Both the position numbers and the translations under genes were made by a program. This document shows positions 1 through 64,000 of a DNA stretch of 64,000 nt, piece after piece. How positions within the stretch are numbered: the first letter of the stretch is position 1; each line of letters starts with the position of its first letter. The stretch is from Rhodanobacter sp. B04 (GTDB lineage Bacteria > Pseudomonadota > Gammaproteobacteria > Xanthomonadales > Rhodanobacteraceae): positions 496,001 to 560,000 of the forward strand of contig NZ_MUNV01000005.1 of NCBI RefSeq assembly GCF_002001125.1. The letters are read 5' to 3'. The notes beneath the pieces were generated by a model that searched no databases, had not been told where the DNA came from, and was given only the letters and a program-made list of their open reading frames with translations.

Positions 1-613
1 AAAGCTATCCCTGAAGATTTCAGCTGTCAATTGATTTTAGTCAAGAAATCAAACCGCTTCATCACCCCCAACCCGACGAGAACCCTGTCGCGGCAACGCT
101 TTTGAAAGATGTCAAGAACATTCATATGGACATCCATACGTCCATATGAAAATCAATGCAATAACGACATAACCCTCAGAACCCTTATGCATCAAGGCTT
201 TTCACAAAATATCAAGCGATACATCGGAAATTGAAATTTATCGCAAAGCGTTCGCAGCCAACCATGTTTTCAATGCGCCCGCCGCTTGTTTTCCAGATGA
301 ACGGGACACGACTGGAGCGAGCTGCTCATGCGCCCGGACAACGACACAAAGCGTCGTCTGCCGGGTTCGGCGAACCCATCCTGGAGCATCAACGCACATA
401 CCCGAGGCATCCACCGTTCGGACAGCCAGCGCATATATCCCTTCGCGATGGCCATGCCGAGCCGGCATGCCTGGCGCACATGCGCCAGGGGAATCGCACT
501 GGAAAGACATGATGCAAGTCTGGCATCGCGGATGTATCGATTCGCAGCGATCACGCGGCAGATTCATGTCGTGCATGCGCGGCCCGCATGCATGGAATGC
601 GTCGTCCTGAAAC
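1..613. other. A/T-rich intergenic segment with no supported gene
   Basis: No reading frame here looks like a real protein. The frames that exist are Arg/His/Cys-rich and overlap one another on both strands. The first ~230 bases are clearly richer in A/T than the rest of the window, as expected of a promoter region, perhaps for a gene to the left of the window. Two inverted repeats with 8-nt spacers lie at 31-52 and 121-150. Confidence 0.5.
121..150. repeat. 11-bp perfect inverted repeat, 8-nt spacer
   Basis: TTCATATGGAC (121-131) and GTCCATATGAA (140-150) are exact reverse complements around an 8-base spacer. There is no T-tract, so it does not look like an intrinsic terminator. The size and symmetry fit a dimeric regulator's operator in a promoter region. 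A second, weaker inverted repeat (TTGATTT at 31-37, AAATCAA at 46-52) also has an 8-base spacer. Function is inferred only. Confidence 0.5.
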
Positions 614-642
614 GTTACCGGCCGCACTTGGCGGCCGGTAAC
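614..642 (-). terminator. Terminator-like hairpin downstream of gcvH
   Basis: A 12-bp perfect stem (614-625 with 631-642, loop ACTTG on the plus strand) starts 24 bp beyond the gcvH stop codon. Read on the minus strand it is followed by GTTTCAGG, a short weak T-run. It probably ends the gcvT-gcvH transcript, although the U-tract is poor. Confidence 0.55.
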
Positions 643-665
643 ATCAGACAACCTTGTTGTCGGCG

Positions 666-1061
666 TCAGTGGTCGTCGTTCTCTACCAGCTCTTCGTATT
701 CGTTCGCATCGAGCAGTTCGTCGAGCTCTGCACGATCACTCGGGCGCACCAGGAAGATCCAGCCTTCGCCATAAGCATCTTCGTTGATGGTTTCCGGCTT
801 GTCGTTGAGCAGCTCGTTGACCTCGACGACCTCGCCGGAAACCGGCGAGTAGATGTCCGAGGCGGCTTTCACCGACTCCACCACGGCAGCGCCCGTACCC
901 GCCTTCACCGCCGAACCTATTTCCGGCAGCTCGACATATACCAGGTCACCGAGCTGACCTTGCGCATGGTCGGAAATACCCACGCGAACCAGACCGTCGT
1001 CTTCGGCGCGGGCCCACTCGTGGGACTTGAGGAATTTCAGATCGCCAGGAATCTCGCTCAT
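666..1061 (-). CDS. gcvH: Glycine cleavage system H protein
   Basis: This is the lipoyl carrier protein of the glycine cleavage complex. It shuttles the aminomethyl group from the P protein to the T protein and is reduced or oxidised by the L protein in the cytoplasm. The 131-residue length is normal for the family. The lipoyl-lysine motif ESVKAASD places the modified lysine at residue 65, followed by the typical [11 protein letters not shown] stretch and the GWI segment. The C-terminus is very acidic. It lies about 105 bp downstream of gcvT on the same strand and a strong hairpin follows it, so gcvT and gcvH probably form one unit. gcvP is not in this window. Identification is secure. Confidence 0.96.
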
Positions 1062-1166
1062 GATCGGGTCCAGTCGTTGTGTTCAGTTGAAGGTGCAAGC
1101 GGCGATTCTAGCCACATCCACCGCGGGGAAAAACGTGTCATGGATGACAACGTGGCAGCAGCTCGC

Positions 1167-2267
1167 TCAAATCCCTTCGCAGGGCTTGCCGTCGCGCACG
1201 AACGGATACTTGACCAGCCGCACCGGCACTTCGCGGCCGCGGATGTCGACGCGTACGTCGCCCGCCACCCCCGCCGGAATGCGTGCGAACGCCACCGCCT
1301 TGTTGAGGGTCGGCGCAAAACTGCCGGACAGGATTTCGCCCTCGCCGTTGGCGGTAAGCACCTTCTGGCCGTGGCGCAACACGCCCTTGTCGTCCAGCAC
1401 CAGTCCGACCATCACGCGCGGCACACCGGTCGCCTTCTGCTGCTCCAGTGCGGCACGGCCGATGAAGGCGCGGCCCTCGTCCAGCGCGATCGTCCAGCCC
1501 AGGTTCGCCTCCCATGGCGATACCGTCTCGTCCATGTCCTGGCCATAGAGATTCATGCCGGCCTCCAGCCGCAGCGTGTCGCGCGCGCCGAGGCCGGCGG
1601 GTGCGACGCCGCTCGTGGCAAGCGCCTCCCACAAGGCAACGGCGTGTTCGTTCGGCACGATGATCTCGAAACCATCCTCGCCGGTATAGCCGGTACGCGC
1701 GACAAACAGCGGCATGCCGTGCGGCCCCTGGGCGGCGGCGGCGGCGAACTTGCCCAGCTTCTCGATGCGCGCACGGTCGACCTCGTGCAGCAGGCCGAGC
1801 ACTTTCGCGCGGGCGCCGGGCCCCTGCACCGCGATCATCGCGAAATCCGGGCGCTCCTTCACCTCCACGCCGAACGCCTGCGCCTGCCGCTCGATCCACG
1901 CCAGATCCTTCACCCGGGTGGATGCATTGACCACCAGCCGGAAGTGCGCCTCATCGAAGAAGTAGACGATCAGGTCGTCGATCACGCCGCCCTGTTCGTT
2001 GAGCATGCAGGAGTACAGCGCCTTGCCAGTGACCTTCAGCTTGTCGACGCTGTTGGCCAGCAGATGGCGCAGGAACTCCCGCGTGCGCGCACCGTGCAGG
2101 TCGATCACCGTCATGTGCGAGACGTCGAACATGCCGGCGTCGCGGCGCACCGCATGATGCTCCTCGATCTGCGAGCCGTAGTTGATCGGCATGTCCCAGC
2201 CGCCGAAATCGACCATCCGCGCGCCAAGCGCACGATGGGTGGCGTTGAGTACGGTCTTCTCGGTCAT
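1167..2267 (-). CDS. gcvT: Glycine cleavage system T protein (aminomethyltransferase)
   Basis: The T protein transfers the methylene group from the aminomethylated H protein to tetrahydrofolate and releases ammonia. From the ATG at 2267 it is 366 residues, the usual GcvT length. The N-terminus ([19 protein letters not shown]) and the blocks [23 protein letters not shown] and YTGEDGFEI are characteristic. The frame is open further upstream to 2321, but the added residues do not look like the family, and a short AAGG lies upstream of 2267. The gene sits 93 bp downstream of an amidase gene on the same strand and upstream of gcvH. I looked for a glycine riboswitch in the short leader and saw none. 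Confidence 0.95.
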
Positions 2268-2360
2268 CACGGAACTGCCTTGCGGGGAAAGGCTTGCATT
2301 ATCGCCGCCGGCACGGGGCAATCCAAGCGATACCGGCTGCGGCGAGGCATCCCCTCTCGA

Positions 2361-3758
2361 TCAGGCAAGCACCGGATAGACCGGATCGACGTCCAGCGTC
2401 GCCGCACACACCGATGCCAGTTCCAGCAGACGCAAGTCGGAACCACGTGCGCCGACCAGTTGCAGGCCGATCGGCAATCCGCTGGGCAGCATGCCCATCG
2501 GCAGGCTGACGGCCGGGCAACCGGCGAGACTGGCGAAGCTGGTCAGGTCGGCCTGTGAATCGGGCACCGGCCCATCCAGCGGAAACGCACCCTGCGGCGT
2601 GGTCGGCAGCACCAGCACGTCGACCTGGGCGAACAACCGGCGCATCTTCAGGGCCGCCGCATCGAGCACGCGATCCGCCACGGCATAGTCAGCCGCGCTC
2701 TTGGTCGCCGCGTAACCGAGCATGCCGCGGAAGCCCGCGGACACCGGAGGCTCGCCATTGGCCAGGTCGGCAGCGAAGGTGCCGAGCATCTCGGCCTCCA
2801 TCAGCAACAGGCCGGCACGGCGGGTGCGCGCGAAATCCCAGTCGGCGAAATCCACCGTGCGCCGATCGCCGAGCGCATGCGGCAGCTTGGCCAGGGCCGC
2901 CTCGAACACTTCGATCACCTCCGACTGCACGCCGACCGCCGCCAGATCCGGCAGCAGGCCGGTGCGCAGATTGCCCGGCTCCCAGTCCGGCAGCGCGAAC
3001 GCGACCCGGCGGCGGCGCGAGCGCGCATCATCCGCGTCGTAGCCGGCCAGCACCTGCAGCAGCACGGTGAGGTCATCCGCACTGCGCGCGAGCAAACCGA
3101 CCGCATCGAGTCGCCGTGCCGCCGGCACCAGACCGCGCGCGGAAATCTCGCCATGCGTCGGCTTGAGCGCGTAGACACCGCAGTAACTGGCCGGGATGCG
3201 GATGGAACCCAGGCTGTCCGATCCGACCGCCGCCACAGCCAGACCTGCCGCCACGGCTGCCGCAGCACCTCCGGAGGAGCCGCCGGCCGTGTAGCCGTGC
3301 CGGTGCGGATTGTGCGTCGCGCCGAAATGCGGGTTGTTGGTAGTCGCGCCCAGCGCACCCTCATCCATATTGGTCTTGCCCACCAGCACCGCGCCGGATG
3401 CACGCAGCCGCGCCACCACATGCGCGTCATCGCGCGCTGGCTTGTTGCGGCCAGGCAGACCGGCACGGGTCGGCCACCCGGCCATGTCGAAATTGTCCTT
3501 CAACGCCAGCGGAATGCCGTCGAGCCGCCCGATCACGCCGTCTCGGCGGCGTCGATCCGCCATGTGTGCCTGCTCCTGCAGCAACCCCGAACGCTGATCC
3601 ACATAAGCGTTGAGTTCGGGATTGAGCCGTTCGATCGCCTGCTGGTAGGCATCCGCCAGTGCCTGCGGCTGCACGCGCCCCACCGCCAACCAATGCAACA
3701 GCTGGCACAACGAAGCTCGGCGCAGGTCCAGATCGGCGATCGGCGGCATCGAATTCAT
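2361..3758 (-). CDS. Amidase signature family protein
   Basis: The protein is a 465-residue member of the amidase signature family, hydrolysing amide bonds with a Ser-cisSer-Lys triad. The triad is visible as Lys87 (ALKDNF), Ser162 in GGSSGG (159-164) and nucleophile Ser185 in DSLGSIRIPAS. A good ribosome-binding site (GGGAG) sits just before the ATG at 3758. Resemblance to GatA is strong in the core, but no gatB or gatC is nearby and the C-terminus is Ala/Leu-rich rather than GatA-like. A stand-alone amidase (allophanate-hydrolase- or AtzE-like) is therefore more likely than a subunit of the tRNA amidotransferase. The substrate cannot be told. It precedes gcvT on the same strand and may be co-transcribed with it. 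Confidence 0.85.
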   Translation of the reverse strand: MNSMPPIADLDLRRASLCQLLHWLAVGRVQPQALADAYQQAIERLNPELNAYVDQRSGLLQEQAHMADRRRRDGVIGRLDGIPLALKDNFDMAGWPTRAGLPGRNKPARDDAHVVARLRASGAVLVGKTNMDEGALGATTNNPHFGATHNPHRHGYTAGGSSGGAAAAVAAGLAVAAVGSDSLGSIRIPASYCGVYALKPTHGEISARGLVPAARRLDAVGLLARSADDLTVLLQVLAGYDADDARSRRRRVAFALPDWEPGNLRTGLLPDLAAVGVQSEVIEVFEAALAKLPHALGDRRTVDFADWDFARTRRAGLLLMEAEMLGTFAADLANGEPPVSAGFRGMLGYAATKSAADYAVADRVLDAAALKMRRLFAQVDVLVLPTTPQGAFPLDGPVPDSQADLTSFASLAGCPAVSLPMGMLPSGLPIGLQLVGARGSDLRLLELASVCAATLDVDPVYPVLA

Positions 3759-3937
3759 GAAAACTCCCAGCAGGTGTCCGGATTATCACCGCGTCTGGTG
3801 AAACGATTGCAAGCGGTAGCGCAACACGCGTTGCCGCGCGGCACGTGAAACCGGACAATGGCCGCCTGGTCCATACCCTCACGCACGGCATCTGCCTGCT
3901 TACCGTGCCCGCCTTACTGCGATGCTTGGAGTCCGCC

Positions 3938-5539
3938 ATGAGCGAACGCGAAACAATGGAATACGACATCGTCGTCGTCGGTGCCGGGCCGGCCGGGCTG
4001 TCGTTCGCGATCCGCCTCAAGCAACTGCAGCCTGATGTCAGTGTCTGCGTGATCGAGAAAGCCTCGACCATCGGCGCGCAGATCCTCTCCGGTGCGGTGA
4101 TCGAGCCGCAGCCGCTGGATGCGCTGCTGCCCGGCTGGCGCGACCGGCCACCGCCTATTTGCGTGCCGGCTGGCGAAGACGAATTCTGGCTGCTCAGCAA
4201 GACCGGTGGCCGCAAGCTGCCGGTGCCCCCGGGCATGCACAACCACGGCAACTTCATCGTCTCGCTGGGCGCGATGTGCGCGTGGCTGGCGCCGCAGGCC
4301 GAGGCGCTGGGGGTGGATGTGTTCCCCGGCTTCGCCGCCGCCGACACCATCCACAACGAGGACGGTTCGGTCGCCGGCGTGCGCATCGGCGACATGGGCG
4401 TGGCGAAGGACGGCACGCACAAGCCCGGCTACACCGAAGGCATCGACATCAAGGCCAAGGTCACCGTGTTGGCCGAAGGCGCGCGCGGCAGCCTGACCAA
4501 GCAGCTGATCAAGCGCTTCAAGCTGGACCGGGACAGCGATCCGCAGGGTTACTCGATCGGCATCAAGGAGCTGTGGCAGGTGCCGACCGGGCGCGTGACG
4601 CCGGGCAAGATCGTGCACAGCTTCGGCTGGCCGGCGGACAGCCACACCTACGGCGGCAGCTTCCTGTATCACCTGGACCAGGATCGTATCGCGCTCGGCT
4701 ACGTCAGCGGGCTCGATTACAGCGACCCGAACTACCAGCCGTGGGAAGCCTTCCAGCAATGGAAGAACCACCCGATGATGAAATCGCTGCTGGACGGCGG
4801 CAGCATCCTTTCGGCCGGCGCGCGCGCGATCGTCACCGGCGGCTATCAGTCGCTGCCGAAAACCGAGATGCCGGGCGCGCTGCTGATCGGCGACACCGCC
4901 GGCCTGCTCAACGTGCCCAAGATCAAGGGTACGCATCAGGCGATCAGGAGCGGCATGCTCGCCGCCGAACACCTGGTTGCGAACGAGCTGAAATCTGCCG
5001 GCTTCGACGCGAAGCTGCGCGGCTCCGAGGTGATGGCGGAGTTGAAGAAAGTCCGCAACATCAAGCCTGCGTTCAAGAAGGGCCTGTGGTTCGGCATGTT
5101 GAACGCCGCCTGGGAAACCATCACCGGCGGCGGCTCGCCGTGGACGCTGAAGAACAAGGCCGACTGGTCGTCACTGCACAAGCTGGGCGCGCAGGAGGAG
5201 CCGAAACGCGACTACGTGCAACGCACGCTGGCCCCGCGCGACCGCCTCGCCGGCGTCTACTTCGCCGCCACCGAACACGACGAGGACCAGCCGATCCATC
5301 TGCACGTGGCCGATACCTCGGTCTGCGTCACCCAGTGCGCGGAGGAATACGGCAACCCCTGCACCCGCTTCTGTCCGGCGAATGTCTACGAAATCGTCGA
5401 CGACGAGGCTGGCAAGCGCCTGCAGATCAACGCGGCCAACTGCGTGCACTGCAAGACCTGCGACATCAAGGACCCCTATCAGATCATCAACTGGGTGACG
5501 CCGGAAGGCGGCTCGGGACCGAATTACCAGAACCTGTAA
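3938..5539 (+). CDS. Electron transfer flavoprotein-ubiquinone oxidoreductase
   Basis: ETF-QO passes electrons from reduced ETF to the ubiquinone pool at the membrane. The 533-residue protein opens with an FAD-binding motif (VVVGAGPAGLSFAIRL, about residues 12-27) and ends with the 4Fe-4S ligands, Cys479 in CTRFCP plus Cys502, Cys505 and Cys508 in CVHCKTC. Internal blocks such as GDTAGLLNVPKIKGTHQAI are family hallmarks. The start at 3938 is chosen because TTGGAG precedes it and the NAD/FAD fold begins shortly after; the frame extends upstream to 3845 without family similarity. Its partners etfB and etfA lie at 7754-9536, separated from it by two glycosyltransferase genes. Confidence 0.95.
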   Translation: MSERETMEYDIVVVGAGPAGLSFAIRLKQLQPDVSVCVIEKASTIGAQILSGAVIEPQPLDALLPGWRDRPPPICVPAGEDEFWLLSKTGGRKLPVPPGMHNHGNFIVSLGAMCAWLAPQAEALGVDVFPGFAAADTIHNEDGSVAGVRIGDMGVAKDGTHKPGYTEGIDIKAKVTVLAEGARGSLTKQLIKRFKLDRDSDPQGYSIGIKELWQVPTGRVTPGKIVHSFGWPADSHTYGGSFLYHLDQDRIALGYVSGLDYSDPNYQPWEAFQQWKNHPMMKSLLDGGSILSAGARAIVTGGYQSLPKTEMPGALLIGDTAGLLNVPKIKGTHQAIRSGMLAAEHLVANELKSAGFDAKLRGSEVMAELKKVRNIKPAFKKGLWFGMLNAAWETITGGGSPWTLKNKADWSSLHKLGAQEEPKRDYVQRTLAPRDRLAGVYFAATEHDEDQPIHLHVADTSVCVTQCAEEYGNPCTRFCPANVYEIVDDEAGKRLQINAANCVHCKTCDIKDPYQIINWVTPEGGSGPNYQNL

Positions 5540-5559
5540 GCGACGGCATCAGACACGAC

Positions 5560-6495
5560 TCAATCATGCCCGGACAGGTCCGCCGGGCACGCACCCCGCT
5601 GCCCGCGCCAGCCATCGCGCAGGCCGCGCAGCATGCAACGCAGGTTGCGCAGCCGCGGTCCGATCAGTACACCGAACAGCAACAGCTTGGCCAGCACGCG
5701 CGGCACATCCTGGGCCACCCACGCGCGTGGCGTGTGCGGCATCCGGTACAGCAACAGGCGGTTGCGCATCATGTAGTAAAGCCGCAGCGGCCCATGCACC
5801 ACGACCTGGCCAATGCCGAAAGGCAGCGCGCGACGGGCATCGCCCAGCCTGTGGTGCATCGTCGCCGCGCATGCGCCGTACAAGGCATAACCCTGGGCCC
5901 GGGCGCGAAAGCTCCATTCCAGATCCACGTTGTCGATGAACAGGCCTTCGTCCATCGGACCGACGCGATCGATCACTTCGAGCGGAATCAGCGCACCCGA
6001 GCTGATCAGGAAATCGCAGGCAATATGCTGGGTATCGCTTGCACACCACAGCTTGCGATTCAGCGGAAAACCGATGCGCACGAAGGGTGCATCGCGATGC
6101 TCGCGCAAATCATGAAAGCGTGGCCCCACTGCAGCGATCCGGTTCGGCGCCAATGCCTGAAGCGCCTGCCGCAACGACGCCACCATCCCGGCATCCGGCT
6201 CGCTGTCCTGATCCAGCAGCAGTACATGGCGATATCCGTGTGAGCGCGCCCAGGCGATGCCGATGTTCTGCGCAGCCGCCAGACCGAGGTTGTACGGCTG
6301 CTCCAGCAATGCCCCGCCCCGGTGCGACAGGCTCTCGGCCAATGCCTGCTGCCAGCCGCCCGCACTGGCATTGTCGACCAGCGCGACAGCGCCGACCTGA
6401 ATCGCCACCTTGTCGACAAGGCTCGATATGGCGGCAGGCTCGGGCTGATAGCTCACGATCACCGCGCAGACGTCGGTCATGCATAACTCAGTCAT
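5560..6495 (-). CDS. GT2 glycosyltransferase, rhamnosyltransferase-like
   Basis: The protein is a cytoplasmic family 2 glycosyltransferase of 311 residues. The N-terminal nucleotide-binding segment (VCAVIVSYQPEP), the VALVDNAS strand and the acidic metal-binding motif LLLDQDSEPD are visible, and DNVDLEWSFRARAQGY fits the catalytic-base region of the RfbF-type rhamnosyltransferase group. A basic C-terminal tail (VLIGPRLRNLRCMLRGLRDG) may contact the membrane. Its ATG at 6495 overlaps the end of the upstream GT2 gene by 8 bp, indicating translational coupling; ATG 6480 is an alternative. It converges on the ETF-QO gene with only 20 bp between them. Donor and acceptor are not determined, although dTDP-rhamnose is made by rmlBACD in this window. 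Confidence 0.88.
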   Translation of the reverse strand: MTELCMTDVCAVIVSYQPEPAAISSLVDKVAIQVGAVALVDNASAGGWQQALAESLSHRGGALLEQPYNLGLAAAQNIGIAWARSHGYRHVLLLDQDSEPDAGMVASLRQALQALAPNRIAAVGPRFHDLREHRDAPFVRIGFPLNRKLWCASDTQHIACDFLISSGALIPLEVIDRVGPMDEGLFIDNVDLEWSFRARAQGYALYGACAATMHHRLGDARRALPFGIGQVVVHGPLRLYYMMRNRLLLYRMPHTPRAWVAQDVPRVLAKLLLFGVLIGPRLRNLRCMLRGLRDGWRGQRGACPADLSGHD

Positions 6496-7480
6496 GGCGC
6501 AGCAGATCCCGCAGTACGGAGCGGCCACCGGTGCCGTAAAGCCCGTAACAACCCTCGCGCGCCTCATGCAGCACCGGCAGCAGCCGTCGCAGCCTTGGCA
6601 ATCGGCCGATCGCGACACGCCGCTCGAAGTGGGATCGCTTGTGCCGGATCTGCACGGCACGTTCGACGCCATCACGAAGCCCTGCCTCCGCCAGGAACGC
6701 CTCGAGCCGCCGCAGCCGCCCCGCCTCATCGGACAACAGCCGGCCACGCGGAAGCAGCAGGTCACGCCATTTCATCGCCAGCGTGCGCCGGCGCATGCCG
6801 ATCTGGTTGGCGTCGTGCTGGCGGTAGTCGATCAGTGGCTCGTCGATGAAATCGACGCGGCCAGCCGCAGCCGCCACCGCGGCCAGCCATTCGTCGTGAA
6901 TCCAGTCCTGCGCGACCGGCAGCGCCAGCTCGACCAATTCGCGCCTGAATGCGGCAGTGGCGCCCGTCACGAAGCTGCGCCGCAGCACCACCTCGAAGGC
7001 ACGATCCGCATGGATCGCCTGCTTTTCCTCCGCGGTCAGCTGCAAGGCATCGAACAGCGAACATCCGAGGGACTCGCCACCGGCATCCACCAGGCGTGCA
7101 TCGCTGTGCAGCAACAACAAGGATGGATCGGCCCGAAAGCGCTCCGCCATGCTGGCCAGCTTGTCCGGCCGCCAGACATCATCCTGGTCGCACAAGAACA
7201 GCACGTCGCCGCCAGCCTGCCGCAGCCCCGCTGAAAAATTTTCCACATAACCTAGGTTGGCTGGATTGCGTCGCAGCCGCACCTCGATGCCGGCATGCCG
7301 CGCACGTTCGGCAAACCGCTGCAGGATCTCCGGCGTGGCGTCGGTCGAGCCATCGTCGCCGATCACGATCTCGTCGGGCAGCCGGGTCTGCGCCAGCAGG
7401 CTGTCCAGCTGCGGTTGCAGGTAGGCGGCCCCGTTGTAGGTGCAGATCACGATGGAAAGGCGGGGTTGCGTCATGCTCAC
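6488..7480 (-). CDS. GT2 glycosyltransferase
   Basis: This is a family 2 glycosyltransferase of 330 residues. LSIVICTYNGAAYL begins the GT-A fold, IGDDGSTDAT binds the nucleotide, CDQDDVW is the metal-binding site and WIHDEWLAA the acceptor or catalytic region. It resembles rhamnosyl-type O-antigen transferases. Either ATG 7480 or ATG 7474 could start it. It is the first gene of a two-gene operon with the GT2 gene that follows (8-bp overlap) and is transcribed away from etfB. Both genes interrupt the ETF-QO/etfBA group, so they look like an extension of the surface-glycan island beyond its usual etfA boundary. Confidence 0.88.
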   Translation of the reverse strand: MSMTQPRLSIVICTYNGAAYLQPQLDSLLAQTRLPDEIVIGDDGSTDATPEILQRFAERARHAGIEVRLRRNPANLGYVENFSAGLRQAGGDVLFLCDQDDVWRPDKLASMAERFRADPSLLLLHSDARLVDAGGESLGCSLFDALQLTAEEKQAIHADRAFEVVLRRSFVTGATAAFRRELVELALPVAQDWIHDEWLAAVAAAAGRVDFIDEPLIDYRQHDANQIGMRRRTLAMKWRDLLLPRGRLLSDEAGRLRRLEAFLAEAGLRDGVERAVQIRHKRSHFERRVAIGRLPRLRRLLPVLHEAREGCYGLYGTGGRSVLRDLLRHD

Positions 7481-7691
7481 TCGTTGCTGCAGATAGCCAG
7501 GCCGTCACGATGACGCATCCCTATGAACCGCGCCGACCGTTACCGGCCATCGTCCTCGGGCAAACGGCAGACACCGCCTCGACGCTCATGCCAGGCGGCG
7601 CCCCATCATACTGAAAGACCGGCCCAGGCCAGCCAAAGGGCGACCTGACGATGAATACAGGCCACTTCCGAGCCATGGTGCCGGCTCGGGT

Positions 7692-7697
7692 TAGAAT
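7692..7697 (+). promoter_or_regulatory. Possible -10 element for etfBA
   Basis: TAGAAT matches the sigma-70 -10 hexamer at five of six positions and lies 56 bp upstream of the etfB start. No convincing -35 hexamer sits 16-18 bp further up, so this is tentative. Confidence 0.35.
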
Positions 7698-7753
7698 AGT
7701 GCGCTGCTTCATTACCGCATGCGCCCCGCAGGCGCCCGTAGAAGGAATCGTTG

Positions 7754-8500
7754 ATGAAAATTCTGGTCGGCTACAAGCGCGTGGTGGATTACAACGTGCG
7801 CATCCAGGTCAAACCCGACGGCACCGGTGTGGTCACCGACGGCGTCAAGCTGTCCGCCAACCCGTTCGATGACATCGCACTGGAAGAGGCTCTGCGCCTG
7901 CGCGAGAAAGGCGTCGCCACGGAAGTCATCGTGGTCGGCATCGGTCCGGCCGATCTCACCGCGCACCTGCGCAATGGCCTGGCGATGGGCGCCAACCGCG
8001 CGATCCACGTAGTCACCGCCGACGCCGTGCAGCCGCTGACCGCGGCGCGCGTATTCCTCAAGCTGATCGAAAAGGAGCAACCGGAACTGGTGATCCTGGG
8101 CAAGCAGGCGATCGACGACGACGCCAACCAGACCGGCCAGATGCTGGCCGCGCTGTGGGATCGCCCGCAGGCCACCTTCGCCAGCAGGGTCGACATCGCC
8201 GACGGCAAGGCCACGGTGACCCGCGAGGTCGATGCCGGACTGGAAGTGATCGAGGCCGAGCTGCCGGCGGTGATCACAACCGACCTGCGCCTGAACGAGC
8301 CGCGCTTCATCAAGCTGCCGGACATCATGAAGGCGAAGTCCAAGCCGATCGACAGCATCGAGTTCGGTTCGCTCGGCGTCGAGGCGCACGATCATCTGAG
8401 GACCACGCACTACGCGGCCCCCGCCAAGCGCAGCAAGGGCGTGATGGTGAAGGATGCGGCCGAACTGGTCGCGGCGCTGAAGCAGAAAGGTCTGCTGTAA
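7754..8500 (+). CDS. etfB: Electron transfer flavoprotein beta subunit
   Basis: EtfB forms the FAD/AMP-containing ETF heterodimer with EtfA, collecting electrons from acyl-CoA and other dehydrogenases. The 248-residue length is typical. MKILVGYKRVVDYNVRIQVK at the N-terminus, the AMP-binding segment GKQAIDDDANQTGQM and the VTREVDAGLEVIE recognition region are characteristic. The ATG at 7754 is preceded by AAGGA, so it is preferred over the TTG just before it. etfA follows after a 91-bp gap on the same strand. Confidence 0.96.
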   Translation: MKILVGYKRVVDYNVRIQVKPDGTGVVTDGVKLSANPFDDIALEEALRLREKGVATEVIVVGIGPADLTAHLRNGLAMGANRAIHVVTADAVQPLTAARVFLKLIEKEQPELVILGKQAIDDDANQTGQMLAALWDRPQATFASRVDIADGKATVTREVDAGLEVIEAELPAVITTDLRLNEPRFIKLPDIMKAKSKPIDSIEFGSLGVEAHDHLRTTHYAAPAKRSKGVMVKDAAELVAALKQKGLL

Positions 8501-8591
8501 CCCCCAATCCTGCAGGAGCCCACCGTGTGGGCGGTGCTTCTCGTCGCATCGCCCACAGGGTGGGGCCCTGCACAAAGCTTCGGAGACACAC

Positions 8592-9536
8592 ATGAGCAAG
8601 ATTCTGGTCATCGCCGAACATCTGGGCGGCAAACTCAATTCCTCCACCGCACGCGCCGTGAGTGCCGCCGCGGCCGTCAAAGCCGACGCCATCGACGTGC
8701 TAGTGCTGTCCGACGCGCCTGACGCGATCGCCGCCGAAGCGGCGAAGATCGACGGCGTGAGCCGCGTGCTCACCATCGCGCGGTCCGACAACGCGCACGC
8801 ACTGGCTACCGTACTGGCCCCGCAGATCGCCAAGGCTGCCGCCGGCTACAGCCACGTATTCGTGCCGTCCACCACGTTCGGCAAGGACATCGCCCCGCGC
8901 GTCGCCGCCCTGCTCGGCGTGGCCCAGGTCAGCGACGTGATGAGCGTGGAAGCCGCACACACCTTCAAGCGCCCGATCTACGCCGGCAACGCGATCATCA
9001 CGGTCGAGGCCGACGCCAGCCACACCGTGGTCGCCACGATCCGTTCCGCCTCGTGGGCTGCCGCAGGCAATGCCGCCAGCAGTGCGCCGATCGAAGCACT
9101 GGCCATCGACGTGACACTGCCCACGCATACCCGCTTCGTCGAACTGAAGCAGGGCAGCAGCGACCGCCCCGACCTGCAGAGCGCCAGCAAGGTCGTCTCC
9201 GGCGGCCGTGGCGTCGGCTCCAAGGAAAACTTCGAGATCATCTACAAGTTCGCCGACCGGATCGGCGCCGCCGTCGGCGCTTCGCGCGCCGCCGTCGACG
9301 CCGGCTACGTGCCGAGCGAGCTGCAGGTCGGCCAGACCGGCAAGATCATCGCCCCCGAGCTGTACATGGCGATTGGCATCTCCGGCGCGATCCAGCACCT
9401 CACCGGCATCAAGGATGCCGGCACCATCGTGGCGATCAACAAGGACGGCGAGGCGCCGATCTTCGAGATAGCCGACATCGGCCTGGTGGGCGACCTGTTC
9501 AAGCTGATTCCGGAGCTGGAGCAGGCGATCGGTTAA
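8592..9536 (+). CDS. etfA: Electron transfer flavoprotein alpha subunit
   Basis: EtfA is the FAD-binding subunit of ETF. The 314-residue protein shows the usual N-terminal domain ([13 protein letters not shown]) and the C-terminal FAD-binding domain with [13 protein letters not shown] and [12 protein letters not shown] followed by [17 protein letters not shown] ribosome-binding site precedes the ATG. It pairs with etfB and, by established work on Xanthomonas, etfA marks one border of the LPS biosynthesis island, whose genes indeed begin directly downstream here. Confidence 0.96.
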
Positions 9537-9584
9537 GCCGCGTGCAGGTGACCGCGGTTGCGCGCACGCACGCTCCTTTGCTGA

Positions 9585-9621
9585 CTGACGCATTGCCCGC
9601 CGAATGCAGGCCATGCGTCAG
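9585..9621. terminator. Inverted repeat between convergent etfA and methyltransferase genes
   Basis: CTGACGCAT (9585-9593) and ATGCGTCAG (9613-9621) pair perfectly around a 19-nt loop, 48 bp past the etfA stop. There is no T-run, so a terminator role is only suggested by its position between converging genes. Confidence 0.35.
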
Positions 9622-9654
9622 CGACACGGGACTTCGATGCCAGGACAAGCGCGG

Positions 9655-11340
9655 CTAAATCGATCCGTCGCTTGCTGCAATCAGCCCGGCCATTCCTGCC
9701 CATTTGCTCTGATAGACGGCGTGCATTTCCGTGCTGCGCCCCCCCTGCGCCCAGTGCATGGCCTCTTCCACCGCGGCGTGAATCAACAGTTCCCGGTCGG
9801 CCTGGTCGCCAAGGTCGAAGTTGGTCGCATAAGCCACGTCCACCAGTCGCCACAGGAACGCATTGCGCAAGTAGCAGCTTATCGGCAGGAAATGTCGGTC
9901 AAGCTGATCGATGATGTCCTGGCTGCGGATGCCTTCGAAGCATCCCGCGGAGAAGTCGACATCCGGGATGTTCTCGTCCAGCTTGCCGGTATTGTGGTTC
10001 TTGCGCTTGTCCGCCGGCCACGCCGAGAAGATGCGGTTCGCGATATCCAAGGCCTCGGGCCATAGCCGGTTGCCGTTGCGGCCAACCTGTTCGCCGATCA
10101 GCCAGAACTCGCCACCGGGTGAAAGGATCTCGGCGATCGCCGAAAGTACGCGCTCCAATTCGACGAGATGATGCAGGCCCGAGGTAATGTTCACTACGTC
10201 GAACTGCCCCAGTTGCGGGCCGACGTCGTTGGCATCGCCCAGTACCCGATCCACCGTCACGGTGGCCGGCATGTGCATCATCGCCTGATCGAGCAGGCCG
10301 GCATTGACGTCGACGATGCATAGCTCGACCGGTACCCCGGCCGCGGCAAGTATGCCGCCCTCGATGGCAGCTTCACCCGCGCACAGCGCGAGCATGCGCA
10401 ATGGCCGGCCCGCCTGCCGTGCCGACATAGCCCGCAGGCGCCCGGGGAAATCCGGGGGCTGCACCGGGATGGCCGTCGCCAGCATCCGGTTGGCATAGGA
10501 AAACGCGTTTTCGCCCGCTGCCGGCTGCACTTTTCGCAGGCGTGCCTTGAGCGCCTCGCGCATGAGCATTTCGCCCGCATGACCGGCCGGGCGAGGCGGC
10601 AATGCCCGCGGCAGACTGCTGCCATCGGCGCTGGCGCGGCGATCCTTGTGGCGATCACGATAGAAGTCGCCCGAATATACCTGGCTGAAATGCGCAATCT
10701 CGTTCTGCAGCCGCCACGCGTGGTGGGTGCGTGCGCGCAACAGATCGAGCTCGTCCCGCGCGCAAACCACCAAGCCAAGCAACCCCAGCCAATCACCCGC
10801 GTCCTGTCCTTGCGGACCCGCGCCACAACGGATCTCGATTCGAAGCAGGCTCTGCGCCGGCGCCGGCAGATCGATGGTCAGCTCGCGCAGGCTGGCTCCT
10901 GCCTGCGAGTTATCCAATCGCTGGGTCATCAGCAACTGCATTGGCTCGCCGGTGCGGCCAGACCATATCTCCACGTCCAATCCATCGTCGCTGATCTGCG
11001 GCACGGCCCGCAGACAGCGCATCCACAGGATCGGCTCACGCGGCACGGTCACGACTGGCAGGCTGAGACGTTCGCCGGCACGCATCATCAAGCCACGCTC
11101 GCGCTGCGGCAGGTGCGGAAACTCGGTCCAACGATCGGCCATGCTGAACCGCGAATCCCACGCTCCCTTCAAGTCCGTTTGTGGGGCTTGCATGGATCGC
11201 TGCAAGTAACCTAGCGCCCTCCTGGTGAGCTGGCGGATGCTTCCTTCGCCGGTGCGCGCCGGTACGCGGCGCCCCGGCGCCTCCACAGGCTCGATTCGAA
11301 GGTCCGTACCACCCTCGTCCAGCAAAAACGATGCAACCAT
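9655..11340 (-). CDS. Large SAM-dependent methyltransferase of the surface-glycan locus
   Basis: The 561-residue protein has two parts. Residues ~55-200 form a beta-rich region (WMRCLRAVPQISDDGLDVEIWSG) of unknown role, possibly carbohydrate- or partner-binding. Residues ~310-500 are a class I methyltransferase, with motif I LRMLALCAGEAAIEGGI (314-330), the acidic strand VELCIVDVNAG, and VVNITSGLHHLVELERVL followed by SPGGEFWLIGE. The ATG at 11340 is supported by GGAG seven bases upstream. It is the last gene of the first minus-strand glycan block, converging on etfA. It probably methylates a sugar of the exported polymer. Capping of the non-reducing end is possible because this block's Wzt has a long C-terminal domain, but nothing in the sequence proves it. 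Confidence 0.75.
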   Translation of the reverse strand: MVASFLLDEGGTDLRIEPVEAPGRRVPARTGEGSIRQLTRRALGYLQRSMQAPQTDLKGAWDSRFSMADRWTEFPHLPQRERGLMMRAGERLSLPVVTVPREPILWMRCLRAVPQISDDGLDVEIWSGRTGEPMQLLMTQRLDNSQAGASLRELTIDLPAPAQSLLRIEIRCGAGPQGQDAGDWLGLLGLVVCARDELDLLRARTHHAWRLQNEIAHFSQVYSGDFYRDRHKDRRASADGSSLPRALPPRPAGHAGEMLMREALKARLRKVQPAAGENAFSYANRMLATAIPVQPPDFPGRLRAMSARQAGRPLRMLALCAGEAAIEGGILAAAGVPVELCIVDVNAGLLDQAMMHMPATVTVDRVLGDANDVGPQLGQFDVVNITSGLHHLVELERVLSAIAEILSPGGEFWLIGEQVGRNGNRLWPEALDIANRIFSAWPADKRKNHNTGKLDENIPDVDFSAGCFEGIRSQDIIDQLDRHFLPISCYLRNAFLWRLVDVAYATNFDLGDQADRELLIHAAVEEAMHWAQGGRSTEMHAVYQSKWAGMAGLIAASDGSI

Positions 11341-11472
11341 TCGCCCGCTCCATCCTCGACCCGGTCAGGAGACCTTACCGCCTTTTCAATAAGCGTCGTT
11401 CATATCCGGCTACGCGGCACGGACACCGATCGGCCGGAATGACCAATACACTGCCGCCAACATTCGCTTCGC

Positions 11473-13308
11473 TCAGTTGTTGTCGGCGTTGGCGGAGAAC
11501 ACCTGGCGCTTGCATTTGCCTGTAGCGCTGAGCTTGTGACCACAGCTCACCTCCAGCAAAGCCGCGTTGAACTGCAGCTGCCGATACTGCTCCGCATGCT
11601 GCAAATGATCCTGCTCCCAAGCCGTACGGATGGTGGACGCAAGCGCCAGGTAACCATCCTCGGGCAATCCCACGGCATCGAACAGCAACCCCGGCAACTG
11701 ATAGGCGCTGAGGTCAAGCTGGCGCGGAATCTGCGGATCGAGCGGCCGGTTGGAGAGCAGCATGTAGCGGGTGTGCTGCTGCCCCCTGCGTTTGCCATCG
11801 TCGAAGCCAAGATCCTTGTAGGCTGCATCGAGAGCCGGCAAATGGTCGCCGTAGAAAAGCAGTAGAGTCCATCGAGGACGTGCCAGCAGCCGTTGCGCAA
11901 AATCACCCAGCGCGGCATCCCCATTGACCAGATGGGAAAGGTAATACGTCATCTCCCGCGTGCCGGTTGCCGACAGGCCCGGTGGCAATGGATGCTCGTT
12001 CAATACCTTGGCCAGCGGACCCACGTCGTAGTCCCATGGCCCATGGTTTTCCATCGTGATTACCATGGCGTACTGCGCGCCCATGTTGCCTTCGTCAAAA
12101 TGGGCAAGCACGAAATCGAAAAGCGCATGATCAGAGACGAATTCGCCTGCACGTGCCGCACCGGCGAAATCCTTTTCGTAATAAGCGTGCTGGAACCCGA
12201 GCTCGGGCATGACCTGTCGGCGATTCCAGAAGCCGGCGCGGAATGGATGGAACAACGTCGTCGAGTAACCGAACGACTCCAGCCGATGGGGCACCGTAGG
12301 CATCCATCCGCTGGCCAGCCCGTAATACGGATACATGATGGAAGGAAACGCCCGCATCGGATAACCCGTAAGCGTCTCGAATTCCGTACGGATCGTGCCG
12401 CCGCCGTAAGTGGGCGTGGTCAGGCTCCCGCTGACTCCGGTGGCGGCCAGGCGCTGGAAATTCGGCACGAATTGACCATAGTCGACACTCTTCAGCACGC
12501 CGGGATCGAAGAAGGCCTCGCTCTGCACGACCACGATATCAGGTAGCTCGAGGGGAGCTTTGCGCGTCATGCGCATGTTCAGCTCGTCAGCGTGGCTCTG
12601 CGCAAAACCGGCAACGAGTGGCTTGTCGGCCTGCGGAATGCTGATCCTCGACTCCTGCGTCGTTCGTACCATCCCGGCCATGAAACCGGTCTGCTGCACG
12701 CTCAGGATAGGATCCCATTGCTGGAAACCGGGGAGTGCCTCATCGCCATAGACGTCCCGCCAGAAGCCGTCGCCTTGATACATGGTGACGAGTGCCGCCA
12801 GCGACAGGCATGTCCATGTCGCGCGACTGATCCTGCCGCCGCGCTGCCAGTGCTTTTCAACTTTCCAGATGACGCCTGTCACGATGGCGAACAGCAGTGC
12901 TGCCAGCACCAGCCATACCAGGCGATGGCCGGTGTAGTGCGCAAAGAACCCGATGTTGCCCAACACTTGATGCACAAGCACCAGGTCGCCCGGCAACAGC
13001 GGCAAATTCATATTCAGTTCCTTGACGGCGTTCACGTCGAACACCAGCCAAGTGATTCCGCTACCCAACATGAGGGAAAGCAGGAGGCGTCCGCACAGGC
13101 CGTATATCAACAGGATAAACAGCGCTACCGGCAACGCATTGCGCCAGACCAGTCCGATATGAAAACCCATGGTCAGGGATGAGTCGAGTCGCTCGACCAA
13201 TATGACACTGATGAGCGCGATGAGCAGCATGTGCAGGCAAGTCGCCTGTATGCTGCCGCCACTGAGCAAGGTGCGCATGGCACTGCCGATACGTAGCCGT
13301 GATGTCAT
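11473..13308 (-). CDS. LtaS/OpgB-like membrane phosphoglycerol-type transferase (sulfatase fold)
   Basis: From ATG 13308 (preceded by AAGGGG) the protein is 611 residues: four to five membrane segments in residues ~20-180, then a periplasmic alkaline-phosphatase-fold domain. Catalytic features of the lipoteichoic-acid-synthase family are present: metal ligand Glu264 in VVQSEAFFD, nucleophile Thr305 in YGGGTIRTEFETLTG, His422 in MENHGPWD, and Asp488-His489 in FYGDHLP. Relatives move phosphoglycerol or phosphoethanolamine from phospholipids to glycans or lipids, so it likely decorates a periplasmic or surface glycan. It lies between a GT2-GT4 gene and the large methyltransferase on the same strand. 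The gene looks lower in GC than its neighbours, suggesting separate acquisition. An upstream extension to 13398 is unlikely to be translated. Confidence 0.82.
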   Translation of the reverse strand: MTSRLRIGSAMRTLLSGGSIQATCLHMLLIALISVILVERLDSSLTMGFHIGLVWRNALPVALFILLIYGLCGRLLLSLMLGSGITWLVFDVNAVKELNMNLPLLPGDLVLVHQVLGNIGFFAHYTGHRLVWLVLAALLFAIVTGVIWKVEKHWQRGGRISRATWTCLSLAALVTMYQGDGFWRDVYGDEALPGFQQWDPILSVQQTGFMAGMVRTTQESRISIPQADKPLVAGFAQSHADELNMRMTRKAPLELPDIVVVQSEAFFDPGVLKSVDYGQFVPNFQRLAATGVSGSLTTPTYGGGTIRTEFETLTGYPMRAFPSIMYPYYGLASGWMPTVPHRLESFGYSTTLFHPFRAGFWNRRQVMPELGFQHAYYEKDFAGAARAGEFVSDHALFDFVLAHFDEGNMGAQYAMVITMENHGPWDYDVGPLAKVLNEHPLPPGLSATGTREMTYYLSHLVNGDAALGDFAQRLLARPRWTLLLFYGDHLPALDAAYKDLGFDDGKRRGQQHTRYMLLSNRPLDPQIPRQLDLSAYQLPGLLFDAVGLPEDGYLALASTIRTAWEQDHLQHAEQYRQLQFNAALLEVSCGHKLSATGKCKRQVFSANADNN

Positions 13309-13615
13309 TCGCCGGGCCCCTTTCTGCGCGAATTGCCGTTCACCTCCTCCCAGTCGCTCGCAGGACAAGGGCTTTCGCTTGTTTGGCGTGCCACCCACCC
13401 AGACAGATCCAACGGGCGGAATGTCGCCACCACCACGCCATCAAGCAGGCTTATGCTCGATGGCAACGCAACCTCGTTGTGACAACAGCATTGCACCAAG
13501 GTTGCATTGGTATGACATCGCCATGCTGCGGTCAAGCCACGGAAACGCCGGCGCCCGCAACAGGACAGGCAACACGAAGAGCGAAAGCGGTGGCCGTGGC
13601 CCGCTCAGTGCTGCG
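13309..13615 (-). other. 307-bp leader between GT2-GT4 gene and LtaS-like gene
   Basis: No gene is supported here. The stretch is long for this tightly packed strand, so it probably holds a promoter for the LtaS-like gene. It carries two near-copies of a TTGCA motif around 13490-13510, but no clear -35/-10 pair can be assigned by eye. Confidence 0.35.
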
Positions 13616-15760
13616 TCAGAGGCACGACTTCGCTGCCAGAATGCGCTTGAGTGTCGTGCGTGCCGCTTCCACCGAAAAATGCTGACGGACGTTTTCGAGG
13701 CCGTGGTCCGATAACGTCAACCAGAGCTTTTCGTTGACATACAACTCGACGATGGCATCCACGAACGCATCGCTGTCATCGGCGATCATCGCATCCCGCC
13801 GATCGACCAATGCCATGCCTTCCGCACCCATCGATGTGGTCACCACCGGCACGCCATGACTCATCGCCATGTTGATCTTGCCCTTTACGCCTGCGCCGTA
13901 GCGCAGCGGCGCCAAGGCCACCTTCACGCTGCGCAGCACCGGCTCGAGATCGGCCACGTAGCCGTGGACCAGCACATCCTCGCTGGCCAAGCCCGCCAAC
14001 ACGTCGCCCCCCGCATAGCCGACGATGTGCAGGCTCACTCCTGCAAGCCGGGCCCGCAATCGCGGCATGATCTCTTCAGTCAGCCAGCGAACTGCATCGA
14101 CATTCGGCTCGTGTTCGAAATTTCCAAGGAACAGCAGGCCCTTCCGCGAAACGAAAGATGCCTGCCGTCCATGCACAAGATGGACATTGGAAAGAACCTG
14201 CACGTCGGCCGTCGGTGCCAACTCGCTCAACAGGTTGCGCTCGTACTCACTGACTACCAGGGTCAGATCGGCCTGGCGCATCAGTTCCAGTTCGCTACGC
14301 CGCAGCTCGTCTGCCCAGGCCGCTTCGGCGCTGTTTCGATGCATGGCAGCGCCTCGTGCAATGCGCAGGAAGTGCAGGTCGACGGTATCGAAAATCAATG
14401 CAGCCCGCGCCGCATAGCGGCGCGTCAGCCGCAGCGAATTCAGCGCCACGGGCAAGCGAGACAGCACCACCACGTCAAGGCTGTCGCCATGCGCGTACCA
14501 CCAGCGCAATGCTTGCGCACGCGACGGTGCCACGATGCGTTCGATGCCGTGCTGTTCCAGCATGCGTGCATCGTGATCGTCACCGGCGGCGCCTGTCGCC
14601 CAGAACTGCACATGGCAGCCCAGCTCACGCAGCAGCAGCAGCATGTTGAACATGCGCAATGAACCGGAATCGCGATCGACCCGTGGATAATCCGCATCGA
14701 CCACCAGCACGCGCTGGCCACGACGATGCGTGGCACAGTGCTCGGGAGAGTGCGCGAAATCCTCCGGCTTCGGTTGGCCGGCCAGCGCAAGCTGTTGCTT
14801 GGCCGCAAATTTCTCGCGATTGATACGCTGGAACCTCTTGATCCCGAGCGAGGCATCCGTGCCGGCCGTCTTGCCCTCGAAATGCACTACCTCGGCGTGC
14901 GGCTGATAGAGCACCTGATAGCCGGCTGCACGGACCGAGAAGGCGAGGTCCGTATCTTCGTAATAGGCGGGCATATAGCGCAGATCGAACCCGCCGAGCG
15001 ATCGGAACAGCTCGGTCGGCAATGCCATGCAGGCGCCGGAGCAATAGTCCACTTCGCGCACAAAATTGTAGCGAGGATCCTGCGGGCTGCCGCCACGGCC
15101 GTAGTTGCAGGCGTTGCCATCCGCAAACACAATGCCGCCGGCCTCCTGCAGGCTCCCATCGGGATAGATCAGCTTGGCGCCAACCAGCCCGCAATCCGGA
15201 TGCACTGCGAAGGTTCCCATCAAGGCGTCGAGCCAGCCCGCCGTGACTTCCGTGTCGTTGTTCAGGAACACCACGTATCGGCCGCGCGCGATATCGGCGC
15301 CTGCGTTGCAGGCACTGACGAAACCGCGATTCTCGGCCATGCGCTGCACCCGCACCTGCGGGCAGGCTGCCAGCCATTCGGCGGAGCCGTCGGTCGAACC
15401 ATCATCGACAACAATCACCTCGAAGGTGCACTTCGCGCCGGCTGCCGCGAGTGAGCGCAAGCAGTGCCTGGTCTGATCAAGGTGGTTATAGACGGGAACC
15501 ACGATGCTGACCTGCGGCGCATCCTCGAAACGGAATACGGGATGCGATACCGCTGCCGGTTGCTCCGCCACTGTCGGGGCAACCTCTGCACTGCCCGTGG
15601 GCGACTGCGACTTGGTCGACTTCCCGTGCCAGCGTGCGCGCAACCCGGACACCGCAAGACGTGCGGTGTCGACGGCAAAGCGCAGCATGCGGCTGGCGCG
15701 CAGGGCCTTCCGCCGCCATCGCGATGGTCGTCGTGGAAGACTCACGCGGGCAGACACCAC
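13616..15760 (-). CDS. GT2-GT4 fusion glycosyltransferase
   Basis: A 714-residue fusion of two glycosyltransferases. A basic leader (1-45) is followed by a GT2 domain (~84-320) with VSIVVPVYNHLDQ, VVDDGSTDGS, the FLNNDTEV metal site and YEDTDLAFSVRAAGYQ. A GT4-type domain (~350-710) follows, with VLVVDADYPRVDRDSG and a glycine-rich donor site GAGVKGKINMAMSHGVPVV. Two sugars could thus be added by one polypeptide. The likely start is GTG 15760, four bases after the wecB stop and with GGGAG upstream, so translation is coupled to wecB. Neither linkage nor donor can be read from sequence. Confidence 0.88.
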   Translation of the reverse strand: MVSARVSLPRRPSRWRRKALRASRMLRFAVDTARLAVSGLRARWHGKSTKSQSPTGSAEVAPTVAEQPAAVSHPVFRFEDAPQVSIVVPVYNHLDQTRHCLRSLAAAGAKCTFEVIVVDDGSTDGSAEWLAACPQVRVQRMAENRGFVSACNAGADIARGRYVVFLNNDTEVTAGWLDALMGTFAVHPDCGLVGAKLIYPDGSLQEAGGIVFADGNACNYGRGGSPQDPRYNFVREVDYCSGACMALPTELFRSLGGFDLRYMPAYYEDTDLAFSVRAAGYQVLYQPHAEVVHFEGKTAGTDASLGIKRFQRINREKFAAKQQLALAGQPKPEDFAHSPEHCATHRRGQRVLVVDADYPRVDRDSGSLRMFNMLLLLRELGCHVQFWATGAAGDDHDARMLEQHGIERIVAPSRAQALRWWYAHGDSLDVVVLSRLPVALNSLRLTRRYAARAALIFDTVDLHFLRIARGAAMHRNSAEAAWADELRRSELELMRQADLTLVVSEYERNLLSELAPTADVQVLSNVHLVHGRQASFVSRKGLLFLGNFEHEPNVDAVRWLTEEIMPRLRARLAGVSLHIVGYAGGDVLAGLASEDVLVHGYVADLEPVLRSVKVALAPLRYGAGVKGKINMAMSHGVPVVTTSMGAEGMALVDRRDAMIADDSDAFVDAIVELYVNEKLWLTLSDHGLENVRQHFSVEAARTTLKRILAAKSCL

Positions 15761-15764
15761 ATGC

Positions 15765-16901
15765 TCATGGCTCCCTCACTGCCGGTGCATGATCCGGGCA
15801 AAGCGCCGCACGCAGCACACCGACAATACGCCGAGAGGCTTTGCCATCCCCGTAGGGAGAAACACCGCGCGCCATCCGGCGATACGCATCCGGGTCATCC
15901 AGCAGGCGCGAGGCTTCGGCAACGATGCGCGCCTCATCGGTACCGACCAGCCGCACGACACCTTCATCCACCGCCTCGGGCCGCTCGGTTTCGGAGCGCA
16001 TCACCAGCACCGGCTTGCCCAGTGCGGGCGCTTCCTCCTGCACGCCGCCGGAATCGGTGAGGATCAGGAAGGCACGTTTCTGCGCCTCGACGAACGGCGC
16101 GTAGTCCAGTGGCTGGCACAGGCGAATGCGCGGGTGGTCGCCCAGAAACCCGTGCGCCGCCTCGCTGACGTTGGGATTGGGATGCACCGGATAGAGCACC
16201 TCGATATCGGGATGGCGATCAACCAGCGTACGGATGGCACGGCAAACCGCACGAAACGGCTCGCCGAAATTCTCGCGCCGATGGGCCGTCACCAGCACCA
16301 GCCGCTTGTCCGGATCCAGCGGAATGCCCAGCGGCCAATCCGTTGCCGCCACCTCAAGCAGCGCATCGATCACCGTATTGCCGGTGACGTGGATGGCCGT
16401 GTCCGCAATGCCCTCCCGCAACAGGTTCTGGCGCGAACGCTCGGTCGGCACGAAATGCCACTTCGCCAGATGCCCCGCGACCAGCCGGTTCATCTCTTCC
16501 GGAAACGGATTGTCCAGGTCATGGGTGCGCAGACCCGCCTCGACGTGCCCGAACGGCGTGCGTCGATAGAACGCCACCAGCGCAGCCGTCATCACCGTGG
16601 TGGTATCACCCTGCGCCAGCACCACGTCCGGCGACAACTCGGTGAATTTCTGGTCGAGCGCCGTGATGAGTCGCGAGGTCAGCTCGGGCAGGGCCTGATT
16701 GGCGCGCATGATGTCCAGATCCACGTCCGGTTGGATATCAAACAGCGACAGTACCTGATCGAGCAGGCCACGATGCTGCGCCGTGGCCAGCACCGTCACG
16801 CGCGCCCAGGGTTCTCGCTTCAGCGCCTTGATCAGCGGCGCCATCTTGATGCCTTCGGGACGGGTGCCCACGATGCAAAGGATATGCTTTGGTTGGTGCA
16901 T
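15765..16901 (-). CDS. wecB: UDP-N-acetylglucosamine 2-epimerase (non-hydrolysing)
   Basis: WecB interconverts UDP-GlcNAc and UDP-ManNAc for surface polysaccharides. The 378-residue protein has the family signatures CIVGTRPEGIKMAPL, AQGDTTTVMTAAL, HVEAGLRTHD, PFPEEMNR, VTGNTVIDAL and LTDSGGVQEEAPALGKPVLV. No wecC-type UDP-ManNAc dehydrogenase is next to it, so ManNAc itself rather than ManNAcA may be the product used. It follows the GtrB-like gene by 58 bp and is translationally adjacent to the GT2-GT4 gene downstream. Confidence 0.94.
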   Translation of the reverse strand: MHQPKHILCIVGTRPEGIKMAPLIKALKREPWARVTVLATAQHRGLLDQVLSLFDIQPDVDLDIMRANQALPELTSRLITALDQKFTELSPDVVLAQGDTTTVMTAALVAFYRRTPFGHVEAGLRTHDLDNPFPEEMNRLVAGHLAKWHFVPTERSRQNLLREGIADTAIHVTGNTVIDALLEVAATDWPLGIPLDPDKRLVLVTAHRRENFGEPFRAVCRAIRTLVDRHPDIEVLYPVHPNPNVSEAAHGFLGDHPRIRLCQPLDYAPFVEAQKRAFLILTDSGGVQEEAPALGKPVLVMRSETERPEAVDEGVVRLVGTDEARIVAEASRLLDDPDAYRRMARGVSPYGDGKASRRIVGVLRAALCPDHAPAVREP

Positions 16902-16959
16902 GAAGATCCGGATCTCTGCTGGGCTGACTGTTTTCGTTCACATGGGCATTGCCAGGCTG

Positions 16960-17946
16960 CTATTCCTCGCGAGCGCGGTGGCTGAGCGTGGCATGCACCG
17001 GATGCCTGGGTTCTGCGGCCACATCGAAGTTCAGCCATGACAGCAAGAACTGGGTTCCAAGAATAATCGGCAGCGCTGCCAGCATCACGGTACCCGCTGT
17101 CGCTGGCACACGCCCGATGACGGAGCCCCACCAATGCCAGGCACCAAACACGAGACCAAACACAAGGAGCGGAAAACCGATGAGCAATTCCATCGAGGCC
17201 GCCGAGAAGCCGCGCAGGAAATAGCTGTATATCAGCCTGCGGCTGAAGTTCCGGATGTTGCCGCGCAGGAAGGGCCCGATCATCCGCATTGGCTTCAAAC
17301 TCGATGGCTCGTCGGCGTACGAGGCGCTCATCGGCATCTCGGCCACGACCGCGCGCAACTGGTTTAGGTGATAAAGCAGATCCGACTCGAAAAAATATCG
17401 CCTGGCGATGTGTTCGAAATTCAGCTCGGCCAGCAGGGCGCGATGAATCGCCGTGAACCCGTTGGTCGGGTCAAAAAGCTGCCAGTAACCCGACGACAGC
17501 TTGGTCAGGAATGACAATACGCCATTGCCGAACAACCGTACCGGCGGCATCCCCGAAACATCGGCCACACGGTAGAACCGATTGCCTTTGACGTAGTCGG
17601 CACGCCCCTTCAGCAAGGGAGCGGCCAGTCTCGGGATCAGGGCAGGATCCATTTGCCCATCGCCATCGAGCTTCACCACCGCCTCAGCCGGCAAGCTGCA
17701 CGCGGCCGCGTAACCTGTCATCACGGCACCACCCACGCCGAGATTCTGCGGATGGCGCAGGACCACTACCCGAGGATCATGGCAATCCCGCTCGACGACA
17801 TCGCCGGTATGCTCAGGACAAGCATCGTCGACCACGAGGATCCAGCCAACCTCGGGACCGATACGCCCGATCACGCCCAGAATCTGGGCGCTCACGCGAA
17901 AACATGGAATGACCACCGCGATACGCGGATTCGATGTCGTATTCAT
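16960..17946 (-). CDS. GtrB-like polyprenyl-phosphate glycosyltransferase
   Basis: A 328-residue GT2 enzyme of the DPM1/GtrB type, which loads a sugar onto undecaprenyl phosphate on the cytoplasmic face. It shows IAVVIPCFRVSAQI, WILVVDDACPEHTG, the DxD-type motif VKLDGDGQMDP and FFESDLLYHL. Two C-terminal transmembrane helices (~240-305) follow. The ATG at 17946 lies two bases after the gtrA stop; a TTG at 17950-17952 overlapping that stop is an alternative. With gtrA and the GT-C gene upstream it makes a three-part module like phage and O-antigen gtr clusters. Confidence 0.85.
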   Translation of the reverse strand: MNTTSNPRIAVVIPCFRVSAQILGVIGRIGPEVGWILVVDDACPEHTGDVVERDCHDPRVVVLRHPQNLGVGGAVMTGYAAACSLPAEAVVKLDGDGQMDPALIPRLAAPLLKGRADYVKGNRFYRVADVSGMPPVRLFGNGVLSFLTKLSSGYWQLFDPTNGFTAIHRALLAELNFEHIARRYFFESDLLYHLNQLRAVVAEMPMSASYADEPSSLKPMRMIGPFLRGNIRNFSRRLIYSYFLRGFSAASMELLIGFPLLVFGLVFGAWHWWGSVIGRVPATAGTVMLAALPIILGTQFLLSWLNFDVAAEPRHPVHATLSHRAREE

Positions 17947-17948
17947 GA

Positions 17949-18332
17949 TCAACGATAGACCCAGTGACGGGAAATGAAGAAACTGGCAGCGGCCAACACG
18001 GCTTCAACCATCGGCTTGCCTAGCCATGCCAGCCGCAGACTCAGATGGGTCGCCACTTCACTCACCAGAAAGGTACTCAGCAATGTCATCACCAGCCAGA
18101 GCAACACGAAGCGGCCGAAGCGATGCATGCCCAGACGGGCCGAACCGGCCGAGCCGAAAGTGATGTGACCATTCGCCACAAAGCCAAGCAATGCACCGAC
18201 GACACGGCCGGCCACATTCGCGATCGGCGTATCCACCCCTGATGCACTCAAGAGTACGAAAACGCCCCAGTCGACCAGTACCAGACAGCCGCCGATGAAC
18301 AGAAAGCTGGTGCCCTGCCGCAAGATGCTCAT
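17949..18332 (-). CDS. GtrA-family flippase-like membrane protein
   Basis: GtrA proteins are small inner-membrane proteins with four helices, proposed to flip undecaprenyl-phosphate-linked sugars. From ATG 18332 this one is 127 residues. It has four hydrophobic segments and family motifs: FLFIGGCLVLVDWGVFVLL, NVAGRVVGALLGFVANGHITF and a terminal FFISRHWVYR. The start overlaps the stop of the GT-C gene as ATGA, and its own stop is two bases from the gtrB start, so all three are translationally coupled. Confidence 0.88.
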   Translation of the reverse strand: MSILRQGTSFLFIGGCLVLVDWGVFVLLSASGVDTPIANVAGRVVGALLGFVANGHITFGSAGSARLGMHRFGRFVLLWLVMTLLSTFLVSEVATHLSLRLAWLGKPMVEAVLAAASFFISRHWVYR

Positions 18333-20776
18333 GGCTTCGCCTTCCGTGCCGCCCGCCTCGCCTTGTTCCACATTTTCACTGTGCCTATCAGATCACTACG
18401 CAAGCGGAGGGCCAGATCGCGATCCGCCGCGAGATCCGGACGAAACGCCGCCGTCGCCGTGGTCAATTGCAACTGAAGATCCACCGGCTGCGAAGGCGCG
18501 GCATTCACGCTGAAACCGGTGACCTTCGACAACAAGGGCACCTCCAGCGATGCTTCGGCTTTGCCGGTCTGCAGGCATCTGGCCCATTCGGCCCGCTGCC
18601 AGTGTTGTCCGTCCGCCTCCGTAACGTCCCAGCTGATGACAATGGGGACATTTGCCGCCTTGCACTTGAGGTCCAGGTCCGCACTGACGACCGTCGCACC
18701 TGCCGGCGTCGACGAACTATCGAATTTCACGACGACGGCATGCGCCGGAGCAGGCACCTCGATACCTGCGACGCCCGAATGCAGCGTCCAAAGTTCCAGG
18801 TCACCCAGTTCGTAGACACGGGCGCCTTGTGCCTTGTCGATGGCGGCATCGAGCGCCTGCGTATGCCCGACCTTGTTCACCACAAGCAGGTTTGCCCCCG
18901 TGTGCTTGAACAAACCAGACCACCGTTCTCCACTGGGATCACCGTCGGCGCCGGCAGCCATTGCCGAGAGTTCCTGGTCATACCAATTGATGACAAAGGC
19001 ATTCCCGGCCAGCTCGGCAGCAAAAGGGTTTTGACCATCGATGATCAGCGCGCGCGCCTGTGCACCATAGCGATCACGGATAAATGCCGCGAGACGACGG
19101 ATCGGGGCATACGTATCGGTGGTCGAGGCGCGCCCTTGCACCAGCACGTTCCGCAGGACTCCCTGCCGCAACTGCCAGTCACCGTTCGCGACGAAGAGCA
19201 GGTTCCCCAGCACCAGCCCTACCAGCATCAAGGCAAGCACACGCGCCTGGCGCCTGGATTGATCTGCGGCAGGTAACCCGCCCAGCATCGCCGGCACCAA
19301 TAACGCCATCGCTGGATGGGCGTATCGGAGATATTGAATCTGGGTCAGCGGCAGCAGGAACACCAAGCTCGCCATCAATGCCAGCGGCCGCAGATTGCGC
19401 CGCGTCACGGCGAGCAAAAGACCACCGAGCAGTGCCAGCAAGGTGAATCCGCCAGCGCCATCCGATCCTTCTATGAACCGGGATGTGTGGAAAGTCAGGT
19501 CCCATGGAAGGCTCCAGTGAAAGCCCGTATCCCAGGTTGCGTCGTGAAAATTCGAGGCGTTGTAATACGTTGAATGAAAGAACCCGTTGAATAGCGGCAA
19601 CACCGGATTACCGGTCAGCAGATACGCATAGAAATAGCTGGACCCGCCGACGAAAAGCGCAAGCACGACAGCTTGCGGCAGGGTTCGCCAGGGCAGCTTC
19701 GCGCGCCATTGCCACAGCAGCCACAAGCCAAGGGGGCCGGCCACCATCAGATTGCTCACCTTCAAGCCGAGCAACAGGCCCAGCAACAAGGCCACCAGCA
19801 GCAGCTCTCTGCGACCGGGAATCATGGTTCGCTGGATCAGCAAAGCCACGCCAACCGCCGCCGCCGCGGTGGCTCCTTCCGTCTGCATCCCCGTGAGCGT
19901 ACCGGCGGTCATCGGCATGCTGGCGTAGATGGCGACCGCCAGCCAGCGCGTGCGCGGACTGAGCTGCAGTGCCTCACAGAGCTTCCACATCATCGTCACG
20001 GTGAGCATCAGCCACAGGACGTCGACCGGACCTCGCGACTCGCCTCCGGCGACCACCTGGGCCATGCCTTGCAGCACGTCACCGGCCCAGGCCGAAACCG
20101 CCCATACCCTCGACCCGGCGTCCATCCGGTAATAACCCAGCGTCTCGAGCTGGTATGGCAGGCCGAGGTGATAGGCCAGATCGTCGTAGTGGATCGTCGG
20201 CACCCAGGCACAGGTCGAGACCAGGCCCAGCACCAGTACCCCGAGCAGGGCCGCCCAAGGCGAGCCGGCCACGGCGGCTGTCCAGGAGCGCGACAACGGC
20301 GCAACCATGTCAAGCACGGCCCGCCGGCGCAAGATGATCACGGCCAGCAGAGCCAGGGTGTACACCGCATGGCCGTGAAGAGGGAATGGCAACAACCAAC
20401 CGACGATGCCGCAGAGCAGTGCCAACCCGGCCAGAACCGACAGCGGTACGCGTGCGTCCCAGCCTTTCGGCACCAGCACGCTCCCTATCGCCAACGCGGC
20501 CACGGTGATCAGCAGCACCGAGGCAAACGGCGAGATACCGGCGAAGTAAACCAGTGCCCCCAACCAGACGGCCGCCGCAGAGGTCGCCGCCTGACACTGA
20601 AACAGGCGGGCGAGCCCGTACGCCAGCAGCAGTGATACGAGCGCGAGCCCTGCCAGCAAAGCCGCCGGGCTCCAGGGAATCTGCCTCCACATGGCGTTGC
20701 CGACGAAACCGATGGCGGCCAGCAGGAAGCCCGCCGCGAACAAGACCCATGGAGCCATGCGCACACGTGTCAACAC
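18329..20776 (-). CDS. GT-C fold integral membrane glycosyltransferase
   Basis: An 815-residue membrane protein with about a dozen hydrophobic helices in residues 1-530 and a soluble C-terminal region (~560-815). The loop motif TIHYDDLAYHLGLPYQ (around residue 196) carries the acidic pair expected in GT-C enzymes that use lipid-phosphate sugars in the periplasm. The GTG start at 20776 has GGGAG seven bases upstream; ATG 20758 is possible. Coupled to gtrA and gtrB downstream, it is the natural candidate for the acceptor-specific transferase (Gtr type) that uses the flipped undecaprenyl-phosphate sugar. The C-terminal region looks like two beta-type domains of unknown role. Identity of the sugar is unknown. 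Confidence 0.75.
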   Translation of the reverse strand: MLTRVRMAPWVLFAAGFLLAAIGFVGNAMWRQIPWSPAALLAGLALVSLLLAYGLARLFQCQAATSAAAVWLGALVYFAGISPFASVLLITVAALAIGSVLVPKGWDARVPLSVLAGLALLCGIVGWLLPFPLHGHAVYTLALLAVIILRRRAVLDMVAPLSRSWTAAVAGSPWAALLGVLVLGLVSTCAWVPTIHYDDLAYHLGLPYQLETLGYYRMDAGSRVWAVSAWAGDVLQGMAQVVAGGESRGPVDVLWLMLTVTMMWKLCEALQLSPRTRWLAVAIYASMPMTAGTLTGMQTEGATAAAAVGVALLIQRTMIPGRRELLLVALLLGLLLGLKVSNLMVAGPLGLWLLWQWRAKLPWRTLPQAVVLALFVGGSSYFYAYLLTGNPVLPLFNGFFHSTYYNASNFHDATWDTGFHWSLPWDLTFHTSRFIEGSDGAGGFTLLALLGGLLLAVTRRNLRPLALMASLVFLLPLTQIQYLRYAHPAMALLVPAMLGGLPAADQSRRQARVLALMLVGLVLGNLLFVANGDWQLRQGVLRNVLVQGRASTTDTYAPIRRLAAFIRDRYGAQARALIIDGQNPFAAELAGNAFVINWYDQELSAMAAGADGDPSGERWSGLFKHTGANLLVVNKVGHTQALDAAIDKAQGARVYELGDLELWTLHSGVAGIEVPAPAHAVVVKFDSSSTPAGATVVSADLDLKCKAANVPIVISWDVTEADGQHWQRAEWARCLQTGKAEASLEVPLLSKVTGFSVNAAPSQPVDLQLQLTTATAAFRPDLAADRDLALRLRSDLIGTVKMWNKARRAARKAKP

Positions 20777-20881
20777 TCAAACACTCCCAGGCAGATCAAG
20801 GGATCAGGACATCGAGTCAGCAACACCAGCCGTGGCTTGAGCACTCGAAGCCGGCCGGCCATCTGACATGCATTGCGGAAG

Positions 20882-23800
20882 TCACGCATCGCGATACTTG
20901 TGCGGGGTCCATGCCCCCCATTTCGCCTCATAAATTGCCTTGTTCTGCTCGAACAGCGCCTGTCGCGTTTCCTGCTTGAGCTTGTTGAACGATGCCGACA
21001 GATTGTGGTGCACGAACACGTCGTCAGCGCACGCAATCGTCCAGCCGGCCTGCTCCACCCGACGGCAATAGTCGTCGTCCTCGAAGAAGCCGATGCCGAA
21101 CGCCTCGTCCAGCCCACCCACGGTCTCGTACACCTCACGGCGCAGCATCACGCAGAAGAAGGCGGCCGTACGCAGCTGGGTCAGCTGTCCCGCATGCCGG
21201 CTGGTGTAGTCACCGGCAGCCTGCAGCATGTCGTCCATGTCGTCATAGCGGATCTCGATGCGCGCCTCGTTGCCGATGTTGTTGGTCACCGGGCCGAGCA
21301 TGCCGAGCTTTGCGGTGCGCCGCAGATGCCCGACCAGGGTGGCGATCCAGCCCGGCGTGACATAGGTGTCGTTGTTGAGCATCACCAGGTAATCGCCGCT
21401 CGCCAGCGCCAGGCCCTGATTGTTCGCCGCGGCAAAACCCCGATTGTCCGCATTCAGCACGACATGGCGATCACGACCTTCCGTCGCCCACATCCTGAGG
21501 TAGTCGGGGGTGTCGTCGGCCGAGGCATTGTCGACCACGATCACCTCGAGATTCGCGTAGTCGCTGTATTGCTCGAGGCTGTGCAGGCATGCCTTGGTGA
21601 GATCTAGGTTGTTGTAGGTCACGACCACCACGCTTACACGCGGTTCGGACAGCTCCTCGATGCCCCGCACCAGGTCCTGCACGCGGTGCGCCCAGGTCTG
21701 TTCGGCCGCAAACTGGCGACGGCGCGCAACCTGGTCGGGATCGGGTTCGGCCTGCAAGGCCTCATCCACGGCAGCGAGGAACGTCGCATGATCAATGCCG
21801 GTGCGCACGAGATCGCCGAACTGACGGATCTCCGGCAATGCGATCGACACCACCTCCTTGCCTGCACTCAGGTATTCGTAGACCTTGACCGGATTGGTTG
21901 CCAGGGTCAGCGGAATGACCTGGAACGGCAGCAGGCAGACATCAAAACCTTCGAGGTAGTAAGGCAGCTCGGCATAAGGCACCTCGCCGGCGAATTCCAC
22001 ATTGTCCAGCGCGCGCAAACGCTGCCGTGCTGCACAGGTATCGGCACCGACCAGCAACACCAGGCAATCGCTGAAGCGACGGGCGACCTTTTCCAGCAGA
22101 TCCAGGTCGAACCATTCGGCAATCGCACCGTAGTAACCGATCACCTTGCGGCCACTCGCGTCCCTGAACACGCGAGCGGGAGGTGTCGCGAAATGCTCAT
22201 ACTGGCAGGCGTTGCGTATCATCATCCGGTGCGCGTTGTATTTGCCTGCTTCGGCATGCAGCCAGTCGGAAGTCACCACCAGCAGGTCGGCATCGCGCAT
22301 CAGTTCGTGCTCGCGCGCCAGCACTTCGTCCGAATTGTCGGCGAAGCCGCCGTGGTGATCCATGCAGTCGTAGACGATCCGCTGGCTCGGCAATATCTGC
22401 GCCGTTTCCAGCCAATAGGGATGCTGGATCAGCGAAGCGCAGGCGCGGCTGTGCGTCCATGCCAGCAGCATGCCGATCCCTTCGCGCAATTGCGCCTGCG
22501 CTGCGGCGTCGGGAGACGCGTGGTAGATCGCCGGACTGCCCTGCAGGTGCAGGTGGATCTGGAACAGGCGCCCTGCCTTGTCCAGCGGTTCGACGCTGAA
22601 GCCGGGCCCGGGGTGATCGATGAAATGGTTCGACATGTAGAACACGCGGTGACCCGCCGCGGCCAGTTCACGCGCAAGGTGCTGCGGGCGCTGGATGCGG
22701 AAGTGCCAATCGATCACGGCCCACACGAAGAAGTCGCGCAGCATGCCGGACGGCGGTTCCAGCCGGACATCCGCCAAGGAAGGCGTCGTGCCCGGCATCG
22801 TCTCAACGTGTGCTGCCGACGAGGCTCCCGATACCGCGGGAACGAGCGGCCGACGCAGCAGCCGGCGCCGATCTTCCACGCTGAGTCCACGATGCTGGAT
22901 CGTGCGCGTCACGAAGCGCAGCAGTCGCGTCCAGCGCCACGAGCGGCTGGACTTGATCAGTTCCAGCTCGTTCCGGGCCAACTCCAGCACATGGATACGC
23001 GCATCGCGCTTGACGATTTCGCCACGCGCATCAATCAACTGCGCCTGCAGACTTTCGGCATGCCGCGTCGTTACCCGCATGGCGTCATGGGTCAATGACA
23101 CCTGCTGCTGCATCCGCCTGATTTCGTCGCCCGCTTGCTGCTGCAAGCGCGCCAGCTCAGCCTTGCTGGAGACGTCCGCTGCCGCGGCAAGCTCCTTGGT
23201 CCGTGCCAGCTCAGCCTGGGCGATACCACGTTCGTACGTCCATGTGGATGCCATCACCTTGGTCACCAGATCCGCCGATGGCACGATCCGGATGTCGTAG
23301 ATTTCGTTCCACGGAATCGGCTGGTAACCGACGACTTCCAGCGACTGGCGATCCAGCAGTGCGACAACGGCCGAGCCAAACCGCCCAACCTCGCCGGCCG
23401 CGAGATTTCTGCTCCGGCTGATGCCGACGTAGACGGTGTCTTTGCCGACGGCAAGCCCGCGCGTGTATCCCGGCAATGCGATTCGCCGTTCGAGCCGGAA
23501 CTCCCTGTCGTAAATGTGCACCATGCAGTCTTCCGAACTGCAAAGCCACAATTGCTCACCCACCGCCACCAGCGAATGCGGTTGGGACAGCCCCTCGATC
23601 AACGTCGCACCAGTCCGTACATCGACTACCTTGCCGGCCTGCCGGGTCTCGCCTTTGTAACCTCGGTGGGTGGTGAATGCCCCGAACATCGAGGCGAGCA
23701 GACGCCCGTTGTGCATGGCGATGCAATTGACGTGCACACAATCCGGCTCTTCGCCGAAGCGCCAGCTTTCCTGCACACGGAAAGCCTCATCGAGGCGTGC

Positions 23801-24097
23801 GACCTGGTTGGTCTCGGTGAATACCGCATAGATGCCCGTCGCATCGACCAGCACATCGTGCAGATCCAGCGGGTTCGTCGCGACCGGAATCGCCTCGAGC
23901 TGCCCTTGCCGGACTTCGCGCAGCAGGGGGCTGCCCGCTGTCTGCACGCACCACAGCAGGCCATCCGCCGTCGGCGACAGTCCCGTGATGTCCTCATGCA
24001 ACATGGGCATTAGCAGATCGCGATGCACATACAACAACCCACCGTCATTGGGGGCCGAGATGAACAGCGGATCCTGGATGTTCAGTGTGGTACGCAA
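20882..24097 (-). CDS. Beta-propeller / coiled-coil / GT4 / GT2 fusion protein
   Basis: A 1071-residue multidomain protein. Residues 1-290 form a repeat-rich beta domain that resembles the DUF4915/TIGR03032 propeller type (VNCIAMHNGRLLASM, EGLSQPHSLVAVGEQLWLCS, YTRGLAVGKDTVYVGISRS). Residues ~293-380 are a charged coiled coil ending in SSRSWRWTRLLR, a linker often seen in large glycosyltransferases. Residues ~455-815 are GT4-like (WAVIDWHFRIQRPQHLAREL, NPVKVYEYLSAGKEVV). Residues ~826-1050 are GT2, with VSVVVVTYNNLDL, VIVVDNASADDT and MLNNDTYV. It lies 57 bp downstream of wzt, before the GT-C gene. It could build the polymer backbone; the propeller may bind glycan or a partner. Function is inferred from domains only. 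Confidence 0.82.
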   Translation of the reverse strand: MRTTLNIQDPLFISAPNDGGLLYVHRDLLMPMLHEDITGLSPTADGLLWCVQTAGSPLLREVRQGQLEAIPVATNPLDLHDVLVDATGIYAVFTETNQVARLDEAFRVQESWRFGEEPDCVHVNCIAMHNGRLLASMFGAFTTHRGYKGETRQAGKVVDVRTGATLIEGLSQPHSLVAVGEQLWLCSSEDCMVHIYDREFRLERRIALPGYTRGLAVGKDTVYVGISRSRNLAAGEVGRFGSAVVALLDRQSLEVVGYQPIPWNEIYDIRIVPSADLVTKVMASTWTYERGIAQAELARTKELAAAADVSSKAELARLQQQAGDEIRRMQQQVSLTHDAMRVTTRHAESLQAQLIDARGEIVKRDARIHVLELARNELELIKSSRSWRWTRLLRFVTRTIQHRGLSVEDRRRLLRRPLVPAVSGASSAAHVETMPGTTPSLADVRLEPPSGMLRDFFVWAVIDWHFRIQRPQHLARELAAAGHRVFYMSNHFIDHPGPGFSVEPLDKAGRLFQIHLHLQGSPAIYHASPDAAAQAQLREGIGMLLAWTHSRACASLIQHPYWLETAQILPSQRIVYDCMDHHGGFADNSDEVLAREHELMRDADLLVVTSDWLHAEAGKYNAHRMMIRNACQYEHFATPPARVFRDASGRKVIGYYGAIAEWFDLDLLEKVARRFSDCLVLLVGADTCAARQRLRALDNVEFAGEVPYAELPYYLEGFDVCLLPFQVIPLTLATNPVKVYEYLSAGKEVVSIALPEIRQFGDLVRTGIDHATFLAAVDEALQAEPDPDQVARRRQFAAEQTWAHRVQDLVRGIEELSEPRVSVVVVTYNNLDLTKACLHSLEQYSDYANLEVIVVDNASADDTPDYLRMWATEGRDRHVVLNADNRGFAAANNQGLALASGDYLVMLNNDTYVTPGWIATLVGHLRRTAKLGMLGPVTNNIGNEARIEIRYDDMDDMLQAAGDYTSRHAGQLTQLRTAAFFCVMLRREVYETVGGLDEAFGIGFFEDDDYCRRVEQAGWTIACADDVFVHHNLSASFNKLKQETRQALFEQNKAIYEAKWGAWTPHKYRDA

Positions 24098-24154
24098 TTT
24101 GAAGTCCCTATGAGCTTACCCGCCACCCGTCCAACAATAAGCGGATGACGCGAA

Positions 24155-25507
24155 TTACCCCTTGCCACCTGCACCAACCATCGTTTCGATTTCGCACTTT
24201 GCCTGCAGATTGGCGACGCCCTGGGCAGCACCCGTGTCACCCAATACGGCCAGCACCATGACATCCGCACGCCGATCGATGGCGATGGTCTCCTGCCCGA
24301 ATTCGTCGAACTGCGAAATCCCGAACGTCATCAGGTACTGCTTGGGAATGAGATGCGCATTGAACTTCCAGCGCACGACCACGACATCGCCCTCTTCATG
24401 GTGGAATGCCTCTGCGCGCTCCAGGAACGTGTTGGTGCTGTAAACCAGTTCGCCTTCGGGCGTACGGATCAGCATGCCGAAAATGACGCGACCCAAGGGA
24501 GACTTGAACACGTACTTGACCAGGAACTCCACGGGTTGCCCCGGAAACAGCATCGGCACACCCGACTGCCCCACCACATGAAAATCGGCCAGCATCGCCT
24601 TGCCATTGCCTACGCGGATCTCGTCGCGGTTATAGCCACTGCGCTGCGAGAGCACATCAGCATTGCCGGAAGCCAGCAGCTCGGTGACCGCATCGTCGGC
24701 CGTCTCACCCAGCACCTTGATCGCCGCTTTGCCTGCTGGCTCTGCCACATGCGACCCGAAGATCAGCTGCAGATAGTCGGAGATGGCGCCACGCACCGGT
24801 CCGTCGTATACCTTGCTGCCGGCATTGATCACCACGCCGCGGCTGCACATGCGCTCCACCGCATCAGTGGAGTGGGTGACCAGCAGCAGCGTGCTGCCAG
24901 CCTCCTGCAACTCCTGAATGCGCCGATGGCATTTGCGCTGGAAATACGCGTCGCCCACCGCCAGCGCCTCGTCCACCACCAGCACGTCGGGTTCGACCGC
25001 CACCGCCACGGCAAACGCCAACCGCACGAACATGCCGCTTGAATAGGTCTTGACCGGCTGGTGCACGAAGTCGCCGATCTCGGCGAAGGCGAGGATCGAA
25101 TCGAGCTTGGCATCGACCTGGGTGCGGCCCATGCCCAGCAAGCCGGCTTTCAGGTAGACGTTTTCCAGCCCGGTGAATTCCGGATTGAAGCCTGCACCCA
25201 GCTCAAGCAGGCCGGCCACCCGCGCGTTGACCTCGATCTCGCCGATGGTCGGTTCGATCAGCCCGCAGATCATCTGCAGCAAGGTGGACTTGCCCGAACC
25301 GTTCTTGCCGATGATGCCGATCGTCTCGCCCGGCCACACTTCCAGGTCGAAATCACGCAGTGCCCAGAATTCCTTGGCATAGGTCTTACGGCCCAGCATC
25401 TGCAGCAGCCGGTGATGCGGCTTGGCATAGCCCAGATAGCGCTTGCCGATGCCCTTGGCGCGGATCAGCGGACCCGTGCGGCCCGCCCGGATGATTTCAG
25501 AGGACAT
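24155..25507 (-). CDS. wzt: O-antigen ABC exporter ATP-binding subunit, copy 1
   Basis: Wzt powers export of an undecaprenyl-linked polymer across the inner membrane with Wzm. The 450-residue protein has Walker A GKNGSGKST (67-75), the ABC signature YSSGM (155-159) and Walker B ending in Asp179-Glu180 (VLVVDEALAVGD). After the ATPase comes a C-terminal beta domain (~290-440, VEFLVKYVFKSPLGRVIFGM) of the kind that, in E. coli O9a Wzt, recognises the capped non-reducing end of the glycan. ATG 25507 has AGGA upstream and overlaps wzm by 11 bp, exactly as in the second pair at 39211-39221. It is only moderately similar to copy 2, mainly in the ATPase. Confidence 0.93.
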   Translation of the reverse strand: MSSEIIRAGRTGPLIRAKGIGKRYLGYAKPHHRLLQMLGRKTYAKEFWALRDFDLEVWPGETIGIIGKNGSGKSTLLQMICGLIEPTIGEIEVNARVAGLLELGAGFNPEFTGLENVYLKAGLLGMGRTQVDAKLDSILAFAEIGDFVHQPVKTYSSGMFVRLAFAVAVAVEPDVLVVDEALAVGDAYFQRKCHRRIQELQEAGSTLLLVTHSTDAVERMCSRGVVINAGSKVYDGPVRGAISDYLQLIFGSHVAEPAGKAAIKVLGETADDAVTELLASGNADVLSQRSGYNRDEIRVGNGKAMLADFHVVGQSGVPMLFPGQPVEFLVKYVFKSPLGRVIFGMLIRTPEGELVYSTNTFLERAEAFHHEEGDVVVVRWKFNAHLIPKQYLMTFGISQFDEFGQETIAIDRRADVMVLAVLGDTGAAQGVANLQAKCEIETMVGAGGKG

Positions 25508-26315
25508 CGATGAATCCTGCACGGGTACGCTGGAACCAGGCATAGGTCAGCCAACAGGCCAGCAACGCACCGGCGGTATAGAGTGCAAGTCCCGACCAGT
25601 CCGGCAGGTGACCCCACAGCAGCACCTCGCGCGCCTGCACGATCAGGAACGTCAGCGGATTGAAATGCATGACCGCCTGCATCTTCGGCGACAGATGATC
25701 CATCGGGAAAAACACCGGCGCCGTATAAAGCAGGGCAATCACGATCAGGCTGGTCATCTGTCCCACGTCACGCACGTAGACGCCAAGCGACGCGAGCAGC
25801 CATCCTGCGGCCGTGGCGATCAGTATCAACGGCAGGAACACCAGCGGAAACAGCAGGAAGGTCGCCGCGATGTGTCCGTTGAAGATCAGCGAAAACGCGG
25901 CGAGGATCACCAGGCTTGCCAGTGCGTGATACATCGACGTGAGGCTGGAAACCCACGGCAGGATTTCCAGCGGAAAGATCACCTTGGTGACGTAGTTGGC
26001 GTTGTCCGTCACCAGCTGGCTGCCGCGCGTGATGCATTCACCGAACATCGCATGCACGATCAGGCCTGCGAACAACGCCGTGGCGTACTGCCCCTTGCCG
26101 GTATCCGTCGCACCCCAGCGGGCATGGAAGATTTCCGTGAAGAACAGGGTATAGATCCCGAGCATGAACAGCGGGCTGATGTACGACCAGGCCAACCCGA
26201 ACAACGAGCCCTTGTAGCGCCCGATGACGTCCTTGCGCGTCAGCTGCAGGATCAGCTCGCGATGCTTCCACGTACTGCGCACGAGTGCGGCCGGCGAGAT
26301 GGCATGCCTCGGCAT
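25497..26315 (-). CDS. wzm: O-antigen ABC exporter permease, copy 1
   Basis: Wzm is the membrane subunit forming the polysaccharide channel. This 272-residue protein has the ABC-2 permease layout: an N-terminal amphipathic part (RKDVIGRYKGSLFGLAWSYI) and six hydrophobic segments. Typical stretches are FAGLIVHAMFGECITRG and NPLTFLIVQAREVLLWG. It starts at ATG 26315, 40 bp after the end of the metB-type gene on the same strand, so it may be transcribed from the promoter of that gene. It ends in ...DVL overlapping the wzt start, like copy 2. Confidence 0.93.
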   Translation of the reverse strand: MPRHAISPAALVRSTWKHRELILQLTRKDVIGRYKGSLFGLAWSYISPLFMLGIYTLFFTEIFHARWGATDTGKGQYATALFAGLIVHAMFGECITRGSQLVTDNANYVTKVIFPLEILPWVSSLTSMYHALASLVILAAFSLIFNGHIAATFLLFPLVFLPLILIATAAGWLLASLGVYVRDVGQMTSLIVIALLYTAPVFFPMDHLSPKMQAVMHFNPLTFLIVQAREVLLWGHLPDWSGLALYTAGALLACWLTYAWFQRTRAGFIDVL

Positions 26316-26355
26316 CAAACGTACCCGTAACCCGAAACCAGCGACAGCCAGCGCA

Positions 26356-27522
26356 TCACGCCAGCGCCCGGTTCAGTTCGTCCTGCAGGTCCCGCACGTC
26401 TTCCACACCTACCGACAACCGAATCAACCCGTCGCTGATGCCCAGCCGCTTGCGGTTGGCCGCCGGCACCGAGGCGTGGGTCATGATGGCCGGGTGCTCG
26501 ATCAGGCTCTCGACGCCACCCAGCGATTCGGCCAGCGCGAACAGTTCGCAGCGCTCCAGCATGCGACGCGCCTTCTTCAGGCCGCCCTTCACCTCGATCG
26601 TGATGATGCCGCCGAAACCGTGCATCTGGCGCTTGGCCAGGGCGTGCTGCGGATGGCTCTTCAGGCCCGGATAGATCACCCGCTCGACCGCCGGATGCTT
26701 TTCCAGCCACTTCGCCAGGATCAGTGCGCTTTCGCAATGCGCCTTCATGCGCAGATGCAGGGTCTTCAAGCCGCGCATGGCGAGGAACGCATCGAACGGA
26801 CCGGCCACCGCGCCCACCGAGTTCTGCAGGAAACCCATCTGGTCGGCCATGGCCTTGCTGCCGGCGACCACGATGCCGCCGACCATGTCCGAATGGCCGT
26901 TGAGATACTTGGTGGCCGAATGCAGCACCAGGTCCGCGCCGTATTCCAGCGGACGCTGCAGCATCGGCGAGCAGAACGTGTTGTCCACCACCAGGATCAG
27001 GCCGTGCTTCTTCGCGAAGGCGGCGACCTTGGCCAGATCGACCAGTTTCAGCATGGGATTGGTCGGGGTCTCGGCCCAGATCATCCGCGTTTTGGGCTTC
27101 AAGGCCGCCTTCAGCGCGCTGCTGTCATTGAGGTCGATGAAGCTGAAATCCAGCCCGGCCGAACGCCGGCGCACCCGTTCGAACAGGCGGTAGCTGCCAC
27201 CGTAAAGATCGTCCATCGCGATCACGTGGCTGCCCGAGTCGAGCAGGTCCAGCACTGTCGCCGCCGCCGCCAGGCCGGAGGCGAACGCAAAACCGGCCAC
27301 GCCACCTTCCAGGTCGGCCACGCAGCGCTCATAAGCCATCCGCGTCGGATTCTGCGTGCGCGAATACTCATAGCCCTTGTGCTTGCCCGGACTCTCCTGC
27401 ACGTAGGTCGAGGTCGCGTAGATCGGCGTCATGATCGCGCCGGTACTGGGATCCGGATGCTGCCCGGCATGGATGGCGCGGGTGCCGAGGCCGAGTACTT
27501 CAGGCTTGCTGCGGTTTTTCAT
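26356..27522 (-). CDS. metB: Cystathionine gamma-synthase/lyase family PLP enzyme
   Basis: A 388-residue Cys/Met-metabolism PLP-dependent enzyme. The cofactor lysine is Lys205 in HSATKYLNGHSD. TYVQESPGKHKGYEYSRTQNPTR, EGGVAGFAFASGLAA and SLGGVESLIEHPAIMTHASV are family signatures. It either makes cystathionine from homoserine esters (MetB) or cleaves it to cysteine (gamma-lyase). Because a cystathionine beta-synthase is encoded at 47193-48563, a lyase role in reverse transsulfuration is equally plausible. In Xanthomonas the homologue (called metB) borders the LPS island opposite etfA; here it sits between two glycan blocks and directly upstream of wzm copy 1. Confidence 0.92.
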   Translation of the reverse strand: MKNRSKPEVLGLGTRAIHAGQHPDPSTGAIMTPIYATSTYVQESPGKHKGYEYSRTQNPTRMAYERCVADLEGGVAGFAFASGLAAAATVLDLLDSGSHVIAMDDLYGGSYRLFERVRRRSAGLDFSFIDLNDSSALKAALKPKTRMIWAETPTNPMLKLVDLAKVAAFAKKHGLILVVDNTFCSPMLQRPLEYGADLVLHSATKYLNGHSDMVGGIVVAGSKAMADQMGFLQNSVGAVAGPFDAFLAMRGLKTLHLRMKAHCESALILAKWLEKHPAVERVIYPGLKSHPQHALAKRQMHGFGGIITIEVKGGLKKARRMLERCELFALAESLGGVESLIEHPAIMTHASVPAANRKRLGISDGLIRLSVGVEDVRDLQDELNRALA

Positions 27523-27746
27523 GGGGTAAGCGCGTCCCGATCCGGAGTGGTTGAAGCAAAGTGCCTATCTTACCCGGCGCACTCGCTTCACCTGAACCGA
27601 CGCCCCGGCATCCGTTCATCTAGCGAACGCCATCACGCCTGGCCATACCCGCCCGTATTGCGGATCGCGTCCGGAAACGCGATCTTTAGCAGCATGCCTG
27701 CATGCCCGCGGCATTCCGGCCCGGACTCCAGCGAGACTTCACATAG

Positions 27747-30158
27747 ATGAGCGATCCCCTGAACGACTCCACGCCCCCGGGCAAGTTTGAAGGCGTGGTG
27801 GACGACCTGAACGGCCATGTGCTGCGGGGATGGGCCTGCAGTCACGACGAAACGCAGTCGCAGTTGCGCATCGAGGTACATGCTGACGGTGCTCTGCTCG
27901 GCCACGGCATGGCCACGATGTTCCGCGCCGATCTGGCCATGGCCGGCAAGGGCGACGGTCATTGCGCCTTTGCCATCGGGCTCGAGCCGCTTCCGCCTGC
28001 CGGCACCGTGCTTGTGGTCACTGCCATGGGCAGCGACGGCAGCCGGTATCGCGTCGGCAGTCCGTATGTCATGCCCGCCCACGATCCGGCCATTGCCCGC
28101 TCAAACGGCACCGATGTGCTGCCGCTGCCGATAGGCAGTGCACGCCTGCAGGGCTCGCTGGATCAATGCGGCCCGGAGCGCATGCATGGCTGGGTGCGCC
28201 GTCTGGATGGCCAGCAGGTGTCGCCGACCCTGTCGCTGCACGAGGGCGGACGCGAGTGGCTGCGCTTCGACGCCAACCAGTGGCGTGCCGACCTCTCCGA
28301 GCTGCATCAAGGCGATGGCTGCTGCGGCTTCGATGTCGCGCTGCCCGACGGACTTCGCGACGACAACTCGCACGAGCTGGAACTGCGCATCGCCGACGAC
28401 CACGGGACTCTGCTGAGCATCCCGTTTCGTGTCCACCTGCCCTCCGCGGCAGCGAACCGCACGCCCGGAACGGCCGCCGCACCGGCACCGCTGCAGCGCA
28501 GTACCGACAGCAGCATCACGCTTTCGGTGATCGTGAATTTCTACAACATGCAGCGCGAGGCGGCACGCACGCTGGCCTCGCTCGGCAGCGGCTACCAGCA
28601 GGGCCATGGCGACTTCGACTACGAGGTGCTGTGCATCGACAACGGCTCCGACCCGCCGCTCGATGCGGAGTGGATCGCCAGCTTCGGCCCGCAGTTCCGC
28701 CTGGTCCGCCCCAGCCGCAGGCTGGCCTCGCCATGCGCCGCGCTCAACGAAGCCGCGCTGATGGCCCGCGGCAAATACCTGGCGGTGATGATCGACGGTG
28801 CGCACGTGCTCTCGCCCGGCGTGTTCCGCGAGGCCGCGCTGGCCTGGCAGGAAAACCCTGATTCGGTGGTGGCCCTGCGCCAGTGGTTCGTCGGTGGCGA
28901 CCAGCGCTGGCTGACCCTGGTCGGCTACACGCGCGAACAGGAGGACCTGCTGTTCGAGCGCATCCGCTGGCCGGTCAACGGCTACGACCTGTTCCGCATC
29001 GGTTCCCCGATGAGCGACAACCCCGAACCGTGGTTCGACGGCATCACCGAGACCAACTGCCTGATGCTGCCGACGGCGCTCTACGATCGCATCGGCGGTT
29101 TCGACGAGGGCTTCGACCAGGCCGGGGGCGGGTTTGCCAACCTGGACCTCTGGCGTCGCGCCAGCACTGTCGCGACCGGGCCGCTGGTGGCGCTGGTGGG
29201 CGAGGCCAGCTTCCACCAGTTCCATGGCGGCACCACCACCAACGTCGACGACATCGAGAAGGACGTCCGCGTGCGTGCGTACGCGAACGCCTACCGCAGC
29301 TTGCGCGGCGAGAGCTTCGTGCGGGTCGAGCGCAACCATCTGAGTTTCCGCGGCCGGATGCCCTCGGAGTTCGCCACGGGCACGCGCCAGCGCACGCTGA
29401 TGCCGATGCATCTGGGCATCACCGGACAGGTGCGGCCCGGCCGCTTGTCCGCGCAGTTCGACGACGGCGCGCAGTCGTATCTGATGTCGGTCTACGCCGA
29501 ATGCGGTTTGCGCCACGATGTCCGTTGGCTGGGCCTGCCCACCGGGGTGGCGCCGGCCGACCTGGTCAGCCTTCAGGAAATCATCCACCAGGTCCGGCCC
29601 GACGCGATCATCAGTGTGGGAACCGAGCGCGGGCTGGTCGGCTTCGTCGACAGCACGGCGCATGCGGTCGGCATCGACGGCGCACGCATCCTGCATCTGG
29701 CTCACGCCGAAGCAGCTGCGCCGCACTCGGCGCGGATCACGCCGCTGCATGGCGCGCCGGACGATCCGTCAAGCGCCGCGGCTGCGCGCAACTGGGCTGC
29801 CACCGCCGAGATGGTGCTGGTGCTGCTCGATGTCAGCGGCATGGAGGATGTCTCGCCAGCAACGCTGCAGGCCTGGGGCCGGCTCGTCTCGCACCGTTCC
29901 TACCTGGTCTGCCTGGGCAGCGTGTTCGGACAACCCTGGCTCGGTTATTCGAGCCGCCAGCATTTCAAGGCGATCCGCGAGTTCACTGCCGGCGACTCGC
30001 CTTTCGTGGTCGACCGCAGCCTGACCCGCCAGCTGGTCAGCACCAGCCCGTTCGGCTACCTGCGCAAGGTGGGCGGGATCACCAGCGCAGCCAGCTACGA
30101 CGACGCACTCGACAATCTCGCTCCGGATCAGCCGGCGCTTCTGGAGAATCCACAATGA
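27747..30158 (+). CDS. Two beta repeats + GT2 + CmcI-like domain fusion
   Basis: An 803-residue multidomain protein. Residues 14-~110 and 134-~230 are two divergent copies of a ~120-residue beta module: FEGVVDDLNGHVLRGWA matches LQGSLDQCGPERMHGWV, and FRADLAMAGKGDG matches WRADLSELHQGDG. A GT2 domain follows (~258-520: LSVIVNFYNMQREA, VLCIDNGSDPP, GGFDEGFDQAGGGFANLDLWRRA). The C-terminus (~570-790: VSLQEIIHQVRPDAIISVGTE) resembles the CmcI/cephalosporin-hydroxylase-like methyltransferase fold, without a clear glycine-rich SAM loop. It is divergent from the metB-type gene (224-bp gap) and overlaps the next methyltransferase gene as ATGA. It probably transfers and modifies a sugar of the second polymer. 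Confidence 0.8.
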   Translation: MSDPLNDSTPPGKFEGVVDDLNGHVLRGWACSHDETQSQLRIEVHADGALLGHGMATMFRADLAMAGKGDGHCAFAIGLEPLPPAGTVLVVTAMGSDGSRYRVGSPYVMPAHDPAIARSNGTDVLPLPIGSARLQGSLDQCGPERMHGWVRRLDGQQVSPTLSLHEGGREWLRFDANQWRADLSELHQGDGCCGFDVALPDGLRDDNSHELELRIADDHGTLLSIPFRVHLPSAAANRTPGTAAAPAPLQRSTDSSITLSVIVNFYNMQREAARTLASLGSGYQQGHGDFDYEVLCIDNGSDPPLDAEWIASFGPQFRLVRPSRRLASPCAALNEAALMARGKYLAVMIDGAHVLSPGVFREAALAWQENPDSVVALRQWFVGGDQRWLTLVGYTREQEDLLFERIRWPVNGYDLFRIGSPMSDNPEPWFDGITETNCLMLPTALYDRIGGFDEGFDQAGGGFANLDLWRRASTVATGPLVALVGEASFHQFHGGTTTNVDDIEKDVRVRAYANAYRSLRGESFVRVERNHLSFRGRMPSEFATGTRQRTLMPMHLGITGQVRPGRLSAQFDDGAQSYLMSVYAECGLRHDVRWLGLPTGVAPADLVSLQEIIHQVRPDAIISVGTERGLVGFVDSTAHAVGIDGARILHLAHAEAAAPHSARITPLHGAPDDPSSAAAARNWAATAEMVLVLLDVSGMEDVSPATLQAWGRLVSHRSYLVCLGSVFGQPWLGYSSRQHFKAIREFTAGDSPFVVDRSLTRQLVSTSPFGYLRKVGGITSAASYDDALDNLAPDQPALLENPQ

Positions 30159-31051
30159 ACCGCTTCTGGCCCCGCTACATCAGCCCATTGTTCGAACTCG
30201 TGCAACCGAAGCGGATCATGGAGATCGGCGCCGAATTCGGCTGGAACACCCGCCACGTGCTGGCCTATTGCCGCGCCCACGGTGCCCACGCCGACATCAT
30301 CGACCCGGCGCCGCTGCCGGCCCTGATGCACGAACTGGCGCAATTCGGCCCCGCCGAATACCGCTTCCTGCCGCTGAAGAGCATCGCCGCGATCCCGCAG
30401 CTGGAAGCCCCGGACCTGGTACTGCTCGATGGCGACCACAACTGGGCCACCGTGTTCCATGAACTCAACCTGCTGCAGGCGCGTGCGGAGAAGGCCGGCC
30501 AGGCGCCGCCGATCGTGCTGTCGCACGATGTGGCGTGGCCCTACGCCCGCCGCGACATGTATTACAACCCGGACGACCTGGACGGCTGGCAGAAGCACGC
30601 CTACAGCTACAAGGGCATGCTGCCGGGCCAGTCCGAACTGGACGAGCAGGGCGTGAACGGCTGGCTGGCCAATGCGATGCACGAGGGCGGCCCGCGCAAC
30701 GGCGTGCTTACCGCGATCGAGGACTATATCGCCAGCGCCGGCATCGAGTTTACTTTCCGCAAGCTGCCCTTCTTCAACGGGCTGGGCATCCTGGTGCCCG
30801 CGGCGCGGATGACGCCTGCGCTGCAGGCGCTGATCGACAGCTTCTTCACCGCGCAAAGCCTGCTGCAGGCCTGCGAGGCGCTGGAGGCGGACGGCATGCA
30901 GTTGCGCGGCATGCTGGGCCGAACCGAGACCTGCCTGACCAAACGGACCGAAGCGTTGCAGCGCGCCCGCGAGATCATCGAGGCGCAGCGGCAGGAAATC
31001 GCCAGGCTGCAGCACGGGAACGCCACCGGCGCCCTGGCGGGTCGTGCGTAG
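30155..31051 (+). CDS. Class I SAM-dependent methyltransferase with C-terminal coiled coil
   Basis: The 298-residue protein has an N-terminal Rossmann-type methyltransferase domain: motif I RIMEIGAEFGWNTRHVLAY (about 20-38), PDLVLLDGDHNWATVFHELN (motif II with the metal-type DGDH found in related small-molecule and glycan methyltransferases) and VLSHDVAWPYARRD. The last ~50 residues (TKRTEALQRAREIIEAQRQE) are strongly helical. Its ATG overlaps the stop of the upstream GT2/CmcI-like gene (ATGA), so the two are made together. The gene converges on the dioxygenase gene with 118 bp between. It is likely a sugar O-methyltransferase of the glycan locus; the acceptor is not known. Confidence 0.78.
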   Translation: MNRFWPRYISPLFELVQPKRIMEIGAEFGWNTRHVLAYCRAHGAHADIIDPAPLPALMHELAQFGPAEYRFLPLKSIAAIPQLEAPDLVLLDGDHNWATVFHELNLLQARAEKAGQAPPIVLSHDVAWPYARRDMYYNPDDLDGWQKHAYSYKGMLPGQSELDEQGVNGWLANAMHEGGPRNGVLTAIEDYIASAGIEFTFRKLPFFNGLGILVPAARMTPALQALIDSFFTAQSLLQACEALEADGMQLRGMLGRTETCLTKRTEALQRAREIIEAQRQEIARLQHGNATGALAGRA

Positions 31052-31169
31052 ATCGTCCCCGCAAACGCTCCGACCCATCCGTTGAGGCGTTGTCCAGGCA
31101 CCTCTTCAACGAGCAAGTCACGGACGTTCTGCGCCGGCTGCATGGCCGCTTGAGGCTTCCTTCGGGCGC

Positions 31170-32204
31170 CTAGAGTTTCAGCGGCACCTGCCCGGCCGGA
31201 TAGGCGGACGGCGCGAAGAACCACGACTCGATCGCATAACGGTCCTTCGCTATCGCGGCGGGAATACCGGTGCGGTGCAGGAAGAAATGGTCGAACAGCA
31301 GCGCATCGCCCGGCGCGAAAACGGGGCTGGCCGTGGCCATGCCCGCCGCCGTCTCGGCAACCATGCCCTGGCCCACCGACCAGTCGAAATAGGCGCCGTG
31401 CGTACCGGTGGGCAGCACCTGCGACAACCGGCGCGGCAGCAACTCCAGCCCGGACGCATCCTCCCCGCAGTGGGAAAGCGCCAGCCAGACATTCACGCTG
31501 CGGATGTCGGCGCCCATGAAGGCGCCGTCCTGGTGCCAGTCGGCCTGGCGGATCGTCCCCGGCACGCAGCGCAGGGTCGACTTGCCGACCGACAGCATCG
31601 GCTGCTCGCCGAAATACTCGCCAACCATCCGGGCGATGCCGCTGGCACCGAACAGTTCGGTCAACTCGTAAAGCATGCGCGGCGAGTCGGCCAGCCAGAC
31701 GCCACCACCACCTTCCACCCAGGGGCGCGCCTGCGCCAGTTCGCAGTCGTCCTGCAACGGCAGGCGTGAATACCAGGTGCCTTCGAAAGCGCCCTCGCCG
31801 CCTGCATGCCAGGCCGTGCAGGCATCCAGTGCCCGCCTCACGCCACCGGCCAGCCGCTCCGCCTCGGCGGGCTGCAGCAACCCCCTGACCAGCAGCGCCC
31901 CGTGGTGCCGGATGCCGGCGGCAAGCGTGCGGGCATCCAGCCTTGCAGCGGGAATCTCCGGCACCCCGGCAACACCGGCGAACGGATCCGCGGGAGGCGT
32001 CGACCAGGGATCGGCGATCACCGCGGCAGGTGGTTGCTCCAGGTAAGCCCGATAGCGGCATAGCGCCAGCAGCCGCTCGATGCGTTCGTCGGCCTGTTGC
32101 CGGCGGCATCGCGTCAAGCCCGCGATCGCCTCGTCGAAGCGGAGCTGCTGCATCAGCTCCTGCGCGCGAAGCAGGCTCTCGTCCGCCAGTTCATGGCTGT
32201 CCAT
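31170..32204 (-). CDS. Phytanoyl-CoA dioxygenase-family Fe(II)/2-oxoglutarate oxygenase
   Basis: A 344-residue protein whose second half (~90-344) is a PhyH-type double-stranded beta-helix. Iron ligands are His224 and Asp226 (WHQDGAF) and His310 (FLHRTG), and Arg322 (DRYAIESW) fits the 2-oxoglutarate carboxylate contact. Residues 1-60 are helical and TPR-like (LRAQELMQQLRFDEAIAGL). The second of two adjacent ATGs (32204) has better spacing to GGAAGG and is used. It overlaps the GSCFA gene by 14 bp as the last gene of the operon led by wzm copy 2. Its likely substrate is therefore a sugar or lipid of the exported glycan, though free small molecules cannot be excluded. Confidence 0.8.
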   Translation of the reverse strand: MDSHELADESLLRAQELMQQLRFDEAIAGLTRCRRQQADERIERLLALCRYRAYLEQPPAAVIADPWSTPPADPFAGVAGVPEIPAARLDARTLAAGIRHHGALLVRGLLQPAEAERLAGGVRRALDACTAWHAGGEGAFEGTWYSRLPLQDDCELAQARPWVEGGGGVWLADSPRMLYELTELFGASGIARMVGEYFGEQPMLSVGKSTLRCVPGTIRQADWHQDGAFMGADIRSVNVWLALSHCGEDASGLELLPRRLSQVLPTGTHGAYFDWSVGQGMVAETAAGMATASPVFAPGDALLFDHFFLHRTGIPAAIAKDRYAIESWFFAPSAYPAGQVPLKL

Positions 32205-33291
32205 CATGCCCTTCCACTTGTGATTGTTCCTGCGTCGAATCGACTGCCGGCGGATCAAGTCGCGCCTCGTCGCAAAGCGTATCCATCACCGCCTGGCCCA
32301 GCCGCAGCAAATCGTCATTGCCGACCACGGCCGGTGGCGACCCAGTGACGCCGTCCAGCACGTGCCGGAAAAACAGCGACATCACCTGGCGCACGCCTGC
32401 CTCCAGGATCGAGCGGCGATCCTCGGCCAGATACTCGCGACCGGCGGCGCTGACAATCTCGTAGGCCGGGAAATAGTAGACATCGGGCAGCCGCGCCAGC
32501 TGCTCGGCGGCCACCCGCAACACGGCCTTGGCATGGGTCGACGCCAGCAGGACATGCTGCGGCCTGGCGGTCGCCGCCAAGGCCACCGGCGAGACGGTCA
32601 GGATCATCCGCATCCCAGGATTGACTGCACGTACCTCCTCGATGAAGGCACGCAGATCGGCGACCACCTCGTCCACCGCAAGATCGAGCAGCACATGCCG
32701 GGATGCATCGAAGCACCCCGCCGCGACGCCCGGACACAGCGGGTACACGGCGCCATCCTCGCGCGATGCCCAGCATTCGGTCAGCCCCAGCGTGAACACG
32801 AAAACGTCCATCTCGCTGAAGGCGCGGCGCACCGCGGCGAAATGCTGGCGCCGATCCTCGTGGTATTCGCGCAGGGAAGTGAAGCCGCCGGGCTGGATGG
32901 TGGGCCGGAACGGATCGAACCAGCCCGCAGCGTCCTCCCACACGTCGTCCAGCGGCATGAACGCGCCGGTCGCGCGCCGCCACAGCTGCAGCAGCTGGCG
33001 TGAGGTATAGATATTGCCGTAGCGCGCCGCATAGATGCCGTAGCCGAAAGTTTCGGCGAGTTCAGTGCCTAGCAGCGGGTGTGCCGGCTCGGTCTCGAAG
33101 CAGGCCAGACCGTGTTCGCGCAGGTGGCGCGCGACATGCTGGGCGAAACAGCTGCCCGCAGTCACCACCCGGGTATGCGATGCAATCCGGAACGGTGGCG
33201 GCATCACCGGATCGATCTCGGCGCTGGCGCGGCCAGCCATGGCCCGGCTCCAGCGCTGCCGCTCGTCGATGTGCTGGTAGGGATGCTTCAT
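32191..33291 (-). CDS. GSCFA-domain protein (SGNH-like)
   Basis: From ATG 33291 (366 residues) the N-terminus carries the family-defining block VVTAGSCFAQHVARHL (43-58, Ser47). VFTLGLTECWASREDGAVYPLCPG and MRMILTVSPVALAATAR, also family-typical, follow. GSCFA proteins are related to SGNH/GDSL esterases and are often found in polysaccharide loci, where acyl transfer or removal is suspected but seldom proven. The start overlaps the upstream SGNH-like gene's stop as ATGA, and the end overlaps the dioxygenase start, so three genes are translationally linked. A larger upstream extension of the frame is Arg/Cys-rich and not credible. Confidence 0.82.
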   Translation of the reverse strand: MKHPYQHIDERQRWSRAMAGRASAEIDPVMPPPFRIASHTRVVTAGSCFAQHVARHLREHGLACFETEPAHPLLGTELAETFGYGIYAARYGNIYTSRQLLQLWRRATGAFMPLDDVWEDAAGWFDPFRPTIQPGGFTSLREYHEDRRQHFAAVRRAFSEMDVFVFTLGLTECWASREDGAVYPLCPGVAAGCFDASRHVLLDLAVDEVVADLRAFIEEVRAVNPGMRMILTVSPVALAATARPQHVLLASTHAKAVLRVAAEQLARLPDVYYFPAYEIVSAAGREYLAEDRRSILEAGVRQVMSLFFRHVLDGVTGSPPAVVGNDDLLRLGQAVMDTLCDEARLDPPAVDSTQEQSQVEGHDGQP

Positions 33292-34025
33292 GCCAGACGC
33301 CTCATCTGCTCCAGCACCAGCGCGCCATAGGCCGCATTGGCATGGGCACCGTCGCCATAGTACGGCTCGCGCATGAACCCGGTGTCGTCGACGCTCTCGG
33401 GCGGGCACGGCACGAAGGTGACATCGGCACCATCGCACCCTTCGCGGACGATCTGCGAATGCAGGCGCCACAGCTTGTAGCGCAATGGCGCCGGCGAGAT
33501 CTCACGGCACATGCCGGGGAACATGCCCCATGGCACGTCAGCATGCATGCGCACGCCGTCCGCATACGGCGGCGGCGACTCGAGATGGAACATCGGGCCA
33601 CTGCAGAGCCGGCGTATCTGCAGCATCAACGCCAGATATTCGGTCATCAACGATGCCAGCACGCTACGCACCGCCGACGCCGGCAGCAATTCGGCGGCAG
33701 GATCCAGCGGCAGCTCCGGCCGGGCCGGCGACACGAAATCGAAACGCCGCGGGTGTACAAGCATGCCGAGCACGCCGTGCGCCGCCCCGCCGACCATCGA
33801 GAACACCGGCCCGCGATGCTGCTGCAGTTGCTGTTCCAGTGACGGCGTGAACCGCGGCGCATCACCATCGTGCAGGATCGCGCCAGGCATCTCCCAGAAA
33901 TTCAGCGCGGTCAGCGGAATGCCCGCCGCTTCGGCAGCACGGGCCACGCACGCCACGTGGCTGTGGCCGATGCACAGCAGCGGGCCCGGTTTGCCGGCCC
34001 TGGGATTCAACCAGCCCATCCTCAT
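33288..34025 (-). CDS. Small SGNH-like protein of the glycan operon
   Basis: The 245-residue protein begins with a short strand and GHSH motif (LLCIGHSHVACVARAAEAAG, residues 17-36) and ends with YYGDGAHANAAYGALVLEQM, where Asp225 and His228 resemble the DxxH block of SGNH hydrolases. The usual catalytic Ser would be Ser22 in GHSH. The match is loose, so the family call is tentative. The ATG at 34025 overlaps the stop of the tandem GT2 gene as ATGA. It is probably a partner of the adjacent GSCFA protein, perhaps for acyl-group transfer. No signal peptide is seen, suggesting it acts in the cytoplasm. Confidence 0.6.
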   Translation of the reverse strand: MRMGWLNPRAGKPGPLLCIGHSHVACVARAAEAAGIPLTALNFWEMPGAILHDGDAPRFTPSLEQQLQQHRGPVFSMVGGAAHGVLGMLVHPRRFDFVSPARPELPLDPAAELLPASAVRSVLASLMTEYLALMLQIRRLCSGPMFHLESPPPYADGVRMHADVPWGMFPGMCREISPAPLRYKLWRLHSQIVREGCDGADVTFVPCPPESVDDTGFMREPYYGDGAHANAAYGALVLEQMRRLA

Positions 34026-36376
34026 GCGAGTGAAGCCCTGACTTCGTGCACCGCCGCGCTGCCTGCCGTCATCGGCGGCACCTCGACCGTGGTCTGTGAC
34101 CATTCACGTGGAGGAAAAGCCAGCGTGAACGGTTCGCCAGCGAGCGTGAGATTGGGGTTGTAGGCCGGGTCGTGATCCAGCAGGCTGCCCCAGCGCCGCT
34201 TCATGAATTCCACTTCACGCGAGAAGCGCGCCCGCTTCTCCGGTGTGTCCTCGCGTCCGCGCGACGCGGACTCGTGATGGTAAAGCTCGGCAAACGGCGT
34301 CCACACGTTGGTGTAGCCGAGTTGCCGCAGCCGCAGGCAGAAATCGATGTCGTTGAAAGCCACCTTCAGCGCAGGGTCCAGGCCTCCGGCCTGCTGGTAG
34401 GTGGCCCGACGCACCATCAGGCAGGCCGCCGTGACCGCGCTCATCGCCTGCGTCAGCTTCGCCCGCGCCATCTGGCCGGCGTAGCCCCGTGGCATGCCGC
34501 TATAGGGATGTGCCGCCACGCCGTGCACGCCAGTGACCACACCGGCGTGCTGGATGGTGTCGTCGGGGTAGTACAGCATGGCGCCGACGGCGCCCACATG
34601 CGGACGCATCGCATGGCTCGCCAGCTCCTCCAGCCAGTCCGGCGTGACCACCTCGATATCGTTGTTGAGCAGACAGATCAGTTCACTCCGGCAGCCGTCA
34701 ACCGCGGCGTTGTTGATGTGCGAAAAATTGAACGGCTGGTCATGCCGCCGCACGCGCACCCTGGGATGGGTCGCCAGCTCGGCCAGATAGGCTATCGATT
34801 CCGGCTCGACCGACTGGTTGTCCACCACGACAATTTCATAGTGCGTGTAAGTGGTCCGCGCGAGGATCGAATCCACGCACTGCCGCAGCAGATCGGCGCG
34901 GTCGCGCGTGGGAATGATGATGCTGACCTGCGGCAACGGATCAGGCAGCGGGTGACGTATCCGGAACACGCCGCAGAGTCCTTCGATCTCCATCACTTGG
35001 GCGGCCTCGCCCAGCCTCGCAAAATGCTCACGCAGCGCACGTCGCCCCGCAGCATGGGCATAATCCTTCTGGTCCACACCCTGTGCAGTCGATCCGGCGA
35101 TCGCCCGCCAGTGGTAGAGCACCGCGGGGACATGACCGATCTGGTCCGTGGTCAGCCGTTCACTGCAGCGCAAGGCCAGATCCCAGTCCTGGCTGCCTTC
35201 CAGCCCTTCACGAAATCCGCCTGCCGCGTTGACCAGCGCACGCGAATAGACGCCCAAATGGCTGACGCAGTTCTGGCCATGCAGCAGGTCGGGATTCCAG
35301 TTCGGTTTGAAATAGGGATCGTAGCGTCGGCCATCGGCATCGATCTTGTCCTCGTCCGAATACACGAACTGCCACTGCGGATGACGATGCAATGCCTCGA
35401 CAATCGTGGCCAGCGCGCAAGGATGCAGCTCGTCATCGTGATCCAGCAAGGCCACGTAGTCGCCCCGCGCCATGGCCAGCGCACTGTTCGACGCGGCCGA
35501 GATATGGCCGTTGCGCTCCCGCCAGACGATCCGGATGCGGGCGTTGCGGCCGGCGTATTCCTCCAGCACGAGCCGCACCTGCGGCTCAGTGGATGCGTCG
35601 TCGGCGACGCACAACTCCCAGTGCGGATAGGACTGCGCAAGCACGCTGTCCAGACAGTGCCGCAACCAGACTTCCGGCGTATTGAACGTGGGCAGCAATA
35701 TCGATATCAGCCCGTCGCCCTGGATCCGTGCCGGCGAAACAGCGTGATCGTAAAGCTTCAGCCAGCGCTCGTAAGTCGGTGCCTTGGAGTCGCGCCGCAC
35801 GTACAGCGCATGCAGCCATGTCGCAAAGGCATGCCGCCCACCGGGCTCTCGCAGCTTTCGCCATGCGTCCAGCTTGAGTCCATGGGTGTCGGCACCCGCC
35901 GCAGCGGCCTCTCGTGTCACGGCCCGCCACATGCGCCAGCTGGCGCCGATGCGCCCCAGCCGCCTGATCTTCAAGTGCTGGGCGTGAAATGTGCACGGCA
36001 TGCTTGCCGGATCAAGTCGCAACCGCCGCACGTCATGCAGGAGCAGCACCACACCCGTGTGGTGCCGTGCGCCCGGCCGTATGAAACCCAGGTGCAGCGA
36101 CCACGACTCATGCATGCCATGTCCGTAGTCGAAGTACAGTACCGGCTCCAGCCGGTCGCCATCGGTATCCTGCAACTCGATGGAAAAGCCATACCAGCCG
36201 GCTTTCAGCGGAAAGCCACCGCCCGCACATTCAAATTTCGGATCGTTGCCGCTGGCGCACCATGTGCCCGGCTCATCGATCACCGGCGTGAGCTGATCCA
36301 GCGGCTGCAGCGTCAGCACGCTGCCAAGCCAACGCGAGCGCAGGTAGTTCCGGAGTGATCGATACGCGGACTGCAT
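34022..36376 (-). CDS. Tandem GT2-GT2 glycosyltransferase
   Basis: A 784-residue protein with an N-terminal beta-rich part (~1-150, GGGFPLKAGWYGFSIELQD), a first GT2 domain (~222-450: ISILLPTFNTPEVWL, VADDASTEP, LLDHDDELHP, YSDEDKID) and a second (~490-720: VSIIIPTRDRADLL, VVVDNQSVEP, LLNNDIEV, FNDIDFCLRLRQLGY). Both domains keep the acidic metal motif, so both are probably active. Such double GT2 enzymes often polymerise alternating linkages. It lies 21 bp after the coiled-coil methyltransferase gene and is coupled to the SGNH-like gene. Confidence 0.88.
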   Translation of the reverse strand: MQSAYRSLRNYLRSRWLGSVLTLQPLDQLTPVIDEPGTWCASGNDPKFECAGGGFPLKAGWYGFSIELQDTDGDRLEPVLYFDYGHGMHESWSLHLGFIRPGARHHTGVVLLLHDVRRLRLDPASMPCTFHAQHLKIRRLGRIGASWRMWRAVTREAAAAGADTHGLKLDAWRKLREPGGRHAFATWLHALYVRRDSKAPTYERWLKLYDHAVSPARIQGDGLISILLPTFNTPEVWLRHCLDSVLAQSYPHWELCVADDASTEPQVRLVLEEYAGRNARIRIVWRERNGHISAASNSALAMARGDYVALLDHDDELHPCALATIVEALHRHPQWQFVYSDEDKIDADGRRYDPYFKPNWNPDLLHGQNCVSHLGVYSRALVNAAGGFREGLEGSQDWDLALRCSERLTTDQIGHVPAVLYHWRAIAGSTAQGVDQKDYAHAAGRRALREHFARLGEAAQVMEIEGLCGVFRIRHPLPDPLPQVSIIIPTRDRADLLRQCVDSILARTTYTHYEIVVVDNQSVEPESIAYLAELATHPRVRVRRHDQPFNFSHINNAAVDGCRSELICLLNNDIEVVTPDWLEELASHAMRPHVGAVGAMLYYPDDTIQHAGVVTGVHGVAAHPYSGMPRGYAGQMARAKLTQAMSAVTAACLMVRRATYQQAGGLDPALKVAFNDIDFCLRLRQLGYTNVWTPFAELYHHESASRGREDTPEKRARFSREVEFMKRRWGSLLDHDPAYNPNLTLAGEPFTLAFPPREWSQTTVEVPPMTAGSAAVHEVRASLA

Positions 36377-36397
36377 ATGTTCCAGTGACCCTGCCCA

Positions 36398-37858
36398 CTA
36401 GTCCCGTTTGATGAGCCGCTTCAGCAGCGACCAGAAATTGCGTCTCGCCAGCGTGTCGACGCTCTGTTGCAGTTGCTGCAGGTTCCCTTGCAGCGTGGTC
36501 CTGACGTGATCGATTTCCATTGCCAGTTGCTGCTGCATGACCCGCTGCAGCTGGAACTCACGTGCCAGTTGCTGCTGCATGACCCGCTGCAGCTGGAACT
36601 CACGTGCCAGATTCTGCACATCCACGCGCGCATGCGAGAGCTGGCGCATATCGGTCAGGGATGCCGCCTGCTGTTCGAGCAGGTGGCGCAGCAACGGCGC
36701 GCCAATGATCGCCTCGTATTCCACCCGAAGGGTCACCTTCAACGCGGCGCCTTGGGGTCCTGCGTCAAGGGCGCTGCCGATCTCGAACTCGACGTTCGGA
36801 TCGTCATCGAAACTCACCAGACGCAGCGATGACGTACCGGCGGCAGGCAGCAATTCACCGCTGACATGCCCGAGTCGATCGGACAGCCGCGGCAGCTCCT
36901 GCACTGGTGAGTCGTCGCCGAGCTGCAGCGCAACCCGGCCCATGCCATAAATGCCTGGCAGATCGGCCGGATCGAGCCGCAGGTAATCGGGACGAATGCC
37001 GGCCGGCAGCACGAACTGCAGGTCCACCACGCCGTCGACCGCATCGATCGCCTGCGACAGCATGCGGCTGTCGTCGAACGTCTCATCTTGCGCGCGATAA
37101 TAGAGATGGCTGATCACCGGTTGCGGCTCGATCACGCTGGCCTGCACAGGACGATCGTCGGCATCCACCAAGGTGCCCGCCAGCGCCTCGAAGAAGCCGC
37201 GCATCGCCTCCGCGGAACCTCGGGCGTGTTGCATGAAAGCGACAAACGGCGCCGGCACCGCCGCACCCACCGCGACAACACCCAGGCCATGGCTATGCCG
37301 GAAATCGAAGCACGGGTATCGCACCGACAGCTCTTCCAGGAACTGCGCCACGCCGAAGCCGCGCTCGCGCACGGCCGTGTCATGCAGCAGCACCACCGCA
37401 CGGTGGCTGAGCTTCGGCAGCCAGGTCTCGAAATCGTGGCGCACCGCCTCGTAGGTATGCAGCCCATCGATATGCAGCAGGTCGATGCTGCCGTCCTCGA
37501 ATTGCGCAACCGCCTCGTCGAAGGGGCGACGCAACAGTCGAGAGAAATTTTCGTAAAGCGGGTCATGCCGTGCGCGCAAGGCCTGGTACACCTGCTCGCC
37601 GTAATGCAGGGCATGCGCGTCGCCCTGCCAGGTATCCACCGCCGTGCAATGGCAGTCCAGCTGCAGCGCATGCACCGCCTGGCAGAACGCCAGGTAGGAA
37701 TTGCCCGAATGCGTGCCCAGCTCGACCAGCCGGGCCGGCCGCAGCAGATCCACCGCGAGATACGCGAACGGGATGTGGCCGACCCAGCCATACGGCGGCA
37801 TGATCCGCGGCCGCATCAGGATCAGCGGATGGTTCTCCAGCATGAAGTCAGCACTCAT
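36398..37858 (-). CDS. Methyltransferase with C-terminal coiled coil, candidate WbdD-like chain terminator
   Basis: Residues ~15-220 form a class I methyltransferase: LVELGTHSGNSY (44-55) and IDLLHIDGLHTYEAVRHDF (125-143). Residues ~235-390 are beta-rich. Residues ~390-470 form a Gln/Leu-rich coiled coil holding two identical 14-residue units (LAREFQLQRVMQQQ, 417-430 and 431-444), and the protein ends in a basic amphipathic helix (FWSLLKRLIKRD) fit for membrane binding. The gene overlaps wzt copy 2 by 11 bp. Methyltransferase, coiled coil and membrane helix next to Wzt match E. coli WbdD, which caps O9a chains and measures their length, but no WbdD-type kinase domain is seen. Total length 486 residues. 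Confidence 0.75.
   Translation of the reverse strand: MSADFMLENHPLILMRPRIMPPYGWVGHIPFAYLAVDLLRPARLVELGTHSGNSYLAFCQAVHALQLDCHCTAVDTWQGDAHALHYGEQVYQALRARHDPLYENFSRLLRRPFDEAVAQFEDGSIDLLHIDGLHTYEAVRHDFETWLPKLSHRAVVLLHDTAVRERGFGVAQFLEELSVRYPCFDFRHSHGLGVVAVGAAVPAPFVAFMQHARGSAEAMRGFFEALAGTLVDADDRPVQASVIEPQPVISHLYYRAQDETFDDSRMLSQAIDAVDGVVDLQFVLPAGIRPDYLRLDPADLPGIYGMGRVALQLGDDSPVQELPRLSDRLGHVSGELLPAAGTSSLRLVSFDDDPNVEFEIGSALDAGPQGAALKVTLRVEYEAIIGAPLLRHLLEQQAASLTDMRQLSHARVDVQNLAREFQLQRVMQQQLAREFQLQRVMQQQLAMEIDHVRTTLQGNLQQLQQSVDTLARRNFWSLLKRLIKRD
36521..36610. repeat. Perfect 42-bp tandem duplication inside the coiled coil
   Basis: The units at 36521-36562 and 36563-36604 are identical, and six more bases of a third copy follow (36605-36610). 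Forty-two bases is 14 codons, so the frame is kept and the coiled coil grows by exactly two heptads. The absence of silent differences suggests a recent event. Confidence 0.92.
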
Positions 37859-39221
37859 TCGTCACCCGCTCCAGCCGAATGTCCAGCATCGGTATGCCGA
37901 TCAGGCCTGCCACCATGGAACCCCCGGTCGCGGTGAAACGCAACGCCTCATGCATCCAGTGCTGTACCACGTGCTGCTCCTGCGTGCCTTCGGCGGCTCC
38001 CACCGCGATGAAATACTCGCCGGAAATCAGCCGCGGCATCACGAAGCTGAAGCTGGCGTGGAAATGCTGGCCCGCGGCGACCGCGAAGTCACCTTCATGG
38101 CTGAAGTCCGTGTTGTCGCCGAACAGCAGTTGCCCGAGGCGATCCTTCACATAGAAACCGGTTATCACGTTGTCGGTGTCCGCGTCTGCGGCCAGCTCGA
38201 TGCGCAGCATCACGCGCTCGCCGGCCACTACCGCCGCCACGGCCTGTCCATGCTCGTTGCACAGGGCTGCATGGACGATCCGCACCTTGAACTCGCCGAA
38301 ACCGGCCGCGTCGGGGCGGAACGGAAAAATCCGCACGTCGCTGCGCAGGATCGAGCGATCGAACAGCTCCTGCCGTTGATCCACCTGGCGCTCCTGCAGC
38401 GTACGGGACGACTGTGCCGCACGAAGCTGCCGCGACTGGAAGCCGCCCTGCTGCTCGGCCAGCGACGCCTCCATATAAGCCTCCATCACCATGCGGGCGT
38501 CGCCGATGCGCTGCACGCGGCCGTGCTCCAGCCATACCGCGCGGTCGCACAGGCTGGTGATCGCGCTGCCGTCATGGCTGACGAACAGCATGCTGCCGCG
38601 CTTGCGGAACTCGCGCAGATAGCGCATGCACTTCTGCATGAAGAAGGCATCGCCGACCGCCAGCGCCTCGTCGATGATCAGGATGTCGGCGTCGACGTGA
38701 ACCACGACGGCGAACGCCAGGCGCATCACCATGCCGGTCGAGTAATTGCGCACCGGCTGGTCGACGAAATCGCCGATGTCCGCATAGGCGAGGATCGTGT
38801 CGATGCGCGCGTCGACCTCGGCGCGGCTCAGCCCGAGGATCGAGGCATTGAGATACACGTTCTGGCGGCCGGTGAACTCCGGATTGAACCCGCTGCCGAG
38901 TTCCAGCAGTGCAGCCACGCGACCGCGCACGGCGACGCCGCCCTCGCTGGCCTTGAGCGTGCCTGCGATCAGCTGCAGCAGGGTCGACTTGCCGGCGCCA
39001 TTGCGACCGACGATACCCAGGGTTTCACCGCGCCGCACTTCAAAACCGACCTCGCGCAGCGCCCAGAACTCCCGGTAGAAACGCCGACGACCGCCAACCA
39101 GGCTCTGCAGCATGCGGTGCACCGGCTTGTCGTAGAGCTGGTAGCACTTGCCGAGCCCACGCACCTCGATCACCGCATCGCCGGACGATTCCGGCATCGT
39201 CTGGACATCGCTAGAGGACAT
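37848..39221 (-). CDS. wzt: O-antigen ABC exporter ATP-binding subunit, copy 2
   Basis: A 457-residue Wzt with Walker A GRNGAGKST (72-80), signature YSTGM (160-164) and Walker B ending in Asp184-Glu185. The C-terminal domain (~300-457; FKVRIVHAALCNEHGQAVAAV, ITGFYVKDRLGQLLFGDNTDF) is the immunoglobulin-like type that binds the modified terminus of the exported glycan in the E. coli O9a system. It differs clearly from the C-terminus of copy 1, suggesting a different polymer. The ATG at 39221 overlaps the end of wzm by 11 bp, and its own end overlaps the coiled-coil methyltransferase by 11 bp. Confidence 0.93.
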   Translation of the reverse strand: MSSSDVQTMPESSGDAVIEVRGLGKCYQLYDKPVHRMLQSLVGGRRRFYREFWALREVGFEVRRGETLGIVGRNGAGKSTLLQLIAGTLKASEGGVAVRGRVAALLELGSGFNPEFTGRQNVYLNASILGLSRAEVDARIDTILAYADIGDFVDQPVRNYSTGMVMRLAFAVVVHVDADILIIDEALAVGDAFFMQKCMRYLREFRKRGSMLFVSHDGSAITSLCDRAVWLEHGRVQRIGDARMVMEAYMEASLAEQQGGFQSRQLRAAQSSRTLQERQVDQRQELFDRSILRSDVRIFPFRPDAAGFGEFKVRIVHAALCNEHGQAVAAVVAGERVMLRIELAADADTDNVITGFYVKDRLGQLLFGDNTDFSHEGDFAVAAGQHFHASFSFVMPRLISGEYFIAVGAAEGTQEQHVVQHWMHEALRFTATGGSMVAGLIGIPMLDIRLERVTNEC

Positions 39222-40023
39222 CGGCAAACCCATCCCGCGTGCGCTGGAACCAGGCGTAACCGGACAGCAGTACGGCCACTGCGACCACACTATAGATGCC
39301 CAGCGCATGCCAGTCCGGCGACTGGCCGAACAGCACCAGTCGCCGGGTCTGCTCGATCATCAAGGTCAGCGGATTGAAGGCAATCCAGCTGCGATACGGT
39401 TCATGCAGGTTCGATGCAGGATAGAACACCGGGCTCAGGAACATCAGGATCGACGAGATCACGCCAGCGATCTGGGTGACGTCGCGGACAAATACGCCCA
39501 GCGATGCCATCAGCCAGCTCACCCCGCACAGCAACAGCACGTAGGGCGCATAAAGCAGGGGCAGGTACAGCACCGTCGCATGCAGTGCATGTTGCGAGAC
39601 CACCACGAAGATCAGCAGCACCAGCAGGCTGAGCAGTGCATTGAAGAGCGTCGATGCCACCATGACGCAAGGCAGGATCGCCAGCGGAAACACTACCCGC
39701 TTCACCAGGTTGCTCTGCGAGACGATGACGCCCGGGGCACGCGTGATGCATTCGGCCAACAGCGAGTGGACGATCATGCCGCAGAAGATCATCAGCGAAA
39801 AATCGGCACCCGATTCCATGTTCGGCCAGCGCATGCCGAGGAATACGCGGAAAGCCAGGGTATACACCGCCAGCATCAGCAGCGGGTTGAAAAACGACCA
39901 CAGCAGGCCAAGAAAGGAGCCGCTGTAGCGCCCGGCGACATCGCGCTTGGTCAGTTCCCAGAAAACATCCCGCCTGGCCCAGATGCGCCCAAGCAATGAC
40001 ATTCTCGCCACTTCCATCCTCAT
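39211..40023 (-). CDS. wzm: O-antigen ABC exporter permease, copy 2
   Basis: The 270-residue ABC-2 permease has an N-terminal amphipathic segment (TKRDVAGRYSGSFLGLLWSF), six hydrophobic helices and the conserved NPLTLMIEQTRRLVLFG block near the end. Three in-frame ATGs (40023, 40017, 40002) are possible; 40023 has AGGG at good spacing, and 40002 has GGAAG. It is the first gene of a seven-gene minus-strand operon (to 31170) and is divergent from rmlB across 212 bp, which should hold both promoters. Confidence 0.92.
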   Translation of the reverse strand: MRMEVARMSLLGRIWARRDVFWELTKRDVAGRYSGSFLGLLWSFFNPLLMLAVYTLAFRVFLGMRWPNMESGADFSLMIFCGMIVHSLLAECITRAPGVIVSQSNLVKRVVFPLAILPCVMVASTLFNALLSLLVLLIFVVVSQHALHATVLYLPLLYAPYVLLLCGVSWLMASLGVFVRDVTQIAGVISSILMFLSPVFYPASNLHEPYRSWIAFNPLTLMIEQTRRLVLFGQSPDWHALGIYSVVAVAVLLSGYAWFQRTRDGFADVL

Positions 40024-40235
40024 GCCGTGCCCTGTCTGAAGTACTGCTCGACGCTGAAGCGCCACTGACCATCTGTCGTCCGCCAGCCACGCCACACCTC
40101 AAATCCGTATGACCAATCGTGGCAAACTAGCGTTTGATCCGCCGTGCGCATGTCCCGGTTTCCTGACCTGGCGACCAGTCCATCCATCAACCATTCGCAC
40201 CCGAATGTTCGCCATTCGACACTAAAGAAGGACCG

Positions 40236-41306
40236 ATGAACAGCCCGTCACGTCACATCACTTCGCTGCTGGTTACCGGCGGAGCCGGTTTCATCGGCGC
40301 CAATTTCGTGCTGCAGGCCGTCGCGGACGGTCTGCGGGTCATCAATCTGGACAAGCTCACCTACGCCGGCAACCCGGACACGCTGGCTTCGCTGCAGGAC
40401 AACGACCGCCACGTATTCGTCCACGGCGACATCGGCGACCGCGCGCTGGTGGCCAAGCTGCTGGCCGAACACCGGCCGGATGCCATCGTCAATTTCGCTG
40501 CCGAATCGCATGTGGATCGCTCGATCGACGGCCCTGCCGAATTCGTGCAAACCAATGTCGTCGGCACGCTCGCGCTGCTCGAGTGCGCCCGCGATTACTG
40601 GCGCAGCCTTGAAGGCGCTGCGCACGAGGCGTTCCGCTTCCTGCATGTGTCGACCGACGAGGTGTACGGTTCGCTGGGCGCCGAGGGCAAGTTCACCGAG
40701 CAGACCGCCTACGCGCCGAATTCGCCGTATTCCGCCTCCAAGGCCGCCTCCGATCACCTGGTGCGCGCGTTCCAGCACACCTACGGCCTGCCCACGCTGA
40801 CCACCAACTGCTCGAACAATTACGGTCCGTACCAGTTCCCGGAAAAGCTCATTCCGCTGGTGATCCAGAAAGCACTGGCCGGTGAGCCTCTGCCCGTTTA
40901 CGGCGACGGCCGCAACATTCGCGACTGGCTGTTCGTCGGCGACCACTGCAGCGCGATCCGCCGCGTGCTGCAAGCCGGTCGCGTGGGCGAAACCTACAAC
41001 GTCGGCGGCAATGCCGAGCGCGAGAACATCGCCGTGGTGAAAACCATCTGTGCCCTGCTCGACGCGCGCCAGCCGCTGGCCGGTGGACGCCCGCGCGAAT
41101 CGCTGATCACCCATGTCAAGGATCGCCCGGGCCACGACCGTCGTTACGCGATCGATTCCAGCAAACTGCAAGACGAGCTGGGCTGGCAGCCATCGCAGAC
41201 CCTCGAGACCGGCATCGCGCAAACGGTGGACTGGTACCTCGCCAACCAGCCGTGGGTGCAGCGCGTGCTCGACGGCAGTTATCGTATGGAGCGCCTCGGC
41301 GCCTGA
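40236..41306 (+). CDS. rmlB: dTDP-glucose 4,6-dehydratase
   Basis: RmlB performs the second step of dTDP-L-rhamnose synthesis. The 356-residue SDR protein starts with the NAD-binding motif [15 protein letters not shown], contains [14 protein letters not shown], the catalytic block [11 protein letters not shown], the YxxxK pair in [12 protein letters not shown], and [18 protein letters not shown]. It heads the rmlBACD-xanB operon. Its TGA stop (41304-41306) lies inside a 30-bp tandem repeat that separates it from rmlA. Confidence 0.96.
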
Positions 41307-41359
41307 CCGCCGAGATCATCAAGGATTGGCGCCTGAGCGCCGGGACCATCAAGGATTCG
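41300..41359 (+). repeat. 30-bp imperfect tandem repeat carrying the rmlA ribosome-binding site
   Basis: Units 41300-41329 and 41330-41359 match at 26 of 30 bases. Each contains the stop-like CTGA and an AAGGA. The second AAGGA (41351-41355) sits seven bases before the rmlA ATG. The first (41321-41325) sits seven bases before CTG at 41333, in frame with rmlA. The duplication thus copied the rmlB-stop/RBS segment. Confidence 0.85.
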
Positions 41360-41362
41360 CGC

Positions 41363-42247
41363 ATGACCACGAAAGGCATCATCCTCGCCGGTGGCTCCGG
41401 CACCCGGCTGCATCCGATCACCCGTGCGATCAGCAAGCAGCTGCTGCCGGTGTACGACAAGCCGATGATCTACTACCCGCTGGCCACCTTGATGCTGGCC
41501 GGCATCCGCGAAGTGCTGGTGATCAACACGCCGCACGAGCAGGACATGTTCCGGCGCCTGCTCGGCGACGGCTCGCAGTGGGGCATCGACATCCGCTACG
41601 CCGTGCAGCCTTCGCCGGACGGACTGGCGCAGGCCTTCACCATCGGCCGCGATTTCGTCGATGGACAGCCCAGCTGCCTGGTGCTGGGCGACAACATCTT
41701 CTACGGCCACGGCCTGACCGAGCAGCTCAGGCGCGCCGCCGCGCGCGAGCATGGCGCCACCGTGTTCGGCTACTGGGTGAAGGATCCGGAGCGCTACGGC
41801 GTGGCCGAGTTCGACGCTTCCGGCCGCGTGATCGGACTGGAGGAAAAACCCGCGCAGCCGAAATCCAGCTACGCGGTCACCGGCCTGTACTTCTACGACA
41901 GCCGGGTCTGCGACTATGCCGCCGCGCTACGGCCATCTCCACGCGGCGAGCTGGAGATCACCGACCTCAACCGCTGTTACCTCGACGACGGCTCGCTGCA
42001 GCTGGAACGGCTCGGCCGTGGTTTCGCCTGGCTGGATACCGGTACCCACGAGTCGTTGATGGAGGCGGGCAACTACATCCAGACCATCGAGAACCGCCAG
42101 GGCCTCAAGGTGTGCTGCCCGGAGGAGATCGCCTACCTCAACGGCTGGATCGACGCCGAACAGTTGCTGGCGCTGGCTGCCCCGCTGGCCAAGACCGGCT
42201 ACGGCCAGTACCTGCAGCAGCTGACTCGCCAGGGCCACGTGCGATGA
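41363..42247 (+). CDS. rmlA: Glucose-1-phosphate thymidylyltransferase
   Basis: RmlA makes dTDP-glucose from dTTP and glucose-1-phosphate, the first step to dTDP-L-rhamnose. The 294-residue protein opens with the signature [16 protein letters not shown] followed by [48 protein letters not shown] and [16 protein letters not shown] are also typical. ATG 41363 follows AAGGATTCGCGC. The stop overlaps the rmlC start as ATGA. Confidence 0.97.
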
Positions 42248-42801
42248 AAGTGATCGGGACGACCTTGCCCGGTGCGCTGATCCTCGAACCGCAGGTGTTC
42301 GGCGATGCCCGCGGTTTTTTCTACGAGAGCTACAACCAGGCGAAGTACCGCGAGGCTGGCATCGATCACCACTTCATCCAGTCCAACGTCTCGCGCTCGG
42401 CCAAAGGTGTGCTGCGCGGACTGCACTATCAGTGGCCGAATCCGCAGGGCAAACTGGTCAGCGTGCTCGAAGGCGAGGTGTATGACGTGGCGGTGGATAT
42501 CCGTCGCGGCTCGCCCACGTTCGGGCAGTCGGTCGGCGTGATGCTGACCGCCGACAACCATCGCCACTTCTGGATACCGGAAGGCTTTGCGCATGGCTTC
42601 TGCGTGCTGTCGGAGTTCGCCACGTTCACCTACCAGTGCACCGCGCTGTACGATGCCAAGGCGGACGCCAGCATCCGCTGGAACGACGCCGCACTGGGCA
42701 TCGACTGGCCGCTGAGTGCGCCCCTGCTGTCCGACAAGGACGGCAAGGCTCCCCTGCTGGAGGATGTCGCCCCCGAACGCCTGCCGGATTTTCTGCCGTG
42801 A
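42244..42801 (+). CDS. rmlC: dTDP-4-dehydrorhamnose 3,5-epimerase
   Basis: RmlC epimerises the 4-keto intermediate at C3 and C5. The 185-residue cupin-type protein has [35 protein letters not shown] with the catalytic His, [18 protein letters not shown] and [15 protein letters not shown]. It starts within the end of rmlA (ATGA) and its own stop overlaps the GTG start of rmlD (GTGA), so the four rml genes are translationally chained. Confidence 0.97.
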
Positions 42802-43733
42802 ACATTCTGCTGCTTGGTGCCAACGGGCAGCTTGGCCGCACCTTTCTCGAACATGGCGGCCTGGCTGCGCGCGGCAGGATGATCGTTGCCAGTCGCGACG
42901 GCGTGCTGGGCCAGGGTGGCCAGGGCGAGATCGCCGACCTGTCGATACCGGAATCATTGCCGGCCCTGTTCGATCGTGTTCAACCCGACGTGATCGTCAA
43001 CACGGCTGCCTATACGGCGGTCGATCGCGCCGAACAGGAAGAAGCACTGGCTACGCGCGTGAATGGCGAAGCCGTCCGTGTGACCGGTGACTGGGCCGCC
43101 GCGCATGGCGCGCTGGTGATCCATTATTCGACCGATTACGTCTTCGATGGCCGGCAGCCGCAACCTTACGCGGTCGATGCAGCGACCGGCCCATTGGGTG
43201 CCTACGGCCGCAGCAAGCTGGCCGGGGAACAGGCGTTGCACGACAGCGGTGCCGATCATCTGACTTTTCGCACGGCCTGGGTGTATGCGGCGCACGGGCA
43301 GAATTTTCTGCGCACCATGCTGCGCCTCGGCGCCGAGCGCGACGAGCTGCGCGTGGTAGCCGACCAGCATGGCGCCCCCACCGACACCCGTCTGATCGTC
43401 AACGCCAGCCTTGCCGCGCTTGATCGCTGGCAGCAGTCCGACCTTGCACAGCGCCGCCAGCTCAACGGCACCCATCACCTGGTGGCCAGTGGTGCCACGA
43501 CCTGGCATGGTTTTGCCTGCGCGATCTTTGCGCAGGCTGCCGCCAGTGGCCTGCTCGCACATTCGCCGCGTGTAGTCCCGATCGGCAGTGCCGACTACCC
43601 CACCCCCGCCGTGCGTCCGGCGTGGTCGTTGCTGGACAATACCGGCTTGCAGCAGCACTTCGGCTTCCCCCTGCCTGACTGGCAGCAAGGCTTGCGCGAA
43701 GTCATGCGCCAGCTCGCTCCATCCAGCCACTGA
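42798..43733 (+). CDS. rmlD: dTDP-4-dehydrorhamnose reductase
   Basis: RmlD reduces the keto group with NAD(P)H, completing dTDP-L-rhamnose. The 311-residue SDR protein starts at a GTG (42798) that overlaps the rmlC stop, giving ILLLGANGQLGRTF. Further motifs are DVIVNTAAYTAVDRAEQE, YSTDYVFDG, YGRSKLAGEQ and FRTAWVYAAHGQNFLRTM. xanB follows after 17 bp. Confidence 0.96.
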   Translation: MNILLLGANGQLGRTFLEHGGLAARGRMIVASRDGVLGQGGQGEIADLSIPESLPALFDRVQPDVIVNTAAYTAVDRAEQEEALATRVNGEAVRVTGDWAAAHGALVIHYSTDYVFDGRQPQPYAVDAATGPLGAYGRSKLAGEQALHDSGADHLTFRTAWVYAAHGQNFLRTMLRLGAERDELRVVADQHGAPTDTRLIVNASLAALDRWQQSDLAQRRQLNGTHHLVASGATTWHGFACAIFAQAAASGLLAHSPRVVPIGSADYPTPAVRPAWSLLDNTGLQQHFGFPLPDWQQGLREVMRQLAPSSH

Positions 43734-43750
43734 ACAAGGATACGGCGCCC

Positions 43751-45163
43751 ATGTTGATTCCCCTCATCCTCAGCGGCGGCAGTGGCACCCGGCTGTGGCC
43801 GGTATCGCGCAGGAACCTGCCCAAGCAGTTCCTTGAACTGGCCGGCAAGGGCACGCTGTTCCAGCAGACCATCGCGCGCACCCGGCAGCTGCCCGGGGTA
43901 GCTGCGCCGATCGTGGTGGCCAGCGAGGATCACCGCTTCCTCGCCGCCGACCAGCTGCTGGAAGCAGGCGTCGAAGGCGCCACCATCTTGCTGGAACCGC
44001 TGGCACGCAATACCGCGCCGGCGATCGCGCTGGGCGCACTGCGCGCCCTTGAGCGCGATGCCGATGCCGTGCTGCTGGTGCTGCCGGCCGACCACCTGAT
44101 CGGCGACACCGCCGCGTTCGTCGAAGCCGTGCAGCAGGCGCTGCCGCTGGCCGGGCGGGACTGGCTGGTGACCTTCGGCATCCGTCCGGACCGCCCGGAA
44201 ACCGGTTTCGGCTACATCCGCCGTGCCGAGGCAGTCGATGGCCATGGCTACCGCGTGGAGCAGTTCGTCGAAAAGCCCGACCTGGCCACCGCCGAGTCGT
44301 ACCTGGCGGACGGCAACTACGACTGGAACTCCGGCATGTTCCTGTTCAAGGCGGCGTGTTACCTGGAGGAACTGGCCGCATACGCACCCGAGATGCTTGC
44401 CGCCGTGCGCGAGGCGCATGCCAAGGCAGCCGCCGATCTCGATTTCGTGCGCATCGATCGCGAGGCGTTCGCGCGGGTGCCGGATGACTCGATCGACTAC
44501 GCCGTGATGGAAAAGACCCGCCGCGCCGCGGTGATCCCGGTCAGCTGCGCATGGAGCGACATCGGCTCGTGGTCGGCGCTGTGGCTGACCGGCGACAAGG
44601 ACGCGCATGGCAACCACCGCGAAGGCGACACGATGGCGGTGAATACGCGCCATTCGCTGCTGCGTTCGCACGACCGCCACCTGCTCGCCACCGTCGGCGT
44701 CGACGACCTGATCGTGGTGACCACCCCGGATGCCACCCTGGTGGCGCACCGCGATGCCGCGCAGGACGTGAAGAAGATCGTCGATCAACTGAAGGCTGCC
44801 GGCCGCAGCGAACACTCCCTGCATCGCGTGGTACACCGGCCATGGGGCAACTACGACTCGCTGGAGGCGGGCGAACGCTTCCAGGTCAAGCGCATCCAGG
44901 TCAAGCCGGGCGCGTCGCTGAGCCTGCAGAAGCACCACCATCGCGCCGAACACTGGATCGTGGTCTCCGGCACCGCCGAAGTCACCTGCGACGACAAGGT
45001 GTTCCTGCTCGGCGAAAACCAGAGCACCTACATCCCGCTCGGCAGCAAGCACCGCCTGCGCAATCCCGGCAAGGTCGCGCTGGAACTGATCGAGGTGCAG
45101 TCCGGCAGCTACCTGGGCGAAGACGACATCGTGCGTTTCGACGACGTCTACGGTCGTACCTGA
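43751..45163 (+). CDS. xanB: Mannose-1-phosphate guanylyltransferase / mannose-6-phosphate isomerase
   Basis: A 470-residue bifunctional enzyme for GDP-mannose. The N-terminal nucleotidyltransferase (1-~340) has ILSGGSGTRLWPVSR, PADHLIGD, FVEKPD and GNYDWNSGMFLF. The C-terminal cupin isomerase (~350-470) has HRPWGNYDSLEAGERFQVKR and KHHHRAEHWIVVSGTAEV. No phosphomannomutase (xanA) is in the window. It is the last gene of the rml operon, followed by a strong bidirectional terminator. Confidence 0.95.
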   Translation: MLIPLILSGGSGTRLWPVSRRNLPKQFLELAGKGTLFQQTIARTRQLPGVAAPIVVASEDHRFLAADQLLEAGVEGATILLEPLARNTAPAIALGALRALERDADAVLLVLPADHLIGDTAAFVEAVQQALPLAGRDWLVTFGIRPDRPETGFGYIRRAEAVDGHGYRVEQFVEKPDLATAESYLADGNYDWNSGMFLFKAACYLEELAAYAPEMLAAVREAHAKAAADLDFVRIDREAFARVPDDSIDYAVMEKTRRAAVIPVSCAWSDIGSWSALWLTGDKDAHGNHREGDTMAVNTRHSLLRSHDRHLLATVGVDDLIVVTTPDATLVAHRDAAQDVKKIVDQLKAAGRSEHSLHRVVHRPWGNYDSLEAGERFQVKRIQVKPGASLSLQKHHHRAEHWIVVSGTAEVTCDDKVFLLGENQSTYIPLGSKHRLRNPGKVALELIEVQSGSYLGEDDIVRFDDVYGRT

Positions 45164-45182
45164 GGCATGCAAGGTGTCGCAT

Positions 45183-45212
45183 AAAAAAACCGCGCGAAGA
45201 GCGCGGTTTTTT
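45183..45212. terminator. Bidirectional terminator between xanB and glmS
   Basis: CCGCGC (45190-45195) pairs with GCGCGG (45201-45206) around a GAAGA loop, flanked by a run of A on the left and a run of T on the right. It gives a U-tract on both strands and lies between converging genes. Confidence 0.93.
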
Positions 45213-45230
45213 ATGCGGCGAGCGGCCGGC

Positions 45231-47060
<1,830 letters not shown>

Positions 47061-47158
47061 CGACTGGGTTTCCTTTGAGAAAGGACGAAGCTTCCGGCAC
47101 CGTCACGAAGCGGTCATTCTGGCCACGCTGCATTACTGCAAGCTTTCATGGCCAGGTG

Positions 47159-47177
47159 TCGGGCCTGCCAGGCCCGA
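47159..47177 (-). terminator. Hairpin after cbs, weak terminator
   Basis: TCGGGCCT (47159-47166) and AGGCCCGA (47170-47177) form an 8-bp stem with a 3-base loop, 15 bp past the cbs stop. There is no T-tract, so it may only slow polymerase or protect the 3' end. Confidence 0.4.
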
Positions 47178-47192
47178 ACCGGATGACCCCGC

Positions 47193-48563
47193 TTAGTTCA
47201 CCTTGCGGCGCAGATAGTTCAACAGATCGATACGGGTGATCAGGCCGAGGAACTGCTCGCCATCCACCACGATCGCCACGTGCCCGCGCTCGAACACCGG
47301 CAGCAGCGACTCGATCGGCGAGCGCACGTCGAGCATCTGCAGGTTGGTGATCATCGCCGTGGCCACCGGATCACGGAAGCGCGTCTCATCGGCATGCACA
47401 TGCATCAGCACGTCCGACTCGTCGACGATGCCGACCAGTTTGTGCCCGTCCATCACCGGCAGCTGCGACACGTCATACAGCTTCATGCGGGTGTAGGCGG
47501 TGATCAGCAATTCATGCGGGCCGATCACCACGGTGTCGCGCTGGGCGAACGGGCGCAGCAACAGGTCACGCAGGTCGCCATGCCGCTCGCGCTCCAGGAA
47601 GCCGTTGTCGAGCATCCAGTAGTCGTTGTACATCTTGGACAGATACTTGTTGCCGGTGTCGCAGACCAGGGTCACCACCCGCTTGGCGGCGGTCTGCTCG
47701 CGGCAGTACTTCAACGCCGCGGCCAGCAGCGTGCCGGTGGACGAACCACCGAGCACACCCTCTTTCGCCAGCAGTTCGCGTGCGGTGAGGAAGCTCTCCC
47801 TGTCGGAAATCGCGTAGGCTTTTTTCACTCGTGTGAAGTCGCTGATCGGAGGCAGGAAATCCTCGCCTATCCCTTCGACCATCCAGCTGGCCGATTTGGT
47901 CGAAAGCGTGCCTTCGTTGATGTACTGGGTGAGGATCGAACCCACCGGGTCGGCCAGCACGAGTTCGGTCTGCGGCGAATGCTCGGCGAAATATTTGGAC
48001 AGCCCGCTCAAGGTGCCGGAGGAACCGCAGCCGACCACGACCGCGTCGACCCTGCCATCCATCTGTTCGAGGATTTCCGGGCCGGTGGTCTGGATGTGCG
48101 CGAGCGGATTGTCCGGGTTGCCGAACTGGTTGATGAAGTAGGCGCCGGGCGTTTCCCGCGCGATGCGCTCGGCCATGTCCTGGTAGTACTCCGGATGGCC
48201 CTTGGCCACGTCCGAGCGGGTCAGCACGACCTCGGCGCCCATTGCCTTGAGGTTGAAGATCTTCTCGCGGCTCATCTTGTCCGGCACCACCAGGATCAGG
48301 CGGTAGCCTTTCTGCTGCGCGACCAGCGCCAGACCCAGGCCGGTATTGCCGGCCGTGCCTTCGACCAGGGTATCGCCGGGCTTGATCCGGCCAGCCTTCT
48401 CGGCGCCCTCGATCATCGACAGGCCGATGCGGTCCTTGATCGAGCCACCGGGATTGGCGCTCTCGAGCTTGAGGTAGAGTTCGCACGGCCCGGCATCCAG
48501 GCGCTGCGCGCGCACCATCGGGGTACGTCCGATCAGTTCGAGGACACTCTGGTGGACCGTCAT
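47193..48563 (-). CDS. cbs: Cystathionine beta-synthase with CBS pair
   Basis: A 456-residue PLP fold-type II enzyme followed by two CBS domains. The PLP lysine is Lys43 in NPGGSIKDRIG. VEGTAGNTGLGLAL binds substrate, VGCGSSGTLSGL binds cofactor phosphate, and SSTGTLLAAALKY is also conserved. CBS repeats lie at ~335-395 and ~400-456 (VSQLPVMDGHKLVGIVDESD; VFERGHVAIVVDGEQFLGLIT). It condenses serine (or O-acetylserine) with homocysteine; a cysteine synthase activity is the alternative. ATG 48563 has GGAG five bases upstream. Together with the metB-type enzyme it completes reverse transsulfuration. Confidence 0.9.
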   Translation of the reverse strand: MTVHQSVLELIGRTPMVRAQRLDAGPCELYLKLESANPGGSIKDRIGLSMIEGAEKAGRIKPGDTLVEGTAGNTGLGLALVAQQKGYRLILVVPDKMSREKIFNLKAMGAEVVLTRSDVAKGHPEYYQDMAERIARETPGAYFINQFGNPDNPLAHIQTTGPEILEQMDGRVDAVVVGCGSSGTLSGLSKYFAEHSPQTELVLADPVGSILTQYINEGTLSTKSASWMVEGIGEDFLPPISDFTRVKKAYAISDRESFLTARELLAKEGVLGGSSTGTLLAAALKYCREQTAAKRVVTLVCDTGNKYLSKMYNDYWMLDNGFLERERHGDLRDLLLRPFAQRDTVVIGPHELLITAYTRMKLYDVSQLPVMDGHKLVGIVDESDVLMHVHADETRFRDPVATAMITNLQMLDVRSPIESLLPVFERGHVAIVVDGEQFLGLITRIDLLNYLRRKVN

Positions 48564-48729
48564 GGAGACTCCGTGGCTGGGAACGCCGGTCACGCGTCCG
48601 ACGCGCCGATCCGGCAGGATCGCCATGATAACCGAGCCGCCTTGCGGGCCGCCGGAAACGCGGCGGCCCCGGCACCCTTTCCGATATCGCAGGAAGGGCC
48701 CGAGGCCGCGCTCACGTCAAACCGCAGGT

Positions 48730-48957
48730 TCAGTGGATATGGTGCGCCCGATCCGCCCACATGCGTTCGAGTCGTGCCTTGGCGAGCAGCTTCTCCTTCT
48801 TCATGCCGGCCAGGGTGACATCATCAATCGGAAGTACGCCGATGTCGGCGTCGTGCACCTTGCTGTCGAGCTGCCGATGATGCTGGTAGAGCCGGCGGAA
48901 CTCGGCATCAGCTTTCATCAATGCCTCGACATCCTCACGCTGCTGGTTTTCAAACAT
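48730..48957 (-). CDS. DUF465 (YdcH-like) small protein
   Basis: A 75-residue, highly charged helical protein (FRRLYQHHRQLDSKVHDADI, KKEKLLAKARLERMW) that fits the DUF465/YdcH family in length and in its two-helix pattern. Function in the family is unknown. It is monocistronic, between cbs and a long intergenic gap. Confidence 0.8.
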   Translation of the reverse strand: MFENQQREDVEALMKADAEFRRLYQHHRQLDSKVHDADIGVLPIDDVTLAGMKKEKLLAKARLERMWADRAHHIH

Positions 48958-49209
48958 GATCCGACCTCCTCACGAGTGGGTGTGCGGCGCCCCGTAACCG
49001 GAGCATCCGCAGACGATTGAACGCACGCACGCAACCACGCCCCGCGACCGGATGCCGGTGCGCAGGAGGAGAAGTAAACGTGGAATGAGTGCATGGTTCA
49101 GGTCAGTGACCCATGCGGCAGGAATGCCCCATGGGACTTCGACCCTACTCCCCCGACCGGGGTGACGCAAGTCCGTCGGGCACACTTGGCCAGACATCTT
49201 GGCAAAGGT
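48958..49209. other. Intergenic stretch without a gene
   Basis: Together with the terminator to its right this is a 354-bp gap. Frames here are short and Arg/Cys-rich with no family resemblance. It should contain the promoter of the minus-strand DUF465 gene; no clear -35/-10 pair was identified. Confidence 0.4.
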
Positions 49210-49230
49210 AAAAAAGCTGTAAAAACAGCA
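49210..49230 (-). terminator. Terminator of the lipoprotein/coiled-coil gene pair
   Basis: GCTGT (49216-49220) pairs with ACAGC (49225-49229) around four bases. Read on the minus strand, six T follow at once. It lies about 80 bp past the stop of the 49312-49971 gene. Confidence 0.65.
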
Positions 49231-49311
49231 TTTTACATCGACCTAACCACACCGGAAGCCAGCCCTGCACTGGCCACCCGTGCAAGGGCGACCAGTGCGT
49301 CTGGCCCGATG

Positions 49312-49971
49312 TCAGGGCTGGCCTTCGGGCTTCTTCGGATGCTTCTTCGAGCCACTCGCTGGCGCATCGCTGGTGCTGCCATCCTGCATCTGGGAGCGCA
49401 TCGCCTTGGCCGCCTCGGCAGCCAGCGCAGCCTCACGGCGTGCGGCCTTGGCGACCTTGGCCTGCGCCGCCGCCAGCTTCTTCGCCTGGTCCGCTTCGGC
49501 ACGCGCCTGGTCGGCCGCCTGGGAATAAGCCTCGCCCTGCTCCTGCGCCCGCGCAGCCTCCTCCTGGGCCAGCTGGGACTGCAGGCGCTGACGCTCGAGT
49601 TCGCGGCGCGCGATCTCCGTCTCGCGCCGGCTGTTGTCGAGCATGATCTGGTCGTGCTCGCGGTCGAGCTGGGTCAACTTGACCTGGGCATCCTGCAGCT
49701 GGGCCGCCGTCTTGGCCAGGTCCACCCGCCGTTCCGCCAGATACAGCGCATGCGCCCGATCATGCCGGCCGGCCTGCGCCAGGCGGCCGATCGCATCGCG
49801 CGCACGTGCCTGCTCGGCCTGGGCATAACTGCCCAGGCTGGGGTCGTTGGCAAGCTGGTCGAGGCTGCTGGTCAGACGGGCGATGTCGATGTCGTCCTGC
49901 CGCGCCTGTGCCGCGCCGATCGTGGCCAACGCCAATGAAATGGCGATGAAAGTTGCTGTGAAGCGCTTCAT
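49312..49971 (-). CDS. Exported coiled-coil protein
   Basis: The 219-residue protein has a signal peptide ending at ALA/AQA (cleavage after Ala23). A long helical, Ala/Glu/Gln/Arg-rich coiled coil follows (~30-200: RRETEIARRELERQRLQSQL and similar), then a Lys/Pro-rich tail. It is most likely periplasmic. Its ATG overlaps the stop of the DUF4398-type lipoprotein gene (ATGA), so the two are probably partners; this pair type recurs in Proteobacteria next to OmpA-like envelope genes. No catalytic motif is seen and the role is unknown, probably envelope structure. Confidence 0.7.
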   Translation of the reverse strand: MKRFTATFIAISLALATIGAAQARQDDIDIARLTSSLDQLANDPSLGSYAQAEQARARDAIGRLAQAGRHDRAHALYLAERRVDLAKTAAQLQDAQVKLTQLDREHDQIMLDNSRRETEIARRELERQRLQSQLAQEEAARAQEQGEAYSQAADQARAEADQAKKLAAAQAKVAKAARREAALAAEAAKAMRSQMQDGSTSDAPASGSKKHPKKPEGQP

Positions 49972-50570
49972 GGCTGGCCTCCCTGGGTGCTGGAGCTCGA
50001 GGCTGGCTGCGGGGTGTTGTCGGGCACCGTCTGGAAACCGCTGCCGGGGGGCGGCGCGGACAGTACCGACGCAGCCGGCGCCGGCATGTCCTCGGTCGGT
50101 ACCGGCGTGGACGAGGAAGCGGTGGCCGGGGCCGCAGCCTGCTGTTCTGCGGCAGCGGCAGCGGCCTCCGCCTGCTGACCTTCGGCGCGCAGGCGGTCAT
50201 TTTCCTGGACCTTGCCCTGGATCTGCGCGCGTGCCGCTCCCAGCCGCGCCTTGGCGCGTGCAAGGTCGGCATCCGCCCGGGACTCCTCGGCCAGACTGGC
50301 CGCGTCGGCATATTTGCGCTCGGCCATGGCGGCCTGGGCCTGCTGGAACTTGTCCTGCGCAAAGCCCAGATCGACCGGCGCATAATCGGCCGCGCCTGCG
50401 TCGCGCGCCGCCTGCAGCTGCGTCTGCGCCAGGTTCATCGAGTCATCCGGGGGCGGCACCGTGGCGCAACCTGCCAGCGCCAGGGTCAGCGTCAGGGCTG
50501 CGGCAGCCGTACGAAGGCGACCAGGAAACCTGGTCGGCAGGAAAAAGATGTGCACCGTCACATTCCTCAT
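49968..50570 (-). CDS. DUF4398-type lipoprotein
   Basis: From ATG 50570 the protein is 200 residues with a lipoprotein signal whose lipobox is LALAGC (lipidated Cys35). The mature part matches the DUF4398 pattern: MNLAQTQLQAARDAGAADYAPVDLGFAQDKFQQAQAAM. It ends in an Ala/Pro/Ser-rich low-complexity stretch. The start is uncertain: AGGA eight bases before GTG 50555 suggests a shorter leader. It is divergent from pilU across about 70 bp and coupled to the exported coiled-coil gene downstream. It is an outer-membrane-anchored helical protein of unknown function. Confidence 0.75.
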   Translation of the reverse strand: MRNVTVHIFFLPTRFPGRLRTAAAALTLTLALAGCATVPPPDDSMNLAQTQLQAARDAGAADYAPVDLGFAQDKFQQAQAAMAERKYADAASLAEESRADADLARAKARLGAARAQIQGKVQENDRLRAEGQQAEAAAAAAEQQAAAPATASSSTPVPTEDMPAPAASVLSAPPPGSGFQTVPDNTPQPASSSSTQGGQP

Positions 50571-50642
50571 AGTGTGTCGCGACGTATTGTGGGCGGGCAT
50601 AATCCATCATTGCAACGCGCATTTCAGAAACAGGGGACTTTT

Positions 50643-51755
50643 GTGGATATCGGTTACTTCCTCAAGCTCATGGTAGACAAGGGCGCGTCGGACATGTTCC
50701 TGACCACGGGCGCCCCGGTGAACATCAAGGTCGAGGGCAAGCTGTACCCGCTGGGCAATACCGGCCTGCCCGGTGGCATGGTCAAGAAGATCGCCTACTC
50801 GCTGATGGATGAAGGCCAGGTGCCGCAGTTCGAGCGCACCCTCGAGCTCAACATGGCGCTGGCGGTGAAGGAAGCCGGCCGCTTCCGCATCAACGTGTTC
50901 AAGCAGCGTGGTGAAGTGGGCATGGTGATCCGCGCGATCAAGAGCGAGATCCCCAGCATCGATCAGCTGCAACTGCCCAGCATCTTCCGCGACCTGATCA
51001 TGGAACCGCGCGGACTGATCCTGGTGGTCGGTGCCACCGGCTCGGGCAAGTCCACCACGCTGGCGGCAATGATCGACCAGCGCAACACCCACTCGTCGGG
51101 CCACATCCTCACCATCGAGGACCCGATCGAATACCTGCATCGCCACAAGAAGTCGATCGTCAACCAGCGCGAGGTGGGGCTGGACACGCACAGCTACCAC
51201 GAGGCGCTGAAGAACGCGATGCGCGAGGCACCGGACGTGATCATGATCGGCGAGATCCGCGACACCGACACGATGGAGGCGGCGATCGCGTTCTCCGAGA
51301 CCGGTCACCTGTGCCTGGCCACGCTGCACTCGAACAACGCCGACCAGACGCTGGAGCGCATCCTCAACTTCTTCCCCGAATCGGCGCACAAGAACGTGCT
51401 GATGAACCTGGCGCTGAACCTGCGTGCGGTGATCAGCCAGCGCCTGGTGATCGGCAAGGACGGACGCCGCATTCCCGCCGCCGAAGTGCTGCTGAACACA
51501 CCGCTGATCCGCGACATGATCCGCCGTGGCCAGACCCACGAGATCAAGGAGGCGATGGATCGCAGCCTGCAGGAAGGCATGCAGACGTTCGACCAGTCGC
51601 TGTACCGGCTGTACAAGGACGGCCGCGTGGAGCTGGAAGAAGCGCTCAACAAATCCGACTCGCGTGACGGCCTTGCGCTCAAGATCCGGCTTGCCGAAGG
51701 CGGCACCGACAATCAGGAGCTGGCCGGCAACGATCCGTACGGCATGGGCTTCTAG
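50643..51755 (+). CDS. pilU: Type IV pilus retraction ATPase PilU
   Basis: PilU is the PilT-dependent retraction motor of type IV pili. The 370-residue protein has Walker A VVGATGSGKST (128-138), an Asp box VIMIGEIRDTDTMEAAI and the His box SETGHLCLATLHSNNADQT. The N-terminal KGASDMFLTTGAPVNIKVEG is PilU-like rather than PilT-like. GTG 50643 is chosen because AGGGGA precedes it; the frame upstream overlaps the divergent lipoprotein gene. pilT, which usually lies next to pilU, is not adjacent here. Confidence 0.92.
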   Translation: MDIGYFLKLMVDKGASDMFLTTGAPVNIKVEGKLYPLGNTGLPGGMVKKIAYSLMDEGQVPQFERTLELNMALAVKEAGRFRINVFKQRGEVGMVIRAIKSEIPSIDQLQLPSIFRDLIMEPRGLILVVGATGSGKSTTLAAMIDQRNTHSSGHILTIEDPIEYLHRHKKSIVNQREVGLDTHSYHEALKNAMREAPDVIMIGEIRDTDTMEAAIAFSETGHLCLATLHSNNADQTLERILNFFPESAHKNVLMNLALNLRAVISQRLVIGKDGRRIPAAEVLLNTPLIRDMIRRGQTHEIKEAMDRSLQEGMQTFDQSLYRLYKDGRVELEEALNKSDSRDGLALKIRLAEGGTDNQELAGNDPYGMGF

Positions 51756-51760
51756 AATCA

Positions 51761-51843
51761 AGGAGTGAGGGGAGAGGAGTGAGAGAAGGCATCGCCGTCT
51801 CGCCCCGCTCGCTCTCGCTTCTCACTCCTATCCTCTCACTCCT
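51761..51843. terminator. Long imperfect inverted repeat between pilU and maiA
   Basis: A purine-rich left arm (51761-51788, AGGAGTGAG repeated twice) pairs with a pyrimidine-rich right arm (51818-51843) over roughly 26 bp with a few mismatches and a ~29-nt loop. It lies between converging genes and reaches the maiA stop codon; it probably blocks read-through both ways. Confidence 0.6.
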
Positions 51844-52511
51844 CAGCTTTTTGGCGCATCCGGCTGCGCTTCCGGTGCGGCATGCTGGAACGCTTCCAGT
51901 TCATTGCACGCCTGGTAGATCCGTCGCAGCGTCGGGTAATCGTCCAGCGGCACTTTCCAGCGCAGCGCGTTGTAGTACTGCGGCACCAGGCAGGCATCGG
52001 CCATGCTTGGGGTTTCGCCATGGCAGTAGCGACCGGTCGCCGCACTGTCGACCAGCATCGCCTCCATTGCCTTGAAGCCGGTGGCGATCCAGTGCCGCGA
52101 CCATTCGGCACGCTGCTCTTCGTCGGCGCCGAATTGCGATTCGAGCCGGTTCAACACCCGCAGATTGCCCAGCGGATGGATGTCACAGGTTACGGTCATG
52201 GCCAGTGCGCGAACCTGCGCCCGCCCTCGCGCGTCGACGGGCAGCAGGGCCGTCTCCAGCTCGGGATGCATCTCATCGAGATATTCCATGATCGCGAGCG
52301 ACTGGGTGATCACCCGGTCGCCGTCAAGCAGGCACGGGATCAGCTGCTGCGGATTGAGCGCGCTGTAAGCCGCAGCATGCTGTTCGCCCCCATCACGCAG
52401 CAGATGCACCGGCTGCGTTTCGTAACTCAACCCTTTCAGATTAAGCGCAATGCGCACGCGGTAGGCGGCGCTGGAGCGCCAATAGCCGTAGAGCACCAAC
52501 CCGGTAGCCAT
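51843..52511 (-). CDS. maiA: Maleylacetoacetate isomerase (zeta-class GST)
   Basis: A 222-residue glutathione transferase-fold protein. The N-terminal YGYWRSSAAYRVRIALNLKGL contains the zeta-class SSAA catalytic motif; NPQQLIPCLLDGDRVITQSLAIMEYL completes the thioredoxin domain, and the C-terminal helical domain has CDIHPLGNLRVL. It isomerises maleylacetoacetate in tyrosine breakdown. No hmgA or fahA gene is adjacent. It is divergent from pgk. Confidence 0.9.
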   Translation of the reverse strand: MATGLVLYGYWRSSAAYRVRIALNLKGLSYETQPVHLLRDGGEQHAAAYSALNPQQLIPCLLDGDRVITQSLAIMEYLDEMHPELETALLPVDARGRAQVRALAMTVTCDIHPLGNLRVLNRLESQFGADEEQRAEWSRHWIATGFKAMEAMLVDSAATGRYCHGETPSMADACLVPQYYNALRWKVPLDDYPTLRRIYQACNELEAFQHAAPEAQPDAPKS

Positions 52512-52602
52512 GAGTCGTCCCCCTGCTCGAAAGTCGCAGTTTAACCACAGTCTGGCCCCGACAGATCACCGGCGGCAACGCATTCTTTCGCTCGGCCGCC
52601 GT

Positions 52603-52631
52603 TTGCATCGGCGCCTGAGCCACCGGACAAT
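52603..52631 (+). promoter_or_regulatory. Candidate sigma-70 promoter of pgk
   Basis: TTGCAT (52603-52608) and GACAAT (52626-52631) are spaced by 17 bases, each matching four of six consensus positions, about 54 bp upstream of the pgk start. Confidence 0.45.
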
Positions 52632-52684
52632 AGGCGGTTGCCGCAGGTTCGCGACCGTTTTCAACCCAACACTGGAGTTCTGCC

Positions 52685-53866
52685 GTGTCAGTCATCCGCA
52701 TGAGTGACCTCGATCTGCGCGACCAGCGCGTCCTGATCCGCGAGGATCTGAATGTGCCGATCGACGACCACGGCCAGATCACCTCGACCCAGCGCCTGGA
52801 CGCCGCCCTGCCGACGATCCGGGCCGCCCGCGATGCCGGCGCGAAGGTGCTGGTGTTGTCGCACCTGGGTCGGCCCAAGGAAGGCCAGTTCGACGCCGAG
52901 TCCTCGCTGGCGCCGGTGGCACGGTGGCTCGGCGACAGGCTCGGCACGCCGGTACGGCTGGTGACCGACTATCTCGATGGCGTCGACGTGGCCGCCGGCG
53001 AAGTGGTCATGCTGGAAAACTGCCGCATGAACGTCGGTGAGGGCAAGGACGACGAGGCACTGGCGAAGAAGTACGCCGCGCTGTGCGACATCTTCGTGAT
53101 GGATGCCTTCGGCACCGCGCATCGCGCGCAGGCGTCCACCCACGGCGTGATCCGGTTCGCCCCGGTCGCCGCCGCCGGCCCGCTGCTCTCGGCCGAGCTG
53201 GACGCGCTGGGCAAGGCGCTGGAACATCCGGCGCATCCGCTGCTGGCGATCGTCGCCGGCTCCAAGGTCTCGACCAAGCTCACCCTGCTGGACAACCTGA
53301 TCGGCAAGGTCGACCAGCTGATCGTCGGCGGCGGCATCGCCAACACGTTCATCGTCGCGATGGGCCACTCGGTCGGCAACTCGCTGTACGAACCGGATCT
53401 GATCGACGCCGCGAAGAAAGTGCTCGCCGACGCCAAGCGCCGGGGTGCCGAAGTGCCGATGCCGGTCGACGTGGTGGTGGCGCCGGCGTTTTCCGCGCAG
53501 GCGCCGGCCACGGTGAAGCCGGTCGACCAGGTGAAGGACGGCGAGATGATCCTCGACATCGGGCCGGAAACCGCCAAGCGCTACGCCGAACTGATCGCCA
53601 AGGCCGGCACGGTGGTATGGAACGGACCGGTCGGCGTGTTCGAGTTCGACGCCTTCGGCAAGGGCACCGAGACACTGGCACGCGCGATCGCCGCATCGCC
53701 GGCGTTCTCGATCGCCGGCGGCGGCGACACGCTGGCCGCGGTGGACAAGTACGGCATTGCGGACGATGTCTCGTACATCTCCACCGGCGGCGGCGCCTTC
53801 CTCGAATTCCTCGAAGGCAAGGAACTGCCGGCGGTCACCGCGCTCAAGGCGCGTGCGGCCAAGTAA
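52685..53866 (+). CDS. pgk: Phosphoglycerate kinase
   Basis: Pgk transfers phosphate between 1,3-bisphosphoglycerate and ADP in glycolysis. The 393-residue protein shows [75 protein letters not shown] and the nucleotide-site [17 protein letters not shown] 52685 is preceded by GGAG with good spacing; ATG 52700 is an alternative. Its stop codon shares one base with the next start (TAATG). Confidence 0.97.
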
Positions 53867-54504
53867 TGCTCTGCCTGTTCGACCTCGACGGTACGCTGAT
53901 CGACTCCGAGCACGGCATCATCGCCTGCGTGAAACACGCGCTGGCGAAACTGGACGTGCCGGCGCCGTCGCAGCAGGAGTTGCGCGGATGGATCGGCCCA
54001 CCGCTGCGGCACAGCTTCGCGCCGCTGCTGGATCACGATCCGGTCCGGATCGAGGCCGCCGTGGAGCATTATCACGAGCGTTTCCACACGGATGGCTGGC
54101 GCGAACACGACATCTATCCCGGCATCGAGTCGCTGATCCAGCGACTGCTCGATGCCGGGCATCAGCTCGTCGTGGTCACCAGCAAGCCGCAACGACACGC
54201 TGCACCGATCATCGGGCACCTGCCGTTCGGCGACGCATTTCTGCGCCTGTATGGGCCAGATCCGGGCAGCGCGCACAGCGAAAAGGCTTCGATGATTGCC
54301 GCCGCGCTGGCGGACTTCGACGCCAAGCCCGAAAACACCGTGATGATCGGCGATCGCCGTTTCGATATCGAAGGCGCGGTGGCCAACCACGTGCGTGGCA
54401 TCGGCGTACTGTGGGGTTTTGGCGGCCGCGCCGAACTGGAGCTGGCCGGCGCCAGCGCGATTGCCGCCACGCCGGACGAACTGGCTGGCTTGCTGACAGC
54501 CTGA
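53866..54504 (+). CDS. HAD-family phosphatase (Gph-like)
   Basis: A 212-residue haloacid-dehalogenase hydrolase. The nucleophile motif LCLFDLDGTLIDSE is at the very N-terminus, motif II VVTSKP and motif III/IV ENTVMIGDRRFDIEGA are present, and a helical cap lies at ~15-80. It resembles phosphoglycolate phosphatases and could remove 2-phosphoglycolate or another glycolytic side product. It is coupled to pgk through TAATG and followed by a perfect palindromic terminator. Confidence 0.85.
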   Translation: MLCLFDLDGTLIDSEHGIIACVKHALAKLDVPAPSQQELRGWIGPPLRHSFAPLLDHDPVRIEAAVEHYHERFHTDGWREHDIYPGIESLIQRLLDAGHQLVVVTSKPQRHAAPIIGHLPFGDAFLRLYGPDPGSAHSEKASMIAAALADFDAKPENTVMIGDRRFDIEGAVANHVRGIGVLWGFGGRAELELAGASAIAATPDELAGLLTA

Positions 54505-54518
54505 CTGGTTTTTCAGCT

Positions 54519-54554
54519 CACCAAAAGGCCGCGGCATGCCGCGGCCTTTTGGTG
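54519..54554. terminator. 36-bp perfect palindrome, bidirectional terminator
   Basis: CACCAAAAGGCCGCGGCA is followed at once by its exact reverse complement, giving 18-bp arms with no spacer and a CCTTTT tail on both strands. It lies between the converging phosphatase and transketolase genes. Confidence 0.85.
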
Positions 54555-54570
54555 CCGGTCAGCGCTGGGC

Positions 54571-56580
54571 TCAGCGAATCACGCGCTTCACCGCATCCAC
54601 CACATGCGCCACCGTGAAACCGAAATGCTCGAACAACTGCGGCGCCGGCGCCGATGCACCGAACGTGGTCATGCCGACCACGTCGCCATCCAGGCCCACG
54701 TACTTGCACCAGAAGTCCGCGGTCGCCGCTTCCACCGCGACGCGGGCACGGCACCAGCCCGGCAGCACGCCTTCGCGGTATTCCAGCGGCTGCGCGTCGA
54801 ATACCTCGGTGCACGGCATCGACACCACGCGTACCGGCACGTTCTGCTGCGCCAGCGTGCGTGCCGCCTCCATCGCCAGCTCCACCTCCGAACCGGTGGC
54901 GATCAGGATCGCCTGGAATTTCGTATCCAGCGGATCGGACAACACATAGGCGCCGCGCGCGATGTCGGCGACCTGTTGCTCGTTGCGCTGCTGATGCTTG
55001 AGGTTCTGCCGCGAGAAGATCAGGCAGGCCGGCGCGCCCTTGCGCTCGATCGCCGCCTTCCACGACACCGCTGATTCCACCGCATCGCACGGACGCCAGA
55101 CCTGGTTGTTCGGGATGTAGCGCAGCGAGGCCATATGCTCGACCGGCTGATGGGTCGGGCCGTCTTCGCCCAGGCCGATCGAGTCGTGCGTATAGACGTG
55201 GATCGCATGTGCCGGGATCAGCGCGCTCATGCGCACCGCGTTGCGCGCATAGTCGGAGAACACCAGGAACGTGGCGTCGTACGGAATGAAGCCGCCGTGC
55301 AGCGCCACGCCATTGGCGATCGCACTCATGCCGAACTCGCGCACGCCGTAATAGATGTAGTTACCCTTGCCATCCGAGCTGTTGCCGGTGGTGGCATCGA
55401 GGCTGCCCTTCCACTTGGTGAGATTGGAACCGGCCAGGTCGGCCGAGCCGCCGATCAGTTCCGGCAGCAGCGGACCGAACGCATCCAGCGTCATCTGCGA
55501 GGCCTTGCGCGAGGCCACTTCCGGGCCTTCCGCCTGCAGCTTGGCGATATAGGCCTGCGACTTCGCGGCCCAGTCGGCCGGCAGCTCGCCAGCGAGACGA
55601 CGCGTGAACTCCGCCGCCAGTTCCGGATGCGCGGCGGCGTATTTGGCGAACGCGTCGTTCCAGCTCTGCTCGCGCCTGGCGCCGGCAGTTTTGGCATCCC
55701 AACCGGCGTAGATCTCGGCCGGGATCTCGAACGGGGCGTAATTCCAGCCCAGCTGCGCGCGCGCAGCGGCGATCTCGGCCTTGCCCAGCGCGGCGCCGTG
55801 GCTCTCTTCCTTGCCCTGCTTGTTCGGCGCACCGAAACCGATGATGGTCTTGGCGCAGATCAGGGTGGGCTTGTGATTCTGTGCGGTCGCGGCGGCAATC
55901 GCCTGCTTCACGGCGTCGGCGTCATGGCCGTCCACGCCGCGGATCACGTTCCAGCCATACGCCTCGAAGCGCGCCGGCGTGTCGTCGGTGAACCAGCCAT
56001 GCACTTCGCCGTCGATCGAGATGCCGTTGTCGTCGTAGATCGCGACCAGCTTGCCAAGCTGCCAGGTGCCTGCCAGCGAGGCGACTTCGTGCGAGATGCC
56101 TTCCATCAGGCAGCCGTCGCCGAGGAAGACATAGGTGTGGTGATCGACCACGGCATGGCCGGGGCGGTTGAAGTGTGCCGCCAGCACTTTTTCGGCCAGC
56201 GCGAAGCCGACCGCATTGGCCAGACCCTGGCCGAGCGGACCGGTGGTGGTTTCCACTCCCGGGGTTTCGCTGGCTTCCGGATGGCCGGCGGTCTTCGAGT
56301 GCAGCTGGCGGAAGCGCTTGAGCTGCTCGATCGGCAGGTCGAAGCCGGTCAGGTGCAGCAAGGCGTACTGCAGCATCGAGCCGTGGCCGTTGGAAAGCAC
56401 GAAGCGGTCACGGTTGAACCACTTCGGGTTGGCCGGGTTGAACTGCAGGAAGTCGTTCCACAGCACCTCGGCGATATCGGCCATGCCCATCGGCATGCCC
56501 GGATGGCCGGAATTGGCCGCCTCCACGGCGTCCATGGCAAGAGCGCGCACGGCGTTGGCGAGTTCGCGGCGGGTGGTCAT
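54571..56580 (-). CDS. tkt: Transketolase
   Basis: Transketolase moves two-carbon units in the pentose phosphate pathway using thiamine diphosphate. The 669-residue protein has [19 protein letters not shown] near the N-terminus, the ThDP motif [18 protein letters not shown] ending in YDDN, and the pyrimidine-domain blocks [15 protein letters not shown] and [20 protein letters not shown]. It is divergent from the first outer-membrane barrel gene. Confidence 0.97.
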
Positions 56581-56691
56581 CAGGCAATGCTCCGGGCAGG
56601 CGTCGGCGAAAAGCGGGCATTGTCGCCGATCAGTGGAAATCTGTCGCCCGCACTTCGCCTCATACGCATCGACTCACCATCCGCCAGCGGC

Positions 56692-56720
56692 TTGACATTA
56701 ACTCCCGCTTAATTCTGAAC
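56692..56720 (+). promoter_or_regulatory. Upstream element of the first barrel gene, shared with the second
   Basis: TTGACA (56692-56697), a perfect -35 hexamer, runs into TTAACTC-N4-TTAAT-N-CTG-N-AC (56698-56720). The same spaced motif occurs at 57522-57544, each about 159 bp before the start codon. No clear -10 hexamer is agreed between both copies, so whether this is promoter or operator is open. Confidence 0.55.
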
Positions 56721-56856
56721 CATTCGGTGTTGAAACCCTTCAGGCACGCCAACGTCTAATGACCCGGCGCTGCAGCCCCATGCAGCAGCCTAGCCGCGAC
56801 CACGCCTTTCCCCCGAGGCCCCGCGGTGCATATCCAGAACAAGAGGAATATCCCCC

Positions 56857-57441
56857 GTGAAAAAGACACTACACGCTATGGCCCTTGCCACCGCCGTTTT
56901 GGCGACCATCCCAGCTGCGTTTGCCCAGGACACCGCTCCGACCGCCCAACAGGGCTGGTATGTCGGCGCCAACGCCGGCTATTCGGACTTGAGCAAGGGT
57001 CCTTACGACAATGGCGCACCCGATGGTGGCGTAAAGGGCGGTTATCGCTTCGCGATCAATCCGGAAACCTCGCTCGGCATGGAAGTCGGCTACCAATATC
57101 TGGGTCGCGTCAGCGCCCGTGGCCTGGCCGGTGATGATTCGGCCAAATCGAAGCTGCGCGGCACTACCGCCGGCCTTGACCTGCGCTACAACCTCAGCCC
57201 GAGCTGGTACGGCGAGCTGCGTGGCGGTGCGTTCTACGCCCAGGGCGAAGGTCTCACCGACGCGGCAAGCCCCACCTTCACCCAGTTCAACCGCACTCGC
57301 TACTACGCCGGCGCCGGCGTGGGCTACAACATCACCCCGCAGTGGAGCCTGGGCCTGAACTACGACTACTACAACGGCACCGGCAAGAACGTCGAACTGC
57401 AGACCAGCGCCTACAACGTCAGCGCGGAATACCGCTTCTGA
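56857..57441 (+). CDS. Small outer-membrane beta-barrel protein 1
   Basis: A 194-residue OmpA-like eight-strand barrel candidate. The signal peptide ends at PAAFA (cleavage after residue 23). Alternating strands follow (GWYVGANAGYSDL, GVKGGYRFAINPETSLGMEVGYQYLG, YYAGAGVGYNITPQWSLGLNYDYY), and the terminal VSAEYRF ends in Phe as the assembly signal. It starts with GTG. It is paralogous to the next gene, with the same YNVSAEYRF-type end. A hairpin terminator follows. Function beyond being a barrel is unknown. Confidence 0.85.
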   Translation: MKKTLHAMALATAVLATIPAAFAQDTAPTAQQGWYVGANAGYSDLSKGPYDNGAPDGGVKGGYRFAINPETSLGMEVGYQYLGRVSARGLAGDDSAKSKLRGTTAGLDLRYNLSPSWYGELRGGAFYAQGEGLTDAASPTFTQFNRTRYYAGAGVGYNITPQWSLGLNYDYYNGTGKNVELQTSAYNVSAEYRF

Positions 57442-57471
57442 TCAGCTCTTGCCTGCCGGCCACACCAGAAG

Positions 57472-57495
57472 CGGGCGCAGCAGCGCCCGTTTCTT
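57472..57495 (+). terminator. Terminator after barrel gene 1
   Basis: CGGGCGC (57472-57478) pairs with GCGCCCG (57483-57489) around a 4-base loop and is followed by TTTCTT. Confidence 0.8.
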
Positions 57496-57521
57496 CGGTA
57501 AGTCAAGTATTTGCCCATAAC

Positions 57522-57544
57522 TTAACTCAAGATTAATACTGTAC
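57522..57544 (+). promoter_or_regulatory. Upstream element of the second barrel gene
   Basis: TTAACTC (57522-57528), TTAAT (57533-57537) and CTG-N-AC (57539-57544) repeat the element at 56698-56720 with identical spacing, 158 bp before the ATG at 57680. Similarity continues into the leader (GT-TTGAA, GGCA and TCTAA blocks). Confidence 0.55.
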
Positions 57545-57679
57545 TTATGAGTATTGAATCTTCCCGTGGCAACTCCATCTAACTGTGAGTGCTTGCCGAA
57601 CTCTGGTTTGGCCACACCCGGCGTCGCGCCCACTCCCCTACCGGCCGGCGACCGCTTTTGTCATAACAGGAGACTCTCC

Positions 57680-58276
57680 ATGAGAAAGACACTTATTGCC
57701 CTCGCCCTCGCCGCCACCGGTGCACTGGCCATTCCTGCCGCCTTCGCGCAGAACGCACCCGCCGACAACGGCGGCTGGTTCGTCAATGGCAGCGTCGGCC
57801 GTACCGCCATCAATCAGGGCCCGTACGACAACGGCCATGACACCGGCTATGCGCTCAATGGCGGCTACCGCTGGTCGCTGGCACCGAACTTCTCCCTGGG
57901 TGGCGAAGTGGGCTACAACGACCTTGGCAACATCCGCGCCAAGAACATCTTCAACAGCCAACCGGTGATCGCCCCGGGCAAGTCCCAGCTGCATGGCTGG
58001 ACTGCAGGCGCCAACGCCCATCTGGATCTCAGCCCGAACTGGTACCTCAGCGGCCGCGCCGGCCTCTATAGCTGGACCGGACACGGCCTGAGCAACGACG
58101 TCAACCCGGTCAACAAGGGCCTGAGTGACAACAGCTGGTACAGCGGTGTCGGTGTGGGCTACAACATCACCCGCAACCTCAGTGTCGGCCTGAACTACGA
58201 TTACTTCGACGCGAAGAAGCACAATGTCGATCTGAGCACCGACATGGTCTCGGCCAGCGCGGAATACCGCTTCTGA
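57680..58276 (+). CDS. Small outer-membrane beta-barrel protein 2
   Basis: A 198-residue paralogue of the preceding barrel. The signal peptide MRKTLIALALAATGALAIPAAFA is cleaved after residue 23. Strand pairs share wording with gene 1: GPYDNG, LNGGYRWSLAPNFSLGGEVGYNDLG, VGVGYNITRNLSVGLNYDYF, and the end SASAEYRF. AGGAG precedes the ATG. A tandem duplication that carried the upstream element is the simplest origin. Loops between the strands differ most, as expected of surface-exposed parts. Confidence 0.85.
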   Translation: MRKTLIALALAATGALAIPAAFAQNAPADNGGWFVNGSVGRTAINQGPYDNGHDTGYALNGGYRWSLAPNFSLGGEVGYNDLGNIRAKNIFNSQPVIAPGKSQLHGWTAGANAHLDLSPNWYLSGRAGLYSWTGHGLSNDVNPVNKGLSDNSWYSGVGVGYNITRNLSVGLNYDYFDAKKHNVDLSTDMVSASAEYRF

Positions 58277-58302
58277 TCGGTTGATCGAGGTCTGCAACGA
58301 AA

Positions 58303-58330
58303 ACGGGCGCCGCAAGGCGCCCGTTCTTTT
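58303..58330. terminator. Bidirectional terminator between barrel gene 2 and fba
   Basis: ACGGGCGCC (58303-58311) and GGCGCCCGT (58316-58324) pair around GCAA; TCTTTTT follows on plus and TTTT on minus. It separates converging genes. Confidence 0.9.
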
Positions 58331-58377
58331 TCTACCTCAGCAGGCCTGGACGGCCTGCTGAGTGCGCTTTCGCGGGA

Positions 58378-59382
58378 TCAGCCCTTCCACTGACCCAGCG
58401 CAGCCAGGCCGTTGTCGCGAGCGCGGGCGTGCACGGTTTTCTGCGCTTCGGCGTAGTTCGCCTTCATGTCCTTCGCCCACAGTTTCAGCGCCGCCTGCTG
58501 CATGGCGCGACCGTACGAGAACGACAGCGGCCACGGGTGCGGGCCGATTTGGTTCATCGCGTTCAGATGCGCGGTGGACTGCAGGTCGGTCTGGCCGCCG
58601 GACAGGAACACGATGCCCGGCAGCGAGGCCGGCACGGTGGTCTTGAGCACGCGCACGGTGGCCTCGGCGACTTCCTCGACGTCGACCTGCTCGTCCGAAT
58701 CCTTGCCCGGAATGACCATGCTGACCTTCAGGATGGTGCCTTCCAGCATCACGTTCTGCTCGTACAGCGCGTTGAACAGGCTGCGCAGCACGGCCTCGTG
58801 CACTTCGTAGCTGACCTCGATGCTGTGGTCGCCGTCCATGATCACTTCGGGTTCGACCATCGGCACGATGCCCGCTTCCTGGCACAGTGCGGCGTAACGG
58901 GCCAGCACGTGGCAATTCGCCTCGATCGCGGTGGAGCTGGGGTTGTCTTCGGAGATGTTGATCACCGCGCGCCACTTGGCGAACTGCGCGCCCAGCTTGG
59001 CGTATTCCTGCAGGCGCTCGCGCAGACCGTCCAGGCCTTCGGTGACCACGTCGCCGGGGAAGCCGGCCAGCGGCTGCGGGCCCTTGTCGACCTTGATGCC
59101 CGGGATGATGCCGAGCTTCTTCATCAGCTGGGTGAACGGCACGCCGTCCTTGGTCGACTGGCGGATCGTCTCGTCGTACAGGATCGCGCCGGAGATGTGC
59201 TCGTTCAGACCCGGCGTGGTCAGCAGCAACTCGCGGTAGGCGCGGCGATTCTCTTCGGTGTTCTCGATGCCGACGGCCTCGAACCGCTTCTTGATGGTGT
59301 TGGTCGACTCGTCGATGGCGATGATGCCCTTGCCGGGCGCGACCATCGCCAGGGCGATGCTTTCGAGATCTTCAATACTCAT
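58378..59382 (-). CDS. fba: Fructose-bisphosphate aldolase, class I
   Basis: A 334-residue class I (Schiff-base) aldolase, which cleaves fructose-1,6-bisphosphate without metal. The eukaryote-like signatures are ILAMVAPGKGIIAIDEST-type (here LAMVAPGKGIIAIDESTNTI), GTPFTQLM-like VPFTQLMKKLGIIPGIKVDKG, VPMVEPEVIMDGDHSIE and the Schiff-base region EGTILKVSMVIPGKD. SGGQTDLQSTAHLNAMNQI binds the phosphate. ATG 59382 has GGAG upstream. It converges on barrel gene 2. Confidence 0.95.
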   Translation of the reverse strand: MSIEDLESIALAMVAPGKGIIAIDESTNTIKKRFEAVGIENTEENRRAYRELLLTTPGLNEHISGAILYDETIRQSTKDGVPFTQLMKKLGIIPGIKVDKGPQPLAGFPGDVVTEGLDGLRERLQEYAKLGAQFAKWRAVINISEDNPSSTAIEANCHVLARYAALCQEAGIVPMVEPEVIMDGDHSIEVSYEVHEAVLRSLFNALYEQNVMLEGTILKVSMVIPGKDSDEQVDVEEVAEATVRVLKTTVPASLPGIVFLSGGQTDLQSTAHLNAMNQIGPHPWPLSFSYGRAMQQAALKLWAKDMKANYAEAQKTVHARARDNGLAALGQWKG

Positions 59383-59523
59383 GGCGACTCCGTAGTGCGC
59401 GAACGGCAACGCCCGCACAAGGTTGAAGCCGCCTCGATGACGAAGCGGCATGGTTCAAAACGACGATTATAAGCCAGATCGGCGACAGCGGCTGCGCAGC
59501 CCCGCGTCGAGACCAGCGTCACT

Positions 59524-59955
59524 TCAGGCGGCGTAGCCCGGCAGCTTGCAGGCATCCACCAGCTGCTGGTGTTGCGCCTTGTCCTCGGGGGCGTTGAACA
59601 GCACCACGTAATACGTATCGATCGGCTCGGCGATACGGTTGCTCAGCGATGGGCCGTAGCGGAAGTTGGATATCGCACTGCGCGCCGCCGGGCCAAGATC
59701 GCTCTTGGGCATCAGCTTGACCACCTGCACGTTCATCGGCACGCCGTCGGAGCCGATCGTGTAGGTCACCGCAACGCAACCGGGCTTGTCCAGGTTCAGC
59801 CCGCTGTTAGGCGCATCCATCTGCACCTTGGGATTGATTTGTATCCAGTAACGGTAGAGGTCCTGTTGATCGACCTTGCGCGTCTGCGCCAGTACCGGCG
59901 CCACAAAACCCAACGTCAAAGCCAGCACCAGAGCCGGGCGAACTATCGTTTTCAT
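59524..59955 (-). CDS. Exported TonB-C-terminal-like protein
   Basis: From ATG 59955, with a strong AGGAGGT ribosome-binding site, the protein is 143 residues. The signal peptide ends at APVLA (after 23). The mature part (CVAVTYTIGSDGVPMNVQVVKLMPKSDLGPAARSAISNFRYGP) has the strand-helix-strand pattern of TonB C-terminal domains (DGxVxNVxVvxssP-type). There is no membrane anchor or proline-rich spacer, so it is not a full TonB. Role unknown; periplasmic. It lies between fba and pyk on the same strand. Confidence 0.7.
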   Translation of the reverse strand: MKTIVRPALVLALTLGFVAPVLAQTRKVDQQDLYRYWIQINPKVQMDAPNSGLNLDKPGCVAVTYTIGSDGVPMNVQVVKLMPKSDLGPAARSAISNFRYGPSLSNRIAEPIDTYYVVLFNAPEDKAQHQQLVDACKLPGYAA

Positions 59956-60071
59956 GGCGACCTCCTGGGCAGGGCGGGGAAACCCTGATGCATACAGTTT
60001 AACCGTCCTGCGCAATGCTGGCGTCAGGGACGATCGCGCACCGCGCATTGAGGCACGCGACTGCCGCCGGA

Positions 60072-61541
60072 TCAGAGGTCGCGCAGACTTTCGACCATGC
60101 CGTCGGCACCGACCGAGAGCAGCTTCAAGGTATTGGTGCCACCACCCTGCCCCACATGGTCGCCATGCGTAAGGACTACACGATCGCCTTCGCTCAGGCG
60201 ACCTTGCGCGAACAGCTGCTGCACCGCGGCGCGGGCGGTGGCCGCCGAATTCAGGCCTACATGGGCAAACTCGACGGGCTGCACGTCACGCAGCATGAGC
60301 ATGCGCCGGCGCGCACCGGCCAGCGGAGACAGTGCATAGATCGGCACCGCGGTGCGGTAGCGCGACAGCCATTGCGCGGTGGCACCGGACTCGGTCAGTG
60401 CGACGATCGCACGCACGCCCAGCTGTCCGGCGAGCAGCATCGCGGCCAGGGCAATCGCCTGATCGGTGCGGTCGAGGCGGTGGCCTGCGGAAGCCAGATC
60501 CTCCTTCGGCTCGAACTGGCGCTCGGCACCCAGGCAGATCCGGCGCATCGCCGCCACGGCCTTGTCCGGGTGCGCACCGGCAGCCGTCTCTTCCGACAGC
60601 ATCACTGCATCGGTGCCGTCGATCACCGCGTTGGCCACATCGAGCACCTCGGCACGGGTCGGGATCGGCGAGCGCACCATCGACTGCAGCATCTGGGTGG
60701 CGGTGATCACCGCGCGGTTGTGCGCCACCGCCTCGCGGATGATCTTTTTCTGCAACCCGGGCAGCTCGGCGTCGCCGATCTCCACGCCCAGATCGCCGCG
60801 CGCCACCATCACCACGTCCGACGCATCGATGATCTCGCCCAGCACCGGAATCGCGTCGGCGCGCTCGATCTTCGCCACCAAGGAGGCATCGCCACCTGCC
60901 TCGTGCAGCAACCGACGCGCCTGATGCATGTCTTCGGCCGAACGCACGAACGATACCGCCAGGAAATCGGCACCGATTTCGGCCGCCAGTTTGATGTCGG
61001 CCTTGTCCTTGTCGGACAGCGCCGTCACCGAGAGTCCGCCGCCCTGCCGGTTCAGGCCCTTGCGGTTGGACAGCTTGCCGCCGATCAGCACCCGGCAGCG
61101 CACCTCGGCGCCAACCACCTCCAGCACGGTCAGTGCGACCAGGCCGTCATCCAGCAGCAGCACGTCGCCAGCATGCACGTCCTGCGGCAACTCGTAGTAG
61201 CTCACACCCACACGGGAGGCATCGCCGGCTGGCGCATCGGGACGGCAGTCCAGCACGAACGGTGCGCCGTCGACCAGTTCCACCGGCCCGTTCGCAAACG
61301 TCTCGATGCGGATCTTCGGCCCCTGCAGGTCAGCCAGGATGCCGACTTCGCGGCCGGCCGCCGCCGAGGCTGCGCGCACTGCGTTGGCCCGCGCGCGGTG
61401 ATCGTCGGGCTGGCCGTGCGACAGATTCAGGCGAACCACGTCGACGCCTTCGGCGATGATTTTCTCGAGCATGCCCGGCACGTCGGTGGCGGGGCCAAGG
61501 GTGGCCACAATCTTGGTGCGGCGTAGGGGAGTGTTAGTCAT
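60072..61541 (-). CDS. pyk: Pyruvate kinase
   Basis: Pyruvate kinase makes pyruvate and ATP from phosphoenolpyruvate. The 489-residue protein begins RRTKIVATLGPATD and has VRLNLSHGQPDDHRARA, ILADLQGPKIRIE, VAKIERADAI (active-site Lys), MVARGDLGVEIG and ITATQMLQSMVRSPIPTRAEV. The C-terminal domain (IVALTESGATAQWLSRYR) is complete. ATG 61541 fits the family; the frame runs open upstream to 61649. Confidence 0.96.
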   Translation of the reverse strand: MTNTPLRRTKIVATLGPATDVPGMLEKIIAEGVDVVRLNLSHGQPDDHRARANAVRAASAAAGREVGILADLQGPKIRIETFANGPVELVDGAPFVLDCRPDAPAGDASRVGVSYYELPQDVHAGDVLLLDDGLVALTVLEVVGAEVRCRVLIGGKLSNRKGLNRQGGGLSVTALSDKDKADIKLAAEIGADFLAVSFVRSAEDMHQARRLLHEAGGDASLVAKIERADAIPVLGEIIDASDVVMVARGDLGVEIGDAELPGLQKKIIREAVAHNRAVITATQMLQSMVRSPIPTRAEVLDVANAVIDGTDAVMLSEETAAGAHPDKAVAAMRRICLGAERQFEPKEDLASAGHRLDRTDQAIALAAMLLAGQLGVRAIVALTESGATAQWLSRYRTAVPIYALSPLAGARRRMLMLRDVQPVEFAHVGLNSAATARAAVQQLFAQGRLSEGDRVVLTHGDHVGQGGGTNTLKLLSVGADGMVESLRDL

Positions 61542-61676
61542 GCTGTCGAGGCTAGCAGATGCGAGCCGTGGCGCCAGCCCTGAAACGTATGCGATGGATG
61601 TCTGGGTGTCCAGACACGACCCAAACCAGGCCAGGTGAGTAGGCCGCAAGAACGCCTTGCGGCACTCCTTGGCGCT

Positions 61677-63692
<2,016 letters not shown>

Positions 63693-63712
63693 GCCGGGCC
63701 TTTTCCGAGATG

Positions 63713-63739
63713 AAAACCGCGCCAACCGGCGCGGTTTTT
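63713..63739 (+). terminator. Terminator after gap
   Basis: AAAACCGCGCC (63713-63723) pairs with GGCGCGGTTTT (63728-63738) around AACC, ending in five T. Confidence 0.92.
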
Positions 63740-63828
63740 CGTTGATCGCGCGAATCGTCAATCACCGCCGCGACACCGCCTGCGCAGCGGCGATACGCCG
63801 CACGGGTCGACCGCGGGTACGTCCTATC

Positions 63829-64000
63829 ATGGATGGCATGGACACCTCATCCATCCTCGACGAGGCAGGCATCGCAAGGCTGGTCGACCGCTTCTACGAC
63901 AAGGTCCGTACCGACCCGCTGCTCGGCCCGGTATTCAACGCGGCCGTGCACGACTGGGACGAACACAAGAAGTTACTGACGTCCTTCTGGTGTTCGGTGG
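63829..64000 (+). CDS. Group III truncated hemoglobin (partial, cut by window end)
   Basis: The first 57 codons of an open frame run off the window. The translation (IARLVDRFYDKVRTDPLLGP, then FNAAVHDWDEHKKLLTSFW) matches the start of group III truncated hemoglobins, which bind heme and O2, NO or related ligands. In-frame ATGs at 63829 and 63838 are both possible. The heme-ligating helix lies beyond the end, so it cannot be inspected. Confidence 0.8.
   Translation, partial: MDGMDTSSILDEAGIARLVDRFYDKVRTDPLLGPVFNAAVHDWDEHKKLLTSFWCSV

What the first reader, a model, noticed from the sequence alone, without database searches (positions are those of the whole stretch)
36398..37858. Candidate coiled-coil ruler and cap enzyme with a freshly lengthened ruler
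A methyltransferase with a C-terminal coiled coil and a basic amphipathic tail overlaps wzt copy 2. In E. coli O9a, WbdD caps the chain and its coiled-coil length sets O-antigen length. Here the coiled coil holds two DNA-identical 14-residue units (42 bp each), adding exactly two heptads. If it works as a ruler, this duplication would be a single-step change of glycan length, and strains could vary in copy number. The lack of a WbdD-type kinase domain would make it a different cap chemistry.
Basis: partly seen in the sequence, partly recalled or inferred. Interest (0 to 1): 0.75.

Follow-up and report, generated by a model that had tools for sequence, protein, structure and literature searches.

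The report
Sugar-chain cap enzyme with stretchable ruler
This soil-bacterium gene very probably caps surface sugar chains before export and carries a rod-like ruler; related species have repeatedly lengthened or shortened the rod, mostly in whole helical-repeat steps, giving a natural series for testing whether rod length sets sugar-chain length.

Summary
The ORF at 36398-37858 (-) encodes 486 aa: a Methyltransf_24 domain, an unnamed ~155-aa middle domain, a helical C-terminus holding two DNA-identical 42-bp units (36521-36604), and a basic tail. It overlaps wzt by 11 nt; no kinase was found. Gene order wzm-wzt-methyltransferase-polymerase matches the E. coli O9 and O8 clusters. Elsewhere this slot holds GT99-headed or sulfotransferase-like proteins, most with the same middle domain, and two loci fuse the methyltransferase-coil to the GT2-GT2 protein. 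The Wzt carbohydrate-binding domain co-varies with the cap enzyme. I read it as a methyl-type chain terminator of an ABC-exported, probably rhamnose-containing O antigen. It works like WbdD/WsaE but is not detectably homologous to WbdD.

New is the coil: lengths of 22-200 residues between anchors in 16 homologues, 13 of 16 in two classes modulo 7 (12 of 13 in the first set; the two fused proteins do not fit). Tandem arrays are ~14-fold enriched in these genes, mostly 21/42-bp units. 'Freshly lengthened' is unproven: the sister species has one unit more. The window's own coil shows weak heptad periodicity (p 0.12). Methyl-only capping is already known. No chain-length or strain data; structure prediction was off.

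The parts
36398..37858 (-). Chain-terminator candidate, 486 aa: Methyltransf_24 - middle domain - helical coil - basic tail
37376..37726 (-). Methyltransferase domain, residues 45-161 (PF13578, E 2.4e-26)
36668..37138 (-). Unnamed middle domain, residues 241-397; no Pfam or NCBIfam match; also found in GT99-headed and sulfotransferase-like proteins of the same slot
36443..36631 (-). Helical coil, about residues 410-472, around the invariant columns D413 and L470/R473 of alignment A1
36563..36604 (-). 42-bp unit 1 (the codon-frame unit LAREFQLQRVMQQQ starts a few bases earlier)
36521..36562 (-). 42-bp unit 2, identical to unit 1
36401..36445 (-). Basic tail (net charge +5 over the last 16 residues), possible membrane contact (inferred)
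37848..39308 (-). wzt (copy 2), overlaps the terminator by 11 nt
37896..38303 (-). Wzt_C carbohydrate-binding domain (PF14524, E 3.1e-32), residues 336-471 of the ORF
39211..40095 (-). wzm (ABC2_membrane)
34022..36376 (-). 784-aa protein with two GT2 modules, candidate polymerase; its relatives are fused to the methyltransferase-coil in loci L028 and L038
40236..41306 (+). rmlB, dTDP-glucose 4,6-dehydratase
   Evidence: TIGR01181
41252..42247 (+). rmlA (ORF probably starts upstream of the true start codon)
   Evidence: TIGR01207
42636..43733 (+). rmlD
   Evidence: TIGR01214
43751..45163 (+). manC-type mannose-1-phosphate guanylyltransferase/isomerase
   Evidence: TIGR01479

Best explanation
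The gene encodes the chain terminator of an ABC-transporter-exported O antigen that probably contains rhamnose. The N-terminal methyltransferase O-methylates the non-reducing end of the growing chain. This stops the polymerase (the adjacent GT2-GT2 protein) and creates the tag that the Wzt C-terminal domain reads before export. The middle domain probably binds the glycan. The C-terminal parallel coil, ending in a basic membrane-proximal tail, holds the methyltransferase a fixed distance from the polymerase and membrane, so that only chains long enough to reach it are capped. The coil evolves largely by in-frame tandem duplication and loss of one- or two-heptad units, which changes its length without breaking its pitch. 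Shown: domains, gene order, fusions, exchange in the slot, Wzt co-variation, mostly heptad-quantised lengths, array enrichment. Inferred: methyl cap, rhamnose substrate, oligomeric coil, membrane contact, ruler effect on chain length (about 2.1 nm per 14-residue unit at a recalled 1.5 A rise per residue).
For: Order wzm-wzt-MT-coil-GT2GT2 in the close loci and wzm-wzt-methyltransferase-polymerase in E. coli HS (O9) and IAI1 (O8) (the HS protein is WbdD by its PDB matches). GT99-domain proteins in the same slot in L029, L046, L047 and L057. The middle-domain HMM (built from 15 of the 35 proteins) is found in 25 of 35 query-matched proteins, that is 10 of the 20 not used to build it, among them GT99-headed L029/L046/L047 and sulfotransferase-like L030/L045. 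Fusions to GT2-GT2 in L028 (1291 aa) and L038 (1266 aa) (Pfam on L028). Among loci with Wzm at most 46% identical to the window's, Wzt CBM identity is 30-54% in 14 methyltransferase loci versus 18-24% in 8 others (p 6e-6, not corrected for relatedness). rmlB, rmlA, rmlD adjacent. Coil lengths mod 7: 12 of 13 in two classes 3 apart, Monte Carlo p about 1e-5; 10 of 11 distinct lengths, p 2e-4; moduli 4-6 and 8-11 not significant; with three more proteins added later, 13 of 16, p 1e-4, or 11 of 14 distinct lengths, p 1e-3. Arrays: 11 in 35 query-matched genes (68 kb) versus 8 in 719 kb elsewhere; 9 of 11 unit lengths are multiples of 21 bp versus 0 of 8 elsewhere. K. pneumoniae O7 ORF6 (MT-kinase-CBM-coil-GT2-GT2 on a rhamnose-containing polymer) is an experimentally shown terminator (PMC11231755, passages).
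Against: The window's own coil has weak 3.5-residue periodicity (p 0.12) and is 24% Gln. No structure could be predicted. The fused proteins L028 and L038 (91 and 73 residues, mod 7 = 0 and 3) fall outside the two length classes and differ by 18; L036 also breaks the rule, after a 60-bp duplication. Coil length differs widely between sister species (43 vs 85; 57 vs 71; 22 vs 39), which fits tuning but also weak constraint. The NBD of Wzt is also more similar in methyltransferase loci (55-72% vs 49-53%), so part of the CBM signal may be shared history. Length tests treat related proteins as independent, and the anchors were chosen by me. No LPS data were seen. WsaE methylation was chain-length independent in vitro (PMC2943079, passage).
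Confidence: 0.66

Rival explanations
1. It is the chain terminator, but the coil is only an oligomerisation and polymerase-recruitment spacer. Its length drifts neutrally by slippage, limited only by the need to stay in heptad phase.
For: Sister species differ 43 vs 85 and 22 vs 39 residues. Tandem arrays are an expected product of slippage in Gln-rich coil DNA. Two fused proteins are not in phase with the rest. In O9a part of the coil is needed for trimer formation and kinase activity (PMC3482155, passages).
Against: In O9a and O12 the coil is reported to determine glycan length (PMC11231755, PMC5082667, passages). Mostly preserved heptad phase suggests a rigid rod, not a loose tether.
Confidence: 0.24
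2. The true cap enzyme is another methyltransferase of the cluster (the Methyltransf_24 protein at 30155-31051, or the GT2-RMNT_CmcI protein at 27747-30158), and the 36398 gene modifies internal residues.
For: Both neighbours have methyltransferase domains; relatives of both lie in the stretches of L021-L026 and L033-L036.
Against: No match to them (E 1e-8) in the fetched stretches of L027, L028, L037-L041 and L049, where wzm-wzt-MT-coil remains (about 20 kb each only). The wzt-overlapping gene sits in the wbdD slot, which GT99 proteins hold in other loci.
Confidence: 0.08
3. The repeat is an incidental low-complexity duplication in a protein unrelated to glycan length.
For: The coil is 24% Gln in the window and repeat-prone.
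Against: Arrays of one- or two-heptad units in WIN, L021, L022, L024, L032, L033, L035 and L056, with units closest to their own neighbours in WIN, L022 and L024; lengths mostly quantised mod 7; about 14-fold enrichment in these genes.
Confidence: 0.05

Closest known systems
WbdD of E. coli O9/O9a and O8 (K. pneumoniae O3/O5)
   Same: Gene slot (wzm-wzt-wbdD-wbdA), N-terminal methyltransferase, C-terminal coil (literature), Wzt with Wzt_C domain; no kinase matched in the O8-cluster protein.
   Different: Different methyltransferase families (best matches Methyltransf_31/25/11 and 25/11/23 vs Methyltransf_24), no detectable sequence similarity, added middle domain, and by the position of the motif after the coil no ~100-residue C-terminal region; no 21- or 42-bp arrays in the two wbdD genes, one 15-bp array near the 3' end of the O9 gene.
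K. pneumoniae O7 ORF6
   Same: Methyltransferase, CBM-like domain, coil, two GT2 modules, rhamnose-containing polymer, ABC exporter (PMC11231755, passages). The L028/L038 fusions resemble this layout.
   Different: ORF6 has a kinase domain and a methyl-phosphate cap; the window protein has no kinase match and is split from the GT2-GT2 protein. Sequences were not compared here.
WsaE of Geobacillus stearothermophilus
   Same: Methyltransferase plus two rhamnosyltransferase modules, overlapping wzm-wzt-wsaE, rml genes, terminal 2-O-methyl-rhamnose (PMC2943079, passages).
   Different: S-layer glycan of a Gram-positive; no coil was mentioned in the passages seen (not searched for); not compared by sequence.
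WbbB of K. pneumoniae O12
   Same: One protein combining terminator and coil (PMC11231755, passages). That its terminator module is GT99 is recalled; GT99-headed proteins occupy the same slot in L029, L046, L047 and L057, with the shared middle domain found in the first three.
   Different: The cap is a Kdo residue, not methyl; WbbB carries its polymerase modules in the same chain.
E. coli O101/O162 methyltransferase
   Same: One predicted methyltransferase domain plus coil; O-methyl residue needs the intact gene; ruler proposed (PMC13168486, passages).
   Different: Not compared by sequence; polymer of HexNAc sugars.

Membership tests
WbdD family (E. coli O8/O9a) | Detectable sequence similarity to WbdD | tested here: not met
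   BLASTP vs O9 WbdD best E 0.15 over 33 residues; hhalign of A1 vs the O8-cluster protein probability 2.5; PDB searches with P0001 and A1 at E 1 list no WbdD chain, while the O9 protein finds 4azs, 4ax8, 4uw0 and 4azw.
WbdD family (E. coli O8/O9a) | Gene slot between wzt and the multi-module polymerase | tested here: met
WbdD family (E. coli O8/O9a) | Kinase domain (O9a form only) | tested here: not met
   O9 WbdD shows APH/Pkinase matches
Coiled-coil chain terminators of ABC-exported glycans (functional class) | N-terminal cap enzyme domain | tested here: met
   Methyltransf_24; activity not tested
Coiled-coil chain terminators of ABC-exported glycans (functional class) | C-terminal coiled coil | tested here: inconclusive
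   3.5 periodicity p 0.12 in the window, p at or below 0.05 in 11 of 14 proteins tested; lengths mostly quantised mod 7; no structure prediction
Coiled-coil chain terminators of ABC-exported glycans (functional class) | Wzt with a C-terminal carbohydrate-binding domain | tested here: met
   Wzt_C E 3.1e-32; co-varies with cap type
Coiled-coil chain terminators of ABC-exported glycans (functional class) | Terminal modification of the glycan by the enzyme | not testable with these tools
   needs glycan chemistry
Coiled-coil chain terminators of ABC-exported glycans (functional class) | Coil length sets chain length | not testable with these tools
   needs LPS ladders
WsaE-type terminator-polymerase | Methyltransferase fused to two GT2 modules | tested here: not met
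   Separate genes in the window; fused in L028 and L038

The most novel reading that the evidence does not exclude
The coil-coding repeats are a digital length register for the cell's surface sugar coat: slippage between 21/42-bp units adds or removes whole heptads of the ruler, so that strains and species switch or evolve O-antigen length in quantised steps. The cap enzyme on top can be exchanged (methyl-, Kdo- or sulfo-type) on a shared middle-domain-plus-coil chassis together with the matching Wzt domain.
Probability: 0.28. Interest if true: 0.78.

Novelty: new variant of a known kind. Interest (0 to 1): 0.57.

Why it matters
The ruler model was tested with insertions and truncations in WbdD (PMC5082667, passage). 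This family offers a natural series (22 to 200 residues between anchors, about 3 to 30 nm if helical) in related soil bacteria whose methyltransferase and middle domains align with few gaps (401 of 408 columns kept), so coil length against LPS length can be measured directly. It also shows a simple evolutionary route, in-frame heptad duplication, for changing a rod without breaking its pitch. If DNA-identical units slip within a strain, O-antigen length would be a contingency trait. The exchange of cap domains with matching Wzt domains suggests a modular cap-and-export code, including possible sulfate caps.

Tried and rejected
Rejected: membership in WbdD by homology. Rejected: the repeat as chance (42/42 identity, in frame, enrichment). 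Not established: that the window coil was lengthened rather than homogenised, because the sister species has 3.3 copies and a coil 14 residues longer. Led nowhere: structure prediction (switched off), so the fold of the coil and of the middle domain could not be checked; NCBIfam gave no family for the protein at E 1e-5; PDB searches gave only weak matches (E 0.25 and above); the promoter/terminator scan was at chance level; the ruler paper PMC4650267 is not held, so its results are taken from other papers. Strain-level copy number could not be tested: the genome searches hold one genome per species. Coil periodicity missed p 0.05 in 3 of 14 proteins: the window, L021 and L037. Amphipathic-tail moments were not significant in any of 14. 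In one search L026 gave no coil output because a search motif missed it; it was measured. L040 and L041 lack a clear N anchor; from a motif they share, their lengths differ by 35, five heptads. L039 and L049 (second middle domain in the way), the proteins without the middle domain and the GT99 and sulfotransferase-like ones were not measured. Unit comparisons against a simple story: L021 and L032 units match their own array only slightly better than other species (35 vs 32-34; 30 vs 29 of 42), and L023 units match L024 better than each other. Literature: searches for natural tandem duplication in such rulers, (nothing relevant seen in the listings); for sulfotransferase terminators, (no such case seen in the 12 of 15 listed). 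K. [quoted passage not shown] Mann et al. 2019 (Glycobiology), a survey of terminators cited in PMC11231755, was not read, so parts of the modular picture may already be in print.

Full report
What is there. The ORF at 37858..36398 (-) codes for 486 aa. Pfam finds Methyltransf_24 at residues 45-161 and nothing else at E 0.01; NCBIfam finds nothing at E 1e-5. Two identical 42-bp units lie at 36521-36604, and TRF gives 2.3 copies. Each unit is 14 codons long. The gene overlaps the wzt ORF by 11 nt; the same 11-nt overlap can be read from the ORF coordinates of L021, L022, L025, L026, L027, L037 and L049. Upstream are wzt with a Wzt_C domain and wzm; downstream is a 784-aa protein with two GT2 modules. 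rmlB, rmlA and rmlD and a manC-type gene are next door, so dTDP-rhamnose and GDP-mannose are likely donors (inference; rmlC was not scanned). Three of the four named relatives found are Rhodanobacter and one is a MAG titled Proteobacteria; the contig lengths of G015, G026 and G042, which share the window's genus, equal those of the three Rhodanobacter records, so the window is taken as Rhodanobacter.

Distribution. With the protein as query, 13 of 45 genomes of the genus, 29 of 233 of the family and 36 of 398 sampled from the order have a match at E 1e-3 or better, the window's own genome included. In the genus, 3 of the 13 (G012, G032, G044) match only behind the methyltransferase domain. The profile finds 8 of 369 sampled from the class at E 1e-20, own genome included.

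Slot and exchange. Stretches of about 20 kb (L032: 6.6 kb) were examined around the matches. Close loci read wzm-wzt-MT-coil-GT2GT2. E. coli HS reads wzm-wzt-methyltransferase-wbdA with transporter genes annotated as O9 family; the methyltransferase is WbdD by its match to 4azs, 4ax8, 4uw0 and 4azw. E. coli IAI1 reads wzm-wzt-methyltransferase-glycosyltransferase with transporter genes annotated as O8 family; calling that protein O8 WbdD rests on position and literature. L028 and L038 fuse MT-coil to GT2-GT2 (Pfam on L028). In L029, L046, L047 and L057 the slot protein begins with Glyco_transf_99, E 4e-47, 1.1e-44, 2.7e-46 and 2.3e-51. In PMC11231755 (passages) the N-terminal GT of WbbB terminates the O12 chain with Kdo; that this module is GT99 is recalled. 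L045 begins with Sulfotransfer_3 (5.7e-10); L030 and L031 match it only weakly (0.018, 0.015; below cut-off). An HMM of the middle domain, built from 15 close rows, is found in 25 of 35 query-matched proteins (E below 0.01), hence in 10 of the 20 not used to build it: L029, L030, L032, L039, L040, L041, L045, L046, L047, L049. Ten lack it (L042-L044, L050-L056). L031, L048 and L057 were not in that scan.

Cap reader. Compared with the window, Wzt CBM identity among loci whose Wzm is at most 46% identical is 30-54% in 14 methyltransferase loci and 18-24% in 8 others (L029-L031, L045-L048, L057) (Mann-Whitney p 6e-6, not corrected for relatedness). The NBD shows a weaker shift in the same direction (55-72% vs 49-53%). 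L032 and L056 had no Wzt and L044 no usable Wzt or Wzm in the stretch.

The coil. In 13 homologues (window, L021-L026, L032-L037; L032 is cut at its 5' end) the distance from the D413 column to the L470 column is 57, 71, 60, 43, 85, 113, 109, 85, 60, 22, 39, 63 and 151 residues. Modulo 7 these are 1,1,4,1,1,1,4,1,4,1,4,0,4. Twelve of 13 lie in two classes 3 apart (Monte Carlo p about 1e-5 for any such pair of classes); on the 11 distinct lengths, 10 of 11 (p 2e-4); moduli 4-6 and 8-11 give no signal. Adding L027 (200, mod 4) and the two fused proteins L028 (91, mod 0) and L038 (73, mod 3) makes 13 of 16 (p 1e-4), or 11 of 14 distinct lengths (p 1e-3). So the rule is strong in the split proteins and not met by the two fused ones. 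L040 and L041 differ by 35, five heptads. An offset of 3 or 4 exchanges the a and d core positions, as a stutter does (general coiled-coil knowledge). The exception among the split proteins, L036, has a 60-bp duplication; 63 minus 20 is 43, which is class 1. The anchors were chosen by me from invariant columns of alignment A1; for L036 and L037 the N anchor rests on the 34-residue distance from the middle domain. Relatedness was not corrected for.

Arrays. TRF (score 80 or more) on 38 stretches finds 11 arrays in the 35 query-matched genes (68 kb) and 8 in the other 719 kb (gene number). Unit lengths inside: 42 bp seven times, 21 bp twice, 60 and 45 bp once each; outside: 30, 24, 95, 30, 40, 6, 9 and 9. 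Array-bearing genes: 10 of 35, of which L053 and L056 are distant relatives without the middle domain. The two full window units match each other 42/42 but other species at most 34/42. L022 units match 40, 40 and 33 of 42 within their array and 27-30 outside; the five L024 units 30-39 within and 28-30 outside. L021 (35 vs 32-34) and L032 (30 vs 29, first two units) are marginal, L023 units match L024 better (29-30) than each other (23), and L025 and L026 share their units by descent. On the tree of the first 400 residues the window pairs with L021 (57 vs 71), L023 with L024 (43 vs 85), L034 with L035 (22 vs 39), each with strong support. So in several lineages units turn over faster than species split. 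The E. coli O8 and O9 wbdD genes show no 21- or 42-bp array at score 40; the O9 gene has one 15-bp array near its 3' end.

Limits. Periodicity at 3.5 residues is significant at 0.05 in 11 of 14 coils, but not in the window (0.12), L021 (0.10) or L037 (0.085). By hand the window coil reads V414-L417-F421-Q424-Q428-L431-F435-Q438-Q442-L445-I449-V452 as a/d positions, with a stutter near 456-460, hence a Gln-rich core. There is no structure model.

How it most likely works. Methyl capping of the non-reducing end stops the GT2-GT2 polymerase and licenses export through the Wzt C-terminal domain; [quoted passage not shown] The coil separates cap site from polymerase. In WbdD insertions and truncations of the coil shift modal length (PMC5082667, passage), and the O8 WbdD is a simple methyltransferase (PMC3482155, passages). 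WsaE methylates terminal rhamnose in an overlapping wzm-wzt-wsaE cluster, and the review says that a further length factor may be needed because methylation was length-independent in vitro (PMC2943079, passage); a coil could be that factor in the relatives described here (inference).

Verdict. A well-placed chain-terminator candidate of a known functional kind, not a detectable WbdD homologue. The notable part is the repeat-driven, mostly heptad-quantised length series across species.

Noticed in passing
L029 9357-11441, L046 9612-11657, L047 8464-10371, L057 8475-10448: GT99-headed proteins directly after wzt; the middle domain of the window protein was found in L029, L046 and L047 (L057 not scanned for it). 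Suggests exchange of cap enzymes on a shared chassis.
   Followed up: partly
L030 9060-11153, L031 9146-11239, L045 7172-11176: Sulfotransferase-like N-termini (strong only in L045) in the terminator slot, middle domain found in L030 and L045 (L031 not scanned): possible sulfate-capped O antigens.
   Followed up: partly
L028 6901-10776, L038 6913-10713, L045 7172-11176, L048 9560-12997: Slot proteins fused to GT2-GT2; the N-terminal ~380 residues of L048 have no clear Pfam match.
   Followed up: partly
L039 8635-10611 and L049 9240-11408: The middle domain occurs twice in one protein.
   Followed up: no
L042, L050-L055: Methyltransferase proteins with helical-looking C-termini but without the middle domain; several end in a motif like SWRxTKPLRW that also occurs in O8/O9 WbdD.
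   Followed up: no
window 24155-26318: A second wzm/wzt pair; its Wzt_C domain is only 21% identical to that of copy 2, so a second polymer with another cap is possible.
   Followed up: partly
window 30155-31051: Another Methyltransf_24 protein whose C-terminus looks helical, found with the cluster in close relatives.
   Followed up: no
window 41298-41368: 30-bp tandem repeat (2.4 copies) at the rmlB-rmlA junction.
   Followed up: no
L025 13994-16084 and L026 3864-5954: GSCFA and PhyH relatives fused into one 696-aa ORF.
   Followed up: no
L049 3767-4269; L054 8390-8606: Strong tandem arrays outside the terminator gene (95 bp x 5.3; 6 bp x 36).
   Followed up: no
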